A program made the translations under genes and the position numbers. A stretch of 64,000 nt of DNA from Candidatus Sulfotelmatobacter sp. (GTDB lineage Bacteria > Vulcanimicrobiota > Vulcanimicrobiia > Vulcanimicrobiales > Vulcanimicrobiaceae). Below the pieces are notes generated by a model. It saw nothing but the letters and a program-made list of their open reading frames with translations. It made no database searches and was not told where the DNA came from. This document shows positions 1-64,000 of this stretch, in pieces; the first letter of the stretch is position 1, and the number at the start of each line of letters is the position of its first letter. Location of the stretch: NCBI GenBank assembly GCA_035504415.1, contig DATJRY010000011.1, positions 186,001 to 250,000 on the forward strand. Reading direction: 5' to 3'.

Positions 1-279
1 ATCGTCGAGGTCTCGCTCAACGACAAGGTGCTGCACGCCGGCGGGATGCTGCTGGTCAAGGTCACCACCAGCGCCGACGTCACCACGCTTTTTGCGCGCA
101 CGATGGGCCACCAAATCGGGATACCCTTGATCTCGCCGGGCATCTTCGCCGGTCAGACGCAGCTGCCGGACCAGATCCCGTTCTTCTTCCTCAACCGCAC
201 CTACGCGATCGACTTCGTCGGCACGACCGCCGACGGCCGCAGCACCACGGCTTCGCTGCCCGTCCGGCTCGAGCGCTAG
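1..279 (+). CDS. C-terminal fragment of an unknown protein
   Basis: An open frame enters at the left edge and ends with TAG at 277-279, so only the last 92 residues are visible. The fragment is rich in beta-branched and small residues (for example LLVKVTTSADVTT near the edge and ADGRSTTASLPVRLER at the end), which suggests a beta-sandwich or Ig-like end domain. I do not recognise a family and see no membrane segment. It is convergent with the heat-shock gene that follows, with a hairpin between them. The frame is continuous from base 1, so it is very likely a real gene whose start lies outside the window. Confidence 0.6.
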   Translation: MVEVSLNDKVLHAGGMLLVKVTTSADVTTLFARTMGHQIGIPLISPGIFAGQTQLPDQIPFFFLNRTYAIDFVGTTADGRSTTASLPVRLER

Positions 280-288
280 CAAACAAAG

Positions 289-316
289 AGACCGCGCGCC
301 GTCGGGCACGCGGTCT
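289..316. terminator. Hairpin between convergent genes
   Basis: The arms AGACCGCG (289-296) and CGCGGTCT (309-316) pair perfectly over 8 bp with a 12-base loop. The hairpin lies between two convergent stop codons, the usual place for a bidirectional terminator. There is no T-run after either arm, so factor-independent termination is not assured. Confidence 0.4.
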
Positions 317-354
317 ACCGTTGCAATCACGCGGCGGCCGCAGCCGCTCGGACG

Positions 355-741
355 TTACTGAACGACCTTGACGTCGATCTTGCGAGGCTGCGCCTTGGGG
401 TGCAGGTGCAGTCCGAGCGCGAGCAGGCCGTGCTCGACCTTGGCGTCGATCGTCTCGGGATCGACCTCCTCCGGAAGGAGGATGGAGCGCTGGAACGAGC
501 GCCGCTCGCTCTTGCCCGTCACCGTGAGGACGCGATCCTCGACCGTGACCTCGATCTGATCGGGCTTGAAGCCCGGGACCGGGATCTCGACCGTCCAGCC
601 GTTCTCGGTCTTCTGCACGTCCACGCCCAGACCGTAGCCGGCGCCGTTCGCGCCGATGAACGCACGCACCGGGTCGAACCCGAACAACTCACTCACCAGC
701 CCGCGGTTGTTGCCGCTCGGACGGGTTGCCAGACCAGCCAT
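355..741 (-). CDS. Hsp20/alpha-crystallin small heat-shock protein
   Basis: A 128-residue protein of the Hsp20 family, which are ATP-independent holdase chaperones that form oligomers and bind unfolding proteins in the cytoplasm. The alpha-crystallin domain spans roughly residues 38-128: DVQKTENGWTVEIPVPGF, then the VTVEDRVLTVTGK strand pair, then RSILLPEEVDPETIDAKVEHGLLAL. The end is slightly short and lacks a classic I-x-I tail, though IDVKV is close. The start ATG has a GGAGG about 13 bases upstream. It stands alone with its own strong promoter (809-837), divergent from mfd. I see no CIRCE-type operator in the leader. Confidence 0.92.
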   Translation of the reverse strand: MAGLATRPSGNNRGLVSELFGFDPVRAFIGANGAGYGLGVDVQKTENGWTVEIPVPGFKPDQIEVTVEDRVLTVTGKSERRSFQRSILLPEEVDPETIDAKVEHGLLALGLHLHPKAQPRKIDVKVVQ

Positions 742-808
742 CTTCTCTGCCTTGCCTCCGACGTTTACCGCCGCCCCGACGAGGGACGGCCAAATTTATG
801 ACACCCCT

Positions 809-837
809 ATTGTACGAGCGACTGGCAATCCTGTCAA
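809..837 (-). promoter_or_regulatory. Sigma-70-type promoter of the Hsp20 gene
   Basis: Read on the minus strand, a perfect -35 TTGACA (832-837) and a -10 TACAAT (809-814) are separated by 17 bases. Transcription should begin near 802 and give a leader of about 60 bases before the ATG at 741. The consensus match and position make this one of the two best promoters in the window. Confidence 0.8.
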
Positions 838-874
838 TAGACTGCTAACACCGCCAGAATTGGGCCCGCGGTGG

Positions 875-880
875 TATGAT
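875..880 (+). promoter_or_regulatory. Possible -10 box of mfd (leaderless-type spacing)
   Basis: TATGAT lies 9 bases before the GTG start of mfd, so transcription could start at or next to the start codon. There is no convincing -35. A GGAGG (881-885) also sits 4 bases from the GTG, so normal initiation from a longer transcript remains possible. Confidence 0.35.
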
Positions 881-889
881 GGAGGACCC

Positions 890-4453
<3,564 letters not shown>

Positions 4454-4539
4454 CCGCCGTTTTGCCCGGCCAGCCAGTTCGCGCGCGCCGTTCCCGGGCC
4501 GCCCTGGAGCCGATTCGCGGTCCTGCCGATACCACAGAG

Positions 4540-5808
4540 GTGACGACCGGGAGGGACTATCAGCTCCGGTGCTGCGCCTGCGCGGCCGCGATCGAGGACG
4601 ACGGCGTCGTGCTCGACTGCCCGCACGCGCACGGGCCCGCCCTCCTGCGGACCGTCTACCAGCGCGCGTTCGCGGTCGACGACGTCCCCTCGCTCCTGCG
4701 CTACGGCCGCTGGCTGCCGCGCGGGCGCGCCCTGGCGACGTTCGCCCGCAGCACGGTCTATCAGAGCACCGGCTTGGCCGCCCACCTCGGGCTCGCGAAC
4801 CTGTGGATCGCCTTCAGCGGCTGGTGGCCGCAGCGCGGCGCGACCCTCGAGACGACGACCTTCAAGGAGCTCGAGGCCTACGCGGTCCTCGGCCGGCTGG
4901 CGCGCGACGAGCAGCGCACGCTGGTCATCTCCTCTGCCGGCAACACCGCGGCCGCCTTCGCCCGGGCGGCGACCGAGCTGGACGCCCCGGTCCTGATCGT
5001 CATCCCCGGCGACGCCTGGGAACGGCTGGCGGCGCTGGTCCGGATCGGACCGAGCGTGCGGGTCGTCGCGGTCGACGGCGGCCAGTACGAGGACGCCATC
5101 GCGCTGGCGCGCGGCCTGGCCGAGGAGGACGGCTACGTCCTCGAGGGCGGGGTGCGCAACGTCGGCCGCCGCGACGGAATGGGCACCGCGATGCTCGAGG
5201 CCGTCGAAGCGATGGGCACGCTCCCGGACGCCTACTTCCAGGGCGTCGGCAGCGGAGCGGGCGCGCTGGCCGCCCACGAGGCCGCCCTCCGACTGATCGC
5301 CGACGGCCGTTTCGGGACCCGGCTGCCGCGCCTGATGCTCAGCCAGAACGCACCCTTCACCCCGATTCACGACGCCTGGGTCGGCCGCAGCGCGACGCTC
5401 GACGAGCGCAGCCCGCTGGTCGCCCGCGAGCAAGTGCGCCGCATCGCCGCCTCGGTGCTCTCCAACGTCGCCCCGCCGTACGCGACGATCGGCGGCGTGC
5501 GCGACGCGCTGGCCGAGAGCGGCGGCACGACCTACGCCATCGCCAACGCGGAAGTGCGCGCGGCGATGCGGATGTTCGAAGACCTCGAAGGGATGGACGT
5601 CGAACCGGCCGCCGGCGTGACCCTCGCCTCGCTGGTGCGCGCGGTGCGCGCCGGCGAGATCGGTCCCCGCGAGCGCATTCTCGTGCACGTCACCGGCGGC
5701 GGCGCGCGCCGGCGCGAACCGGTGCGGGTCGAACAGCGCCCGACCTACGTCGTTGCACGCGACACGCAGGGCGCCTTCCCGGCGCTGACCGAGCTGCTCT
5801 CCGCTTAA
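4540..5808 (+). CDS. Threonine-synthase-like PLP enzyme, probable cysteate synthase
   Basis: A 422-residue fold-type II PLP enzyme. N-terminal cysteines C11, C14 and C27 resemble the zinc-knuckle start of threonine synthase relatives. K109 in TTTFKELEA is the expected PLP lysine and SSAGNT (131-136) the phosphate-binding loop. Several stretches match my memory of archaeal cysteate synthase rather than threonine synthase: FSGWWPQRGA, EGGVRNVGRRDGMGTAML, YFQGVGSG, RFGTRLPRLMLSQN and NVAPPYATIGGVRDAL. Cysteate synthase converts O-phosphoserine and sulfite to L-cysteate, a coenzyme M precursor in methanogens. The GTG start at 4540 follows the mfd stop by 86 bases. Threonine synthase is the fallback identity. 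No other coenzyme M gene is adjacent. Confidence 0.72.
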   Translation: MTTGRDYQLRCCACAAAIEDDGVVLDCPHAHGPALLRTVYQRAFAVDDVPSLLRYGRWLPRGRALATFARSTVYQSTGLAAHLGLANLWIAFSGWWPQRGATLETTTFKELEAYAVLGRLARDEQRTLVISSAGNTAAAFARAATELDAPVLIVIPGDAWERLAALVRIGPSVRVVAVDGGQYEDAIALARGLAEEDGYVLEGGVRNVGRRDGMGTAMLEAVEAMGTLPDAYFQGVGSGAGALAAHEAALRLIADGRFGTRLPRLMLSQNAPFTPIHDAWVGRSATLDERSPLVAREQVRRIAASVLSNVAPPYATIGGVRDALAESGGTTYAIANAEVRAAMRMFEDLEGMDVEPAAGVTLASLVRAVRAGEIGPRERILVHVTGGGARRREPVRVEQRPTYVVARDTQGAFPALTELLSA

Positions 5809-7394
5809 ACGAGGCGCGACTCCGCCAAGTCCAGGTCGTACTGGATCAGGCGATAGACCTCGTCGGGGATCTTGCCGGCGTCGCGCAGCTCGGCGATCTT
5901 CGCGCGCTCGGCATGCAGCGCGCGCATCTGCACGTCGTGGTCGAACTTGCTGGACGAGCTTTCGGCGGGCTTGCGCTGGCCCTCGTGTCCTTCGAGGTGC
6001 TCGATGCGGTGCGTGTACTCGTCGAGCTGGCGCTGCACGATCTCGCGCTGGTGCTCGTCGCTGGTGCCCGCGATGATTTCTTGCAGCTCGCGCTCGCCGG
6101 CCTTGAGCGCCGCGATGCGCGCGGCGAGGTCGCGCGCGGCCGCGTCGGCACCGTCGTCCTTCAAGCGCAGGATCCGCAAGAGCGGGATCAGCGTGAGTCC
6201 TTGCCCGACCAGCGTCACCAGGATGACCACGAAGGTGATGACGATGATCGCGTCGCGACCCGGGAACGGCATGCCGTTCGCGTCGCGCAGCGGCACCGCC
6301 AGCGCCGCGGCCAACGAGACGATCCCGCGCATCCCGCTCCAGCCCAGCACGACCAGCCACGAGTTGGGCGGATACGGATCGCGCCGGCGCACGGCCGGGA
6401 TCAGTCGCGGAATCCACGCCGCCGGGAACATCCAGATCAGCCGCACGACGATCAGCGTCGCGGCGATCGCGAACGCGGCCGGCAGATAGCCCAGGGCCTG
6501 CGGGTCGTCGTGCACGATCGTGCGCAGCTGCAAGCCGATCGCCAGGAACAAGAACGCGTCGAGCAGCGAGGTCCAGATCTCCCAGACGTTGTTGCCCACC
6601 AGCCGCCCTTGCGGCGAGAAGACGACCGACGACCGACGAGCGACCGCAAGCCCCGCCACCACCGTCGCCAAGACCGATGAAACGTGCACGACTTGGCCGC
6701 CCAAGTACGCGCCGTACGGCGCGGCGATGACGATGATGTTCGAGAGCGTCGGATCGTTGAGCTCGTAGCGCTCGAGCAGCACGTTGAGCCGCACGACGAT
6801 CCACGCGACCAGCAGCCCCACGGCGATGCCGCCGATGGCCACGAAGACGAACGAGACGAGCGCGCGCGGCAGCGAGAACGCGCCGGTCGTCACCGCGGTC
6901 ACGGCGTAGGCGTAGATCACCAGCGCCGTGGCGTCGTTGATCATCCCCTCGCCTTCGAGGATGGTGACGATGCGGCGCGGGAGCGCGAAGCGCTCGAAGA
7001 TCGCCTCCGCCGCGACCGCGTCGGGCGGCGAGACGACCGCGCCCAGCACGAAGGCCGCCGCCCAGCCCATGAACGGCATGATCTGCATCGTGACGGCCGC
7101 CGCCGCGACGGTCGACACGATCACCAAGCCGATCGCCGCCAGCAGAATCGGCCGCAGGTTGGCGCGAAACATCTTCCAGTCGGTGTTCCAGCCGGCGCTG
7201 AACAGCAACGGCGGCAGCACGGCCAGGAAGATCCAGTCCGGCGAGATGTGGATCGCCGGCAAGCCCGGGATGAAGGCCAAGAGGGTCCCGCCGAGCACGA
7301 AAACGATCGGTGGAGGCAGGGCCAGTCGCCGGGCCAGGATCGCGAACGTCACCGTCGCGGCCAGGCCCAGGACGAGCAGCAACGGCTCGCTCAC
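5805..7394 (-). CDS. CPA1-family Na+(K+)/H+ antiporter
   Basis: A 529-residue inner-membrane antiporter that exchanges cytoplasmic Na+ or K+ for protons and so serves pH and salt balance. About 12 hydrophobic segments fill residues 1-410. Family signatures include LPPLLFSAGWNTDW, the ion-binding helix VSPPDAVAAEAIF and the following LEGEGMINDATALV, and WSGMRGIVSLAAALAVP. A hydrophilic helical tail of about 110 residues, probably regulatory, follows. The GTG at 7394 was chosen because GAGGGG precedes it and the membrane domain starts at once; the frame is open further upstream. Its stop and that of the convergent cysteate-synthase-like gene share the TTAA at 5805-5808. Confidence 0.9.
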   Translation of the reverse strand: MSEPLLLVLGLAATVTFAILARRLALPPPIVFVLGGTLLAFIPGLPAIHISPDWIFLAVLPPLLFSAGWNTDWKMFRANLRPILLAAIGLVIVSTVAAAAVTMQIMPFMGWAAAFVLGAVVSPPDAVAAEAIFERFALPRRIVTILEGEGMINDATALVIYAYAVTAVTTGAFSLPRALVSFVFVAIGGIAVGLLVAWIVVRLNVLLERYELNDPTLSNIIVIAAPYGAYLGGQVVHVSSVLATVVAGLAVARRSSVVFSPQGRLVGNNVWEIWTSLLDAFLFLAIGLQLRTIVHDDPQALGYLPAAFAIAATLIVVRLIWMFPAAWIPRLIPAVRRRDPYPPNSWLVVLGWSGMRGIVSLAAALAVPLRDANGMPFPGRDAIIVITFVVILVTLVGQGLTLIPLLRILRLKDDGADAAARDLAARIAALKAGERELQEIIAGTSDEHQREIVQRQLDEYTHRIEHLEGHEGQRKPAESSSSKFDHDVQMRALHAERAKIAELRDAGKIPDEVYRLIQYDLDLAESRLV

Positions 7395-7549
7395 GCCCCT
7401 CGTTCCGGCGTCCGGCCGCCTCCCTCCCGCCGGCCAAAATCCTGCCCGATCCAAGAGGACGCGATCCGCGAGCCCCGAACCCGCCCAAGTCGCGCGGAGG
7501 ACGCATTCCCCTCCGCCTTTTCACGTCGTGACCATGTGACGGAGATCTG

Positions 7550-8536
7550 ATGTCCCGTATTGCCCGCGCAGCCGCCGCATTCGGCACGGCCGCGCTCTGC
7601 ATCTCGCTTGCCGCCTGTGCCTCCGGGGGCGGCGGCGGTACCATCGTGTCCGTCAACGGGCAGAACATCTCGAAGGCCGACTTCGACAACCGGCTCGAGA
7701 ACGGTCCGGCCGCCAAGCAAGTCCTCAACCAGATGGTGCAGCAGAAGCTCATCGATTCGTACGCGCAGGACAAGCACATCGACGTCCCCCAGTCCGACAT
7801 CGATAAGAAGCTCGCCGACATCAAGTCGAAGTACCCGCCCGGTCAGTTCGACACGATCGTCAAACAGCAAGGCCTCACGATGCAGGACGTCGACAACATC
7901 CTGCGCCAGCAGATCATCCTCGAGAAGGCCGTCGCGCCGAACATCCACGTCAGCGACGCCGACGTGAAGGCGTACTTCGACAAGAACCACGCGCAGTTCG
8001 ACAAGCCCGAGCAGGTGCGCGCGCGCCACATCCTGGTCGCCGACCCGCAGACCGCGCAGACGGTGCTGGCCAAGCTCAAGGCCGGCGGCAGCTGGGACGC
8101 GCTGGCCAAGCAATATTCGACCGACCCGTCCAGCAAGGACAAGGGCGGCGAGCTCGGGTTCTTCGGCAAGGGCCAGATGGTCCCGGCGTTCCAGAACGCC
8201 GCGTTCGCGGCCAAGGTCGGACAGATCGTCGGGCCGGTGAAGTCGCCGTTCGGCTACCACATCATCCAGGTCGAAGAGAAGAAGCCCGCCACCAAGGCGA
8301 CCTTCGCGGCGACCAAGGATCAGATCAAGCAGCAGCTCACGCAGCAGCAAGAAGCCACGCAGGTGCCGGCGTTCTTGCAGTCGCTGCGCGCGCAGGCGAA
8401 CATCCAGGTCGACGACGACCGCTACAAGGATCTGTTCCCGCCGGTGCCGCCCTCGCCCGCACCGCCGGCCGCCGCCCCCGCGTCGGCAGCGCCGGCCGCG
8501 GCGACCACCGCGCCCGCTCCGGCAGCGACCAAGTAA
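7550..8536 (+). CDS. Parvulin-type peptidyl-prolyl isomerase lipoprotein (PrsA/SurA-like)
   Basis: A 328-residue envelope foldase. The signal peptide ends in a lipobox LAAC with the acylated cysteine at residue 23, followed by a glycine run. Residues about 32-135 form the helical SurA/PrsA chaperone part. The parvulin domain spans about 153-252 (VRARHILV, STDPSSKDKGGELGFFGKGQMVPAF, SPFGYHIIQV). The last 40 residues are a Pro/Ala-rich tail. It should catalyse cis-trans prolyl isomerisation and assist folding of exported proteins. Lgt and LspA, which would lipidate and cleave it, are encoded at 31660-32481 and 33321-33770. GGAG lies just upstream of the ATG, and a strong hairpin follows the gene. 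Confidence 0.92.
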   Translation: MSRIARAAAAFGTAALCISLAACASGGGGGTIVSVNGQNISKADFDNRLENGPAAKQVLNQMVQQKLIDSYAQDKHIDVPQSDIDKKLADIKSKYPPGQFDTIVKQQGLTMQDVDNILRQQIILEKAVAPNIHVSDADVKAYFDKNHAQFDKPEQVRARHILVADPQTAQTVLAKLKAGGSWDALAKQYSTDPSSKDKGGELGFFGKGQMVPAFQNAAFAAKVGQIVGPVKSPFGYHIIQVEEKKPATKATFAATKDQIKQQLTQQQEATQVPAFLQSLRAQANIQVDDDRYKDLFPPVPPSPAPPAAAPASAAPAAATTAPAPAATK

Positions 8537-8543
8537 CCCCACG

Positions 8544-8577
8544 CGCGAGGCGGGAGTCGGAACGACCCCGCCTCGCG
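8544..8577 (+). terminator. Strong hairpin after the PPIase gene
   Basis: The arms CGCGAGGCGGG (8544-8554) and CCCGCCTCGCG (8567-8577) pair perfectly over 11 bp. An inner GTCG/CGAC pair closes a GAA loop beyond a single bulged A. The hairpin sits 8 bases after the stop codon. No U-tract follows, so it may also act as an mRNA 3' stabiliser. Confidence 0.55.
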
Positions 8578-8594
8578 AACTTGGGGCACCAGCC

Positions 8595-9785
8595 ATGATT
8601 CGGATCGTGGGCCTGGGCCCAGGCGACCCCGGCCTCCTCACGCTGGGCAGTCGCGAGTCGTTGCGCGCCGTCGGCCGCGCCGCCACCGTCCTCGCGCCGC
8701 CGGAGCTCGTCCGGTTCTTGGAGAGCGACGGCATCACCATCGAGCGGTCGCTGATCACCGACCAAGGCTTGTTCTTGCGCGGCTCGATCGAGGTGATCGA
8801 CACCTTCGTCACGCGCATCGACGCGCGCGACTTGGGCCTGGCCGTGCTGGGCAACCCGCTCTCCGACTTCCTGGGCTTGCCGGTGCTGCTGCGCGCGCTC
8901 GAGCGCGCGGGCGTCGAAGCGGAGATCGTCCCCGGCATGCCGCGCGCGACGCTCTCGGCGTCGATCACGATGCCGCTGGTCCCGTTACCGCCCGGCTCGA
9001 CGCACCACAGCTGGGACGACCTGGTCGAGATCATGGCGCGCTTGCGCCGCTCGTGTCCGTGGGACCGCGAGCAGACGCACGCGTCGCTGGTGCGCTATCT
9101 GATCGAAGAGACGTACGAAGTCGTCGACGCGATCGAGCACGGCAGCGACGCGGAGCTGTGCGAAGAGCTGGGCGATCTGCTCTTCCAGATCGTCTTCCAC
9201 TCGCAGCTCGCGACCGAGCGCGGCAAGTTCTCGGTTGCCGACGTCATCGACGGCCTCTCGAACAAGATGATTCGCCGACACCCGCACGTCTTCGGCGACG
9301 CCGCGGTCACCAGCGTCGATCAGGTGTGGGCCAACTGGGAAGTCCTCAAGTCGCAAGAGGCGACCGGCCTCGCGCGCACGTCCAAGCTCGACGGCATCCC
9401 AGTCCACCTCGGCGCGTTGCAGCGCGGCCAGAAGATGCAAGAGAAGGCGGCCCGCGTCGGCTTCGACTGGACCGACGCGCGCGAGATCACCGACAAGCTC
9501 TCCGAGGAGCTGCGGGAGCTGACCGACGCGCGCATCAAAGCCGGCGATCTGCGGCCGGAAGATCCGCACGTGCGCGAGGAGCTGGGCGACGTGCTGTTCA
9601 CCGTCGTCAACCTGGCGCGCCGCTTGGGCATCGACGCCGAAGGCGCGATGCGTGACGCCAACGCCAAGTTCGACAAGCGCTTCCGCTACATGGAGGCGTA
9701 CGCGCTGGCCGACGGGCGGCAGCTGGGCGACATGACGCTGGACGAGCTGGAGGACCTGTGGCAGCAGGCGAAGACCGCGGCATGA
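8595..9785 (+). CDS. mazG: MazG nucleotide pyrophosphohydrolase fused to a tetrapyrrole-methylase-like domain
   Basis: A 396-residue YabN-type fusion. Residues 1-115 form an SAM/tetrapyrrole-methylase-like domain that begins [17 protein letters not shown]. Residues about 140-396 contain two MazG repeats with the metal-binding helices [11 protein letters not shown]...EELGDLL and [11 protein letters not shown]...EELGDVLF. MazG hydrolyses NTPs to NMP and pyrophosphate, removing aberrant nucleotides or lowering (p)ppGpp. The role of the N-terminal domain in such fusions is not settled. The gene overlaps the next start by 4 bases (ATGA), so the two are probably co-translated. Confidence 0.92.
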
Positions 9786-10186
9786 ACGAGCGCGAGTCGC
9801 TGATCCGCGTGCGCATGAGCGCGCACGACGCGCACTACGGCGGCGACTTGGTCGACGGCGCGCGCATCCTGGGCCTATTCGGCGACGTCGCGACCGAGCT
9901 GCTGATCCGCCAGGACGGCGACGAAGGGCTGTTCGTCGCCTACGACTTGGTCGAGTTCAAGGCGCCCGTGCACGCCGGCGACTACATCGAAGCCCGCGGC
10001 CGCATCACCCGCGTCGGCACGACCTCGCGCACGATGGAGTTCGAAGCCCACAAGGTGATCGCGCCGCGTCCCGACGTCGCCCCGTCGGCCGCCGACGTGC
10101 TCGACGAACCGGTCCTGGTCGTACGCGCCCGCGGCACCTGCGTCACGCCGGCCGCGCAGCAGCGCACGACGCCGGCGGAGACGTAA
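9782..10186 (+). CDS. kal: 3-aminobutyryl-CoA ammonia-lyase-like hotdog enzyme
   Basis: A 134-residue single-hotdog protein. The N-terminal run [20 protein letters not shown], then [44 protein letters not shown], matches my memory of 3-aminobutyryl-CoA ammonia-lyase. That enzyme removes ammonia from L-3-aminobutyryl-CoA to give crotonyl-CoA in lysine fermentation. The ATG at 9782 overlaps the mazG stop (ATGA). None of the other lysine-fermentation genes (kamA, kamD/E, kdd, kce) is in the window, so the physiological substrate here is uncertain. Its TAA directly abuts the stop of the convergent metE-like gene. Confidence 0.8.
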
Positions 10187-11209
10187 TTACAAGCCGACGC
10201 TGACCAGCAGCGCGCCGTCGGCGAGCGAGCGCAGCTTCGCGTAGGCGATCTCCCGCTTCATCGGGGCCATGCCGCAGTTGGTCGAGCACACCAGCCGGTC
10301 TTCGGGGACGTAGCGGCGCGCCAGCTCGATCGTGCGGGCGACGTCTTCGGGCGTCTCGACCACCTCGCTGGCGACGTCGATGCAGCCGACGGCCAGCACC
10401 TTGTCGCCGGCCAGCTCGAGCACCGCGGGCGGAACGTGCGAGCCGGCCAGCTCGATCGAGATCTGCTCGACCGTGCTCTGCGCGAGCAGCGGCAGCACGT
10501 GCGCGTACTGGTCCCAGCGGTCGCCGAGGTTGGATTTCCACTGATTGTTGGCCGGGATGCCGTAGCCGTAACAGACGTGCACGGCGCGCGTGCAGTCCGC
10601 GCCGCCGAAGGCGTAGTCGACGGCCTGCACGCCCCAGTCCGCGACCTCGTCGAAGTAGACGTTGAACGCCGGCTCGTCGAGCTGCACGACGTCGACGCCG
10701 ACCTCGACCAGCGCCGCGATCTCTTCGCGGATCGCGCGCGCGAACGCGAAGGCCAGCTCGCGGCGGTCACCGCCGTAGGCGTCGTCGCAGACCGTGTCGA
10801 CCAGCGTCATCGGGCCCGGAATCGTGATCTTGAGCGGCCCGTCGGTGAGCGTGCGCGCGAAGCGCATCTCCTCGACGTGGATGGGCGCCGTGCGCCGGAC
10901 CTCGCCGACGACGGTCGGGCAGACGGCCTCGTAGCGGTCGGCGCGGATGCCGCGCGTGCGGCGCTTCGTCGCGTCGACGCCCGCCAGCCGTTCCGCGAAG
11001 CCGTGCACGAAGTGCTTGCGATTCTGCTCGCCGTCGGTGACGGTGTCGATCCCCGCGCGCACCTGTTCGGCAATCGCGATCCGGGTGGCGTCGTGCTGGG
11101 CCTCCGCCAGCGCCGCGCCTTCGAGGCGCCAGTTGGGGAAGATGCGCTCCGGCTCGGCCAGCCATGACGGTTTGGGCAGACTGCCGGCGATCGTCGTCGA
11201 GAGACCCAT
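10187..11209 (-). CDS. Core-MetE-type cobalamin-independent methionine synthase family protein
   Basis: A 340-residue protein matching only the C-terminal catalytic half of MetE. It starts TTIAGSLPKPSWL, keeps the barrel motif QLDEPAF, and has the likely zinc ligands in HVCYG and CSTNCGM. Core-MetE proteins transfer a methyl group to homocysteine, and some use methylcobalamin bound to a corrinoid protein instead of methyl-tetrahydrofolate. The absence of the N-terminal half is normal for this subgroup, not a truncation. The gene is divergent from rqcP, with about 90 bases between starts. I see no SAM or cobalamin riboswitch in that gap. Confidence 0.85.
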   Translation of the reverse strand: MGLSTTIAGSLPKPSWLAEPERIFPNWRLEGAALAEAQHDATRIAIAEQVRAGIDTVTDGEQNRKHFVHGFAERLAGVDATKRRTRGIRADRYEAVCPTVVGEVRRTAPIHVEEMRFARTLTDGPLKITIPGPMTLVDTVCDDAYGGDRRELAFAFARAIREEIAALVEVGVDVVQLDEPAFNVYFDEVADWGVQAVDYAFGGADCTRAVHVCYGYGIPANNQWKSNLGDRWDQYAHVLPLLAQSTVEQISIELAGSHVPPAVLELAGDKVLAVGCIDVASEVVETPEDVARTIELARRYVPEDRLVCSTNCGMAPMKREIAYAKLRSLADGALLVSVGL

Positions 11210-11298
11210 GGGCCGCGCTTCGGCATGCGGTCGGCGGTTCCGCCGCGGCTATCACGCAGCGGCATGGCCGCTCCGTCGTCGCGCGGAAGCCTCGTGCG

Positions 11299-11577
11299 TT
11301 GCGGCTCGACAAGTACATGAAGGTCTCGCGGCTGGCCAAGCGGCGCGCGGAAGCGAAGGACGGCATCGAGGCCGGTCGGATCACCAAGGACGGACGCGTC
11401 CTCAAGCCGGGCTACGAGGTCAAGGTCGGCGACGTGCTGGTGATCCACTACCGCACGCGCTTCGTGACCGTGCGGGTGCTGCAGGTCCCCGAACGCGTGC
11501 TGCCCTCGCTCAAGCCGGCGGACTTGTACGAGATCGTCGAGGAGCGCCGGGACGATCCCGTCGACTGGCTGACGTGA
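11299..11577 (+). CDS. rqcP: RqcP-like S4-domain RNA-binding protein
   Basis: A small S4-domain protein (92 residues from the TTG at 11299) containing LRLDKYMKVSRLAKRRAEAK, RITKDGRVLKPGYEVKVGDVL and a basic RNA-binding face. RqcP (YabO/Hsp15 family) works with RqcH on 50S subunits carrying stalled nascent chains during alanine tailing. The start is uncertain: the frame is open back to 11164, but family members begin at the (M)RLDK motif, which here would need TTG, and the first ATG (11314) falls inside the motif. The stop overlaps the whiA GTG by 4 bases. Confidence 0.75.
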   Translation: MRLDKYMKVSRLAKRRAEAKDGIEAGRITKDGRVLKPGYEVKVGDVLVIHYRTRFVTVRVLQVPERVLPSLKPADLYEIVEERRDDPVDWLT

Positions 11578-12482
11578 GCGGCCCGCCCCGCCGCTCGCGG
11601 CTCTCGTCGGACGCCAAGGACGCGCTGGCGCGCGACGTGCCGGCCGATCCCGCCGTGCGCGCCGCGCTGCGGGCGGGGCTGGCGCTCTACGGCGGCCAGC
11701 CGGGCGCCGCCGGCGAGCGCGTCTTTCGCACCCGCCGGCCGACCGTCGCCCGGTTGGCCCGCACGCTGTTCGAGGTCCCCGGCCGGCCGGCGGCCGTCCG
11801 CCGCGGCCACGACGCCCGGCTCTACAAGTCGACGACCTTCGAGATCGATTTGGGTCCCAGCGCCCCGCCGCCGCCGCGGCCGCGCCGCCGCGAAGAGCGG
11901 CGGGCCGAGTTGCGGGCGGCGTTCCTGGCCACCGGGTCGGTCGCGGCGCCGCAGCACGGCTACCACCTCGAGTTCGTCGTCCCCGACGCGGCCCGCGCCG
12001 AGCGGATCGCCGCCCTGATCGCCGCCGAGGGCGTGCAGGCGCGCACGATGGTCCGCAAGGGCCGCCGGGTCGTCTACCTCAAGGGTTTGGACGCGATCGT
12101 GACCGTGCTGGGCGCGGTCGGCGCGTCGGGCGCGATCCTCCATCTCGAGGACGTCGCGGCGGTCAAGGACACCAAGAACCGCATCCACCGGCTGGTCAAC
12201 ACCGAGGCCGCGAACGTCGTGCGCGCGGCCGCGGCGGCCGCGGCGCAGCGCGAAGCGTTCGGCTACCTGGCCGACGCGTACGGCCTGCGCAACCTCTCGC
12301 CGGCCCTGCGCGAGGCGGCGCAGCTCCGCCTGGCACACCCCGACGAAACCCTGGCGGAGCTCGGCCGGCGCTGCGTGCCGCCGGTCGGGAAGGCGACGAT
12401 CAACGGTCGGCTCGCCTCGCTCATGCGGCTGGTCAAGCGATTACGGGGCGAACGAGAGGAGCCGGAAGTTTCTCCCGTCTAA
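11574..12482 (+). CDS. whiA: WhiA-like DNA-binding regulator
   Basis: A 302-residue WhiA homologue: an N-terminal LAGLIDADG-like fold (residues about 1-195, including FLATGSVAAPQHGYHLEF) and a C-terminal sigma-region-4-like HTH (from about NRIHRLVNTEAANV through LAELGRRCVPPVGKATINGRL). WhiA controls division and sporulation genes in Actinobacteria and chromosome segregation or metabolism in Firmicutes. Here the usual neighbours RapZ and YvcK are absent. The gene sits between rqcP (GTGA overlap) and gap (12-base gap), which suggests co-transcription with glycolysis. The basic start RRSRLSSDAKDAL is typical. Confidence 0.88.
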   Translation: MSGPPRRSRLSSDAKDALARDVPADPAVRAALRAGLALYGGQPGAAGERVFRTRRPTVARLARTLFEVPGRPAAVRRGHDARLYKSTTFEIDLGPSAPPPPRPRRREERRAELRAAFLATGSVAAPQHGYHLEFVVPDAARAERIAALIAAEGVQARTMVRKGRRVVYLKGLDAIVTVLGAVGASGAILHLEDVAAVKDTKNRIHRLVNTEAANVVRAAAAAAAQREAFGYLADAYGLRNLSPALREAAQLRLAHPDETLAELGRRCVPPVGKATINGRLASLMRLVKRLRGEREEPEVSPV

Positions 12483-12494
12483 AGCGGCCGAGCC

Positions 12495-13511
12495 ATGCGC
12501 ATCGGAATCAACGGCTTCGGCCGCATCGGACGGAACTTCACCAAGGCGCTCCTCGAGCGCTATCCGGACGTGGAGATCGTCGCCGTCAACGATCTGACCA
12601 GCGCCGCCGAGAGCGCGCACCTCTTCAAATACGACTCCAACTACGGCGCGTTCGACGGGACGGTGACGGCCGGTGCCGACTCGATCACGATCGACGGGAA
12701 GACGATCAAGATCCTGGCCGAGCGCGACCCCGGCAAGCTGCCGTGGAAGGACCTGGGCGTCGAGATCGTCATCGAGTCGACCGGCCTATTCACCGACGCG
12801 GCCAAGGCGCGCGCCCACATCGACGGCGGCGGCGCGAAGAAAGTCATCATCTCCGCGCCGGCCAAGGGCGAAGACGTGACGCTCGTGCTGGGCGTCAACG
12901 AGGGCGATTACGATCCGGCCAAGCACAACGTGATCTCGAACGCGTCGTGCACCACCAACTGTCTGGCGACGGCGGTCAAGCCGATCGTCGACGGGCTGGG
13001 CTGGCAGCGCGGCTTCATGACCACGATCCACTCGTACACGAACGATCAGAACATCCTCGACGGCCCGCACCGCGATCTGCGCCGCGCCCGCAACGCCGCC
13101 ACCAACATCATCCCGACCTCTACCGGCGCCGCCAAGGCGCTCTACCTGACGATCCCCGAGGTGGAGGGCACGTTCGACGGCTTCGCGCTGCGCGTGCCGA
13201 CGCCGACCGTCTCGATGATCTACCTGGTCGCGCAGACGAAGAAGCCGACCACCAAGGACGAGCTCAACGCGCTGCTGCGCGCCGCCGCCAGCGGTCCGCT
13301 CAAGAAGTACGTGCAGTACACCGACGAAGAGCTGGTCTCGAGCGACTTCAAGAAGAACCAGTACAGCTCGATCATCGACGGCAAGCTGACCAACGCGAAC
13401 GGCGACCTGATCCAGATCGCGGCCTGGTACGACAACGAGTGGGGCTACTCGTGCCGCCTCGCCGATCTCACCGAGATGATCGCCGCGAAGATCCCCTCAC
13501 CGGTCGCGTGA
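12495..13511 (+). CDS. gap: Type I glyceraldehyde-3-phosphate dehydrogenase
   Basis: A 338-residue GAPDH catalysing glyceraldehyde-3-phosphate + phosphate + NAD+ to 1,3-bisphosphoglycerate. The Rossmann start [10 protein letters not shown] and D33 in VNDLT indicate NAD+ preference. The catalytic cysteine is C152 in SNASCTTNC, and the second-domain signature WYDNEWGYS is present. It is the first glycolytic gene of the gap-pgk-tpiA-gpmI run. Its stop overlaps the next GTG (13508) by 4 bases, so the S9 peptidase between gap and pgk is in the same transcript. Confidence 0.96.
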
Positions 13512-15514
13512 AACGACCGTCCCGCGCCACCGTCCCCGTCGCCGCCGCGCTCTTCGCGGCGGCGACGTTCGTCAGCGGGTCCGCCGCGCCGCGCACCTTC
13601 GGCGTCGCCGACCTGCGCACGCTGGTCGGCGTCAGCTCGCCGGCCATCTCGCCCGACGGGACGCGCGCCGTCGTCGTCGTCAGCCGCATCGATTGGAACG
13701 CGGACGTCTTCGCGCGTGAGCTCGACCTGGTCGACCTGCGCGCGCACACGCACCGCGCGCTGACCCAGGACCGCAAAGGGCTCGGCGATCCGACGTGGTC
13801 GCCCGACGGCAAACAGCTGGCGTTCCTGGCGAACGTCGGCGAGGGCGAGGACGCCAAACGCGAGGTGCTGGTGATGCCGATGGACGGCGGCGACGCGCGC
13901 GCGATCACGCACGCGCCCGACGGCGTCGAGCAGTTCGCCTGGCGGCCCGACGGCGGCGCGATCGCGTACGCCGCGACCGACGCCGATCCGACCAAGCACG
14001 GCGCGGCGCGCTTTCAAGACGCGTTCGTCTTCACCACCGAACCGATCACCGCGCGCAGCCGGCCCAAGCCCGCGCACCTGTTCGTCGTCGCGGCGGACGG
14101 CGGACGCGCGACCCAGCTGACGACGGGCAGCACCAGCGTCGCGACCGGCGAGGCGCAGTCGACGCTCTCGTGGTCGCCGGACGGCAGGACGATCGCGTTC
14201 GTCGTCACGCCCAACGCGATCCTCAACGACGCCGACCACGGACGCCTCGTGCTGATCGACGTCGCCACCAAAGCGATGCGCAAGCCCACCTCCCACACCG
14301 GCTGGGAGAGCGACCCGCGCTTCTCGCCGGACGGCGCGCGGCTGGCGTACCTGCACTCCGACGGCGACAGCCAGGTCAATCCGACCGGTGCGTACGTGAT
14401 CGCGCCCAGCGGGGCCGCGGACGCGCCGGTCGCGCACGCCTACGACCGCGCCGTGCTGGCCGGCGCGTGGGAGCCGGACTCGCACGCGCTGCTGCTCACC
14501 GTGCACGACGGCACCAGCGACGCACTGGTGCGCGCACCGGCCGACGACGCGGCCGCGAGCCGCGTCGACTTGGGCGACCTCTCGATCCTCTCGCCGCTCG
14601 ACGGCGCGATCGCGCGCGACGGCGCGTTCGTGTTCGTCGGCAGCTCGACGACGCAGCCGCCCGAGCTGTATCTGCGCGCACCGGGCGCCGCGCCGGTGCG
14701 AGTGACCGATTACAACGCCGGCGTCGCGGCGCTGCACCTCGCCACCGCCGAGACGATCGCGTTCCCGACCTCGCTCGGTCCGCGCGGCGACGCCGTCTTG
14801 ACGATGCCGCCGGACTTCGCAGCCGGTCACCGGTACCCGTTGCTGGTCTACATCCACGGCGGCCCGACCTCGGCGTCCGTGCGCACCTTCGACCGCTTCG
14901 CGCAGCTCGCCGCCGCGCGCGGCTGGCTGGTGCTGCAGCCGAACTACCGCGGCAGCGACAACCTCGGCTACGCCTACCAGCACGGCGTGCTCTACGATCC
15001 GGAAGCCGGGCCCGGCCGCGACATCATGGCGGCCGTCGACGCCGTGCGCGCGCGCGGGATCGTCGACGAGCACCGCATCGGCGTGTACGGCTGGTCGTAC
15101 GGCGGGATCATGACCGCCTGGATGATCTCGAAGTACCACCTCTGGCGCGCCGCCGTCTCAGGCGCGTCGGTCAACGACTGGGCGACCGACTACGGCGTCG
15201 CCGACGACTCCGACGCCGACGCCGCGCTCTTCCACGGCTCGCCCTACGTGCCCGGCAATCGCGCCGAGTGGGAGCGCGCCTCCGCGATCAGCTATGCGCA
15301 CGACGTCACCACGCCCGTGCTGATCCTCTCCGACGTCGGCGACAACCGCGATCCGTTCGCGACCTCGTCGATGTACTGGCGCGCGCTGCGCGACAACCAC
15401 AAGGACGCGACCCTGGTCGCCTATCCGGTCGACGGACACTTTCCGTCCGATCCGGTGCGCACCGTCGACGTCTTCACCCGCACGCTCGACTTCGTCGCGG
15501 CCCACTTCCGATGA
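13508..15514 (+). CDS. Exported S9 prolyl-oligopeptidase-family peptidase
   Basis: A 668-residue serine peptidase of the acylaminoacyl/dipeptidyl-peptidase type. Residues 1-29 look like a signal peptide (basic start, Ala-rich core, SGSAAP cleavage region). Residues about 35-410 form a TolB/WD40-like propeller with repeated SPDG motifs. The C-terminal alpha/beta-hydrolase has the nucleophile S530 in GWSYGG and a likely catalytic His in VDGHF near the end. It should cleave small peptides in the envelope or outside. It overlaps gap (GTGA) and pgk (ATGA), so it is embedded in the glycolytic operon, which is unusual. Confidence 0.92.
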
Positions 15515-16695
15515 GCTTCAAGACGCTGGCCGACGCCGAGGTGCGCGGCAAACGCGTGCTGCTGCGCGAAGACCTCAACGTCCCGATGAAGGACGGCGCG
15601 ATCGCCGACGAGACGCGCATCACCGCCGCGCTGCCGACCCTGCGCTGGCTGCACGAGCACGGCGCGAAGACGGTCATCCTCTCGCATTTGGGCCGCCCGG
15701 ACGGGCAGGTGAATCCGAAATACTCGCTGCGGCCGCTCGCCGCGCGGCTGGCCGAGCTGCTCGGTACGCCGGTGCGGTTCGTCGACGACTGCGTCGGCGA
15801 CGCCGCCGTGGCCGCCTCGCACGCGCTCCCCGACGGCGGCTTCGCGCTATTCGAGAACGTGCGCTTCCATCCCGGCGAAGAGGCCGACGATCCGGCCTTC
15901 GCGCGGCAACTGGCGCGCAGCGGCGACCTGTACGTCAACGACGCCTTCGGGACCGCGCACCGCGCGCACGCCTCGACGGCCGGCGTCGCGGCCTATTTGC
16001 CGGCCTACGCGGGCTTTCTGATGCAAGCCGAGCTCGATGCGCTCACGCGGCTGACGCGCGACCCGGTCCATCCCTACGTCTGCGCGATCGGCGGGGCGAA
16101 GGTCGCCGACAAGGTCGGCGTGTTCGAGAACCTGCTGGCCGACGTCGACGCGTTCGTGATCGGCGGCGGCATGGCCAACACGTTCCTGGCCGCACAGGGG
16201 ATCGACGTCGGACGCTCGCTGCGCGATCCGGACCTGGCACCCGCCACCCGCATCATCGCCCTGGCCACGCAAAGGAACGTCGCGCTGCACCTGCCGACCG
16301 ACGCCGTCGTCGCCGACGCCTTCGACGCCGACCAGACCGCGCGCGTCGTCCCGCTCGACGCGGTCGGCACGGGGATGATCCTCGACATCGGGCCGCAGAC
16401 GGCGCAGGCCTACGCCGCCGTCCTACGCGCGGCCAAGACGATCGTGTTCAACGGCCCGATGGGCGTGTACGAGAAGGCGCCGTACCAGAACGGCACGCGG
16501 GTGGTCGGCGAAGCGATCGCCGAGGCGACGCGCAACGGTGCGACCAGCGTCGTCGGCGGCGGCGACGCGGCGGCGGCCGCGCACGCGCTCGGCTTCGCCG
16601 GCGCGATGACGCACGTCTCGACCGGCGGCGGCGCGACGCTCGAGTTTCTCGAAGGCAAAACGCTCGCGGGCGTGGCCGCGCTCGAGAGCTCGTGA
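15511..16695 (+). CDS. pgk: Phosphoglycerate kinase
   Basis: A 394-residue PGK transferring phosphate from 1,3-bisphosphoglycerate to ADP. It shows the signature RVLLREDLNVPMKDG (the family consensus is usually R-x-D-x-N-V-P), the LSHLGRPDG substrate loop, the FENVRFHPGEEADDP stretch, GGAKVADK, the hinge FNGPMGVYE and the C-terminal GGGDAAAA nucleotide loop. The ATG overlaps the S9 peptidase stop and the TGA overlaps the tpiA GTG, so translation is coupled on both sides. Confidence 0.96.
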   Translation: MSFKTLADAEVRGKRVLLREDLNVPMKDGAIADETRITAALPTLRWLHEHGAKTVILSHLGRPDGQVNPKYSLRPLAARLAELLGTPVRFVDDCVGDAAVAASHALPDGGFALFENVRFHPGEEADDPAFARQLARSGDLYVNDAFGTAHRAHASTAGVAAYLPAYAGFLMQAELDALTRLTRDPVHPYVCAIGGAKVADKVGVFENLLADVDAFVIGGGMANTFLAAQGIDVGRSLRDPDLAPATRIIALATQRNVALHLPTDAVVADAFDADQTARVVPLDAVGTGMILDIGPQTAQAYAAVLRAAKTIVFNGPMGVYEKAPYQNGTRVVGEAIAEATRNGATSVVGGGDAAAAAHALGFAGAMTHVSTGGGATLEFLEGKTLAGVAALESS

Positions 16696-17453
16696 GCGCC
16701 GTGAAACGCCTGGTCGTCGCGAATTGGAAGATGCACAAGACGCAGGCGCAGACGCGGGCGTTCGTCGCCGACCTGCTGGGGCGCACGCTGCCGCTGGACG
16801 CGGTCGACGTCGTGATCTGTCCGCCCTTCACCGCGCTCGACGCGGCGCGCGACGCGCTCGGCGACGCCCCGATCGGCCTGGGGGCGCAGAACGTGCACTG
16901 GGCCCCCCAAGGCGCCTTCACCGGCGAGATCTCGGCGCCGATGCTGGTCGAGCTCGGCGTCCGCTGGGTCATCATCGGTCACTCGGAGCGTCGCGCGCTG
17001 TTCGGCGAGCTGGACTTCCGCGTCAACGAGAAAGTTCAGATCGCGCTGGCGTACGGCATCACCCCGATCGTCGCGGTCGGCGAGACCGAGGACGAGCACG
17101 CCGCCGGGCTCGCGCGCACGCGGGTCGAGGCACAGGTGCGGGCGGCCTTCGCCGACGTGCCGGCCCAGCAGGTGGCGCGCTGCGTGGTCGCCTACGAGCC
17201 GATCTGGGCGATCGGCACCGGCAGAGCCGACTCCCCGCCGCAGGCCGACGCGATCCTGGCCGCGATTCGCGGAGCCGTCGAGGGTTTGCGCGAAGCACGC
17301 ATCCTCTACGGCGGCAGCATGAACCTCGAGAACGTCGCCGCCTTCGTCGCACAGCCGAACATCGACGGGGGACTGGTCGGCGGTGCCAGCCTCGACCCCG
17401 CCACGTTCAGCGCGCTGCTCGACGCAGCGCGCAAAGGAGCCAGCGCCACGTGA
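16692..17453 (+). CDS. tpiA: Triosephosphate isomerase
   Basis: A 253-residue TIM barrel interconverting dihydroxyacetone phosphate and glyceraldehyde-3-phosphate. Conserved parts: VVANWKMHKT (substrate Asn and Lys), GHSERR (electrophilic His), YEPIWAIGTG (catalytic Glu) and YGGSMN near the phosphate site. The GTG at 16692 gives a GTGA overlap with pgk; a second in-frame GTG three codons later (16701) is also possible. The length is normal. Confidence 0.96.
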   Translation: MSAVKRLVVANWKMHKTQAQTRAFVADLLGRTLPLDAVDVVICPPFTALDAARDALGDAPIGLGAQNVHWAPQGAFTGEISAPMLVELGVRWVIIGHSERRALFGELDFRVNEKVQIALAYGITPIVAVGETEDEHAAGLARTRVEAQVRAAFADVPAQQVARCVVAYEPIWAIGTGRADSPPQADAILAAIRGAVEGLREARILYGGSMNLENVAAFVAQPNIDGGLVGGASLDPATFSALLDAARKGASAT

Positions 17454-18991
17454 AGCGCCGTCCCTTCGTCCTCGCGATCCTCGACGGCTGGGGCTACTCG
17501 CCCGAGACGCACGGCAACGCCATCGCGGCGGCCGCGCTGCCGTTCTGGAAACGGCTGCTCGAGACGCACCCGCACACGCTGCTGGCGGCGTCGGGCGAAG
17601 CGGTGGGACTGCCGGCGGGCGTGATGGGCAACAGTGAGGTCGGGCACATCAACATCGGCAGCGGCCGCGTCGTCCCGCAGGGCGTGGTCGTCATCGACGA
17701 GGCGATCGCCGACGGCAAGCTGCCGCAGAATCCGACGCTACTGCAGTGTTTCGCGCACGTGCGCGAGACCGGCGGCCGGCTGCACTTCCTGGGCCTGGTC
17801 TCCGACGGCAAGGTGCACAGCTCGCTCGATCACCTCGAGGCGCTGATCGCGGCCACCGTCGCCGCCGGCATCCCGTTCGTCGTCGACGCCTTTCTCGACG
17901 GGCGCGACACGCCGCCGTCCTCGGCCGAGCGATATCTCGCGCGGGTCGAGCAGTTTTGCGCCGATCAAGGACACGCCGGCGCGATCGCGACGATGCAAGG
18001 CCGCTATTGGGCGATGGACCGCGACAAGCGCTGGGACCGCACCCGCAAAGCCTACGACGCGCTGGCCGACGCGAAGGCCGAGCACGCGGCGGCGACCCCG
18101 CTCGAGGGACTGCGCGCCGCCTACGCGCGCGGCGAGACCGACGAGTTCGTCGCGCCGACCATCGTCGGCACGCCGCGGCCGATCGCCGACGGCGACGCCT
18201 GCATCTTCTTCAACTTCCGGCCCGACCGCGCGCGCCAACTGACGCTCGCGTTCAGCGATCCGAGCTTCGATCATTTCCCCGTTCACCACTACGAGCGGCT
18301 GCTGTGGGCGACGATGACGCGCTACGAGGAGAACTTCCCCAACCCGGTGCTGTTCGGTCCGCGCCCGCAGTTCGACGTCTTCGGCGAGATCGTCGCCCGC
18401 GCGGGCCTCACCCAGCTGCGCTTGGCCGAGACCGAGAAGTACGCGCACGTGACCTACTTCTTCAACGGCGGGCGCGAGGACGTGTTCCCCGGCGAAGACC
18501 GCATCCTGATCCCGTCCAACCGCAGCGTGGCGACCTACGATCTCGCGCCCGAGATGTCGGCCGCCGACATCACCAGCGCCGCGGTCGAAGACGTCTCCAA
18601 GCACCGCCACGACGTCATCGTGATGAACTACGCCAACGCCGACATGGTGGGCCACACCGGCGTGTGGAACGCGACCGTCTCCGCGCTCGAGACGCTCGAC
18701 GTCGCGCTGGGACGGTTGACGAACGCCGTGCTGGCCGCCGGCGGCATCCTGGCGATCACCGCCGACCACGGCAACGCCGAAGAGAAGATCGACCCCGACG
18801 GCAACCCGCTGACGGCGCACACCACCAACCCGGTGCCGTTCGTCATCATCGCCAACGAGCCGGTGGGCCGGCTCGAAGACGGCGGGAAGCTCGGCGACGT
18901 GGCGCCGACCCTGCTGCCGCTGCTCGGCTTGGACGTGCCGCCCGCGATGACCGGCCGCAACCTGCTCGCCCCGGTGACGGCGGCGCGATGA
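17450..18991 (+). CDS. gpmI: 2,3-bisphosphoglycerate-independent phosphoglycerate mutase
   Basis: A 513-residue manganese-dependent mutase of the alkaline-phosphatase superfamily converting 3- to 2-phosphoglycerate. Motifs: ILDGWGYS (metal Asp), GNSEVGHINIGSGR with the phosphorylated serine, FLDGRDTPPSS, GRYWAMDRDKRWDR, and ADHGNAE near the end. The GTG overlaps the tpiA stop; AAAGGAG lies about 10 bases upstream. Enolase and pyruvate kinase are not in this window. Confidence 0.95.
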   Translation: MKRRPFVLAILDGWGYSPETHGNAIAAAALPFWKRLLETHPHTLLAASGEAVGLPAGVMGNSEVGHINIGSGRVVPQGVVVIDEAIADGKLPQNPTLLQCFAHVRETGGRLHFLGLVSDGKVHSSLDHLEALIAATVAAGIPFVVDAFLDGRDTPPSSAERYLARVEQFCADQGHAGAIATMQGRYWAMDRDKRWDRTRKAYDALADAKAEHAAATPLEGLRAAYARGETDEFVAPTIVGTPRPIADGDACIFFNFRPDRARQLTLAFSDPSFDHFPVHHYERLLWATMTRYEENFPNPVLFGPRPQFDVFGEIVARAGLTQLRLAETEKYAHVTYFFNGGREDVFPGEDRILIPSNRSVATYDLAPEMSAADITSAAVEDVSKHRHDVIVMNYANADMVGHTGVWNATVSALETLDVALGRLTNAVLAAGGILAITADHGNAEEKIDPDGNPLTAHTTNPVPFVIIANEPVGRLEDGGKLGDVAPTLLPLLGLDVPPAMTGRNLLAPVTAAR

Positions 18992-19827
18992 AGCGCAAAC
19001 GGGTCGAAGCCGCGGCGGACTTCCTGCGCGAGCGCGCCGGCGGCGAGCTCGACTGTGCGATCGTGCTCGGGTCGGGCTTCGGTGCGGTGCTGCGCGAACG
19101 CATCGAAGGCGCGACCATTCCGTACCGCCGCATCGAAGGGATGCCCGAGCCGACCGTCGCCGGTCACGCCGGCGAAGCGCTGATCGGGATGCTGCACGAC
19201 AAACGCGTCATCGCGTTCAGCGGGCGCTTTCATCTCTACGAGGGGCACAGCGCGAGCGAGGTCGTCTACCCGATCGTCGTCGCCGCGCACGCCGGCGCGC
19301 GCACGATCGTGCTGACCAACGCGGCCGGCGGCATCAACACCGCCTACCGCCCGGGCGACTTGATGCTGCTGGTCGACCAGCTCAATCTCACCGGGACCAG
19401 TCCCTTGATCGGCCCGGAGCTGCTGCCCGGTGCCGAGGTGCGCTTCGTCGACATGATCGACGCCTACGCGCCGCACTTGCGCGAGCTCGCGCGCCACATC
19501 GCCGGCCAGTACGAGATCGTGCTGCACGACGGCGTCTACGCCGGCCTGACCGGCCCCGCGTACGAGACGCCGGCCGAGGTCGGGTATCTGCGCGGCATCG
19601 GCGCCGACGCGGTCGGGATGTCGACCGTGCTCGAAACGATCGCCGCCCGCGCGCTGGGGCGCGACGTGGTGGGCTTCTCGCTGATCACCAACGTCCACGG
19701 GGCCGGCGTCCCGACCTCGCACGAAGAGGTCCTCGCCGCCTCCCAGCGCAGCGCCGAGGACGTCGCGCGGCTGGTCGAGGGGATCGTCGCCAACCTGGCC
19801 TCGACGCCCGCCGCGCCGACCGTCTGA
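18988..19827 (+). CDS. punA: Purine-nucleoside phosphorylase (trimeric class)
   Basis: A 279-residue PNP that cleaves purine (deoxy)nucleosides with phosphate to base and (deoxy)ribose-1-phosphate. Visible motifs: VLGSGFG (phosphate loop), FSGRFHLYEGH, TNAAGGINT, GPAYETPAE and GMSTVLE. The Asn in FSLITNVHG is the residue that favours 6-oxopurines (inosine, guanosine). It is the last gene of the glycolytic operon (ATGA overlap with gpmI). The pairing of sugar-phosphate salvage with lower glycolysis is plausible but inferred. Confidence 0.9.
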   Translation: MKRKRVEAAADFLRERAGGELDCAIVLGSGFGAVLRERIEGATIPYRRIEGMPEPTVAGHAGEALIGMLHDKRVIAFSGRFHLYEGHSASEVVYPIVVAAHAGARTIVLTNAAGGINTAYRPGDLMLLVDQLNLTGTSPLIGPELLPGAEVRFVDMIDAYAPHLRELARHIAGQYEIVLHDGVYAGLTGPAYETPAEVGYLRGIGADAVGMSTVLETIAARALGRDVVGFSLITNVHGAGVPTSHEEVLAASQRSAEDVARLVEGIVANLASTPAAPTV

Positions 19828-19935
19828 ACACCCGACCGGCTAGCCCACCGGGGTACCGCCGTTCGGGCGTAGCCGGCCTTGGCCGGACGTGCAAGAATCC
19901 TGCGTATCTCGGCTCCTTTCCCGAAGGGTGTTTGC

Positions 19936-21312
19936 ATGCGCTTGAAACCGTACATCGCCGCGATCGCGGCCGTCGCCGTCATCTGCGGCTGTAGCGGCCG
20001 CGGCAGCGGTCCGTCCTCATCGCTCCCCTCCACGCAATCCGGCGCGCGCCGCACGGCGCAGAGCGTCTCGACGCTGGGCAGCTACAACGTCAACACGGCG
20101 CACGTGTACGTCTCGGGCATCTCGTCCGGCGGTTTCATGGCCGTGCAGATGCACTTCGCGTACTCGGGCACGTTCAAGGGCGCGGCGATCTACGCCGGCG
20201 GCCCCGACTACTGCGGGCAGGACAGCGAGACGACGGCCGACCTCGACTGCGGGGGCGCCGGCGAGTACACCAGCGAGCTGACGCCGTCCGAGAACTACAT
20301 CAACGCCAATCAGAACACGTCGGGGATGGATCCGGTCAGCAACATCAGCGGTCAACCCGTCTATCTGTGGTCGGGCACCGCCGACACCGTCGTGCCGCAG
20401 AAGACGATGAACGATCTGCAGACCGAGTATCAGAAGTACGGCGCGTCGGTCACCTACGACAACACCTACGCCGCCGAGCACGGTTGGGAATCGCCCTACG
20501 GCGCCAACGCGTGCGGCACGCTGGGCAGCCCGTACATGATCGACTGCAGCGGCTACGATTCCGAGAAGACGTGGCTGACGAAATTCCTGGGCACGCTCAA
20601 CGCCAAGAACACCGGCACGCTGACCGGCTCGCTCATCAACTTCGACCAGACGCCGTACGGCGGCGGCTCGAACGACCTCGACACCAACGGCTGGGTGTTC
20701 GTCCCGGCCGCCTGCGCGCAAGGCGCGACCTGCTCGATCGTCGTCGCGCTCGACGGCTGCGAACAGTATCAGGCGGTCATCAACGACGAGTTCGTCACGC
20801 AGTCCGGCCTGGATCAGTGGGCCGACACCAACGACATCATCGTGCTGTATCCGTACCAGACGACGGGCGGCTCGAACCCCAACGGGTGCTGGGACTGGTG
20901 GGGCTACACCAACAGCAGTTATGCGCTCAAGCAAGGCGTGCAGATGGCGGCCATCTACAACATGGTCAAGCATCTCGAAGGCGGGACCGGCTCGACGCCG
21001 ACGCCGACGCCCACGCCCACACCGACGCCGGCCGGCACCGCGACGCCGACCCCGACGCCAACACCGAAAGGCACGGCCACGCCGACCCCGACGCCCACCC
21101 CGAAGACGACCCCGACGCCGACACCAACGCCGACCCCAGGCTGGTCGCAAAAGGTGACGACGACGGTGGTGCTGGCGTACGACGACGGCTACATCACGCT
21201 GGCCGAGTACCTCGAGCTCGGACAAGCCTACGGCTACGACAGCTCGATCACGCTGTACGACTGCGGCGGGACCTGGACCAACTCGTCGACCTGCGGGCCG
21301 ATGATCTACTAG
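19936..21312 (+). CDS. Secreted PHB-depolymerase-like esterase lipoprotein with Thr-Pro linker
   Basis: A 458-residue exported protein. The signal ends VICGC with C19 as the lipobox cysteine. The alpha/beta-hydrolase covers residues about 45-350: S63 in GISSGG is the likely nucleophile, WSGTADTVVPQ probably carries the Asp, and a second half matches the PhaZ esterase pattern (WVFVPAACAQGATCSIVVALDGCEQ, WADTNDIIVLYPY). In that pattern relatives usually have LHGC; here it is LDGC. A (TP)n linker of about 45 residues leads to a 55-residue C-terminal module ending TCGPMIY that I do not recognise. Likely a polyester or ester hydrolase on the cell surface. GAAGGGTG precedes the ATG. Confidence 0.8.
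   Translation: MRLKPYIAAIAAVAVICGCSGRGSGPSSSLPSTQSGARRTAQSVSTLGSYNVNTAHVYVSGISSGGFMAVQMHFAYSGTFKGAAIYAGGPDYCGQDSETTADLDCGGAGEYTSELTPSENYINANQNTSGMDPVSNISGQPVYLWSGTADTVVPQKTMNDLQTEYQKYGASVTYDNTYAAEHGWESPYGANACGTLGSPYMIDCSGYDSEKTWLTKFLGTLNAKNTGTLTGSLINFDQTPYGGGSNDLDTNGWVFVPAACAQGATCSIVVALDGCEQYQAVINDEFVTQSGLDQWADTNDIIVLYPYQTTGGSNPNGCWDWWGYTNSSYALKQGVQMAAIYNMVKHLEGGTGSTPTPTPTPTPTPAGTATPTPTPTPKGTATPTPTPTPKTTPTPTPTPTPGWSQKVTTTVVLAYDDGYITLAEYLELGQAYGYDSSITLYDCGGTWTNSSTCGPMIY
20994..21138 (+). repeat. Degenerate hexanucleotide repeat encoding a Thr-Pro linker
   Basis: Imperfect repeats of ACGCCG/ACCCCG/ACACCG encode (TP)n, interrupted by AGTAT and KGTAT. A similar tract occurs in the ice-binding gene (58740-58883). 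Such tracts can change length by slippage. Confidence 0.7.
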
Positions 21313-21352
21313 CCACCGCAAGATTCGCCACGTTTCCGAGCCCGGGCCGTGT

Positions 21353-21358
21353 TATGGT
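21353..21358 (+). promoter_or_regulatory. Possible -10 box of ogt
   Basis: TATGGT lies 10 bases before the ATG at 21369. The same bases include an alternative in-frame ATG (21354). No Shine-Dalgarno sequence or good -35 is visible. Confidence 0.25.
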
Positions 21359-21368
21359 GCTCGTAGTC

Positions 21369-21920
21369 ATGACCGGCCCGGGCTTCACCATCTTCGAGAC
21401 GGCGATCGGCAGCTGCGGTCTCGCGTGGAACGCGCGCGGGATCGTGGCCGTCCAGCTGCCGGAACCGACCGCCGGCGCGACGCGCGCGCGGCTCGCGCAC
21501 CGCGTCCCCGGCGCCCAGGAATCGCCCCCGCCGCCGCACGTACGGCGAGCCGCCGACGGGATCACCGCGCTGCTGCGCGGCGAGCCGGCCGACCTGACCG
21601 CGGTCCCGCTCGACGTCGAGGCGATCCCGCCGTTCGACCGTGACGTCTACGCGATCGCGCGCACCGTCCCGGCCGGGGCCACCATCACCTACGGCCAGAT
21701 CGCGACGCGGCTCGGCGAGCTGAGCCTTTCGCGCGACGTCGGCGCGGCGCTCGGGCGCAACCCGTTCCCGCTGGTCGTGCCGTGCCACCGCGTGCTGGCC
21801 GCCGGCGGCAAGGACGGCGGCTTCTCGGCGCGCGGCGGCATCGCGACCAAACGCACGCTGCTGCGCATCGAAGGTGCGCTGCCGCCCGAACCGCCCTCGC
21901 TGTTCGACCCGCCGGCCTGA
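21369..21920 (+). CDS. ogt: Methylated-DNA--protein-cysteine methyltransferase
   Basis: A 183-residue suicide DNA-repair protein that moves the methyl group of O6-methylguanine onto its own cysteine. The C-terminal domain has [15 protein letters not shown] (DNA-binding helix) and the active-site [20 protein letters not shown]. The N-terminal domain is degenerate, as is usual. Two in-frame ATGs (21354 and 21369) are possible; I chose the second because it leaves room for a transcription start. The AraC gene starts one base after the stop and is likely co-transcribed. Confidence 0.9.
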
Positions 21921-21921
21921 C

Positions 21922-22770
21922 GTGCGCGCGACCGCCCTGGTGCGCAGCGCTTCCCTGACCGTCTTCGACATGCGCTGCACGGCGCGCGTCGGTGACGCGC
22001 CGTTCACCGAACAGCACGCCGGCTACTCGATCTCCTACGTGCGCGCCGGCAGCTTCGGGTATCGCGCGCGCGGCCAGGCGTTCGAGCTGGTCGCGGGAGC
22101 GACGCTGATCGGCGCACCGGGCGACGAGTACGTGTGCACGCACGAGCACGGTGCCGACGGCGACGAGTGCCTGTCGGTGCAGATGACCGGCGCGCTGGCC
22201 ACGACCATCGCCGACGAGCGCGCGTGGCGCAGCGGCGCGCTGCCGCCGGTCGCGGAGCTGAGCGTGCTGGGCGAGCTGGCCCAAGCGGCGGCCGACGGGC
22301 GCAGCGATCTCGGCGTGGACGAAGCCGCGCTGCTCTACGCGGCGCGCTTCGCGACGCTGCTCGCCGGCCGTGCGCCGGCGCCGGCATCCACCACCGCCCG
22401 CGACCGGCGGCGCGCGGTCGAGGCCGCGCTGTGGATCGACGCGCACGCGCACGAGACGATCGATCTCGAGCGCAGCGCCGCGCAGGCCGAGCTGAGCCCG
22501 TTCCACTTCGTGCGCTCGTTCGCGCGCGTGCTCGGCGTGACGCCGCACCAGTACCTGGTCCGGGCGCGGCTGCGCCGCGCGGCGGCGCTGCTGGCCGATC
22601 CGGCCCGTCCGATCACCGCCGTCGCGTACGACGTCGGCTTCGGCGACCTCTCGAACTTCGTGCGCACCTTCCGTCGTGCGGCCGGTCTCTCGCCGCGCGC
22701 GTTTCGCCAGGCGGCGCGCGGCGAGCGCAAGATCATCCAAGAGCGCCTCGCGGCGCTGCCGCTAGGATAG
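21922..22770 (+). CDS. AraC-family transcriptional regulator
   Basis: A 282-residue regulator. The N-terminal part is a cupin-like sensing domain (residues about 15-130, with [19 protein letters not shown]). The C-terminal part (about 175-275) holds two HTH motifs: [21 protein letters not shown] with [14 protein letters not shown], and [32 protein letters not shown]. The ligand is unknown. The position directly after ogt resembles the fused Ada arrangement, but no Ada zinc-cysteine domain is present. The VOC gene follows after 4 bases. Confidence 0.9.
22763..22768 (+). promoter_or_regulatory. Possible -10 box of the VOC gene
   Basis: TAGGAT lies 6 bases before the ATG at 22775, with an overlapping second copy at 22768-22773. 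It spans the AraC stop codon. The spacing would give a leaderless mRNA. Confidence 0.25.
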
Positions 22771-22774
22771 GATC

Positions 22775-23131
22775 ATGTTCAGTCACATCTCCCTTCGCGT
22801 TCGCGACCTGCCCGCCAGCGTGCGCTTCTACCAAGCCTTTCTCGCGCCGCTCGGCTACGGCGTGGCCCACCAAGACGACGAGAGCGCCGGCTTCGGTCCG
22901 CCGGACCAACCCATGTTCTGGCTCACGCTCGGCGGGGCGCCGAGCGCCAACGCGCACCTCGCCTTCGCGGCCGCCGACGACGCGACCGTCGATCGCGCGT
23001 ACGCGGCCGGACTCGCCGCGGGCGGGCGCGACAACGGCAAGCCGGAGCTGATCCCCGACTACGGGCCGACCTACTACGGCGGCTTCCTGTTCGACCCCGA
23101 CGGCAACAACGTCGAGGCCGTGCACAGCTGA
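22775..23131 (+). CDS. VOC/glyoxalase-superfamily protein
   Basis: A 118-residue protein with two beta-alpha-beta-beta-beta units: ISLRVRDLPASVRFYQAFLAPLGY at the start and GGFLFDPDGNNVEAVH at the end. Potential metal ligands are His4 and the C-terminal Glu. It resembles the small YP_-type glyoxalase-like proteins rather than a confirmed lactoylglutathione lyase. The substrate is unknown. It ends 4 bases from the convergent stop of the solute-binding protein gene. Confidence 0.85.
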   Translation: MFSHISLRVRDLPASVRFYQAFLAPLGYGVAHQDDESAGFGPPDQPMFWLTLGGAPSANAHLAFAAADDATVDRAYAAGLAAGGRDNGKPELIPDYGPTYYGGFLFDPDGNNVEAVHS

Positions 23132-23135
23132 CCCG

Positions 23136-23936
23136 CTAGGGCGCGATCGCGATCGCCTGCAGACCGTGGGCGTCGAACAGCCGGCGCAGCGTGCCGTCGG
23201 TCTTCGCTTGCGCGAGGAACGCCGACACGTACGCGAGCGCGGCCGGATGATCGAGCGGCACCGCGACCGCGGTCTTCGTCTGCTGGAACGCGCCGGGCAG
23301 AACGCGCGAGCCGGGGAGCTGCGCCGAGAGCGGGACCAGCTGGTCGCGCAGGTTGGCGAACGCGTCGATCGTACCGGCCCGCATCCCGGCGACGATGTCG
23401 TCGACCTTCTGCACGCCGACGACGGTGTTGTGCGCGAGCGCGCGCTGCGCGCCGCGCAGCGTCGTCGTGTTGGCGACGGCCACGACCTTCACGGCCGGAT
23501 TGTCGAGATCGGCGAAGCTCTGCGCCGTCGAGCCCGGCCGCACCAGAAAGGTCGCGTCGGCGGAATTGTAGATCGGCCCGAACGCCATCTTCTGCGCGCG
23601 CGCGGCGTCTTCGGGGACGAAGGTGACGTCCCACGCGCCGCTCGCCGCGGCGTCGGTGATCTGCCCCGAGTTCTCGTATTTGACGAACGTCACCGGAACG
23701 CCGAGCCGCTGCGCCAGCGCGCGGCCGAGGTCGACCGGCACGCCGGTCACGCTCCCATCGGGTCCGACCGCCGACCAGAACGGCCCGCCCAGGTTGCTGA
23801 TGGCGACCGCGACCCGCAGCGTGCCGGTCGGTGCCAGCTCGTCCTTCGCGGTCGGGGCGGCCTGCGCGGCGGGCGGTGCCAGTGCCGCGAGCGCGGCCAG
23901 GAGCAACGAGAGCGCGGTGCGGCGGTACAGCTTCAT
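23136..23936 (-). CDS. Periplasmic solute-binding protein, family 3
   Basis: A 266-residue binding protein of the amino-acid ABC transporter type (SBP_bac_3). A signal peptide (MKLYRRTALSLLLAAL...AQA) is followed by GTLRVAVAISNLGGPF, VPVDLGRALAQRLGVPVTFV, WDVTFVPEDAARAQKMAFGPIY and later TIDAFANLRDQL, all typical of the two-lobed fold. No permease or ATPase lies next to it, so it is an orphan here, perhaps feeding a distant transporter or acting as a sensor. GAAGGGGG precedes the ATG. Confidence 0.88.
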   Translation of the reverse strand: MKLYRRTALSLLLAALAALAPPAAQAAPTAKDELAPTGTLRVAVAISNLGGPFWSAVGPDGSVTGVPVDLGRALAQRLGVPVTFVKYENSGQITDAAASGAWDVTFVPEDAARAQKMAFGPIYNSADATFLVRPGSTAQSFADLDNPAVKVVAVANTTTLRGAQRALAHNTVVGVQKVDDIVAGMRAGTIDAFANLRDQLVPLSAQLPGSRVLPGAFQQTKTAVAVPLDHPAALAYVSAFLAQAKTDGTLRRLFDAHGLQAIAIAP

Positions 23937-23969
23937 GGCGCCCCCTTCGTCGATGGCGGCTCGGTACCC

Positions 23970-23977
23970 GGTATACC
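23970..23977. promoter_or_regulatory. GGTATACC palindrome in a divergent intergenic region
   Basis: A perfect AT-centred palindrome GGTATACC lies between the divergent solute-binding-protein and metallo-hydrolase starts, next to GGTACC at 23963-23968. It could hold -10 elements for both directions or a small operator. There is no clear -35. Confidence 0.25.
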
Positions 23978-24034
23978 AGGGCTCGGCATCCGCCTCGCAT
24001 AACGTCGGGCCGTTCCGTCTTCCAGGAGGCGTCC

Positions 24035-24967
24035 ATGAGCGAGCTCTCGCGCGGCGAATTCTTCGGTGTCACGGCGGCGACCGGCGTGGCCGGCGCGGTC
24101 AACCCGGGCGGCGCGGTCGTCGCGGCCCCCGGCGGCAACGCCACCCTGACGACGCGTTGGTACGGCGGCGGCGTCTTCGAGCTGGCGACGCCCGACGACA
24201 AGACGATCGTGCTGGTGGACTGTTGGATCTGGAACAACTCCGGCTGGAAGGCGTTCAACCTCGAGAAGCCGCCCGAGTTCGCCAGCGCCGCCGCCTACGC
24301 GGCGCACATCAAGAGCCGCAAGCCGGACGTGGTGATCGTCACGCTCTCGCACGACCACGGCGACCACATCGGCGACTACTTCGAGACGCTGGCGGCGCTG
24401 GTCGCGGCCGGCGTCGACGTGAAGACGGTCGGCCAGAGCGATCTCATGCGCGTCGGCCTGGTGCCCAAGTTCAAGGCGGCCGGCCTGGACAACACGGCGC
24501 TCGTGCTCAACAACGGCGCCGGGATGAACTTCGGCGGCCACGCCGCGTACAAAGGCGTGCAGACGTTCCTGGTTCCCGCCGTTCACTCGTGCGCGTCGGG
24601 CTTCCCGGCCGCGGGCTTCATCATCGACGTCGGCGGGGCACGCGTCTACGCCTCGGGCGACACCGACATGTACGGCGACATGGCGACGGTCGGCGGCCGC
24701 TATCACCCGGACCTGGCCGTCGTGTGCGCCGGCAACGGCGCGTTCACCATGGGCCCGGCCGACGCGGCGTACACCTGCAAGCTGATGGGCGTCACGCAAG
24801 CGATCCCGGTGCACTACGCGCACAACCCGCTGGTGCTGGGGCCGCAGGCCGCCGACCTGTTCCGCGGCGCGCTGGCGAGCGCGGCGCCGCAGGCGAAGGC
24901 GACCACGTTCGCCCATCCCGGCGAACGCCTCACCCTGACCATCGCCCGGAACCCGAACCGAGCCTAG
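24035..24967 (+). CDS. UlaG-like metallo-beta-lactamase-fold hydrolase
   Basis: A 310-residue MBL-fold protein. The metal motif is LSHDHGDHIGDY (about residues 108-119). Later ligands probably come from VPAVHS, ASGDTDMY and VHYAHNP, as in the L-ascorbate-6-phosphate lactonase (UlaG) branch. The first 30 residues (SRGEFFGVTAATGVAGAV) look like a Tat-type leader that lacks the twin Arg, so export is doubtful. The ATG follows a good GGAGG (24025-24029) by 5 bases. Substrate unknown; no sugar-transport genes are nearby. Confidence 0.82.
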   Translation: MSELSRGEFFGVTAATGVAGAVNPGGAVVAAPGGNATLTTRWYGGGVFELATPDDKTIVLVDCWIWNNSGWKAFNLEKPPEFASAAAYAAHIKSRKPDVVIVTLSHDHGDHIGDYFETLAALVAAGVDVKTVGQSDLMRVGLVPKFKAAGLDNTALVLNNGAGMNFGGHAAYKGVQTFLVPAVHSCASGFPAAGFIIDVGGARVYASGDTDMYGDMATVGGRYHPDLAVVCAGNGAFTMGPADAAYTCKLMGVTQAIPVHYAHNPLVLGPQAADLFRGALASAAPQAKATTFAHPGERLTLTIARNPNRA

Positions 24968-24975
24968 ACCGAGGG

Positions 24976-24999
24976 CGCGCGGGGCCGGAACCCCGCGCG
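24976..24999. terminator. Hairpin between convergent genes
   Basis: CGCGCGGGG (24976-24984) and CCCCGCGCG (24991-24999) pair over 9 bp with a 6-base loop. The hairpin lies exactly between the stops of the MBL gene and the minus-strand LuxR-type gene. No U-tract is seen. Confidence 0.5.
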
Positions 25000-25000
25000 A

Positions 25001-25255
25001 TCAGCGCAAGTAGCCGAACTCGTAGCCGCGCGCGACCAACTGTGGCCGCGAGCGGGCGGAGAGCTTCGCGAAGAGCATGCGAATGTGGAACTCCACCGTC
25101 GCCGTGCTCCGGCCGATCACGACCGCGATCTCCTTGCTCTGCAATCCCTCGGCGAGACCCTGAATGATCCGCAACTCGGTCGCGGTGAGCCGCTGCTTCG
25201 ACTCGCTCGACGCCGAGGGGACCGGTTCAGGTCTCGTCACCACTTCACCCAGCAT
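25001..25255 (-). CDS. Small LuxR-type HTH protein
   Basis: An 84-residue protein made almost entirely of a GerE/LuxR HTH: RLTATELRIIQGLAEGLQSKEIAVVIGRSTATVEFHIRMLFAKL. There is no receiver or sensor domain, so it may be a stand-alone DNA-binding protein of the GerE kind. The ATG at 25255 was preferred because GGAGG (25260-25264) is 4 bases away. An upstream in-frame ATG at 25303 would add 16 residues (MSTSRGRAWYFGDGGS) but has no RBS. The function is unknown beyond transcription control. Confidence 0.78.
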   Translation of the reverse strand: MLGEVVTRPEPVPSASSESKQRLTATELRIIQGLAEGLQSKEIAVVIGRSTATVEFHIRMLFAKLSARSRPQLVARGYEFGYLR

Positions 25256-25395
25256 GGAACCTCCGTCTCCGAAGTACCATGCGCGGCCTCGGCTTGTCGA
25301 CATGGAAAATTACCTGGTTGACGGCCGGGGTGCCGGCCAGGTATGGTAATGCCCTACGACGCGTGCACGTCCGCACGCGCGCGGATTTGGTATTC

Positions 25396-25833
25396 CTAAT
25401 GCCGGGATAATCCGAAGATCCGCGCGTCGTCCGCCTCGATGAGGTCCAGCACTCGGTCGAAGCGCGCTTGCAGCTCGGCCGGATAGAACTGGTCGAACAG
25501 CGCGCGCATCTCGCCGGTGACACGGCTGCAGGCGAAACCTTCCATCTTGGCGTTGATCGCCGGCGCGTCCAGACCGACTGTTCGTTCGGCGATCCAGCGC
25601 TCGACCTCGGCCTCGTCGGCCGCACCCGCGACGACCTCGCGCAGCTCGGTGAGATCGATCTTCGTGTAGTAGGCCCACAGCTCCGAGAACCCGACCGTCG
25701 TGACGTACCCGTTGAGGTTCCCGCCCGGCAGCGATGCGCGCAGCTTGTCGACGACGCGTGCCGTGAAGACGATGCCCGCGAGCCGGGCGTGCGGCGAGCG
25801 CGGCGGCCCCAGGGTGAAGTCCAACGGTTCCAT
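25396..25833 (-). CDS. DUF5069-family protein
   Basis: A 145-residue protein with the DUF5069 pattern: LGPPRSPHARLAGIVFTARVVDKLRASLPG, then a Tyr/Trp-rich YYTKIDLTEL, and a helical C-terminal half. No catalytic residues are evident and no function is established for the family. It stands apart, upstream of the LuxR-type gene on the same strand; the 140 bases between them show no convincing signal. Confidence 0.75.
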   Translation of the reverse strand: MEPLDFTLGPPRSPHARLAGIVFTARVVDKLRASLPGGNLNGYVTTVGFSELWAYYTKIDLTELREVVAGAADEAEVERWIAERTVGLDAPAINAKMEGFACSRVTGEMRALFDQFYPAELQARFDRVLDLIEADDARIFGLSRH

Positions 25834-25862
25834 GTCGAGTTCGGACTACACGCCCGCGGAGG

Positions 25863-26159
25863 TCACTCCCTGGCGCGAACGCGATAACATCCGCTGGCGT
25901 CGACCTCGACGCGCCGCATGCCTATCGACAGCCCGCGCAGCGCGTGGTCCCAGAACGTGAGCACCGTGACGACCACCGGCGTCAGCGTCGCGAGCAGCGT
26001 GCGGACGCGTTGCGAGACGGCCAGGACGTCGCGTTGCCAGGCGGGATGGTCGGGCGGGAAGATCGGCCCGATCTCGGCCGCCGAAACGTCCTCGCCGGCG
26101 TCGTTGCCGGCCCGCGGCACGGGCGACAACGGCAGCGTCGGCTGTTGCGCGCGGCGCAC
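25863..26159 (-). CDS. Hypothetical protein downstream of fliA
   Basis: A 98-residue protein starting with GTG 4 bases after the fliA stop. The N-terminal third is Pro-rich and polar, followed by a hydrophobic stretch TLLATLTPVVVTVLTFWDHAL that might be amphipathic or membrane-associated, and a basic end. I do not recognise it. The close spacing to fliA on the same strand suggests co-expression with the flagellar cluster. Confidence 0.5.
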   Translation of the reverse strand: MRRAQQPTLPLSPVPRAGNDAGEDVSAAEIGPIFPPDHPAWQRDVLAVSQRVRTLLATLTPVVVTVLTFWDHALRGLSIGMRRVEVDASGCYRVRARE

Positions 26160-26163
26160 GGGA

Positions 26164-26838
26164 CTACATCCGCTCCGGCGCGAGCGCCACGCGCAAGCGC
26201 TTCACCGCCAGCAGGTGCAGCTGCGAGACGCGCTGCGGCGAGATGCCGAGCGGACCGCCCAGCGAGCGCAGCGATCGTTCGCCGTAGTAGTGCGCCAGCA
26301 CGATGCGGCGCTGGCGCGGCGGTAGGGCGTCGATCGCGGCGCGGATGCGGGCGCGCTCCGCGCGCTCGGCGGCGACTTGCTGCGGATCGCCGCCCGCGTC
26401 GAGCACGAGTCGTTCGCCGATCGGCAGCGCGACGTCGAGCGAGAGGGGCACCGCGCGGTGCGCGTCGATGCGCGCGCGTGCCAAGGCCGGATCGCGTGCC
26501 GCCAGCGACTGCAGGCTCGGCACGTAGCCCAGCCGCTGCGCCTGCGCGAAGCGCGCGTTCTCGGCGTTGCGCACGCGCCGGCGCACCCGCTCGGAGACGG
26601 GATCGAGCCGCCGCATCCCGTTGAGCATCGCGCCCAGCACGACCTTGCGCGCGTACTGCTCGAGCGGGATGTTGCGCGCCGGGTCGTAAGCGTCGACGGC
26701 GCGGATCAGCCCCACGCTGCCGTCGCCGATCAAGTCGTCCATGTCGGCGCCCGGCACCATGCGGTGCAGCCGCTTCGCGACCGCGCGCACGACGGGCAGC
26801 AGCGCGCGGATCTGCGCTTCGCGATCGTCGGTGCTCAT
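26164..26838 (-). CDS. fliA: RNA polymerase sigma factor FliA (sigma-28 type)
   Basis: A 224-residue sigma-70-family factor. Region 2 is DDLIGDGSVGLIRAVDAYDP followed by a -10 recognition helix and GAMLNGMRRLDPVSERVRRRVR, the signature of flagellar sigma factors. Region 4 is IDALPPRQRRIVLAHYYGERSLRSLGGPLGISPQRVSQL. It would direct late flagellar and motility genes. Its ATG overlaps the stop of the small upstream ORF (ATGA), tying it to the flgF-flgG transcript. No FlgM anti-sigma gene is visible here. Confidence 0.88.
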   Translation of the reverse strand: MSTDDREAQIRALLPVVRAVAKRLHRMVPGADMDDLIGDGSVGLIRAVDAYDPARNIPLEQYARKVVLGAMLNGMRRLDPVSERVRRRVRNAENARFAQAQRLGYVPSLQSLAARDPALARARIDAHRAVPLSLDVALPIGERLVLDAGGDPQQVAAERAERARIRAAIDALPPRQRRIVLAHYYGERSLRSLGGPLGISPQRVSQLHLLAVKRLRVALAPERM

Positions 26839-27029
26839 CGCCGCACGCGCACGAACAGCGTGTCCGCGACCTCGCCGATCACGATTTCGCCGACCGGTCC
26901 CAAGCCTGCCGCCAGCGGTTTGAGGATCTCGCGAAAGAGCACCGCGCTCAGCACGTCCTGCACGCGCGGTGCCGGCGCCGGCAGCGGTTCAGCCGCGATG
27001 GAGGTTGTTGGCGATCCGCAGCATCTCAT
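26835..27029 (-). CDS. Small ORF between flgG and fliA, possibly FlgJ-like
   Basis: A short frame ending in a 4-base overlap with fliA. From the ATG at 27029 it has 64 residues and overlaps flgG by 41 bases; from an in-frame GTG at 26963 it has 42. The end VQDVLSAVLFREILKPLAAG then a VADTLF segment looks like a single amphipathic helical hairpin. By position and pattern it may be a minimal rod-binding (FlgJ N-terminal-like) protein, but this is a guess. Coupled translation supports its being real. Confidence 0.45.
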   Translation of the reverse strand: MRCCGSPTTSIAAEPLPAPAPRVQDVLSAVLFREILKPLAAGLGPVGEIVIGEVADTLFVRVRR

Positions 27030-27714
27030 CGGCCGCCTGCACTCCCTTCGCGTTGGCCTCGTACGCCCGTTGCGCGCCGAGGATCTGCATCATCGACTCG
27101 ACGATCGAAACCGTGCTCTTCTCGAGCATCCCGAACGCCAGCGACGGTGCGCCGCGCATCCCCGGCACGATCAGGCCCGGCCGGCCGGAGGCCTCGGTGC
27201 GCGCGAACAGCGTCGCGCTGAGCGGCCGCAGCGCCTCCGGTGCCGGAAACTCCGCCAGCCGCAGGTGTGCGATCGTGCGATCCGCTTGGCCGGGAACGTC
27301 GACGCTGACGCGACCGTCGCGCGCGACGCGCACCGCGATCGCGTCGGCCGGAATCCGCACGCCCGCCAGCGCCCAGCCGGCGGCGTCGCGCACGCGGCCG
27401 TCAGCCTGCCGCGCGAACGCGCCGGCGCGCGTGTACGCGCGCTGCCCGTCGCGCTCGACGACGAAAAAGCCCGGTCCGTCGATGGCCAGGTCGAACGGGC
27501 CGCCGCTGCGCTCGAGCTTGCCCTGCACGAACACCGGATGGCGGCCGACCGCCACCGTCCCCAGGCCGATCCCGCCGGCGCGCACGTCGGCGAACGTCTC
27601 GGTCGCGCCCTTGAAGCCGGCGACGTCGGCGTTGGCGAGGTTGTCGGCGACGACTTCGAGCTCGAGCTGCTGCGCCGCCATGCCGCTGGCGGCGGCGAAC
27701 ATCGCGCGGTTCAT
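26989..27714 (-). CDS. flgG: Flagellar basal-body rod protein FlgG
   Basis: A 241-residue distal-rod subunit. The N-terminal Flg_bb_rod helix is MNRAMFAAASGMAAQQLELEVVADNLANADVAGFK. A central D1 domain contains FDLAIDGPGFFVVERDGQRAYTRAGAF, and the C-terminal helix is VSIVESMMQILGAQRAYEANAKGVQAADEMLRIAN. It is a little shorter than the common 260 residues. It overlaps flgF by 4 bases (ATGA). Confidence 0.92.
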   Translation of the reverse strand: MNRAMFAAASGMAAQQLELEVVADNLANADVAGFKGATETFADVRAGGIGLGTVAVGRHPVFVQGKLERSGGPFDLAIDGPGFFVVERDGQRAYTRAGAFARQADGRVRDAAGWALAGVRIPADAIAVRVARDGRVSVDVPGQADRTIAHLRLAEFPAPEALRPLSATLFARTEASGRPGLIVPGMRGAPSLAFGMLEKSTVSIVESMMQILGAQRAYEANAKGVQAADEMLRIANNLHRG

Positions 27715-28298
27715 TGCACGCGCCCGATCTCGTTGGCCGCCTTCTCGCGCGTCGCGTCGAGCGCGAGCAGCGTCTTCTGCGCCGTCTCGAACGCGCGCTG
27801 CGCGGTCAGGATCGCCAGCGTTTCGTCGACCGCGTTGACCGCGCTGGATTCGAGCGCGCCGGCCTGGACGTGCGTTCCCGGCGGCAGCGGCAGCCGGTCG
27901 ACGACGCGCCCGCGATCGTGGACGAGCCCGTCGGCGTCGACTCGCGCATCGGGCGAGACGCGCAAGGCGCCGCACGCGCCGTGGAGCCGCTGCCCGCGGT
28001 CGTCGACCAGCCAGCCGTCACGATCGCGACTGAACGCGCCTTCGCGCGTCGTTCGGTCGCCGACGCGAAACACGCCCGGCCCCAGCAGCGCGAGATCGAA
28101 TTGCCGCCCCGTCGCGCGCATCGCGCCTTGCTCGGGGCTGACGCGCGTGGTGACGGCGAGCCCGTGCGGCGTCAGCCGAACGTCGGCGATCGTCTTGCGG
28201 AACCCGTCGCTGGCGGCGTTGGCCAGATCGTGGGTCGCCACGTCCAGCTCGGCGCGCGCGGCCCGCATCGCCGAGCCCATCCACTCCATTCCGTCCAT
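27711..28298 (-). CDS. flgF: Flagellar basal-body rod protein FlgF
   Basis: A 195-residue proximal-rod protein, shorter than usual (about 240-250). The N-terminal helix GSAMRAARAELDVATHDLANAASDGFRK and the C-terminal helix AVNAVDETLAILTAQRAFETAQKTLLALD are kept; the central domain (FDLALLGPGVFRVG...TREGAFSRDRDGWLV) is compact. The first ATG was taken; a second ATG lies 3 codons on. A TAGCAT box is 6 bases upstream, which suggests a leaderless mRNA. It is the first gene of the flgF-flgG-ORF-fliA run. Confidence 0.85.
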   Translation of the reverse strand: MDGMEWMGSAMRAARAELDVATHDLANAASDGFRKTIADVRLTPHGLAVTTRVSPEQGAMRATGRQFDLALLGPGVFRVGDRTTREGAFSRDRDGWLVDDRGQRLHGACGALRVSPDARVDADGLVHDRGRVVDRLPLPPGTHVQAGALESSAVNAVDETLAILTAQRAFETAQKTLLALDATREKAANEIGRVQ

Positions 28299-28304
28299 GC
28301 CGGC

Positions 28305-28310
28305 ATGCTA
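28305..28310 (-). promoter_or_regulatory. Possible -10 box of the flgF operon
   Basis: On the minus strand TAGCAT is 6 bases before the flgF ATG, with no Shine-Dalgarno sequence between. This spacing fits a leaderless transcript. Confidence 0.3.
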
Positions 28311-28378
28311 GGCCGTTGCCGTGTGCGGCTCGTTGCCGAGAAATGTCCGCTCGATGAGCGCAGCGAAGCGCGGGCTCC

Positions 28379-28804
28379 ATGCGGCGGCTTGCGTTACGAG
28401 CAGTCCTCATCGCCGGCGCGCTCGACGTCGTGCTGACCTACGGGCTCATGTTCGCTGCGACCATCGCTCTCAGCGCGCTCACCGCAATCGCCGGCGTTCC
28501 CTCCGGCGGCGACTGGGAGTTGATGACGGTGCTCCGTATCGCCGTCTGGCTCGCGTCGCTCGCTTGCGGCTACCTGGCCGCGCGGCTGGCAGGCCACGAC
28601 GCGCTCCTCAACGGCACGCTCGCCGCATCGGGTGTTTTCGTGATCGGCCTGCTGACCAGCCACGTGTGGGAGGGCTGGAGCTCGGGGTTGCTGGGCCTCC
28701 CGCTCAGTCCGGTGCCGGCGTTCCTCGGGGGCCTGGCGTGGTTGCTCCAGCAGCGGGCAAAGGCAGCGCGCGGCCTCGCGGAATCCACCGGCCCGGTGGC
28801 GTAA
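28379..28804 (+). CDS. Small integral membrane protein of unknown function
   Basis: A 141-residue protein with four likely membrane helices: about residues 7-35, 47-70, 76-98 and 105-125 (including GLLGLPLSPVPAFLGGLAWLL). The end is basic and cytoplasmic by the positive-inside rule. I do not recognise the family. It is followed after about 50 bases by the NADP-dinucleotide reductase-like gene on the same strand. Confidence 0.65.
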   Translation: MRRLALRAVLIAGALDVVLTYGLMFAATIALSALTAIAGVPSGGDWELMTVLRIAVWLASLACGYLAARLAGHDALLNGTLAASGVFVIGLLTSHVWEGWSSGLLGLPLSPVPAFLGGLAWLLQQRAKAARGLAESTGPVA

Positions 28805-28855
28805 CTCGCAAGAACAGGACGGGCGGGAGCGGTCTCCCCCCAGCAGAGGGACGGC

Positions 28856-29482
28856 ATGAATATCGGGATCTTGGGCTCCGGCAACATCGGAGGAAACGCC
28901 GCGCGTCTGTTCGCTCGCGCCGGCCACCACGTCCGGATCGCCAACTCCCGTGGGGCGGCCTCGCTGCAGGGCTTGGCGAGCGAGATCGGCTCGAACGTGA
29001 CCCCCTCGGAGGCCCAGGACGCCGTCGACGCCTCCGACGTCATCCTGATCGCGGTCCCCTGGACCAAGCGCGAGGAGACCCTGGGCGAGCTCGAAGGCTG
29101 GGACGGCAAGATCGTCATCGACGCGATGAACGCCTACACCGAAGACTTCGAGATCGAGGACCTGGGGACCAAGACCTCGACCGAGTTCACGCGCGCGCTC
29201 GTCCCGGGCGCCCGCATCGTCAAGGCCTTCAACACGATGTTCTACAAGCGGCTGGCCGGCGAGGGGAAGTCGAAGGGCTCCAAAGGGCGCCTGGCGATGC
29301 CGGTCGCCGCGGACGACCCGACCGCCAAGCGGGTCGTCATGGACCTCATCGACGAGATCGGATTCGACCCGGTCGACAACGGCGGGCTGGTCGACGGCGG
29401 CCGCACGCAGCAGCCCGGCTCGCCGATCTACAACCAGCCGCTGACCGCCGCCGAGCTCAAGAACCAGCTGGCACGGCGGTAG
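28856..29482 (+). CDS. NADPH-dependent F420 reductase-like oxidoreductase
   Basis: A 208-residue Rossmann protein of the F420_oxidored (Npd/YajO-adjacent) family. It starts NIGILGSGNIGGNAARLFARAGHHV with the dinucleotide loop; the following RIANSRG places an Asn-Ser-Arg where NADPH is recognised. VILIAVPW and KAFNTMFYKRL are family hallmarks. It would transfer hydride between NADPH and F420 or reduce another small substrate. No F420 biosynthesis gene is in the window, so the cofactor partner is uncertain. Confidence 0.78.
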   Translation: MNIGILGSGNIGGNAARLFARAGHHVRIANSRGAASLQGLASEIGSNVTPSEAQDAVDASDVILIAVPWTKREETLGELEGWDGKIVIDAMNAYTEDFEIEDLGTKTSTEFTRALVPGARIVKAFNTMFYKRLAGEGKSKGSKGRLAMPVAADDPTAKRVVMDLIDEIGFDPVDNGGLVDGGRTQQPGSPIYNQPLTAAELKNQLARR

Positions 29483-29522
29483 CCGTTCGCACCGGCTTCA
29501 CGGCGCGTTCGCAGCCGCGCGC

Positions 29523-29528
29523 TATCGT
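29523..29528 (+). promoter_or_regulatory. Possible -10 box of the 29535 gene
   Basis: TATCGT lies 6 bases before the ATG at 29535 with no Shine-Dalgarno sequence. The spacing is compatible with a leaderless mRNA. Confidence 0.3.
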
Positions 29529-29534
29529 GCGGTC

Positions 29535-29984
29535 ATGGCTACGCTGCGCGATTTCACCAACGTCCACTGCGATTACGGCATCGTCCCGCTGCGCCTGGCG
29601 AAGGCGCTCGGCGCCCACCCCGACATGGCACTGCGCGTCCCGGTCGGCGACCTTCACGTCGAGAAAGACGTCGTCGTCCACCTCTCGCCCAAGCCCGGCT
29701 ACCCGGGCTACGAGCTGTTCGACATCCACTGGGAGCCCAAGGAAGGCGGTCCGTATCCGTCCTTCGCCGGGACGCTGAGCATCGCCGACGAGGGCGCGGG
29801 CTGGAGCCGCGTCGACCTCGACGGCACCTACGCGCCGCCGCTGGGGCCCATCGGTCTGGTCTTCGACGCCATGGTCGGCCACCGGATCGCGGCCGCGACC
29901 GCCGCGCTGCTGCTGGCCGAGATCAAACGGCTGGTCACCAAGCCCGTCGCGGGCGTGAGCCCGAACGCGACGGCTTCGGCCTAG
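29535..29984 (+). CDS. Hypothetical protein, possibly SRPBCC-like
   Basis: A 149-residue protein without signal peptide or membrane helix. Alternating strands (DMALRVPVGDLHVEKDVVVHLSP, YELFDIHWEP, FAGTLSIADEGAG) followed by a C-terminal helix (GHRIAAATAALLLAEIKRLV) suggest a START/SRPBCC-like helix-grip fold, but I cannot name a family. The TAG at 29982-29984 lies inside the loop of a hairpin that probably terminates transcription. Confidence 0.6.
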   Translation: MATLRDFTNVHCDYGIVPLRLAKALGAHPDMALRVPVGDLHVEKDVVVHLSPKPGYPGYELFDIHWEPKEGGPYPSFAGTLSIADEGAGWSRVDLDGTYAPPLGPIGLVFDAMVGHRIAAATAALLLAEIKRLVTKPVAGVSPNATASA

Positions 29985-29992
29985 CCGAAGCC
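29972..29992. terminator. GGCTTCGGC hairpin between convergent genes
   Basis: GGCTTCGGC (29972-29980) pairs perfectly with GCCGAAGCC (29984-29992) around a CTA loop; the upstream gene's stop codon is in it. Nearly the same hairpin followed by the same ACCT occurs at 51192-51213, so this is a recurring element. It serves the convergent 29535 and divIVA genes. Confidence 0.5.
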
Positions 29993-29995
29993 ACC

Positions 29996-30544
29996 TCAGT
30001 CGATCAGGGTGCGTTCCGGGCTGCCGTTGAGCGGCAGCTGATCGGCCGCGGGTGCCTGGAGCGCCGGTTCCGCGGCGCCACCCGCCGCGACCGAACGGGG
30101 CGTCGGGCGCTCGAGCAGCGAGAGATGCGACATCAGCAGCGAGCGCAGCTCGCTCTTGGCCTTCTCGGCGCTGTCCTGGGCGCGCTGCGCCTCGCGGCGC
30201 GACTCGTCGATGCGGTCGCCCAGCGCCGCGATCTCGCGCTCGGCCGACAAGCGCGCCTCTTGGCGGATCAGGTCGGCCTCTTTGTGCGCCGCGGCCTTGA
30301 CCTCGTCGGCGGTGCGCTGCGCCAGCAGCAGCGTCGACTGCAGCGACTCTTCCATCGCCTTGAAGTGCGAGATGCGCTCGCGCAAGTCGCCGATCTCGGC
30401 CTCGAGCGCGGCGCGCGCCTGCGCCTCGTCTTCGAGCGTCTCGATGATCTCGTCGAGATACTCGTTGACCTCGTTGCGGTCGTAGCCTTGCAGCGACCGC
30501 TTGAATTCCTTGTGCTGGATGTCGACGATCGTGATCTTTGCCAT
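29996..30544 (-). CDS. divIVA: DivIVA-domain coiled-coil protein
   Basis: A 182-residue cytoplasmic protein. The N-terminal DivIVA membrane-binding motif is DIQHKEFKRSLQGYDRNEVNEYLDEI. A long coiled coil (about residues 35-140) and a Pro/Ala-rich tail follow. Relatives sense negative membrane curvature at poles and septa and organise division or growth. The ATG overlaps the sepF stop (ATGA), the classic sepF-divIVA neighbourhood of Gram-positive genomes. Confidence 0.9.
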   Translation of the reverse strand: MAKITIVDIQHKEFKRSLQGYDRNEVNEYLDEIIETLEDEAQARAALEAEIGDLRERISHFKAMEESLQSTLLLAQRTADEVKAAAHKEADLIRQEARLSAEREIAALGDRIDESRREAQRAQDSAEKAKSELRSLLMSHLSLLERPTPRSVAAGGAAEPALQAPAADQLPLNGSPERTLID

Positions 30545-30960
30545 CAACGCAAATCCTTGATACCCAAGACGCCGTCGTTGTCGAGCTGTTCTTTCACGCC
30601 GGCCGAGTTGACGCTCACGCCGCTGGGCACGACCAAGTAAATCGCCTCGGCCAGCTTCTGGATGCGGCCGTCGATCGTGTAGGCGACGCCCGAGGTGAAG
30701 TCGACGACCCGCTGCAAGAGGTTGCGGTCGGCGCCTTGCACGTTGACGATGACGACCTGCCGCGCGCGCAGCGCGTCGGCGATCTCGGTGACGTCGCCGA
30801 ACGAACGCGGCGCGAACACGGCCACCGATCCGCCCGGCCGGCGCGAGGCGTCGCTGAGCGGGACGACGTTGCGTTTCGCGCCGACCTCGTCGGCGTACAG
30901 CTCGTCGTCCTCTTCGTCGTGGATCGCGAACCACGATCCGATGCGCGCGAACACGCTCAT
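30544..30960 (-). CDS. sepF: Cell-division protein SepF
   Basis: A 138-residue FtsZ membrane anchor. It has an N-terminal amphipathic helix (MSVFARIGSWFAI), an acidic linker (DEEDDELYADE) and the SepF core (VAVFAPRSFGDVTEIADALRARQVVIVNVQGADRNLLQRVVDFTSGVAYTIDG, then IYLVVPSGV). It replaces FtsA/ZipA in many Terrabacteria. It is coupled by ATGA overlaps to yggS upstream and divIVA downstream. Confidence 0.94.
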   Translation of the reverse strand: MSVFARIGSWFAIHDEEDDELYADEVGAKRNVVPLSDASRRPGGSVAVFAPRSFGDVTEIADALRARQVVIVNVQGADRNLLQRVVDFTSGVAYTIDGRIQKLAEAIYLVVPSGVSVNSAGVKEQLDNDGVLGIKDLR

Positions 30961-31637
30961 ACCGGGATCCTTTCTCGGGCGGGACGGGGGCCGAAGATCG
31001 CCGTGCCCAGACGCACCATCGTCGAGCCGGCCCGGACGGCGGCTTCCCAGTCGCCGGACATCCCCAGGGAGAGCGTCGTCCCGCCGACGCGTTCGAAGGT
31101 CTCGCGCGCGGTGGCGAACGCGCGGGCCGGATCGCCCTCCAGCGGGCCGATCGCCATCACCCCGTCGACCTGCAGCCCCGCCGCGCGCAGCCGCTCGGCC
31201 AGCGCCGGCGCCTCGGCCGGCGCGGCGCCGAAGCGCTCGGCCGGCGAGACGTTGATCTGCACCAGCACCCGCAGCGGGCGCGCGGCATCCGCCGCCGCCT
31301 TGGCCAGCGCCAGCCCCGCCTCGAGCCGATCGACGCTTTGCACCACGTCGAAGGAACGTGCGATCGCCTTCGCTTTGTTCGTCTGGACGTGGCCGATGAA
31401 GTGCTTCGTGCAGGGCGGCAAGTCGGCGTACTTGGCGCGCGCCTCTTGGAGGTAGTTCTCGCCGACGTCGTGCAGCCCGGCGGACAGCGCCGCCAGCACC
31501 GCCTCGCGCGGCTGCCCTTTGGTCACCCCGAGGATCGCGACCGAGCCGCGTTCACGCCTCGCGGCGACGCTCACCTCGTCGACGCGCTCGCGCAGCGCCG
31601 CCACGCGCTCGGCGACCGTTTCGGTAGCCAGGGCCAT
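30957..31637 (-). CDS. yggS: PLP homeostasis protein (YggS/PLPBP)
   Basis: A 226-residue alanine-racemase-like TIM barrel that binds PLP without known catalysis. The PLP lysine is in LGVTKGQP; HFIGHVQTNKAK and LSLGMSGDWEAAVRAGSTMVRLGTAIFG are family signatures. YggS balances vitamin B6 and amino-acid pools. Its place before sepF is conserved in Gram-positive division clusters. Confidence 0.93.
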   Translation of the reverse strand: MALATETVAERVAALRERVDEVSVAARRERGSVAILGVTKGQPREAVLAALSAGLHDVGENYLQEARAKYADLPPCTKHFIGHVQTNKAKAIARSFDVVQSVDRLEAGLALAKAAADAARPLRVLVQINVSPAERFGAAPAEAPALAERLRAAGLQVDGVMAIGPLEGDPARAFATARETFERVGGTTLSLGMSGDWEAAVRAGSTMVRLGTAIFGPRPARERIPV

Positions 31638-31659
31638 GGACCGACACCTTCACCGCGCC

Positions 31660-32481
31660 TCAGTTCGGGTCCCGCGCCTCGGTGCGGACGCCGCGCCGGT
31701 AGGAGTAGACGATCATCACCACGCCGATGACGACCTGCAGCACGGCGACGAACTGCCCGCCGTCCAAGCCCAGCACGGTGAAACCCGGATCGCGCCAGAT
31801 CTCGGCGATCGTGCGCATCACACCGTAGGTGGTGAACCAGGCCCAACCGGTGACGCCGTCCGGCGGCCGGCGCGAGTACACGAACAGCACGATCGGCAGC
31901 GTGATCAGGTCGAGGATCGCCTCGAAGATCTGCGAGGGATAGCGGTAGTTGAGCTGATCGGCCGGAAACTGGATGCACCACGGCCGGTCGGGGTTGCAGA
32001 CCTTGCCCAACAGCTCGTCGTTGATGAAGTTGACCAGCCGCGTCGTCACGATGCCGATCGAGAGCAGCGGCACGACCTCGTCGCCGAGCACGCCGAAGGT
32101 CAATCCCGGGTGCTTGCGCAGGAACAGCACGATCGCCAGCAAGACGCCGACCAGCGCGCCGTGGAACGCCATCCCGCCTTGCCAGATCGCGATGAAGTCG
32201 ATCGGGTGCGCGAGGTACGCGCTCAAGTTGTGCTTGGTGAGCACGTCGGCGATGACGAAACCCGTCCGTCCGCCGATCAGCACGCCGACCAGCGCGTAGA
32301 CCAGGAAATCTTGGATCTGCTCGGTCGTCAGGCCGAGCCGCCGTCGGCCCGCCGGGCGGTTCATCCACAGATAGACGCAGATGAAGCCCAACAAGTACGA
32401 GAGGCCGTACCAATGGACCGAGACCGGGCCGAGCCGGAACGCGATCGGGTCGATGTTCGGATAGACGAACCAGTGGGTCAC
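31660..32481 (-). CDS. lgt: Prolipoprotein diacylglyceryl transferase
   Basis: A 273-residue, seven-helix inner-membrane enzyme that moves diacylglycerol from phosphatidylglycerol to the lipobox cysteine. Signatures: WYGLSYLLGF, IGGRTGFVIAD, WQGGMAFHGALVG and RLVNFINDELLGK, then QIFEAILDLI. It is the first gene of the minus-strand lgt-yggS-sepF-divIVA block and divergent from ccdA, with lspA two genes along on the other strand. Its substrates likely include the many lipobox proteins in this window. Confidence 0.94.
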   Translation of the reverse strand: MTHWFVYPNIDPIAFRLGPVSVHWYGLSYLLGFICVYLWMNRPAGRRRLGLTTEQIQDFLVYALVGVLIGGRTGFVIADVLTKHNLSAYLAHPIDFIAIWQGGMAFHGALVGVLLAIVLFLRKHPGLTFGVLGDEVVPLLSIGIVTTRLVNFINDELLGKVCNPDRPWCIQFPADQLNYRYPSQIFEAILDLITLPIVLFVYSRRPPDGVTGWAWFTTYGVMRTIAEIWRDPGFTVLGLDGGQFVAVLQVVIGVVMIVYSYRRGVRTEARDPN

Positions 32482-32562
32482 GGGACCACAGGTACGGGCA
32501 GCGGCCGGCGGCCTCCCGTCGCCGGTGCATCCGGCCGGCGCCCGGGCGCCTTCTAGGTCACG

Positions 32563-33288
32563 GTGTCCGCCAACGTCAACGTCCTGACCGCCTTCCTGGC
32601 GGGCCTCGTCTCGTTCATCTCACCCTGCGTCCTGCCGCTGATCCCGGCCTACCTCTCGTTCCTGACCGGGTCGAGCCTCGAAGAGCTCAAGGCCCAGTCG
32701 GACGCCGCCAGCCGGGCCCGGGTCATGCTCCACGCGGTGGCCTTCGTGGCCGGCTTCACCCTGGTGTTCATGGCGATCGGGCTGTCGGCCAGCGCGCTCG
32801 GCTCCGTCTTCATCCAATACAAGGACTGGATCGCGCGGATCGGCGGGGTCGTGGTCATCATCCTGGGCCTGAACATGATCGGGCTGTTCAAGATCCCGGC
32901 CCTGATGATGGACAAGCGGCTCCAGGTCCGCAGCGCGAACCGCTCGGTCTTCGCCTCGGCGCTGGTCGGAATCGGCTTCGCCGCCGGCTGGTCGCCCTGC
33001 ATCGGCCCGATCCTCTCGGGCATCATCCTGATCGCCTCGCAAGAGAAGTACGGCCAGGCGACCTTCCTGCTGTTCGTCTACTCGATGGGCCTCGCGATCC
33101 CGTTCCTGTTGACGGCGGCGGCGATCGGCCAGGCGCTCGGGCTGCTCAACCGCGTCAAGCGGTACCTGGGCGCCATCGAGATCGGCGCCGGCGCCTTCCT
33201 GGTGGCCACCGGCCTGGTGCTGATCACCGGCTCGTTCGGCCGCGTGGCCGGCTTCTTCTACCAGTACGTCAAGCCGCCGAGCCTGTAG
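32563..33288 (+). CDS. ccdA: CcdA-type thiol-disulfide electron transfer membrane protein
   Basis: A 241-residue protein with six likely helices that carries reducing power across the inner membrane, for cytochrome c maturation or lipoprotein thioredoxins. The two conserved cysteines are in FISPCVLPLIPAY and GWSPCIGPIL. The start is GTG at 32563; no Shine-Dalgarno is obvious and CTAGGT lies about 4 bases before it. It begins the plus-strand block ccdA-lspA-rluD-tgt. Confidence 0.9.
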   Translation: MSANVNVLTAFLAGLVSFISPCVLPLIPAYLSFLTGSSLEELKAQSDAASRARVMLHAVAFVAGFTLVFMAIGLSASALGSVFIQYKDWIARIGGVVVIILGLNMIGLFKIPALMMDKRLQVRSANRSVFASALVGIGFAAGWSPCIGPILSGIILIASQEKYGQATFLLFVYSMGLAIPFLLTAAAIGQALGLLNRVKRYLGAIEIGAGAFLVATGLVLITGSFGRVAGFFYQYVKPPSL

Positions 33289-33320
33289 GTCGGCCGAAGA
33301 ACCCGTCGAACCCCGGGCCG

Positions 33321-33766
33321 GTGATTCTCCTCTGGGTCGTCGCGCTGGTCGTCTTTCTGTTGGACCGGTGGACGAAGTCCGTCGTCCTCACCCACTTCTT
33401 GCCCGGCGAGAGCCGGCTGGTGATCCCGCACCTCTTGTGGTTCACCTACGTGCAGAACACGCACGGTGCGTTCGGACTGTTCGGCAACTCGCCGCTCTTG
33501 CTGATCGTGCTGGCGTGCCTGGTGCTCGCGCTGTTCGCCTACGCCTTCCGCGACGCGGTGCGGCGGTCGAACCTGGTGCGGGTCGCGTTCGGGATGATCG
33601 TCGGTGGCGCGATCGGCAACATCGTCGACCGCTTCCAGCACCAGTGGGTGGTCGACTTCATCGACTTCAAGACGATCTGGCCGAACGTGTTCAACGTCGC
33701 GGACTCGTGCATCACGATCGGCGTGGCGCTGCTGATTCTGGCGTCGCTGCGGCGCGAGGCGCGCCG

Positions 33767-33770
<4 letters not shown>
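33321..33770 (+). CDS. lspA: Lipoprotein signal peptidase
   Basis: A 149-residue aspartic signal peptidase II with four membrane helices. It starts with GTG directly at the first helix (ILLWVVALVVFLLDRWTKSVV). The catalytic aspartates lie in GGAIGNIVDRF and FNVADS. It cleaves prolipoproteins after Lgt has modified them. The product is about 10 residues shorter than average because of the abrupt start. The TGA overlaps a possible CTG start of rluD. Confidence 0.93.
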
Positions 33771-36592
<2,822 letters not shown>

Positions 36593-36596
<4 letters not shown>

Positions 36597-36814
36597 CGCC
36601 GTTCGCGCGGCACGGGCCGCCGAAACGGGACGACGTTGGTGCGCGGCGGTACCGGCGGCGATTCACCGTCGAGGAGCGCGACCAGCTCGTCGAACGACCA
36701 CGCCGGCAGACCCAGCCGCCCGCGCAGCAGCGCGCAGCCGAGCAGGATGCGCAGATAGGGTTCGTCGTCGGGGTCGAGCAGCGCCGAGACCCCGTGCGGC
36801 AGCGCCGGCGCCAT
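36593..36814 (-). CDS. Small hypothetical protein
   Basis: A 73-residue soluble protein. The middle, DDEPYLRILLGCALLRGRLGLPAWSFDELVALLDG, has a natural helical composition, and the end is Pro/Arg-rich. No domain is recognised. It is convergent with the barrel gene and overlaps it by 4 bases. The composition, clean ATG and lack of a competing gene on the other strand make it probably real. Confidence 0.5.
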
Positions 36815-36956
36815 GGACGTAGCGTACGCGTGCGAAGTGCCATCTGCGTGTCACTCGGCGCCGTCACGGCGCGCGGCTCACAACCTTGAAGAATCGCTGA
36901 AGCGCGGCGCGTCCGCTCTTCACGGGCGCATCAGACGGCGCGTGCATGCTCGCCGC

Positions 36957-37550
36957 ATGAAGAACGTGTCTTTCGCGGCCGGTGTGCTCCTGGCAGCGCT
37001 CTTGGCCGGTTGCAGCGGCGGCGGAACGAGCACGCCGACGCCTCCCGCGGGTGGCGGGGCGAGCGCCCCGACCCCGACTCCGACTCCCATCGCCGCGACG
37101 CCGACGCCCAGCCCGGCTCCCAGCTCGACGCCGGTCGCGGCCGCGACGCCGCTGGGCACCGCGACGATCAACGGCTCGCCGGCCTTCGTCACCGCGACGG
37201 GCTTCGCGACCTACTTCTTCGACGGCGACACGACCGCCGACGTCTCGACCTGCACGGGCAGCTGCCTGGCGGCGTGGCCGCCGGTCCTGGCGCCGTCGGG
37301 GGCGCTCCCCTCCCCGTGGAGCGAGTTCACCCGGACCGACACCAACCAGCTCCAGCTGGCCTTCAACGGGCGCCCGCTCTACACGTTCGCCAGCGACACC
37401 TCGCCGGGCGTCGCGACGGGCGACGGCGTGGCCGGCTTCAGCCTGGCGCGACCGACGGCGACCGCGCTCGCCGACCCGACCCCGACGCCGTCGGCGACCC
37501 CGTACAGCGGCTACGCCAAGGGCACGAGCAAGGCGCGTCCCCCGCACTGA
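36957..37550 (+). CDS. Lipoprotein with secreted repeats (COG4315-like)
   Basis: A 197-residue lipoprotein: the signal ends LLAGC (C19), a Gly/Ser and (TP)n linker follows (residues about 25-65), then two copies of the short secreted-repeat motif (FATYFFDGDTTADVSTCTGSCLAAWPPV and LAFNGRPLYTFASDTSPG). These repeats occur in proteins annotated only as predicted lipoproteins and have no established activity. A second TP tail ends the protein. A terminator with a T-run follows 23 bases downstream, so it is monocistronic. Confidence 0.82.
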   Translation: MKNVSFAAGVLLAALLAGCSGGGTSTPTPPAGGGASAPTPTPTPIAATPTPSPAPSSTPVAAATPLGTATINGSPAFVTATGFATYFFDGDTTADVSTCTGSCLAAWPPVLAPSGALPSPWSEFTRTDTNQLQLAFNGRPLYTFASDTSPGVATGDGVAGFSLARPTATALADPTPTPSATPYSGYAKGTSKARPPH

Positions 37551-37573
37551 CAGCCACGACCGACCAGCCGGTA

Positions 37574-37607
37574 GGGGCGCTCCGCACGCGGGGCGCCCTC
37601 AATTTTT
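37574..37607 (+). terminator. Intrinsic terminator before the ilv-leu operon
   Basis: GGGCGC (37575-37580) pairs with GCGCCC (37593-37598), extended by a G-T pair. The run TTTTT (37603-37607) follows. It ends the COG4315-like gene and insulates the promoter that starts two bases later. Confidence 0.7.
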
Positions 37608-37608
37608 G

Positions 37609-37638
37609 TTGACAACGCTTCGCGATTCAGGATACAAC
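37609..37638 (+). promoter_or_regulatory. Promoter of the ilvC-leuB operon
   Basis: A perfect -35 TTGACA (37609-37614) and a -10 TACAAC (37633-37638) are separated by 18 bases. Transcription should begin about 37643-37646, leaving only a few bases before the leader-peptide ATG at 37648. Confidence 0.75.
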
Positions 37639-37647
37639 CGGGAAACG

Positions 37648-37728
37648 ATGCTTGTGCGTCTGGTCCTCGTCCTCGTCCGCGTACTTCTTGCCGTCCTTAT
37701 TGACGACCGGCGAGACGCTTTCGCATAG
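37648..37728 (+). CDS. Branched-chain amino-acid leader peptide (attenuation)
   Basis: A 26-codon ORF directly downstream of the promoter. It reads MLVRLVLVLVRVLLAVLI for the first 18 codons: 7 Leu, 6 Val and 1 Ile (14 of 18 are branched-chain codons). DDRRDAFA and TAG follow. GGGAAA lies just upstream. Its product has no expected function; its translation senses charged Leu, Val and Ile tRNA. The codons after the control run overlap the antiterminator segment 37706-37714. The design is that of the enterobacterial ilv and leu leaders, here in a different lineage. Confidence 0.85.
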   Translation: MLVRLVLVLVRVLLAVLIDDRRDAFA

Positions 37729-37792
37729 ACGACGAACCAGGTCGCTCTAAACATGACGAAAGCCCTCGCCGGTAGCAGCCGGCGGGGGCTTT
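37706..37792 (+). promoter_or_regulatory. Transcription attenuator of the ilvC-leuB operon
   Basis: Terminator: the left arm 37759-37772 and right arm 37779-37792 form 14 continuous pairs (one G-T) around a TAGCAG loop; the right arm ends in TTT and TCTCT follows. Antiterminator: ACCGGCGAG (37706-37714) is the exact complement of CTCGCCGGT (37765-37773), which takes up most of the terminator's left arm. A ribosome stalled on the Leu/Val/Ile codons leaves 37706-37714 free, so the antiterminator forms and transcription continues into ilvC. A ribosome reaching the TAG at 37726 covers it, so the terminator forms. Confidence 0.82.
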
Positions 37793-37810
37793 CTCTATCC
37801 GGAGGATTTC

Positions 37811-38848
37811 ATGGAAGCCTACTACGACCGCGACATCGATCGCGGCGCACTCGACGGGAAGACGATCGCCATCATCGGGTACGGCAGTCAGGGCCGTGCC
37901 CACGCGCTGAACCTGCACGATTCCCGTCACGACGTCGTGGTCGGCTTGCGGCCCGGCTCGGCGAAGCGCGACGAAGCGCGCCGGGACGGCGTCCCCGTGG
38001 CATCGATCCCGGAAGCGGTCGCGCAAGCGGACCTCGTCATGATGCTGATCCCCGACGAGGAACAGCCCGCCGTCTACATGCGCGAGATCGTCGAGCACCT
38101 GCGGCCCGGCATGACGCTGGCGTTCGCGCACGGGTTCGGCATCCACTTCGGCACCATCGTGCCGCCGCAGGACATCGACGTGATCATGATCGCGCCCAAG
38201 GGCCCGGGGCGCCTGGTGCGCAGCGAGTACGAAGCCGGCCGCGGCGTCCCGTGCCTGATCGCGATCCATCAGAACCCGAGCGGCAAAGCCCGTGAGGTCG
38301 CGCTGGCTTATGCGTCGGGAATCGGCGGCGGGCGCGCCGGCATCCTCGAGACCTCGTTCAAGGAAGAGACCGAGACCGATCTCTTCGGCGAGCAGGCGGT
38401 GCTGTGCGGCGGGATGAGCGCGCTGGTGAAGGCGGGGTTCGAGACGCTGACCGAGGCCGGCTACGCGCCCGAGATGGCCTACTTCGAGTGCCTGCACGAG
38501 ATGAAGCTGATCGTCGACCTGATGTACGAGCGCGGCATCGAAGGCATGCGCAACGCGATCAGCAACACGGCCAAGTACGGCGACTACACGCGCGGCGAGC
38601 GGATCATCACCGAGCAGACCCGCGCCACCATGCGCGAGATCCTCGGCGAGATTCGCAGCGGCAAGTTCGCGCAGGACTGGGTGGCCGAACACGCGGCCGG
38701 CAAGCCGTCGTTCCGCAAGTTCCGCGAAGACGCGGCGCGCCACGAGCTCGAGTCGGTGGGGCGCGAGCTGCGCGGCCTGATGCCGTGGATGAACGAGCAT
38801 AGCTCGAACGCCGAAGCGGACGACGATCTCCGCTTCCGCGTCCTGTAG
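37811..38848 (+). CDS. ilvC: Ketol-acid reductoisomerase
   Basis: A 345-residue class I KARI that isomerises and reduces 2-acetolactate or acetohydroxybutyrate with NAD(P)H and Mg2+. The Rossmann loop is [18 protein letters not shown]; the following [16 protein letters not shown] carries likely NADPH-phosphate contacts. The metal-binding helices are [12 protein letters not shown] and [18 protein letters not shown], then [14 protein letters not shown] (37801-37805) precedes the ATG by 5 bases. It is the first structural gene after the attenuator. Confidence 0.96.
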
Positions 38849-38874
38849 ACCCGGTCGCGAAGGAGAGTACGACC

Positions 38875-40565
38875 ATGAACGGCGCGCGTGCCGTCCTCGA
38901 GGCCCTCGAACGCGAGGGCGTCGACATCGTCTTCGGCTATCCCGGCGGAGCGATCATGCCGCTCTACGACGCCTTGTTCCAACACCCCGTACGGCATGCG
39001 CTGTGCCGTCACGAGGCGGCGGCGGCGTTCGCGGCGAGCGGGTACGCGCGCACCTCGGGTCGCGTCGGCGTCTGCTGCGCGACCTCGGGGCCGGGCGCGA
39101 CCAACTTGGTGACCGCGCTGCTGGACGCGATGATGGACAGCGTCCCCGTGGTCGCGATCACCGGCCAGGTGCGCAGCGAGCTGATGGGGACCGACGGCTT
39201 CCAGGAAGCCGACGTCTGCGCGATCACCCAGCCGATCACCAAGCGCAACTTCTTGATCGCCGACGCGTCGGAGATCGCGAGCACGATCGCCGAAGCGTTC
39301 GCGCTCGCGCGCAGCGGCCGGCCGGGTCCGGTCCTGGTCGACATCCCCAACGACGTGCTCAAGGCCAAGCTCGGCGAGGATCCGATCGTGGCGCTGGTCG
39401 CGGACGGTCCGCGCGCGGTCGAGCCGCAACTCTCCGGCGCCAAGCCGCGCCCGAGCGCCGACTCGGTGCGCGAGGCGGTGGCGCGCCTGCGCGCGGCGCG
39501 GCGACCGGTCGCGATCATCGGCGGCGGCATCCGCGCCGGCGGCGTCGAGCAGTACCGCACCTTCGCCTCGATGCTCGGTATCCCGCACGCCGCGACCATC
39601 ATGGCGCTCGGCGCGGCGACGCCCGGCGACCCCGCGTTCTTGGGGATGCTCGGGATGCACGGGCTCAAGGCGGCCAACAAAGCCGTGCAGCGCGCCGACC
39701 TGCTGCTGGCGCTGGGGATGCGGTTCGACGACCGCGTGACCGGCAAACCCGATCGCTTCGCGCGCGAAGCGACCGTCATCCACGCCGACATCGACGCGAC
39801 CGAGTTCAACAAGATCATCCCGGCCGACGTCACGCTGCACGGCGACCTCTCGTACACGCTCGAGGCGCTGATCGACGAGCTCAAGCGCGGCCACGTCCCA
39901 CGCTTCGACGATTGGGCGATGGAAGCGCGGCTGCTCGGCGGAGCGCTGCCCAGCGACCGGGTCGCGGAGCGCGTGCTCTCGGCGACCGACGCGCTCGACC
40001 GTCTCTTCGAGGTGCTGCCGCCCGACGCGATCGTGACGACCGACGTCGGACAGCACCAGATGTGGACGGCGCAGCGCGCGCGGCCGCTGGCCCCGCGCAA
40101 GTTCGCCACCTCGGCGGGCCTGGGCGCGATGGGCTTCGGCTTCCCCGCCGCGATCGGCGCGGCGTTCGCGAACCCGAGCGTGCCGGTCTACGCGGTCGTC
40201 GGCGACGGCGGCTTCCAGATGTGCCTGCCCGAGCTGGCGACGCTGCGGCGCTACGACGTCCCGGTCAAGATCGTCCTGATCGACAACCACAACCTGGGGA
40301 TGGTCCGCCAGTGGCAAGAGCTGTTCTTCTCCGAGCGGTACTCGGCGACGAACCTGGCCGACAACCCCGACTTCACCGCGATCGCGCGCGCGTACGGGAT
40401 CGCGGCGTTCTCCTTGAGCGACCCGGCCGACGCGCATCGCGTGCTGGCCGAGTTCGTGGCCGCGCCGGGACCGGCGCTGCTGCACTGCGCGTGCCATCCG
40501 ACCGAGAACGTCTGGCCGATGATCCCGGCCGGCATGACGGTCGACGACCTGATGGAGGCCCGGGC

Positions 40566-40569
<4 letters not shown>
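38875..40569 (+). CDS. ilvB: Acetolactate synthase, large (catalytic) subunit
   Basis: A 564-residue TPP enzyme condensing two pyruvates (or pyruvate and 2-ketobutyrate). The catalytic Glu is in CRHEAAAAFAASGYAR. The FAD domain is central (residues about 195-340), and the TPP motif is GDGGFQMCLPELATL...NHNLGMVRQ. GGAGAGTACG precedes the ATG. It overlaps ilvN by 4 bases. ilvD and ilvE are not in the cluster. Confidence 0.95.
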
Positions 40570-43827
<3,258 letters not shown>

Positions 43828-43831
<4 letters not shown>

Positions 43832-44355
43832 TCGTCGAGGGCACCGTGCTCGCGATCCCGCGAGCGAACATCGACACCGACCAGATCATCCCGGCGCACT
43901 ACCTGACCCGCATCGACGAGGCAGGGATGGGCGAGCATCTCTTCGAGGGCTTGCCCGACGGCGCGCACTACCTGACGACGCACCCGACCGCGACGATCCT
44001 GGTCACCGGTGAGAACTTCGGCTGCGGCTCCTCGCGTGAGCACGCTGCGTGGGCGCTCAAGGACCGCGGCTTCCGCGCCGTGATCGCGCCCAGCTTCGCG
44101 CGCATCTTCCACGAGAACGCCTACAACAACGGCGTCGTGCCGGTCATCCTGCCGCCCGAGACCGTCGAAGGACTGCTCGGCGCGACGCGCATCGCGATCG
44201 ACGTGCAGAACGAACGGCTGCGCGCCGACGGCGGCACGCCGATTCCGTTCCAGCTCGATCCGCTGCGCAAGCAGTTCGTGCTCGGCGGCGGCTTCCTGGC
44301 CTATCTGGCGACGAAGATCCCGCAGGTCCGGGCCTGGGAAGCCGCGCGCGGATGA
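43828..44355 (+). CDS. leuD: 3-isopropylmalate dehydratase, small subunit
   Basis: A 175-residue swivel-domain subunit: NIDTDQIIPAHYLT, ENFGCGSSREHAAWAL (substrate loop), and IAPSFARIFHENAYNNGVVPV. It is of the short bacterial/archaeal type. It overlaps leuC and leuB by 4 bases each. Confidence 0.95.
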
Positions 44356-45437
44356 GCGCTCGCATCGCGGTCCTGCCGGGCGACGGGATCGGGCCGGAAG
44401 AGACCGCTGCCGCGGTGCGCGTGTTGCGCGCCGTGCTCCCCGATGCGACCTTCACCGAAGGCGCGGTCGGCGGGTCGGCGATCGCCACGCACGGCACGCC
44501 ACTGCCCGAGGAGACGCTGGCACTGGCGCGTGCGAGCGACGCGGTGCTGTTCGGCGCCGTCGGCGGCAACGGCTTCGAGCACCTGACCCCCGACAAGCGG
44601 CCGGAAGCGGCGATCCTCGGCTTGCGCAAGGCGTTCGGGCTCTACGCCAACGTGCGGCCGGCGCGCGTCTTCCCGGGCCTGGAGTCGCGCTCGCCGCTGC
44701 GCGCCGAGCTGGCGACCGGCATGGACCTGGTACTCGTTCGCGAGCTGACCGGCGGGTTGTACTTCGGCCCGCGCAGCCTCGAGCCGGAAGACGGCGTCCT
44801 GACGGCGCGCGACACGCTCGTCTACCGCGACTTCGAGATCGAGCGCATCGCGCGCTTCGCGTTCGCCTTGGCGCGCACGCGCCGCAAACGCCTGACCTCG
44901 ATCGACAAGTCCAACGTCATCATCAGCTCGCAGCTGTGGCGCCGCGTCGTCAACGACGTCGCCGGCGACTATCCCGACGTGACGCTCGAGCACATGCTGG
45001 TCGACAACGCGGCGATGCAGCTGGTCCGCGACCCGCGCGCGTTCGACGTCATCGTCACCGAGAACATGTTCGGCGACATCCTCTCCGACGAGGCGGCGAT
45101 GATCACCGGCACCATCGGCACCGCCCCCAGCGCCAGCATCGGCGCGCCGCCCGACACCAAGCCGTTCGGCATCTACGAGCCGATCAGCGGCACCGCGCCC
45201 GACATCGCCGGCAAGGGCATCGCCAACCCCGCCGCCGCGATCCTCTCGGCCGCATTGCTGGCTCGCTTCTCGCTCGGCGAAACGGCCGTCGCCGACGCGA
45301 TCGACGCCGCCGTCGCCGACGCGCTGCGCACCGGCCCGCGCACCCCCGACCTCGACGGCCCGGCCGGGGTGAGCACCGAGGCCTTCACCGACGCGGTGCT
45401 GGCACGACTCGGAGCGATGGCCGACCTACCGGCGTGA
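44352..45437 (+). CDS. leuB: 3-isopropylmalate dehydrogenase
   Basis: A 361-residue NAD+-dependent oxidative decarboxylase giving 2-ketoisocaproate. Features: [12 protein letters not shown], LLLRxE-type region read here as [21 protein letters not shown], and [14 protein letters not shown], with [24 protein letters not shown] at the cofactor site. It is the last gene of the operon; its end overlaps the convergent ECF sigma gene by 12 bases, with no terminator hairpin evident between them. Confidence 0.96.
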
Positions 45438-46334
45438 GAAGGTCGCTTCGTTCGCGATATACGGGATGTAGCGGAAGTCGCGGATGAACGCGACCGTCTC
45501 GCGCTCGACGTCCAGCACCATGAAGTAGGCCGGCGCGGCATCGTCCGCGGAGCGGAAGACGGCGATCGCCGGAATACCGTCGACGACGCCGAGCTCCGCG
45601 CGCAGGTCTTCGGTCGTGGTAATCTGGGCGTAGCGATCGTAGTACCCCGCGTCGAGCGCCCGGCGCTGGATGCGCGAGACGATCTCCAGCCGCGACTCCT
45701 CGCCCAGCAGCGCGCGCAGTCCCACCCAGTCGCGCTCGTTGAACAGGTTCACGTAGCGGCGCAGCACCGTCTCTTCCTCACGAGTCATCATGCGCTCGAC
45801 CCGCGCGCTGACCGGGCGCGCAGCGCGAGCGACGTTGGCGCGAGCGCGGGAGAGCGCGGCCTTGACCGCGCCCACCGTGGTGCCCATCGTCGCCGCGATC
45901 TCGTCGAGCGAATGACCCAGGACGTCTTTGAGGATGATCGCGCTGCGCTGCACCGGCGGAAGCTCGACGAAGACCGCCAGGGCGGCTTCGACCAGCTCCG
46001 GGTCGACCGCGCGCTCGTCGTCCGGCGCGCGGTCGGGTACGTTCTCGACCAGGTCGACGTACTTCCGCTCGGCCCGCTTGAGCACCTCCATTGCGGTGTT
46101 GTGCGCGATGCGAAACAGCCATGGGCGCAGATTCGGCGGCTCCATCATTTGGCCCAGCGCGTAGTAGGCTTTCGCAAGCGTTTCCTGGACGACGTCCTCA
46201 CCGTCGAACACGGAGCCCGTCATGCGAGCGCAATAGCGATGGAGCTCGGGACGCAGCTCGTCGACGAGCTCCATGAAACGATCGCGCGCTTCCATCATCG
46301 CCGGCAGCAGCGCGCGCGCGTCGCCCTCCCTCAC
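45426..46334 (-). CDS. ECF sigma factor with SnoaL-like C-terminal domain (ECF41-like)
   Basis: A 302-residue extracytoplasmic-function sigma factor. Region 2 is FDGEDVVQETLAKAYYAL with NLRPWLFRIAHNTAMEVLKR. Region 4 is LPPVQRSAIILKDVLGHSLDEIAATMGTTVGAVKAALSRAR. The last 110 residues form a SnoaL/NTF2-like domain, which in ECF41-type factors replaces an anti-sigma factor and tunes activity. No anti-sigma gene is adjacent. It lies 19 bases after the 41-residue ORF and probably shares its transcript with the DUF899 gene. The GTG start is upstream of an in-frame ATG (MMEARDRF), which is also plausible. Confidence 0.88.
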   Translation of the reverse strand: MREGDARALLPAMMEARDRFMELVDELRPELHRYCARMTGSVFDGEDVVQETLAKAYYALGQMMEPPNLRPWLFRIAHNTAMEVLKRAERKYVDLVENVPDRAPDDERAVDPELVEAALAVFVELPPVQRSAIILKDVLGHSLDEIAATMGTTVGAVKAALSRARANVARAARPVSARVERMMTREEETVLRRYVNLFNERDWVGLRALLGEESRLEIVSRIQRRALDAGYYDRYAQITTTEDLRAELGVVDGIPAIAVFRSADDAAPAYFMVLDVERETVAFIRDFRYIPYIANEATFSRR

Positions 46335-46353
46335 CCGGCATCCCGGCGGCGGC

Positions 46354-46479
46354 TCATCGCCGTGGCGCGCGCAGCCGCAAGCGCGCGATCAGCGCCGCGA
46401 TCCCCAAGATTGCCGCGGGAGCCATCACCGTGAGGTTCTCTTCCACGGGAATGCCCATGATGTGCGCGAGCAGCGTCAT
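46354..46479 (-). CDS. 41-residue membrane peptide coupled to the DUF899 gene
   Basis: A small ORF whose ATG (46477-46479) overlaps the DUF899 stop (ATGA), ending at TGA 46354-46356. Its sequence starts MTLLAHIMGIPVEENLTVMA and continues with a hydrophobic AAILGIAALIARL segment and a basic tail RLRAPRR. It therefore looks like a single-pass inner-membrane miniprotein with its C-terminus inside. The coupled start and the 19-base distance to the ECF gene argue that it is expressed. I do not recognise a family. Confidence 0.55.
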   Translation of the reverse strand: MTLLAHIMGIPVEENLTVMAPAAILGIAALIARLRLRAPRR

Positions 46480-47213
46480 GACTCGACCGGCTCACGGGGC
46501 AACCCCGACGCCGCGTTCACGGCGGCCGTCCACTGCGCATCCTGCGACGCGTCGCCGTAGGCATCGTGCCAGTTCCACCATTTGTACGGCTCGCTCTGCG
46601 GATAGCCCGCGGGAGAATCCTCCCAGAGCTCTTGGCGCCCGAGCGGCGTGACGTCGAGATAGTTCCACGTCCCACCCATCTGTTCGTCGCCACGATCCTG
46701 GATGAAGTAGGTGCGGAACACGCGCTCGCCGTCGCGGAAGAACACGTTGGTGCCGTGCCACTCGTCGACGCCCATGTCACGATCGAAATCGTCGGTGATC
46801 GTGTACCATGGCATGCGCCACTCCATACGTTCCTTCAATTGCGCGATCTGCGCCTGCGACGCGCGCGAGGCGAACGCGAGCGTCGTGTCGCGCGCGTTGA
46901 GGTGGGCGAGATGGGCGACCTGATCCGCGCACAGCGAGCATCCGCGGCAGGCATGGTCGGGCCAGCCGACGACACCCGGCTCGAAGAACGCCCGATAGAC
47001 GATCAGTTGGCGCCGTCCGGCGAACAGGTCGAGCAGGCTGGCCGCGCCGTCGGGGCCGAGGAAGGCATACTGCTTCTCGACGGCCAGCCACGGCATCCGC
47101 CGGCGCGCCGCGGCCATGGCGTCGCGGGCCCGCGTCAGCTCTTTCTCCTTCACGAGTAGGAGTTGACGTGCGTCCTCCCAGGCCTGCGCGGAAACGATCG
47201 GTGGTGTCTTCAT
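46476..47213 (-). CDS. DUF899 thioredoxin-like protein
   Basis: A 245-residue DUF899-family protein with a thioredoxin-like core: RRRMPWLAVEKQYAFLGPDG near residue 40, LIVYRAFFEPG, then HACRGCSLCADQVAHL with three closely spaced cysteines, and FFRDGERVFRTYFIQDRGDEQMGGTWNYLDVTPLG, the hallmark of the family. The biochemical role is unknown; a redox role is plausible. The ATG at 47213 was chosen because an AGGAG lies upstream. Neighbouring genes are the 41-residue ORF and the ECF sigma factor downstream and the MalT-like regulator upstream. Confidence 0.85.
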   Translation of the reverse strand: MKTPPIVSAQAWEDARQLLLVKEKELTRARDAMAAARRRMPWLAVEKQYAFLGPDGAASLLDLFAGRRQLIVYRAFFEPGVVGWPDHACRGCSLCADQVAHLAHLNARDTTLAFASRASQAQIAQLKERMEWRMPWYTITDDFDRDMGVDEWHGTNVFFRDGERVFRTYFIQDRGDEQMGGTWNYLDVTPLGRQELWEDSPAGYPQSEPYKWWNWHDAYGDASQDAQWTAAVNAASGLPREPVES

Positions 47214-47285
47214 TCCGGGTCTCCTCATTTCGATGATCAGCTGTCGAGAAGACGAGCCAGCCCGGCCCAAAGATACGGGTGCGCG

Positions 47286-49901
47286 CTAGGGCCGCACCCA
47301 GCCGGCGGTCGTCGCCACCGCGACCGCTTCGCGGCGGCCGCTGCACCGGAGCTTGCGGCAGATCGAGCGGATGTGGGTGTCGACCGTCTGCGGGCTGCGG
47401 CCGGTGTAGGCCGCGACGTCCTTGGTGCTCGCGCCGCGCGCCAACAGCTGCAGGATCTCGCGTTCGGCGGGCGTGAGGCGCGTGTAGCCCGACTGGTCGG
47501 CGACCTCGGGGAACGGCAGCGCGGCGAGCAGCCGCGCGAAGCCGCCGCCGTGGACCGCACGCAAGCGTTCGAGCGCCACGCCGACGGCGGCCGCTTCGGC
47601 TTGCCCGAGCTGCACGAGCGCGATGGCCCGGCCCGCCTGCACCAACGCGCGCAGCCGGTGCTGCTGGGGTGCGAGGGCCGCCTCGGCCTCCGCGAGGCGG
47701 CGCTGTGCCGCGGGCGTGCGCCCGCGCAAGAGTTCCGTCAGCGCCGCGACGACGCGCGAGCGCGCGGCGCGCCGCCCGGGCGCGCGGACGCGTTCGAGCG
47801 CGTCCGACCATACGCCGAGCGCCGCTTCGCCGGCGTCGCGCTCGCCGGCCGCCGTCGCGTAGAGCGCGACCTCGGCCGCGCGCAGCGCGCGGCGCTCGTC
47901 GTTCGTCTGCGCGTCCACGGTGCCGTCCAGCAGCGCGTACGCGCGCGCGAAGTCCCCCTCCCACGCGGCACGCATCGCCTGCGCGGGCAGCAGCGCCTCG
48001 TTGCGCGTCCCGCTCGGCGCCGCGTCGACGTCGGCCAGGGCCGCGTCGAGCGCGGCGATCGCGGCCTCGTCGCCGCGTTCGATCTCGACCTCGTACGCGG
48101 CGACCAGGCCGTAGAGCTGCACGGACCGGCTCGCGCTCTTGCGCGCGTACTCGCCGAGCCGGTCGAGCACGGCCAGCGTCGCGATCGGATCGTCGTCCTC
48201 GAACGCGACCGTGTAGAGCGCGCTGCACGCGCGCGCCGCGACCTCGTACAGACCGTGCTCGACCGCCGCCTCGACCGCGCGGTTGCCGTAGTCGCGCGTG
48301 CGCGCGACGTCGCCGGCGAACGAGGCGACGTAGGCGGCCTGCTGCCAGAGCCGCGCCCGCACGTCGCCGCCGAGCGTCGCGCCGGCGACCAGCGCGGCGT
48401 CGATCGCCGTCTGCGCGTCCGCCAGCCGGCGCGCGCCGACGTACGCCGTCGCCAAGGTCCCCAGCAGCAGCGCGCGCGCCGCGACCGGGACGCTGCAGTC
48501 GTTCGCGTAGGCTTCGAGCAGCGCGATCGCGTCGCGGCCGTTGCGCACCAGCTCGATCGCGTAGCGATGGACGAGCGCGAGCCGGCGTTCCGGCTCCGCG
48601 GCGCGAGCGATCGCCGCCGCGAACAACGGCTCGGCGGCGTCGAATCGGCCACGCCGTGCTTCCAGCGCCGCCTCGAGACCGAGCACCGCGGCCCGCTCGG
48701 TACGCGACGCGTCGGGAACCGCGGCGAGCGCGCTCACGAGCCGGTCGGCCTCGCCGTGCTCGAGCAGCGCCAAGCCGCTGCGCTCGAGCACGCGCAGCAC
48801 GCCGGCGGCCTCGCCGATCGACGCGAACAGCGTCAGCGCCTGCGCCGCGTCGCCGCGCGCTTCGAGCAGCTGCGCGGCGCGCAGGTGCGCGTCGTGCCAG
48901 GCGTGCGCGCCGGCGCGGCGCAGCTCGCGTTCGAGAAAGTCGCGGAACAGGTCGTGATAGCGGTAGACGCCAGCGCGCACCGGCGTCAAGAAGGTCACCG
49001 TGCGACGCAGCTCGTCGAGGAACGCCGCGTCGGCGCCGTAGGCAACGAGCACCTCGTCGTCGAGCGCCGCGTACACCGAGGTGTCGAGCAAGAAACGCTG
49101 CTGCGTGCGATCGAGGCCGGCGAAGACCTGCTCGGCTAGGTACCGCGAGATCATCTCGCGCGTACCGCTGGTCGCGCCCGCCAGGTCGGCGGCGTGCAGC
49201 CGCATGCGCAGCGCGATGCCGAGCGCGATCGGCCAGCCGTCGGTCAGCGCGTGCAGCGCGCGCACGTCGGGCGCCGCCGGCGCGGCACCGTCCTCGGCGC
49301 TCGCCATCGCTTCCTCGAGCGTGAAGCGCAGGTCGTCCTCACCGACCGGGACGTCCATCCGCCCGTAGCCCATCCACGACGCGACCGGCAGCCCCGCGTC
49401 GCTGCGGGTCGCGATGATCCAGCTGATCCGCCCCATCGTCCGTTCCACCAGCTCGACGAGCAGCGCGACCACCGCGGGGCCGGCGGCGTGCTGGAAGTCG
49501 TCGACGACGATCGTGCACACCGTCCGCTGGAGGTGCTCGGCGAACCACGCGGCGGCGATGCGCGCCGGCTGCGGCTCGGTCGCGAGCCGTTCCTGCAAGG
49601 CCGGGAACGAGGCGCGCGCGCCCGGCGCGACGGCGGCCAGCGCGTCGCTCAAGCCGCGCGCGAACGCCTCCAAGGTCGTCACCTCGCGACCGACGTCGAA
49701 ACGGACGGCGTCGACGCGGCTGGTCTCGAGGTAGTCGCGCAAGGCGACGCTCTTGCCGAAGCCGGCCGGCGCGACGAGCAGCGCGACCGGGAAGCGGGCG
49801 GCACGGGCGAGACGGTCGTTGATGCGCGCGCGCATCAAGCGGGCAGCGGCGATACGGGTGACCTCGTCAGGGGCTGCTCGGCGATTCGTGTTCGCGCGCA
49901 C
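47286..49901 (-). CDS. MalT-like LuxR-family regulator with ATPase and repeat domains
   Basis: An 871-residue regulator of the STAND/LAL type. The N-terminal NTPase has Walker A LLVAPAGFGKS (about residues 42-52) and Walker B CTIVVDDFQHA. A winged-helix stretch and about 400 residues of TPR-like helical repeats follow. The C-terminal LuxR HTH is YTRLTPAEREILQLLARGASTKDVAAYTGRSPQTVDTHIRSI. The family binds an inducer and ATP, then oligomerises on DNA. The GTG start is 49 bases from the divergent sedolisin-like gene, a possible target. The ligand is unknown. Confidence 0.9.
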   Translation of the reverse strand: MRANTNRRAAPDEVTRIAAARLMRARINDRLARAARFPVALLVAPAGFGKSVALRDYLETSRVDAVRFDVGREVTTLEAFARGLSDALAAVAPGARASFPALQERLATEPQPARIAAAWFAEHLQRTVCTIVVDDFQHAAGPAVVALLVELVERTMGRISWIIATRSDAGLPVASWMGYGRMDVPVGEDDLRFTLEEAMASAEDGAAPAAPDVRALHALTDGWPIALGIALRMRLHAADLAGATSGTREMISRYLAEQVFAGLDRTQQRFLLDTSVYAALDDEVLVAYGADAAFLDELRRTVTFLTPVRAGVYRYHDLFRDFLERELRRAGAHAWHDAHLRAAQLLEARGDAAQALTLFASIGEAAGVLRVLERSGLALLEHGEADRLVSALAAVPDASRTERAAVLGLEAALEARRGRFDAAEPLFAAAIARAAEPERRLALVHRYAIELVRNGRDAIALLEAYANDCSVPVAARALLLGTLATAYVGARRLADAQTAIDAALVAGATLGGDVRARLWQQAAYVASFAGDVARTRDYGNRAVEAAVEHGLYEVAARACSALYTVAFEDDDPIATLAVLDRLGEYARKSASRSVQLYGLVAAYEVEIERGDEAAIAALDAALADVDAAPSGTRNEALLPAQAMRAAWEGDFARAYALLDGTVDAQTNDERRALRAAEVALYATAAGERDAGEAALGVWSDALERVRAPGRRAARSRVVAALTELLRGRTPAAQRRLAEAEAALAPQQHRLRALVQAGRAIALVQLGQAEAAAVGVALERLRAVHGGGFARLLAALPFPEVADQSGYTRLTPAEREILQLLARGASTKDVAAYTGRSPQTVDTHIRSICRKLRCSGRREAVAVATTAGWVRP

Positions 49902-49950
49902 GCCGCCCCGCGGCTATGCTTGCCCCCGCGACGGGTATAGGGAGCGAAGC

Positions 49951-51159
49951 GTGACTCGTCCCCTGCTGGCCGCGGCCCTGCTCGTGGTCGCCGGCTGTTC
50001 CGCTCCCGGTCCGGCGACGCAGACCGCACCCGTCGCCGCCGACGTCGCGCGCCACGCCGCCAACGGCGCCAACGCGCTGCCGGGAAACGGCGCCAACGCG
50101 CTGCCCGGCAACGGGGCGAACGCGTTACCGGGAAACGGTGCCAACGCGCTTCCGGGCGCGCAGCTGGTGTGCGCGCCGCCGACCAGCGCCGGCAGCGCCA
50201 GCTGCACGCTCGCGATCAACGTGACGATCGCGCCCAACCCCGACCCGTCGCTCCCGCCGGCCGGCATCCCCGGCCTGCATCCGGCCGACCTGCAAGCCGC
50301 TTACGGTCTCCCGCCGAGCGCGGGCGGACTGGTCGCCGTCGTCGACGCCTACGACGACCCCGTCGCCGAGTCCGACCTCGCCGTCTACCGCACCGCCTTC
50401 GGATTGCCGGCGTGCACGAGCCAGAACGGTTGCTTCCGCAAGCTCGGTGAAAACGGTACCGCCAGCCTGCCGGCGCCGAGCACGACCTGGGCGCAAGAGA
50501 TCGCGCTCGACCTCGACATGATCTCAGCGGCCTGCCCGAACTGCACGATCGCGCTGGTCGAGGCGAACTCGTCTTCGCTCGACGACCTCGGCGCCGCCGT
50601 CGACACCGCCGCGTCGTTGCGGCCGCTCGCCATCAGCAACAGCTACTATGCCGCCGAGTGGTCCGGCGAACAGAGCGAAGACGTCCACTTCCACCACCCC
50701 GGCATCGCGATCACGGCCAGCGCCGGCGACGCGGGAACACCGTCGTATCCGGCCGTCTCGCCGTTCGTGACCGGCGTCGGCGGCACGAGCCTGCAGGGCA
50801 GCGGAACGAGTTGGACCGAGACCGCCTGGAGTTACGGCGGGCAAGGCTGCAGCGCGTACGTCGCCGCGCCGCGCTGGCAGGTCGGCTCACCGTGCGCGAC
50901 GCGCGCCGCGGTCGACGTCGCCGCCGTCGCCGATCCGCAGACCGGCGTCGCGTTCTTCTGCACCACCAGCGGCGGCTGGCTGGTGGCCGGCGGGACCAGC
51001 GTCGGCGCGCCGCTCGTCGCGGCCGGCTACGCGCTCTCCGGCCATCCGGCGGGCCCCGGCTATTCCTACCAGCGCCCAAGCGCGTTTCACGACGTCCCCC
51101 CGACGGGCATCGACCTCGTCACCGGACTCGGCTCCCCCAACGGCATCCACGGTCTCTGA
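49951..51159 (+). CDS. Sedolisin (S53)-like peptidase lipoprotein without prodomain
   Basis: A 402-residue exported peptidase. A lipobox VVAGC places the lipid at C16. Four NGANALPG repeats (residues about 38-69) form a surface linker. The S53 core holds the pair E183/D187 in WAQEIALDLDM, the oxyanion D260 in SAGDAG and the nucleophile S350 in AGGTSVGAP, with TGLGSPNG at the end. The pro-kumamolisin domain of typical sedolisins is absent, so activation must differ, or the protein may be a binding relative. GGGAG lies upstream of the GTG. It is divergent from the MalT-like regulator. Confidence 0.82.
   Translation: MTRPLLAAALLVVAGCSAPGPATQTAPVAADVARHAANGANALPGNGANALPGNGANALPGNGANALPGAQLVCAPPTSAGSASCTLAINVTIAPNPDPSLPPAGIPGLHPADLQAAYGLPPSAGGLVAVVDAYDDPVAESDLAVYRTAFGLPACTSQNGCFRKLGENGTASLPAPSTTWAQEIALDLDMISAACPNCTIALVEANSSSLDDLGAAVDTAASLRPLAISNSYYAAEWSGEQSEDVHFHHPGIAITASAGDAGTPSYPAVSPFVTGVGGTSLQGSGTSWTETAWSYGGQGCSAYVAAPRWQVGSPCATRAAVDVAAVADPQTGVAFFCTTSGGWLVAGGTSVGAPLVAAGYALSGHPAGPGYSYQRPSAFHDVPPTGIDLVTGLGSPNGIHGL
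50062..50157 (+). repeat. Four tandem 24-bp repeats encoding NGANALPG
   Basis: Units at 50062-50085, 50086-50109, 50110-50133 and 50134-50157 each encode the same eight residues. They differ at several synonymous positions, so the repeat is old and kept at the protein level. It lies just after the lipobox as a spacer. Confidence 0.85.
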
Positions 51160-51191
51160 GCGGCGGACCGCAGCGAAGCGAGGACCGCGAA

Positions 51192-51213
51192 GGCTTCGGC
51201 CGAGGCCGAAGCC
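51192..51213 (+). terminator. GGCTTCGGCC hairpin after the first sedolisin gene
   Basis: GGCTTCGGCC (51192-51201) faces GGCCGAAGCC (51204-51213), giving 9 pairs around a short GC-closed loop; ACCT follows. It is nearly identical to the hairpin at 29972-29992. It lies 33 bases after the stop codon. Confidence 0.5.
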
Positions 51214-51282
51214 ACCTACCCGGTTTTCGGTATATCGGGTGCTCCCCGGCGACGGCTACGCTCGTCGCGAGGAGGACCATCC

Positions 51283-53169
51283 ATGCATCGACTCGCGCCG
51301 GCGGCGCTGATCGTCGCCTTCACTCTCGCCTCGTGCTCCGGCGCCCATTCCGGCGGCACGTACATGCCCGGGCCCGCAACCGCGTCGGGCACCGGCCCAA
51401 CCACCACCGCCACCACTCGCGGCACGCGCACGACGCGCGCGCTCGCCCAAGCAGCCGCACCGGCCGGCTGGGCCACCACCGGGACGCAAGTCCTCAGCCT
51501 GCTCGGCGGCAGTGATCTGGGCGTGCTCAGCGGCACGCAGACCCTGACGATCCGGGTCGGCCTGCAGCTGCAGAATCCGAGCGCGCTGCAAGCCGCCGCG
51601 CGCAGCGGGCAGATCCTCTCGCCGAGCCAGGTCGCCGCCGACGGCCCGACCGCCAGCCAGGTCTCGCAAGTCACCGCGTATTTGCAGAGCAAGGGCTTCA
51701 CCAACGTTTCGGTCGAGCCGAACAACCTGATCGTCAGCGCGAACGCGACCGCGGCGCAAGCCAGCGCGGCGTTCGACACGACGCTGCACCGCTTCTCCGT
51801 CGACGGCGCCACGGTGTTCGCGAACACGACGCCGGCCTACGTGCCGCAGGCGCTGGGCTCGATCGTCGTCGCGGTGCTCGGCCTGAACGACGTGCAGATG
51901 TTCAAGACGCCGCAGCACGTCGGTTCGGCGCACGCGGCGCCGGCCGGCACGCTCGCGGCGGCAAGCTCGACGCCGACGCCGCAGCCGGAATCGCCGTGTT
52001 CGCTCGGCAGCGTCGAGATCGTCGGCCTGCCCTCGCCCGAGCCGGAACCCTCACCGGTCGCCGCCGACGCCGGATGCGCGCGCAACTACACGCCGTCGGA
52101 CTTCTGGCGCGCGTACGACGCGAACGTGACGCCCGCCGCGAGCAACGTCTTGGTCGCGATCATGGCCGAAGGCAACGTGCAGCAGTCGGTCGAGGACTTC
52201 CAGACCAACGAACAAGGTGACGGGCTCGTGCACGTGCCGGTGGTGGTGAAGCCGGTCGGCCTGGCCAGCACCGACACCAGCGGCGACGACGAGTGGACGC
52301 TCGACCTGACCGCGTCGACCGGGATGGCGCGCGCGGTCAAAGGCGTCTACCTCTACGACACGACCTCGCTGACCGACTCGGACATCGCGCTCGAGTACAA
52401 CCGCTGGGTGACCGACGATCTCACCAAGATCGGCAACTCGTCCTTCGGCGGCTGCGAGTTCGGCCCGTACCTGGACGGCTCGATGCTGCTCGACGACGAG
52501 ATCCTGCTCGAAGGCGCGGCGCAAGGCCAGACCATGTTCGCCTCGACCGGCGACACCGGCGCGTTCTGCTCGGTCGGCACGCCCAACGGCGTCCCCGCCG
52601 GTGCGCCGCTGGTCGAGTACCCGGCCGCGTCGCCGTACACGGTCGCGGTCGGCGGCACGACGCTGCTCACGCAGGTCGCCGGCAACTATCAAGGCGAGGC
52701 GGCGTGGTACTCCGGCGGCGGCGGGCTCAGCCAGTTCGAGTACTCGCCGTACTGGGAAGCATCGGCGCAGCCGGTCGCCTCCGCCGGCGCGGTGAGCATG
52801 CGCGGCCTGCCCGACGTCGCGATGGACGCCGACCTGCAGACCGGAATGGTGCTCTACCTCAGCGACGAGGGCGGCTGGACGGTCATCGGCGGGACGAGCC
52901 TCGCTTCACCGCTCGCCGCCGGCACGTGGGCCCGCATGCTGCAGCAGAAGCGCAGCCTGGGCTTCGCCGCACCGGTCCTCTACGAGGCGTGGTCCGTCGC
53001 GACCAACGGCGTCTCGCTGGTCGGTCCGCCGCCGACCACCCCGCGCGGCGGTTTCCACGACATCCTCACCGGCGCGAACGGCGCCTACACCGCGGCTCCG
53101 GGCTACGACTACACGAGCGGCCTGGGGAGCGTCGACGTGGACGCGATGAGCGCGGCGCTCGGGACCTGA
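51283..53169 (+). CDS. Kumamolisin-type S53 peptidase lipoprotein with prodomain
   Basis: A 628-residue secreted serine-carboxyl peptidase. The lipobox is LASC (C18). A Thr/Gly-rich linker and the pro-kumamolisin activation domain (residues about 75-215, with VTAYLQSKGFTNVSVEPNNLIVSANATAAQASAAFDT) come next, then the S53 core. Its catalytic residues are E337/D341 in DDEWTLDL, D424 in STGDTGA and S539 in IGGTSLASP; a calcium site near the end is likely (YDYTSGLGSVD). Such enzymes work in acid. AGGAGG precedes the ATG. It lies in the same direction as the shorter paralogue. Confidence 0.9.
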   Translation: MHRLAPAALIVAFTLASCSGAHSGGTYMPGPATASGTGPTTTATTRGTRTTRALAQAAAPAGWATTGTQVLSLLGGSDLGVLSGTQTLTIRVGLQLQNPSALQAAARSGQILSPSQVAADGPTASQVSQVTAYLQSKGFTNVSVEPNNLIVSANATAAQASAAFDTTLHRFSVDGATVFANTTPAYVPQALGSIVVAVLGLNDVQMFKTPQHVGSAHAAPAGTLAAASSTPTPQPESPCSLGSVEIVGLPSPEPEPSPVAADAGCARNYTPSDFWRAYDANVTPAASNVLVAIMAEGNVQQSVEDFQTNEQGDGLVHVPVVVKPVGLASTDTSGDDEWTLDLTASTGMARAVKGVYLYDTTSLTDSDIALEYNRWVTDDLTKIGNSSFGGCEFGPYLDGSMLLDDEILLEGAAQGQTMFASTGDTGAFCSVGTPNGVPAGAPLVEYPAASPYTVAVGGTTLLTQVAGNYQGEAAWYSGGGGLSQFEYSPYWEASAQPVASAGAVSMRGLPDVAMDADLQTGMVLYLSDEGGWTVIGGTSLASPLAAGTWARMLQQKRSLGFAAPVLYEAWSVATNGVSLVGPPPTTPRGGFHDILTGANGAYTAAPGYDYTSGLGSVDVDAMSAALGT

Positions 53170-53194
53170 GTCCTCCTCGGACCCGAACGCTGCG

Positions 53195-53237
53195 AGAGGC
53201 CACCTCCACACCGTCACCCCACCGGGAGGTGGCCTCT
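53195..53237 (+). terminator. 13-bp hairpin after the S53 peptidase gene
   Basis: AGAGGCCACCTCC (53195-53207) and GGAGGTGGCCTCT (53225-53237) pair perfectly with a 17-base loop, 26 bases after the stop. There is no U-run. It separates the peptidase from the efflux gene. Confidence 0.55.
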
Positions 53238-53296
53238 TCGCGTCCCGCGTGGCAAGATGGGTACCACGTGAACCTGCACATGAGCGGCTCGTCCTG

Positions 53297-54880
53297 ATGG
53301 CGTCATCGGCGTCGGCGCTCCCGCGTTCCGGCGGGTCCGCGACCGCGCGGACGGGCAACGCCGGGCCGGCCGGGAGCTCGGTCGTCGAGACCGGCTCGCG
53401 GCGCATGCTGGTCGTCATCGGCGTGATGCTGGCGGCGCTGCTGCAGACGCTCGACTCGACGATCACCAACGTCGCGCTGCCGAACATCCAGGGCAACCTG
53501 GGGGCCAGCACCGACGAAGGCACGTGGGTCATCAACGGCTACATCATCGCGGTCGTCATCGTCATCCCGATGATCCCGTGGCTGCAGACGACCTTCGGAC
53601 GCAAGCGCTACTTCCTGGCCTGCATCGCCGGCTTTACCGCGGCGTCGTTCGCGTGCGGCATCTCGACCTCGATCGACGAGCTGATCGTCTTCCGCATCGT
53701 GCAGGGCGTGTTCGGCGCGGGGCTGCTGGCGACGGCGCAGACGATCCTGCGCGACACGTTTCCGCCCGAGCAGCTCGGGGTGAGCCAAGGCATCTTCGCG
53801 CTGGGCGCGATCATGGGACCGGCGCTCGGGCCGCCGCTGGGCGGCGTGCTGGTCGACAACCTCAACTGGAACTGGGTCTTCGACATCAACGTCGTGCCCG
53901 GCGTCGCCTCGTTCCTGATCCTGCTCGCCGTCTTGCGCGATCCGGCGTCGGCGAAACGCCAACCGATCGACCTGCCGGGGCTGATCTTCCTGGTGATCGG
54001 TATCGGCTGTCTGCAGTACGTGCTCAGCGAAGGCGAACGCTACGACTGGTTCTCCGATCAGAACAACCTGATCGACGGCGTGCTGGCGGCGATCTTCATC
54101 ACGCTCTTGGTCTGGCGCGAGCTGACCACCCGCAACCCGCTGGTCGACCTGCGCGTCTTTCGCCATCGCGCGGTCAGCGCCGGTTTCGTGTGCGCGCTGG
54201 TCATCGGCGGGCTCATCTTCGGCTCGACCTACACGATCCCGCAGTTCGTGCAAGGCTCGCTCGACTTCACCGCCACCCTCAGCGGCCTGTTGATCTTCGT
54301 GCGCGCGATCCCGATCGGCATCGCGACGCCGTGGGTGGCGCGCAACGTCGGCAAGTACGACGCGCGCGCGTTCATCGGCGTCGGCTTCGTGTTCATGGGG
54401 TTGGGCAACGCCCTGCAGGCGTTCGTGACCGCGCCGAACGCGGTGTTCTCCAGCTTCGTCGTCCCGCTGGCGCTGACGGGCGTGGGCGCGGCATGCCTGT
54501 TCGTGCCGCTCTCGACCGCGGTCCTCGGCGGCGCGCCGCAGCAAGACAGCGCCAAGGCCGCCGCGTACGTCAACCTGGGCACGCAGCTGGGCGGCTCGAT
54601 CGCCATCGCCCTCCTCTCGACGATCCTCGACCGCCGCATCGCCTTCCATCTCTCGGTGTTCGCGGGCAACGTGACGCTCAACGCACCGGTGCTGCAGCTG
54701 CACCCGCAGCTCGCACGGATGCCGCAAGAACTGTACGGCCTGGTCTTCAGTCAGGCGCTGATCGCCGCCTACGAAGACATCTCGCTCGTGCTGGCCTCAC
54801 TGGCCATCGTGGCGATTCCGGTCGCGTTCCTCATGCCGCGCCCGCGCAAGGGCACCGCACCAGCGCACGTCGAGGCCTGA
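53297..54880 (+). CDS. DHA2-family (EmrB/QacA-like) multidrug efflux transporter
   Basis: A 527-residue, 14-helix MFS drug/proton antiporter. Motif D1 is LQTLDSTITNVALPNIQGNLGAS in helix 1, motif A is TTFGRKRYF, and motif C (GAIMGPALGPPLGG) lies in helix 5. Residues 1-35 are a polar Ser/Gly-rich start, so the true start could be a little later, at GTG or ATG near the first helix. No HlyD/EmrA partner or TetR regulator is adjacent; a diderm pump of this class often has an EmrA elsewhere. Confidence 0.9.
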   Translation: MASSASALPRSGGSATARTGNAGPAGSSVVETGSRRMLVVIGVMLAALLQTLDSTITNVALPNIQGNLGASTDEGTWVINGYIIAVVIVIPMIPWLQTTFGRKRYFLACIAGFTAASFACGISTSIDELIVFRIVQGVFGAGLLATAQTILRDTFPPEQLGVSQGIFALGAIMGPALGPPLGGVLVDNLNWNWVFDINVVPGVASFLILLAVLRDPASAKRQPIDLPGLIFLVIGIGCLQYVLSEGERYDWFSDQNNLIDGVLAAIFITLLVWRELTTRNPLVDLRVFRHRAVSAGFVCALVIGGLIFGSTYTIPQFVQGSLDFTATLSGLLIFVRAIPIGIATPWVARNVGKYDARAFIGVGFVFMGLGNALQAFVTAPNAVFSSFVVPLALTGVGAACLFVPLSTAVLGGAPQQDSAKAAAYVNLGTQLGGSIAIALLSTILDRRIAFHLSVFAGNVTLNAPVLQLHPQLARMPQELYGLVFSQALIAAYEDISLVLASLAIVAIPVAFLMPRPRKGTAPAHVEA

Positions 54881-54913
54881 CTCGGTCGGCCGACGCTCCC
54901 GGCGGGACGGCGA

Positions 54914-55918
54914 TCACGCCGTGGACGCCGCGCGCGCAAGGTCGGCGGCCGACGGGAAGCCGGGAATGCCGCGCGCCGCGCGGATCGCGCGTACGATCGC
55001 GGCGCGCACCGCTTCCGCCGCCATCGCGCCGAGCACGGTCGCGTCGGCCGCCGCCGGATTCGTTCCGGTGGCCAGGGCGAAGAGCGCGTCGCCGTCGAGA
55101 CCGGTGTGCACCGGAGCGATCGCGCGCGGCAACCCGTCGTGCGCGACGCGCGCCAACAGGTGCGTTTGCAGCTTGTCCAGCGCGACGTCGGTGGCGACGA
55201 CCCCGATCGTCGTCGCGGTCGCCGGGCGCGCGCGCGTCGGCCGCTGACCGGCCAGCAGCGCCGCGACCGAACCGGCCAGCGCGCGCCCGTCGGGCGTGCG
55301 CAGCCCCGCGAGCGGCGTCGGGCCGTCGAAGACGTCGCCGATCGCGTTGACCGCGACCAGCGCGCCGACCGTCACCCCGCCGACGCGGACCGACGCGGTG
55401 CCGATGCCGCCTTTCATCGCGCGCTCCAGGCCGAACAGCTTGCCGACCGTCGCCCCGGCGCCGGCGCCGACGTTGCCTTCGGCCGGCGGTTCGCCCGACG
55501 CCGCGGCACACGCCGCGTAGCCGGCGGCCGCGTCGGGGCGGATCGCCGGATCGCCCACGCCCAGATCGTAGAGGATGGCGGCCGGCACGATCGGGACGCG
55601 CGCATACGGGGTCGCGTAGCCGATCCCGTGCTCTTCGAGCCACCGGACGACGCCGCCGGCGGCGTCGAGGCCGAACGCGCTGCCGCCGCTGAGCAGGATC
55701 GCGTGCGCGCGCTCGACCGCGCCGAACGGCCCCAGCACGTCGGTCTCACGCGTGCCCGGCGCGCCGCCGCGCACGTCGCACGCCGCGACGGCGCCGTCGG
55801 GGCCGCAACAAACCACCGTACAGCCGGTCGAACGAGCCGGCGCGGTCCAGTGCCCGACGGCAAGCCCGGCCACGTCGGTGATCGTGCCGGGAACCGCGCG
55901 GTCGAGTGAAGAGAGCAT
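54914..55918 (-). CDS. P1-family (DmpA/NylC-like) autoprocessing peptidase
   Basis: A 334-residue member of the Ntn-like P1 peptidases, which self-cleave into alpha and beta chains. Family stretches: ITDVAGLAVGHWT, ETDVLGPF, ILLSGGSAFGLDAAGGVVRWLEE, EGNVGAGAGATVGK, and TTIGVVATDVALDKLQ followed by AHDGLPRAI.PVHT-type and GDALFALATG. The cleavage site is normally Asn-Thr; here the Thr of ATTIGVVATD is preceded by Ala, and GAGTG reads GAGAG. The chosen ATG has only a weak RBS. Substrates might be small peptides, amides or D-amino-acid peptides. Confidence 0.85.
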   Translation of the reverse strand: MLSSLDRAVPGTITDVAGLAVGHWTAPARSTGCTVVCCGPDGAVAACDVRGGAPGTRETDVLGPFGAVERAHAILLSGGSAFGLDAAGGVVRWLEEHGIGYATPYARVPIVPAAILYDLGVGDPAIRPDAAAGYAACAAASGEPPAEGNVGAGAGATVGKLFGLERAMKGGIGTASVRVGGVTVGALVAVNAIGDVFDGPTPLAGLRTPDGRALAGSVAALLAGQRPTRARPATATTIGVVATDVALDKLQTHLLARVAHDGLPRAIAPVHTGLDGDALFALATGTNPAAADATVLGAMAAEAVRAAIVRAIRAARGIPGFPSAADLARAASTA

Positions 55919-56032
55919 GAGAGATCGGCCGTTCTCGCAAGGAAGAGAGGAGAGCGACCGGGCATCGTCAGAGAACGAGCGGTCCGGCACACTCCGGGCG
56001 CATTTGTCAACGCCTACTTGAGGAGACTCTCC

Positions 56033-56278
56033 ATGAAGACCCGCTTCGGAATGGCTTCCGTCCTCTTCTCCGCCGGCTTGCTGCTGGGCGGCTCGGTCAC
56101 CGGCGTCGCGCTCGCGCGCCAGCCCCACATGTATGCCGCCCGCACCGACCTGCGCTCCGCCCTGGGCGAGCTGCAGGCCGCGGATCCCGACAAGGCCGGC
56201 CATCGCGTCAACGCCATGAACCTGGTGAACCAGGCGATCGGCGAAGTCAACGCGGGCATTGCCGCCGGCCGCATGTAG
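56033..56278 (+). CDS. Small secreted helical protein
   Basis: An 81-residue protein: a signal peptide (MKTRFGMASVLFSAGLLLGGSVTGVALA) and a short helical mature part (DLRSALGELQAADPDKAGHRVNAMNLVNQAIGEV). The pattern of Ala, Leu and Val at helix spacing suggests a small periplasmic coiled helix. No known family. GGAG precedes the ATG by 8 bases. A good terminator follows at 56317. Confidence 0.7.
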   Translation: MKTRFGMASVLFSAGLLLGGSVTGVALARQPHMYAARTDLRSALGELQAADPDKAGHRVNAMNLVNQAIGEVNAGIAAGRM

Positions 56279-56316
56279 CCGACCGCTTCATCGCAGCGCA
56301 CGCGTTGCCGATGAAC

Positions 56317-56361
56317 AGAAGAACGGCGCCGCTCGCGACCCCGGGCGGCGTCTTCTTTTTT
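56317..56361 (+). terminator. Intrinsic terminator with a T-run
   Basis: AGAAGA (56317-56322) pairs with TCTTCT (56351-56356), and CGCCGC (56327-56332) with GCGGCG (56345-56350), with a 4-base bulge between the two parts on the left side. TTTTT (56357-56361) follows. One of only two T-run terminators I see in the window. Confidence 0.7.
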
Positions 56362-56387
56362 CCCCCGCCGCTGCACAGGAGTCCCGC

Positions 56388-56561
56388 GTGCCATCACCGC
56401 GCCGCCGTCTCGACGCCACCACCCGCGTGCTTCGCCGTCCGTGGGGGCCGAGCGGACACGGCGGCGTCGGCGGCGAGTTGCTGATGGCGGTCCGGCTGAT
56501 CGTGGCGATCGCCGTGAGCACGCTCGCCTACGCCGCTCTGCAGGCACTCGGCATTCATTAG
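56388..56561 (+). CDS. 57-residue single-pass membrane protein
   Basis: A small frame from the GTG at 56388 preceded by AGGAG. The first 30 residues are basic and Gly-rich (RRRLDATTRVLRRPWG, HGGVGGE); the last 25 form one hydrophobic helix (AVRLIVAIAVSTLAYAALQAL). No family recognised. It lies between a terminator and the Crp/Fnr gene, 24 bases upstream of the latter. Confidence 0.5.
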   Translation: MPSPRRRLDATTRVLRRPWGPSGHGGVGGELLMAVRLIVAIAVSTLAYAALQALGIH

Positions 56562-56585
56562 CGGCATGATCGAGCCAGGGGGCTC

Positions 56586-57236
56586 ATGATCGACGAAACC
56601 AAGCCGTTCGACTCGAAGGCATTTCTGGCCGCGGTCGGCGACGGACGAGCGATACGCTCGTACAAGAAGGGCCGCGTCGTCTTCGCGCAGGGCGAGACGG
56701 CGGACTCGGTCTTCTACGTCCAGCGCGGCAAAGTCAAGCTCGGGATCGTCTCACCGCGCGGCAAAGAGGCGATCATCGCGGTCTTGAACAGCGGCTCGTT
56801 CTTCGGCGAGGGGTGCCTGGCCGGCCAGCCGCTTCGCATGGCCACCGCGATGGCGATGACCGACTGTTCGCTGGTGCAGGTGCAGCGCGCCACGATGGTC
56901 CGCGTCCTCCACGACGAGCCGGAGTTCTCCGAGACGTTCATCGCCCATCTCCTCACCCGCAACATCCGCATCGAAGAAGACCTCGTCGACCAGCTCTTCA
57001 ATTCCAGCGAGAAGCGGCTCGCGCGGATCTTGCTGCTGCTCGCGAACTTCGGGAAAGACGGCCACCCCGAGGAAGTCATTCCGCAGATCAGCCAGGAAAC
57101 GCTGCCCGAGATGATCGGAACGACGCGCTCGCGGGTGAGCTTTTTCCTGAACAAGTTTCGCAAGCTCGGGTTCATTGAGTACAACGGCGGCATGCACGTG
57201 CATACCTCGCTGTTGAACGTCATTCTGCACGACTGA
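56586..57236 (+). CDS. Crp/Fnr-family transcriptional regulator
   Basis: A 216-residue regulator. The cyclic-nucleotide-binding-like domain spans residues about 20-135 (YKKGRVVFAQGETADSVFYVQRGKVKLGIVSP, then GSFFGEGCLAG). The long dimer helix is followed by a winged helix with QISQETLPEMIGTTRSRVSFFLNKFRKLGFIEY. The effector-binding Arg-Ser pair of CRP is not visible, and there is no Cys cluster of Fnr, so the signal is unknown. AGGGGG precedes the ATG. Confidence 0.9.
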   Translation: MIDETKPFDSKAFLAAVGDGRAIRSYKKGRVVFAQGETADSVFYVQRGKVKLGIVSPRGKEAIIAVLNSGSFFGEGCLAGQPLRMATAMAMTDCSLVQVQRATMVRVLHDEPEFSETFIAHLLTRNIRIEEDLVDQLFNSSEKRLARILLLLANFGKDGHPEEVIPQISQETLPEMIGTTRSRVSFFLNKFRKLGFIEYNGGMHVHTSLLNVILHD

Positions 57237-57304
57237 CGACGCGCGGCGCGCCGAGCGCTTGGCGTGATGAGCAATTGTGACCAGACGAGCGAGGGCGGGT
57301 CGTC

Positions 57305-57310
57305 TATGAT
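57305..57310 (+). promoter_or_regulatory. Possible -10 box of the stalk-barrel gene
   Basis: TATGAT lies 9 bases before the ATG at 57320, the same box and spacing as at mfd. There is no Shine-Dalgarno sequence between them. Confidence 0.35.
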
Positions 57311-57319
57311 GACAAGCCT

Positions 57320-58600
57320 ATGCATGCATGGCTCAGCCGGCTTACCGTCACGCTCGTCGCGCTCCTGTTCTGTGGTTCCGCGGCGTCTGCGCAAACGACG
57401 GCTCCGGCCGAGAGTGACTTCGGACACGCGCCCTCGGGCGAGATCCCGATTCTCTACAACGACCACACGGTGTACGCCAAGCCGGACGTGCTCAAACGCG
57501 GTCGCGTCTTGGCAGCGCTGGTCCAGGACAATCGGCTGTTCGTGCCGCTGCGCAGCATGTTCGAAGCGATGGGCGCCACCGTCAGCGCCTCAGCCGACGG
57601 CCTGACCGTCACCGCCCAAAAGCCCGGCGCGATGATCTCGGTCACCGTCGGCAAAAACGAGGTCGTCGTCAACGGTGAGTCGCGGCCGCTCGACGTCGCG
57701 CCGATCGTGTACCACGGCATCGTGCTGGTCCCCGTGCGCGTGATCTCCGAAGCGATGGGCGCGTACGTCCAATGGGTGCCGGGTCAGCGCGTCGTCGTCG
57801 TGCGGTATCTGCCGACGCCGGTCGCGCCGCCGCCCGCGCCGGTGCCGACCGCGGTGCCGGTGGCCTCGCCGCCGCCGACCCCGATCCCCAGCCCGGTGCC
57901 GACCCCGATCACGGCCCCCTCACCGTACGGCGGTTTCATCGAAGCCGCGGTCTCGGACACGCAGACCTTCAACGAGTTCTCCGACGGACTGCGCTGCCCG
58001 CAGTCCTACGACGTCGCCGCGGCGTACGCGTTCGGGCCGCGCTCGCCGTTCGCGGTCAAGGTCGACTATCACCAGGACGTCTACGGCACGACCAGCAGCG
58101 TCGTCGACGCGTACGGCAACCACTACACCGGCTTCGCGACGATCGACGGCGGCTACGCCTTCACCCCCGAGTTCGTCGCTCGACAGAGCACACTCGACGG
58201 CCGCATCGAATACCAGGTCGCCGCGCCGCGCATCTACGTCGGCATCGGGTATCTCCACACCGCGAACAACTACGGCTACCCGCAGCTCAACGGCGTCGGC
58301 TTCGGCGTTGAGAAACTGCCCGAGCTGCGAACCGGCGTGAGCTTCTTCGGTTCCGCGTTCTACTATCCCAGCGCCACCGGGACGTACACGATCAGCAACC
58401 CGGCCAGTCCGAACGTGGGCATCTCGTACCGTCAGCAGTACGCGATCACCAAGTACGACGTCGGGTTGGCGCTCGTCGCCAACCACTTCCCCGTGTACCT
58501 GTACGGCGGTTTCAGCGGCGACGAATACCGCGCGCGGGCGTACGCTCCGATCAACCAACTGCACGATGGTCCGTATGCCGGCCTCGGCGTGAAGCTCTAA
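57320..58600 (+). CDS. Envelope protein: copper-amine-oxidase-type stalk domain plus beta-barrel
   Basis: A 426-residue exported protein. Signal peptide ends at ASAQ (residue about 25). Residues about 45-165 match the copper amine oxidase N-like stalk domain in two halves (RLFVPLRSMFEAMGATVSASADGLTVTAQ; GIVLVPVRVISEAMGAYVQWVPGQRVVVV). A Pro-rich linker (about 168-205) leads to about 220 residues of alternating strands (FIEAAVSDTQTFNEF, PRIYVGIGYLHTANNYGY, ISYRQQYAITKYDVGLALV) that resemble an outer-membrane barrel. The stalk often binds cell-wall material, so the protein may link the outer membrane to peptidoglycan. Function unproven. Confidence 0.72.
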   Translation: MHAWLSRLTVTLVALLFCGSAASAQTTAPAESDFGHAPSGEIPILYNDHTVYAKPDVLKRGRVLAALVQDNRLFVPLRSMFEAMGATVSASADGLTVTAQKPGAMISVTVGKNEVVVNGESRPLDVAPIVYHGIVLVPVRVISEAMGAYVQWVPGQRVVVVRYLPTPVAPPPAPVPTAVPVASPPPTPIPSPVPTPITAPSPYGGFIEAAVSDTQTFNEFSDGLRCPQSYDVAAAYAFGPRSPFAVKVDYHQDVYGTTSSVVDAYGNHYTGFATIDGGYAFTPEFVARQSTLDGRIEYQVAAPRIYVGIGYLHTANNYGYPQLNGVGFGVEKLPELRTGVSFFGSAFYYPSATGTYTISNPASPNVGISYRQQYAITKYDVGLALVANHFPVYLYGGFSGDEYRARAYAPINQLHDGPYAGLGVKL

Positions 58601-58619
58601 CGGCCGAAGGACGAATCGC

Positions 58620-59630
58620 ATGCGCACGAACCGACGCCTCTCGCTCTCGATCAGTCTCGTCGTGATCGGATTCCTCGCGGTCGTGGCCGGATGCAGCGGG
58701 GGCGGCTCGAACTGTTGCACCGCGCCGCCGTTCCACGCCACGCCGACCCCCGGCCCGGGGGCGACACCGCTGCCTCCCGGCGTGACGCCTTCGCCGACGC
58801 CGCTGCCCGGCGCGACACCGACGCACACGCCGACGCCGACGCCGACGCCCACACCCACACCGACGCCCACGCCCGCGCCCCCGGCGCTCTCGTGCAGCCA
58901 AGGAGCCGGCTCCATTCCGCTCGGACCGGCACTCGCGCCGTTCGCGATCCTGGCCGGCTCGACGGTTACCAACGTTGGGCTCACCAACGTAACGTACGCG
59001 ACCGGTGCCGTCACCGCCGGCGTCAACGACGATCTCATCGGCGTCTCGCCGGGGACCGCGATCACCGGCTTCTATCCGCCCGGCACCGATACCGACGGAC
59101 CGAACGCGATCTACGGGGCCGGATACAACGCCGACGCGGCCGTCCCGCTGAACGCGCAGACCGCGCTGATCGCGGCCTACAACGCGGTCGCCGCCAAGCC
59201 GGCCACCGCGACCGTCGCCGGCGATCTCTCGCAGGCCAACGTCCCGGGTTATCCGACCGGCACGCTGCCGCCGGGCGTCTACAAGTCGACCTCGACGCTC
59301 TCGATCGCCGCCGGCAACCTCACCCTCGACGCGCTCGGCAACGCGCAGGCGGTGTTCGTCTTCCAGATGGCCTCGACGCTGACGACGACGCTCAACGGCG
59401 GGACCAGCGGCAACGTCGTCCTCGAGAACGGCGCCAGCCCGTGCAACATCTACTGGCAGGTCGGCAGCTCGGCCACGCTCGGCGGCGCAACCTTCTACGG
59501 CAACGTGCTGGCGGTCACCGCGGTCACCATCAACGCGCCCACGTTCGGCGGCCGCGCGCTGGCCCAAGGCGCCGCGGTCAGCATCCCCGTCGCCGGCGGC
59601 TCGATCATCACCAACCCCGGCGGTAACTGA
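58620..59630 (+). CDS. Ice-binding-like lipoprotein (DUF3494)
   Basis: A 336-residue lipoprotein: lipobox VVAGC (C25), a (TP)n linker (residues about 40-85) and the DUF3494 beta-solenoid (about 95-336): FAILAGSTVTNVGLTNVTYATGAV, VSPGTAITGF, LTLDALGNAQAVFVFQMASTLTT, PCNIYWQVGSSATLGGATFYGNVLA and GRALAQGAAVSIP. These proteins bind ice crystals through one flat solenoid face, limiting recrystallisation or helping adhesion to ice. GAAGGA precedes the ATG. It directly follows the stalk-barrel gene (19 bases), so the two may be co-transcribed. Confidence 0.88.
   Translation: MRTNRRLSLSISLVVIGFLAVVAGCSGGGSNCCTAPPFHATPTPGPGATPLPPGVTPSPTPLPGATPTHTPTPTPTPTPTPTPTPAPPALSCSQGAGSIPLGPALAPFAILAGSTVTNVGLTNVTYATGAVTAGVNDDLIGVSPGTAITGFYPPGTDTDGPNAIYGAGYNADAAVPLNAQTALIAAYNAVAAKPATATVAGDLSQANVPGYPTGTLPPGVYKSTSTLSIAAGNLTLDALGNAQAVFVFQMASTLTTTLNGGTSGNVVLENGASPCNIYWQVGSSATLGGATFYGNVLAVTAVTINAPTFGGRALAQGAAVSIPVAGGSIITNPGGN
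58740..58883 (+). repeat. Low-complexity repeat encoding the Thr-Pro linker
   Basis: Short repeats of ACGCCG/ACGCCC/ACACCC encode (TP)n between the lipid anchor and the ice-binding domain. It resembles the tract at 20994-21138. Confidence 0.7.
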
Positions 59631-59637
59631 GCTCGGT

Positions 59638-62436
<2,799 letters not shown>

Positions 62437-62451
62437 GCGACCGGACCTGTT

Positions 62452-63216
62452 CTACGCGGCGGCGCCGACCTCCACGTCGGAACGCAGCTCGACCGGGGCC
62501 GGCAGCGGCCGCGCGCCGCGCTCCTGCGTCCAGCTCTGCCGTAACAGGAAGGCACCCAGGACGGCGTACCACGCGTAGATCGGATCGTGGGTCGCGGCGA
62601 CCGCCGACACGCCGGCCGCGACGAACGCCAGCGCGAAGCCGATCCCGACCCGCGACGCCAGCCGCGTCGCACGGCGCAGGTCGCCGAACCGGCGCCAGGC
62701 CAGCGCGCGCAGCACGCGGCCGCCGTCCATCGGGAACGCTGGAATGAGGTTGAAGACCGCCAGCACGCCGTTCGCGACCGCGAGATACGCGGCCATCAGC
62801 GCGGGAGCCTCGCCCCACGCGGCGCCGGCGAAGCGGTCCAGCAGGGCAAGCAGACCGAGTGCGACCAGCGCGAGCACCGCGCTCATGGCCGGTCCGGCGA
62901 GCGCGATCAGCGCGTCCGCGCGCGGCGTCGCCGGTTCCTCGTCGAGCAGCGCGACCCCGCCGAACAGGAACAGCGTGATGGCGTCCGTCCGCACCCCGAA
63001 CCGGCGCGCGGCCAACGCGTGCGCGTACTCGTGGGCGATGACGCTGGCGAACAGCGCCAGCGCGCAGATCGCGGCCAGGGTCAGCGCTTCCCAGCGCGGC
63101 AACGCCGGCAAGCCGCCGGCGAGCACGACGGTGACGAACGCGTAGACGGCGAGCCACGAAACGTGCACGCCGACGCGAATGCCGCAGAGACGACCGATCG
63201 TTACAGTCCCTCGCAC
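62452..63216 (-). CDS. Site-2-type intramembrane metalloprotease (M50)
   Basis: A 254-residue, roughly six-helix protease. The zinc motif is VIAHEYAHAL (HExxH) in an early helix, and the third ligand lies in FNLIPAFPMDGGR. It resembles SpoIVFB or Rip-like proteases without CBS or PDZ domains. Such enzymes release membrane-tethered regulators. The GTG start gives VTIGRLCGIRVGVH, the usual start. It sits between csaB and ileS on the same strand. Confidence 0.9.
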   Translation of the reverse strand: MRGTVTIGRLCGIRVGVHVSWLAVYAFVTVVLAGGLPALPRWEALTLAAICALALFASVIAHEYAHALAARRFGVRTDAITLFLFGGVALLDEEPATPRADALIALAGPAMSAVLALVALGLLALLDRFAGAAWGEAPALMAAYLAVANGVLAVFNLIPAFPMDGGRVLRALAWRRFGDLRRATRLASRVGIGFALAFVAAGVSAVAATHDPIYAWYAVLGAFLLRQSWTQERGARPLPAPVELRSDVEVGAAA

Positions 63217-63244
63217 CGTGATGCGCGACGTTCGCGCACGCGAG

Positions 63245-64000
63245 TTACGTGCCTGCCGACTTTCGTGTCGTTCGCATCACGATTTCGTTCAAGACCTCGA
63301 AGTTGCGCTCGGCGAGCCGCTCGACGTCGGAGCGCACGGAGCGCAGATGCGCGCTGAGCGCGGCGCGGCGTTCCCACGCGTCGTCGAGCCGCCGCGCCAG
63401 CTCCTCGCGCGACGGCATCGCGCTGCCCGGCACGAACAACGGTTCGAGCGGATAGTGCAGGTCGTCGGTCAGCGCGGCGACCTTCGGGTCGTACGGCAGC
63501 GAGATGAACGGGACGGCCAGCCGCGCCGCGATGATGAGCGCGTGCAGCCGCATCCCGATCACCAGCGAAGCGCGTTCGATGACCTGCGCGGCTTGGCCCA
63601 ATGGATAGTCGGGCAGCAGCACCGGCGCGGACGCGCAGCGGCGGATGACGGTGGTCGAGACCTCGGCGTCGGACGCCCCCCCGAGCGGGAGGAACGCGAC
63701 CCGGGCCCCGTAGCGATCGGCCAGCCGGTCGACGACGAACGCCAGCGCTTGCGCCGTCGCCTCGGCGCCTTGCCACTTGCGCATCGAGACGACGACCAGC
63801 GGCGTCCCGTCGTCGGCCAGCCCTTCGGCCGTCAGGTCGAGCGGCTCGCTGCCGGGTTGGAAGAGGAAGACGGGATCGGCGGTGCGCTCGATCGGAACCT
63901 CGGGCAACAGACCGTGCAAGAGCGAACGCGACTGCTCGTCGCGGACGGTCGCCGCGACGACGCCCTTGCAGCACGAGCGCACCACGGCGCGGCCCCAGAA
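63245..64000 (-). CDS. csaB: CsaB-like polysaccharide pyruvyl transferase (N-terminus outside window)
   Basis: The frame runs out of the right edge, so only the C-terminal 251 residues are seen. They match the pyruvyl-transferase/CsaB family: VRDEQSRSLL, the nucleotide-sugar-like site PLVVVSMRKW, RASLVIGMRLHALIIAARLAVPFISLPYDPKV and a helical end. CsaB puts ketal pyruvate on wall polysaccharide that anchors SLH-domain surface layers. In a diderm this could serve outer-surface or peptidoglycan-linked polymers. A GTG at 63985 is only an internal Val. Other csa or SLH genes would lie beyond the edge. Confidence 0.82.
   Translation of the reverse strand, partial: FWGRAVVRSCCKGVVAATVRDEQSRSLLHGLLPEVPIERTADPVFLFQPGSEPLDLTAEGLADDGTPLVVVSMRKWQGAEATAQALAFVVDRLADRYGARVAFLPLGGASDAEVSTTVIRRCASAPVLLPDYPLGQAAQVIERASLVIGMRLHALIIAARLAVPFISLPYDPKVAALTDDLHYPLEPLFVPGSAMPSREELARRLDDAWERRAALSAHLRSVRSDVERLAERNFEVLNEIVMRTTRKSAGT

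Follow-up and report, generated by a model that had tools for sequence, protein, structure and literature searches.

The 64,000-nucleotide stretch of DNA analysed here (the window) contains a gene that probably encodes a cysteate synthase of the archaeal/CapA2 type, an assignment that draws on a family model, a tree, structure comparison and residue conservation. What is new is its place in one family of Eremiobacterota, a little-known bacterial phylum, together with the missing pathway partners. Our tentative reading is that, in members of this family, the cysteate formed is turned into a sulfonate product by later steps unlike any described, because a CFAT/SulA acyltransferase, a ComDE equivalog and a coenzyme M synthase are not recognisable in the source genome (4.17 Mb, 21 contigs). 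The gene and its two neighbours, both named from their translations, are as follows:

890–4453, forward strand: mfd (transcription-repair coupling factor), upstream neighbour; its true start may lie further upstream
4540–5808, forward strand: cysteate synthase gene (TIGR03844 family, CapA2-like), GTG start, TAA stop, 422 amino acids
5805–7394, reverse strand: Na+/H+ antiporter-like transporter, downstream convergent neighbour

A preliminary description of this DNA had proposed a probable cysteate synthase in a bacterium and had named TIGR03844 and Pfam PALP as the families to search. Both were matched by the translation. TIGR03844 aligned with residues 7–392 (profile positions 1–383 of 398) at 430.7 bits (E 4.5e-129), well above the curated NCBIfam equivalog cut-off of 324.9 bits, and PALP was the only Pfam family found. 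The protein has its fold and PLP chemistry in common with ThrC, but its scores on the threonine synthase models were all far under their cut-offs; TIGR00260, for instance, gave 42 bits where 167.1 are required. Among solved structures searched with phmmer, the best match was PDB 9k3c, deposited as "Cysteate synthase" (E 5.5e-97; 44% identity across 385 residues), and the next was a threonine synthase (1.7e-17). The title of the 9k3c entry identifies the protein as Alistipes finegoldii CapA2 with PLP; PDB 9k3o has the same sequence. A structure predicted from 26 alignment rows, with two plasmid-record rows left out (pLDDT 93.3, pTM 0.92), matched 9k3c with Z 54.7 and an rmsd of 2.6 over 421 residues, compared with Z 38.8 for the best threonine synthase. 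The window protein thus shares family, fold and the context of the PLP lysine with the Alistipes enzyme. In a tree with few, long outgroup branches and no archaeal cysteate synthases, a 97/96 branch split the cysteate synthases from ThrC and the other PALP enzymes of the source genome. The proposed identity held, and the protein fell outside ordinary ThrC; a position inside it would, according to the preliminary description, have been a refutation. Likeness to MA3297 of Methanosarcina acetivorans, a member of the same curated family, comes through the TIGR03844 model and not through direct sequence comparison.

Three motifs that had been singled out as characteristic of the archaeal enzymes are all present in the translation, along with the FKE and SAGNTA elements. 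Invariance was scored in an alignment of 28 homologues:

4825–4842, forward strand: WPQRGA motif, residues 96–101; W96 and P97 invariant
4861–4869, forward strand: FKE motif; K109 (codon 4864–4866) is the predicted PLP Schiff-base lysine; F108 and K109 invariant
4933–4950, forward strand: SAGNTA core, residues 132–137; S132, G134, N135, T136 and A137 invariant
5146–5187, forward strand: GGVRNVGRRDGMGT motif, residues 203–216; G203, G204, N207, R210, R211, D212 and G213 invariant
5473–5496, forward strand: PPYATIGG motif, residues 312–319; P312, G318 and G319 invariant

Membership of the fold-type II family (PALP) points to K109 as the PLP lysine and, by analogy with other enzymes of this fold, the SAGNTA core probably forms the substrate/PLP-binding loop. 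The alignment has 41 invariant columns, including K109, S132, G134–A137 and R210–G213, and homologues tolerate minor motif variants such as WPEKGG, WPERAA and YPAIGA. Close homologue pairs gave dN/dS values of 0.07–0.13, indicating purifying selection; by a simple method, the window gene and its two nearest relatives gave 0.3–0.4. The three motifs are thus not chance resemblances, given the TIGR03844 match, the invariant columns and the low dN/dS of 0.07–0.13.

Could the window gene be the genome's threonine synthase? Another ThrC had been sought as a check on this, and a profile search found one (256.8 bits, cut-off 167.1) adjoining the homoserine kinase gene thrB (188.0 bits, cut-off 168.25). 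Given this other ThrC with its adjacent kinase gene, the window gene is not the genome's threonine synthase, nor its only ThrC-like gene. A related enzyme could nonetheless put another nucleophile on O-phosphoserine, since fold-type II enzymes vary in the nucleophile that they accept. The gene might then be a threonine synthase paralogue that uses O-phosphoserine to make a beta-substituted alanine different from cysteate, such as cysteine when sulfide is the nucleophile. Archaeal cysteate synthase is itself held to descend from threonine synthase, to judge from a title cited in PMC12068725. We consider such a paralogue very improbable, as the full-length match lies far over the equivalog cut-off and the predicted model agrees closely with a structure deposited as a cysteate synthase.

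The likeliest activity for a cysteate synthase of this type is the conversion of O-phosphoserine and sulfite to cysteate, which would feed a sulfonate. By homology, K109 would hold PLP, O-phospho-L-serine would lose its phosphate to leave an aminoacrylate intermediate, and sulfite would add to this intermediate to yield L-cysteate; threonine would meanwhile be made by the separate ThrC kept in the genome. Capnocytophaga CapA and Chryseobacterium gleum Cys are reported to form cysteate from phosphoserine (PMC10191378, PMC11211663). Their reaction is the same as the one proposed here, but the window protein is instead of the archaeal/CapA2 type, and the review PMC10191378 describes the archaeal-type enzyme found in Alistipes as no more than a distant relative of CapA.

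What is cysteate used for? One route leads to capnine-type sulfonolipids, whose synthesis requires the cysteate acyltransferase SulA/CFAT (PMC9304779, PMC11211663). Sulfonolipid synthesis has been described in Alistipes finegoldii (PMC9304779), the source of CapA2, which is the nearest solved homologue of the window protein; Alistipes has SulA for the next step. The window enzyme could in principle supply the same lipids through an acyltransferase unrelated to known CFAT/SulA or too diverged from it to be recognised. The gene is also solitary in five inspected Bacteroidota genomes; missing linkage in the window is thus no argument against this role. However, a search of the source genome for the alpha-oxoamine synthase superfamily recovered only one full-length gene, a glycine C-acetyltransferase (NF005394, 511.1 bits, cut-off 460) that in phmmer scored 391 bits against a Kbl structure and 210 against the CFAT structure 28eh. 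No CFAT/SulA-type acyltransferase was recognised in this search, unlike in Alistipes. Genes like this glycine C-acetyltransferase are, moreover, near-universal in the phylum, whether or not a genome has cysteate synthase, and none was found in three genomes that carry the synthase: G118 (90% complete), G092 (93%) and G122 (74%). Sulfonolipids of the capnine type are consequently an unlikely destination.

A second route would pass from cysteate to sulfopyruvate and sulfoacetaldehyde, and on to coenzyme M, isethionate or taurine. In Methanosarcina acetivorans, MA3297 acts in the type 2 coenzyme M route, adjoins comDE and MMP16, and is itself required for coenzyme M (PMC12068725, PMC12713407); the route needs ComDE and, mainly, MMP16 (PMC12068725). 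The source genome does have a decarboxylase-like gene pair at G000:C12, with a ComD-like product of 176 aa and a ComE-like one of 196 aa. Of the 8 genomes of the family that have a ComD-like gene, 7 carry cysteate synthase, as do 17 of the 91 that lack one (Fisher p 1.6e-4); the co-occurrence within the genus is 4/6 versus 0/5 (p 0.06). Neither relatedness nor genome size is taken into account in the Fisher test. Against this route, both subunits score below their cut-offs (ComD-like, 118.5 bits vs 147.95; ComE-like, 161.1 vs 221.5), which weakens ComDE as a partner, and the beta-like (ComE-like) protein instead matches the uncharacterised family NF004813 (287.1 bits, cut-off 240). The pair lies in a cluster (G000:C12:78536-83930; L065 4537-9931) with NAD-binding oxidoreductase-like, hydrolase-like, SsuB-, SsuC- and SsuA-like genes, a setting beside an SsuABC-like transporter that suggests uptake and breakdown. 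Furthermore, 17 of the 24 genomes with cysteate synthase had no ComD-like match, and the coenzyme M synthase MMP16 (TIGR03287) had no match in the source genome at 1e-5. In contrast to MA3297, then, the window gene has no pathway genes beside it, its genome lacks MMP16 and the ComDE-like proteins miss their cut-offs; we regard passage through sulfopyruvate by this pair as unlikely. Several related genomes likewise have ComD/ComE-like pairs in the vicinity of SsuA-like genes.

The preliminary interpretation thus held for the identity of the enzyme, but the roles that it had offered were not supported: for coenzyme M synthesis, neither a sulfopyruvate decarboxylase above cut-off nor MMP16 was found, and for capnine-type sulfonolipids, the one alpha-oxoamine synthase of full length proved to be a glycine C-acetyltransferase. 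Under the reading that we tentatively favour, cysteate would enter a sulfonate product other than coenzyme M by the methanogen route or capnine by a recognised CFAT/SulA; candidate classes would be a taurine-like compound, a free sulfonate pool and a building block of secondary metabolites. Taurine or another sulfonate is a possible product. The two PF00282 decarboxylases of the source genome are not informative for a taurine route because the family is nearly everywhere (123/149 genomes, regardless of cysteate synthase).

Archaeal-type cysteate synthases were already known from bacteria: a homologue of the archaeal enzyme has been reported in place of CapA in Alistipes and Odoribacter (PMC10191378), and the Alistipes structure is public. 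The bacterial occurrence put forward in the preliminary description is therefore real, but the novelty that it implied is reduced. In the phylum of the source genome, TIGR03844 was found in 24 of 149 genomes (22 over the cut-off), all in one family and spread over 10 genera; 6 of the 11 genomes of the window's own genus carry the gene. Among named records, the two closest relatives belong to metagenome-assembled genomes of Candidatus Eremiobacterota. Our literature search returned no paper naming both Eremiobacterota and sulfonolipids, so these data extend the archaeal-type enzyme to a phylum for which paper searches gave no sulfonolipid reports and raise the question of how this bacterium would use cysteate if it has neither coenzyme M nor capnine genes. 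The patchy spread, with carriers and non-carriers even inside one genus, lends itself to natural comparisons.

In the tree rooted on the ThrC/PALP side, the Bacteroidota and Streptomyces copies nest among the Eremiobacterota ones. With the root placed on long branches and only bacterial copies in the tree, we claim no direction of transfer. A viral sequence collection yielded no relative. TIGR03844 was found in only 6 of 296 sampled Bacteroidota genomes; five of these copies (L128, L129, L130, L131 and L132) group together, away from the Alistipes-like copies, and have no evident pathway neighbours.

The genes around the window copy have no functional link to cysteate synthase. In the genus, 7 of 11 genomes have a close orthologue of the antiporter, and these include carriers as well as non-carriers of cysteate synthase. 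The mfd–antiporter interval contains an unrelated gene in the congener G122 (L157), whose cysteate synthase lies on another contig, and four other genes in the congener G119, which has no cysteate synthase. Because its cargo differs among related genomes, this interval (window 4453–5808) may be a place where genes are often exchanged. A comparison of 23 locus neighbourhoods revealed no pathway partner conserved across genera. Recurrent neighbours of several copies in the genus, though not of the window copy, are a liv-type ABC transporter, a DUF59-like protein and an acyl-CoA carboxylase-like gene, and a SemiSWEET-like gene follows the copy in two other genera; we rejected these recurrent neighbours as partners, since they look like shared synteny. 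Linkage thus says little about the pathway, as neighbours vary across the family and Bacteroidota copies are solitary. An SsuA-like binding protein adjoins the cysteate synthase in G091 and lies one gene away in G092.

Two Streptomyces homologues share 46% and 41% identity with the window protein (L122, NZ_CP108366.1, 635344-668492, and L123, NZ_CP109493.1, 790487-823617, respectively), the former scoring 415 bits on TIGR03844. Both copies lie inside NRPS clusters on linear plasmids, adjoining MbtH-like proteins, whereas no such genes surround the window copy. These clusters may make cysteate-containing peptides, and the relatives in them suggest that the family may also feed secondary metabolism. 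The L122 cluster additionally contains type III PKS-like and enoyl-CoA hydratase-like genes, recalling dihydroxyphenylglycine synthesis. Elsewhere in the window, positions 49984–51159 encode a predicted protein with GANALPGN-type tandem repeats near its N-terminus.

Follow-up and report, generated by a model that had tools for sequence, protein, structure and literature searches.

A probable Leu/Val/Ile transcription attenuator with a putatively near-leaderless leader peptide ahead of the ilvC-leuB operon in Candidatus Sulfotelmatobacter sp. and its relatives

The DNA ahead of ilvC in a genome of Candidatus Sulfotelmatobacter sp. (Vulcanimicrobiaceae; contig DATJRY010000011.1) very probably encodes a ribosome-mediated transcription attenuator of the ilvC-leuB operon, in which a leader peptide rich in leucine, valine and isoleucine would be read from a leaderless or near-leaderless mRNA. 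The stretch analysed, referred to here as the window, is 64,000 nucleotides long (positions 186,001 to 250,000 of the contig), and coordinates are counted from its first letter. This reading draws on what can be seen directly in the sequences: the parts of the element, their conservation, their covariation across genera and the match between the control codons and the operon that follows. The parts of the element are listed below.

37609..37614, plus strand: -35 box TTGACA (sequence; TTGAC in 30/30 homologous leaders)
37633..37638, plus strand: -10 box TACAAC, ending 9 nt short of the leader ATG (sequence)
37648..37728, plus strand: leader peptide ORF, MLVRLVLVLVRVLLAVLIDDRRDAFA*, with Leu/Val/Ile control codons (sequence; comparable ORFs in 32 further genomes)
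37686..37695, plus strand: region 1, tentatively predicted partner of region 2 when no ribosome is present, forming a protector hairpin (MFE fold)
37706..37726, plus strand: region 2, 5' strand of the antiterminator, within the end of the leader ORF (duplex energy and z; cognate-versus-permuted test)
37753..37773, plus strand: region 3, 3' strand of the antiterminator, whose portion 37758-37773 doubles as the left terminator arm (duplex and hairpin energies)
37758..37793, plus strand: terminator hairpin with loop AGCA at 37774-37777, followed by an imperfect U-tract (-32.1 kcal/mol)
37801..37805, plus strand: Shine-Dalgarno sequence GGAGG of ilvC, outside the hairpin (sequence)

The genes behind the leader stand in the order ilvC-ilvB-ilvN-leuA-leuC-leuD-leuB.

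37811..38848, plus strand: ilvC, ketol-acid reductoisomerase (PF07991, PF01450)
38875..40569, plus strand: ilvB, acetolactate synthase large subunit (three TPP enzyme domains; ilvB by position and reading)
40566..40784, plus strand: ilvN-like short regulatory subunit (ORF and position; putative name)
40792..42519, plus strand: leuA, 2-isopropylmalate synthase (PF00682, PF22615, PF08502)
42497..43831, plus strand: leuC (PF00330; start codon from the mechanical ORF, overlapping leuA)
43828..44355, plus strand: leuD (ORF, order and homologues; named by sequence reading)
44352..45437, plus strand: leuB (ORF, order and homologues; named by sequence reading)

Promoter, predicted near-leaderless start and leader peptide

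Both boxes of the TTGACA/TACAAC promoter put forward in the original prediction are in place, separated by a spacer of 18 nt. A consensus scanner called neither the promoter nor the terminator of the window; it missed the promoter because TACAAC lacks the final T demanded by the scanner's rule. The statistics reported here use 30 homologous leaders, and two further g16 leaders and the leader of G125, found later by eye, were left out of them. TTGAC lies 36-43 nt ahead of the start codon in all 30 (it was looked for within 32-45 nt; in L035 and L052 an upstream GTG also had suitable spacing, and the ATG was taken). This spacing backs the earlier suggestion of a near-leaderless mRNA, and on its strength the leaders of the 30 homologues should be near-leaderless. 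Streptomyces leaderless promoters have 4-9 nt, with a mean of 6.3, between the -10 box and the transcription start, according to the available parts of PMC8079986. By analogy, with a spacing of about 6 nt, transcription in the window is predicted to start at about 37643-37648, and the 5' UTR would span 0-5 nt, or roughly 0-7 nt in the other leaders (judged by eye).

Leaderless starts look common in this genome, because the pattern TTGAC-N17-19-TANNNN-N-ATG occurs at 46 sites versus 12 for the reversed pattern, and the starts of ORFs L104 and L080, named by sequence reading as ribosomal proteins L21 and L27, are among the 46. The same pattern in four members of the genus gave, forward versus reversed, 31 versus 19 sites in G119, 40 versus 27 in G128, 40 versus 13 in G120 and 44 versus 10 in G121. 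For promoters with a GTG start there were 36 matches versus 29 in the reversed control, and an excess is not clear.

The leader ORF runs from the ATG at 37648 to the TAG at 37726-37728 and has the 26 codons originally claimed for it, with 7 Leu, 6 Val and 1 Ile codons among the first 18. Leader length is 19-27 codons across the 30 leaders, and Leu, Val and Ile account for 293 of their 698 codons (0.42) versus 7573 of 35128 (0.22) in the ilv/leu genes. The leader peptide is hydrophobic and carries at its C terminus the sequence RR(A/D)AFA, which is largely kept within the genus; both features would suit a small functional peptide, for example a membrane-seeking one, with the hairpin as an unrelated terminator or processing site. 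We consider such a peptide very unlikely, since the sequence varies while the Leu/Val/Ile run mostly stays (5-14 residues in the 30 leaders), since conservation at the end of the ORF falls on the strand that base-pairs with the terminator and covaries with it, and since parallel leaders in the same genome carry other amino acids that suit their own genes.

The codons of the run, taken as control codons of an attenuator, are also chosen in a distinctive way. Among the 30 leaders CTT makes up 62 of 143 Leu codons (0.43) versus 0.06 in the ilv/leu genes of the same loci (Fisher p 2e-34, although the leaders are mutually related and the value is therefore not that of independent events). Likewise, ATT makes up 33 of 44 Ile codons (0.75 versus 0.12) and GTT 35 of 106 Val codons (0.33 versus 0.09), and CTG (0.05 versus 0.35 in the genes) and GTG (0.02 versus 0.35) are avoided. 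Codons ending in T or C predominate in the leaders, with the rarer of the two enriched; one isoacceptor reads each such pair. Because the usage of Ala and Arg codons is shifted in the leaders too, base composition or RNA pairing may account for part of the bias. That leaders strongly favour CTT, GTT and ATT where genes use CTG, GTG and ATC gives a direct, testable pointer to the tRNAs that the cell may watch.

Terminator, antiterminator and proposed mechanism

The hairpin downstream of the leader ORF had been described as a 14-pair terminator at 37759-37792; the hairpin is real, but these pairs are enclosed in a stem of 16 pairs that spans 37758-37793. Folding of 37640-37810 gave a z of -4.02 against dinucleotide shuffles, and the fold of 37700-37800 (z -5.16) was better than all 200 dinucleotide shuffles. 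An intrinsic terminator is present between the leader ORF and the first gene in 30/30 leaders, each with a GC-rich hairpin (-20.7 to -35.9 kcal/mol) and, with T bases inside the stem included, 5-7 T in 8. The scanner missed the terminator because the tail in the window is weak: after the stem (TCTATCCG) it has only 3 T in 8, and counting the T bases at the end of the stem is needed to bring it to 5 T in 8.

Control could instead be exerted on translation, with stalling in the leader freeing or hiding the ribosome-binding site of ilvC and termination unchanged, and mycobacterial leaderless poly-Cys ORFs are said to act on translation in the portions of PMC9031893 and PMC13236596 that were available. 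Such control is very unlikely here, as the hairpin ends at 37793, ahead of the GGAGG, and a stable GC-rich hairpin with a T-rich end is present in every one of the 30 leaders. The position of the ilvC Shine-Dalgarno sequence outside the hairpin argues for transcriptional control, which is the reading followed below.

The nine bases at 37706-37714 (ACCGGCGAG) are the exact complement of 37765-37773, as the original prediction held, but the helix is about twice as long as it proposed: ACCGGCGAG..GCTTTCGCAT (37706-37726) pairs with ATG.CGAAAGC.CTCGCCGGT (37753-37773) at -30.9 kcal/mol, with a z of -5.4 against strand shuffles. With one representative leader per genus (15 genera), the summed energy of the cognate region 2 and region 3 strands was -362.1 kcal/mol versus -321.3 +/- 10.6 kcal/mol for permuted partners, and 6 of 100,000 permutations were as low. 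When region 2 was shuffled, the antiterminator z was below 0 in 30/30 leaders and below -1.64 in 19/30 (genus-level Wilcoxon p 3e-5); in 11/30 leaders (g3, g12, g21, g26, g38, g39) it was -0.1 to -1.5, which is not clearly beyond the region 2 shuffles. For L034 (g3), L045 (g35) and g39, at least half of the swapped-in region 3 strands form as good a duplex as the cognate one. When whole leaders were shuffled, many of those outside the genus had an antiterminator z close to zero or positive; partner permutation and shuffles of region 2 only then served as controls.

Two-sided changes that preserve pairing are seen as GTT..AAC, GAT..ATC and AAC..GTT beside CGG..CCG, and the three flanking positions are all paired in 17/30 leaders (best of several placements, no shuffle control). 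Several compensatory changes fall in the terminator loop, where only the antiterminator requires pairing. Inspection by eye adds L002, in which GCUUUC/GAAAGC has become GUUUUC/GGAAAC, and G125, in which CCGG/CCGG has become TCGG/CCGA, with pairing preserved in both. On the whole, these comparisons indicate that the antiterminator covaries across genera, though this is not clear in every genus. In the relatives, the leader ORF with its Leu/Val/Ile run and the terminator are retained, as is, for the most part, a compensated antiterminator, and this supports attenuation as first proposed. A protector pairing of region 1 with region 2 is predicted in 30/30 leaders but stands out only slightly from codon shuffles (mean z -0.72; -0.78 over the 15 genera, p 3e-4).

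From these parts we infer how the switch would work, from the start of transcription through leader translation, stalling and termination to the direction of the response. Transcription would start 0-5 nt ahead of the leader AUG, so that a ribosome would need no Shine-Dalgarno sequence to engage the 5' end as it emerges. When charged Leu, Val or Ile tRNA is short, the ribosome would stall in the codon run upstream of 37706, leaving region 2 open to pair with region 3 before the second arm of the terminator is made, and the polymerase would read on into ilvC. When the tRNAs are charged, a ribosome at the stop codon would cover most of region 2 and the terminator would form. Such a switch should let the bacterium halt leucine, valine and isoleucine synthesis when the supply suffices.

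The geometry of the window leader is consistent with this scheme. With an assumed ribosome footprint reaching 12 nt upstream and 15 nt downstream of the P site, region 2 stays entirely open while any of 13 of the 14 Leu/Val/Ile codons occupies the A site, and 14 of the 19 paired bases in region 2 are covered once the ribosome is at the stop. Folding predicts the antiterminator in 30/30 leaders as long as arm 4 has yet to be transcribed and region 2 is accessible; with a ribosome at the stop it predicts the terminator, again in 30/30. At full length and equilibrium with region 2 free, the terminator is still preferred in 27/30, so antitermination must be kinetic, decided during transcription.

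T-boxes sit on ilv-leu operons in Firmicutes. A ppGpp riboswitch on ilvB elsewhere (PMC10272879) and a LEU pseudoknot on leuA in Actinobacteria (PMC1262725) are described in the accessible text of these sources, and the operon might accordingly be thought to be under a metabolite riboswitch, T-box or pseudoknot, the ORF being incidental. This is extremely unlikely. In the window no match to an Rfam family attains the gathering score, and relaxed thresholds bring up nothing convincing; the T-box model (RF00230, gathering score 93 bits) has no match in the window or in the own genome, and 0/148 phylum genomes are over the cut-off. At E<=1e-3, 3/148 phylum genomes have a T-box match, all in family f16 (stricter filters were used here, with which weak matches are lost). 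No T-box, which the original prediction had thought might be expected, was detected in the order to which the window belongs.

Distribution in the phylum and sister leaders

A search for IlvC in 149 genomes of the phylum gave matches in 43 and none at E<=1e-3 in 106. Seven of the 43 had weak matches only (E 1e-4 to 1e-3) and were not counted, and 36 were taken as ilvC carriers by E-value; G065 and G095, for which the operon start was not shown, were omitted, leaving 34 of the 36 readable. The leader device is present in 33 of these 34, the own genome included. It stands ahead of ilvC in 12 genomes (L001-L011, G125), ahead of ilvB in 19 and ahead of a leuA-like gene in two (g16). The 33 genomes fall into two families of a single order. 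In G139, a member of a different family within the phylum, no device is seen in the stretch ahead of ilvC. Upstream neighbours differ and operon orders vary (ilvC-ilvB-ilvN-leu, ilvB-ilvN-ilvC, leuA-ilvC), which suggests that the conserved block is the leader itself. As a control we used 80 ilvC loci of other phyla, among the matches listed in a contig search with the IlvC alignment. TTGAC followed 35-44 nt on by a start codon, with at least 7 Leu/Val/Ile in 15 codons, was found within 400 nt in 29/30 phylum leaders and in 1/80 of the control loci (229,825 upstream bases).

The own genome appears to hold further leaders of this kind. Of its 46 leaderless-type sites, 23 open ORFs of fewer than 60 codons, and nine of these 23, the one in the window included, have both a run of codons and a hairpin and precede a gene that fits the run. 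The sister leaders are as follows, and a stable hairpin lies downstream of each.

ilvA leader: MFASSSIIIASRIIIAAPPGRRAASA, Ile alone
ilvE leader: MIAARFGLPVAKILVGYVPSAGSSFA, Leu/Val/Ile
prephenate dehydratase-DAHP synthase leader: MTARTFGYWYFYARQAPRRGEPV, Phe/Tyr/Trp
metY leader: MIAHSREMMSMCAASRGPV, Met/Cys
metB-like gene leader: MIRTTAASMMRMMRTRTSGRRYFVLR, Met/Cys
sulfite reductase leader: MSFTCCLSMMQCSTGLRTRRSATS, Cys
ssuA (sulfonate uptake) leader: MRSMSCRLAMSMCCSPGGRPGSV, Cys
peroxiredoxin leader: MFETGRSAMCCCLCRPRTGRPGFSLA, Cys

The match of amino acid to gene is loosest for peroxiredoxin. We surveyed 60 sites, picked by eye, in four genomes of the genus (20 in G119, 20 in G120, 14 in G121 and 6 among those listed for G128) and found the ilvE, aromatic and metY leaders in three further genomes each, the sulfite reductase leader in two and the ssuA and ilvA leaders in one each; G124 supplies one more ilvA leader. 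Six of the eight sister leaders thus recur in other members of the genus, and those of metB and peroxiredoxin are confined to the own genome among the genomes surveyed. An Ile leader precedes ilvA at 3 of the 16 best homologue loci (G000, G119, G124), the other 13 being without one in the 330 nt examined.

The antiterminator z was -3.9 to -5.3 in 4/4 ilvE leaders, whose hairpins are strong (-33 to -37 kcal/mol) and whose U-tracts are poor. It was -2.7 to -3.6 in 4/4 metY leaders, -2.1 to -2.8 in 3/3 ilvA leaders, -1.5 to -2.8 in 4/4 aromatic leaders, -3.2 for metB and -1.3 for peroxiredoxin. The sulfite reductase leaders gave -1.7, -3.5 and +0.1, and the ssuA leaders -0.2 and +0.6. A Pro/Arg-rich ORF (L100) was dropped as a sister leader, with an antiterminator z of +0.8 and no clear gene. 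No leader ORF was seen by eye in the stretch inspected at trpE (L311). The hisG gene (L310) sits inside an operon, and the stretch examined stops short of the operon start.

It is possible, though we hold it to be doubtful, that leaderless attenuation is the default of this lineage for the control of branched-chain, aromatic and sulfur amino acids. One cassette, made up of a TTGAC promoter at about -37, a leaderless leader ORF ending in the antiterminator strand and a GCCCCTCGCCG-type terminator, might then have been copied to about nine operons and re-tuned by a swap of the codon run only, and the Cys leader ahead of the peroxiredoxin might make a shortage of Cys-tRNA serve as a sensor of thiol stress. 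The likeness of the cassettes behind this idea was seen by eye only.

A barely studied lineage thereby gains a predicted means of amino-acid sensing, one that is seen order-wide and with covariation and does not come from a single sequence. Attenuation requires polymerase and ribosome to be closely coupled, and in this lineage it seems to rely on leaderless starts in every case; one may ask whether such starts speed up the switch or make it more dependable. With nine candidates in a single genome, and with six of the eight sister leaders found again in relatives, a set for comparison and experiment is at hand. Evidence from across the order, together with the sister switches, raises the element above a single case of a known type.

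Comparison with known systems

The attenuators of the enterobacterial leuABCD and ilvGMEDA operons work on the same principle, with a leader peptide led by a Shine-Dalgarno sequence after a longer 5' UTR. The Leu_leader model (RF00512) scores 14.7 bits (E 2.9) on the element in the window versus a gathering cut-off of 50.

A close arrangement in the available parts of PMC8079986 is that of Streptomyces lividans, which has leaderless leader peptides for ilvL (ilvBHC), leuA, leuS, trpE and metN. As is predicted here, a leaderless leader ORF rich in the product amino acids stands ahead of ilv genes, there are several leaders per genome, and the -35 box of leaderless promoters is TTGACn. The Streptomyces ilvL differs in being short (MRTRILVLGKRVG) and in preceding ilvBHC, and several of the leaders there are without a clear terminator, whereas the present lineage, which belongs to another phylum, has leaders of 19-27 codons, clear terminators in 30/30 and an operon that extends from ilvC to leuB. 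The ilvB1NC attenuator of Mycobacterium tuberculosis, as far as the accessible text of PMC13236596 goes, shares LVVI control codons, a terminator and an antiterminator that exclude each other, and masking of the antiterminator strand by a ribosome that has reached the stop codon; it has a 166-nt leader and experimental support, whereas the element described here is predicted to be near-leaderless and is computational. The ilvB-II motif of Corynebacterium and the ilvB-OMG motif, the latter with 41 representatives in various phyla, also have a branched-chain-rich leader ORF upstream of ilvB, for which attenuation has been proposed (PMC10272879, in the sections available). They were compared with the element by description only, and none of the 4227 Rfam models matches it.

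For the sulfur genes, mycobacterial leaderless Cys-rich ORFs with runs of Cys codons (PMC4633059, PMC9031893, both available in part) resemble the sulfite reductase, ssuA and peroxiredoxin leaders, predicted to be leaderless too, in their Cys runs. They differ in being described as translational (Canestrari 2020, as cited in the available portions of PMC9031893 and PMC13236596), and mycobacterial cys leaders are without obvious terminators in the accessible part of PMC1262725, in contrast to the stable hairpin after each sister leader here. The same part of PMC1262725 predicts attenuators across Actinobacteria.

In the original prediction, attenuation of this operon looked undescribed in such a genome. 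No report joining Eremiobacterota, the phylum name used in that prediction, with attenuators, leaderless mRNA or transcription starts was found among the best literature matches (subscription journals being mostly outside the scope of the search), but leaderless ilv attenuation has already been described in Streptomyces in what could be consulted of PMC8079986. The kind of element is thus already known; its lineage, its breadth, the Ile-only ilvA leader and the aromatic and peroxiredoxin leaders may be new as far as the literature searched extends.

Predicted leaderless starts and an isoleucine leader of ilvA

In the genome carrying the attenuator (G000), sites of the form TTGAC-N17-19-TA-ATG are present in excess (46 versus 12), while the GTG form of the same promoter-start pattern is not (36 versus 29). 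On this pattern, leaderless starts seem to be common in G000, with ATG favoured. One leader whose start codon adjoins such a predicted promoter (leaderless-type) precedes ilvA, the threonine dehydratase gene:

L073:1500-1716 (G000:C11:611571), + strand: leaderless-type Ile-only leader MFASSSIIIASRIIIAAPPGRRAASA with terminator, 5' of ilvA

This Ile-only leader was also found in G119, of the same genus, and in G124, and was missing from 13 of the 16 homologue loci inspected.

Other leaders and hairpins

Additional leaderless-type leaders, each with a hairpin, were seen at L085, L097, L083, L092, L098, L068 and L095. The genes behind these seven are a prephenate dehydratase-DAHP synthase fusion, ilvE, metY, a metB-like gene, sulfite reductase, ssuA and peroxiredoxin. 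A five-codon ORF is common to four genomes (L061, L198, L208 and L231), and is followed by a terminator-like hairpin within the leader of a putative rpoB, a gene read by eye:

L061 (G000:C1:4468), + strand: five-codon ORF MPLGG*, leaderless-type

Another hairpin, which is probably the end of the preceding gene, lies beside the attenuator itself:

window 37574-37599: terminator-like hairpin with TTTTT, just 5' of the attenuator promoter

ilvC and T-box-like RNAs across the phylum

A phylum-wide search left ilvC unmatched at E<=1e-3 in 106 of 149 genomes. The 106 include 59 of the 85 genomes with a completeness of 90% or more and a contamination of no more than 5%. This suggests that branched-chain amino-acid synthesis is often lost in the phylum. 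The T-box search gave no detection in the window's own order, in contrast to f16, another family of the phylum, where T-box-like RNAs occur at L247, L248 and L249 (G141, G143 and G144) with scores of 81-86 bits, below the cut-off of 93 bits.
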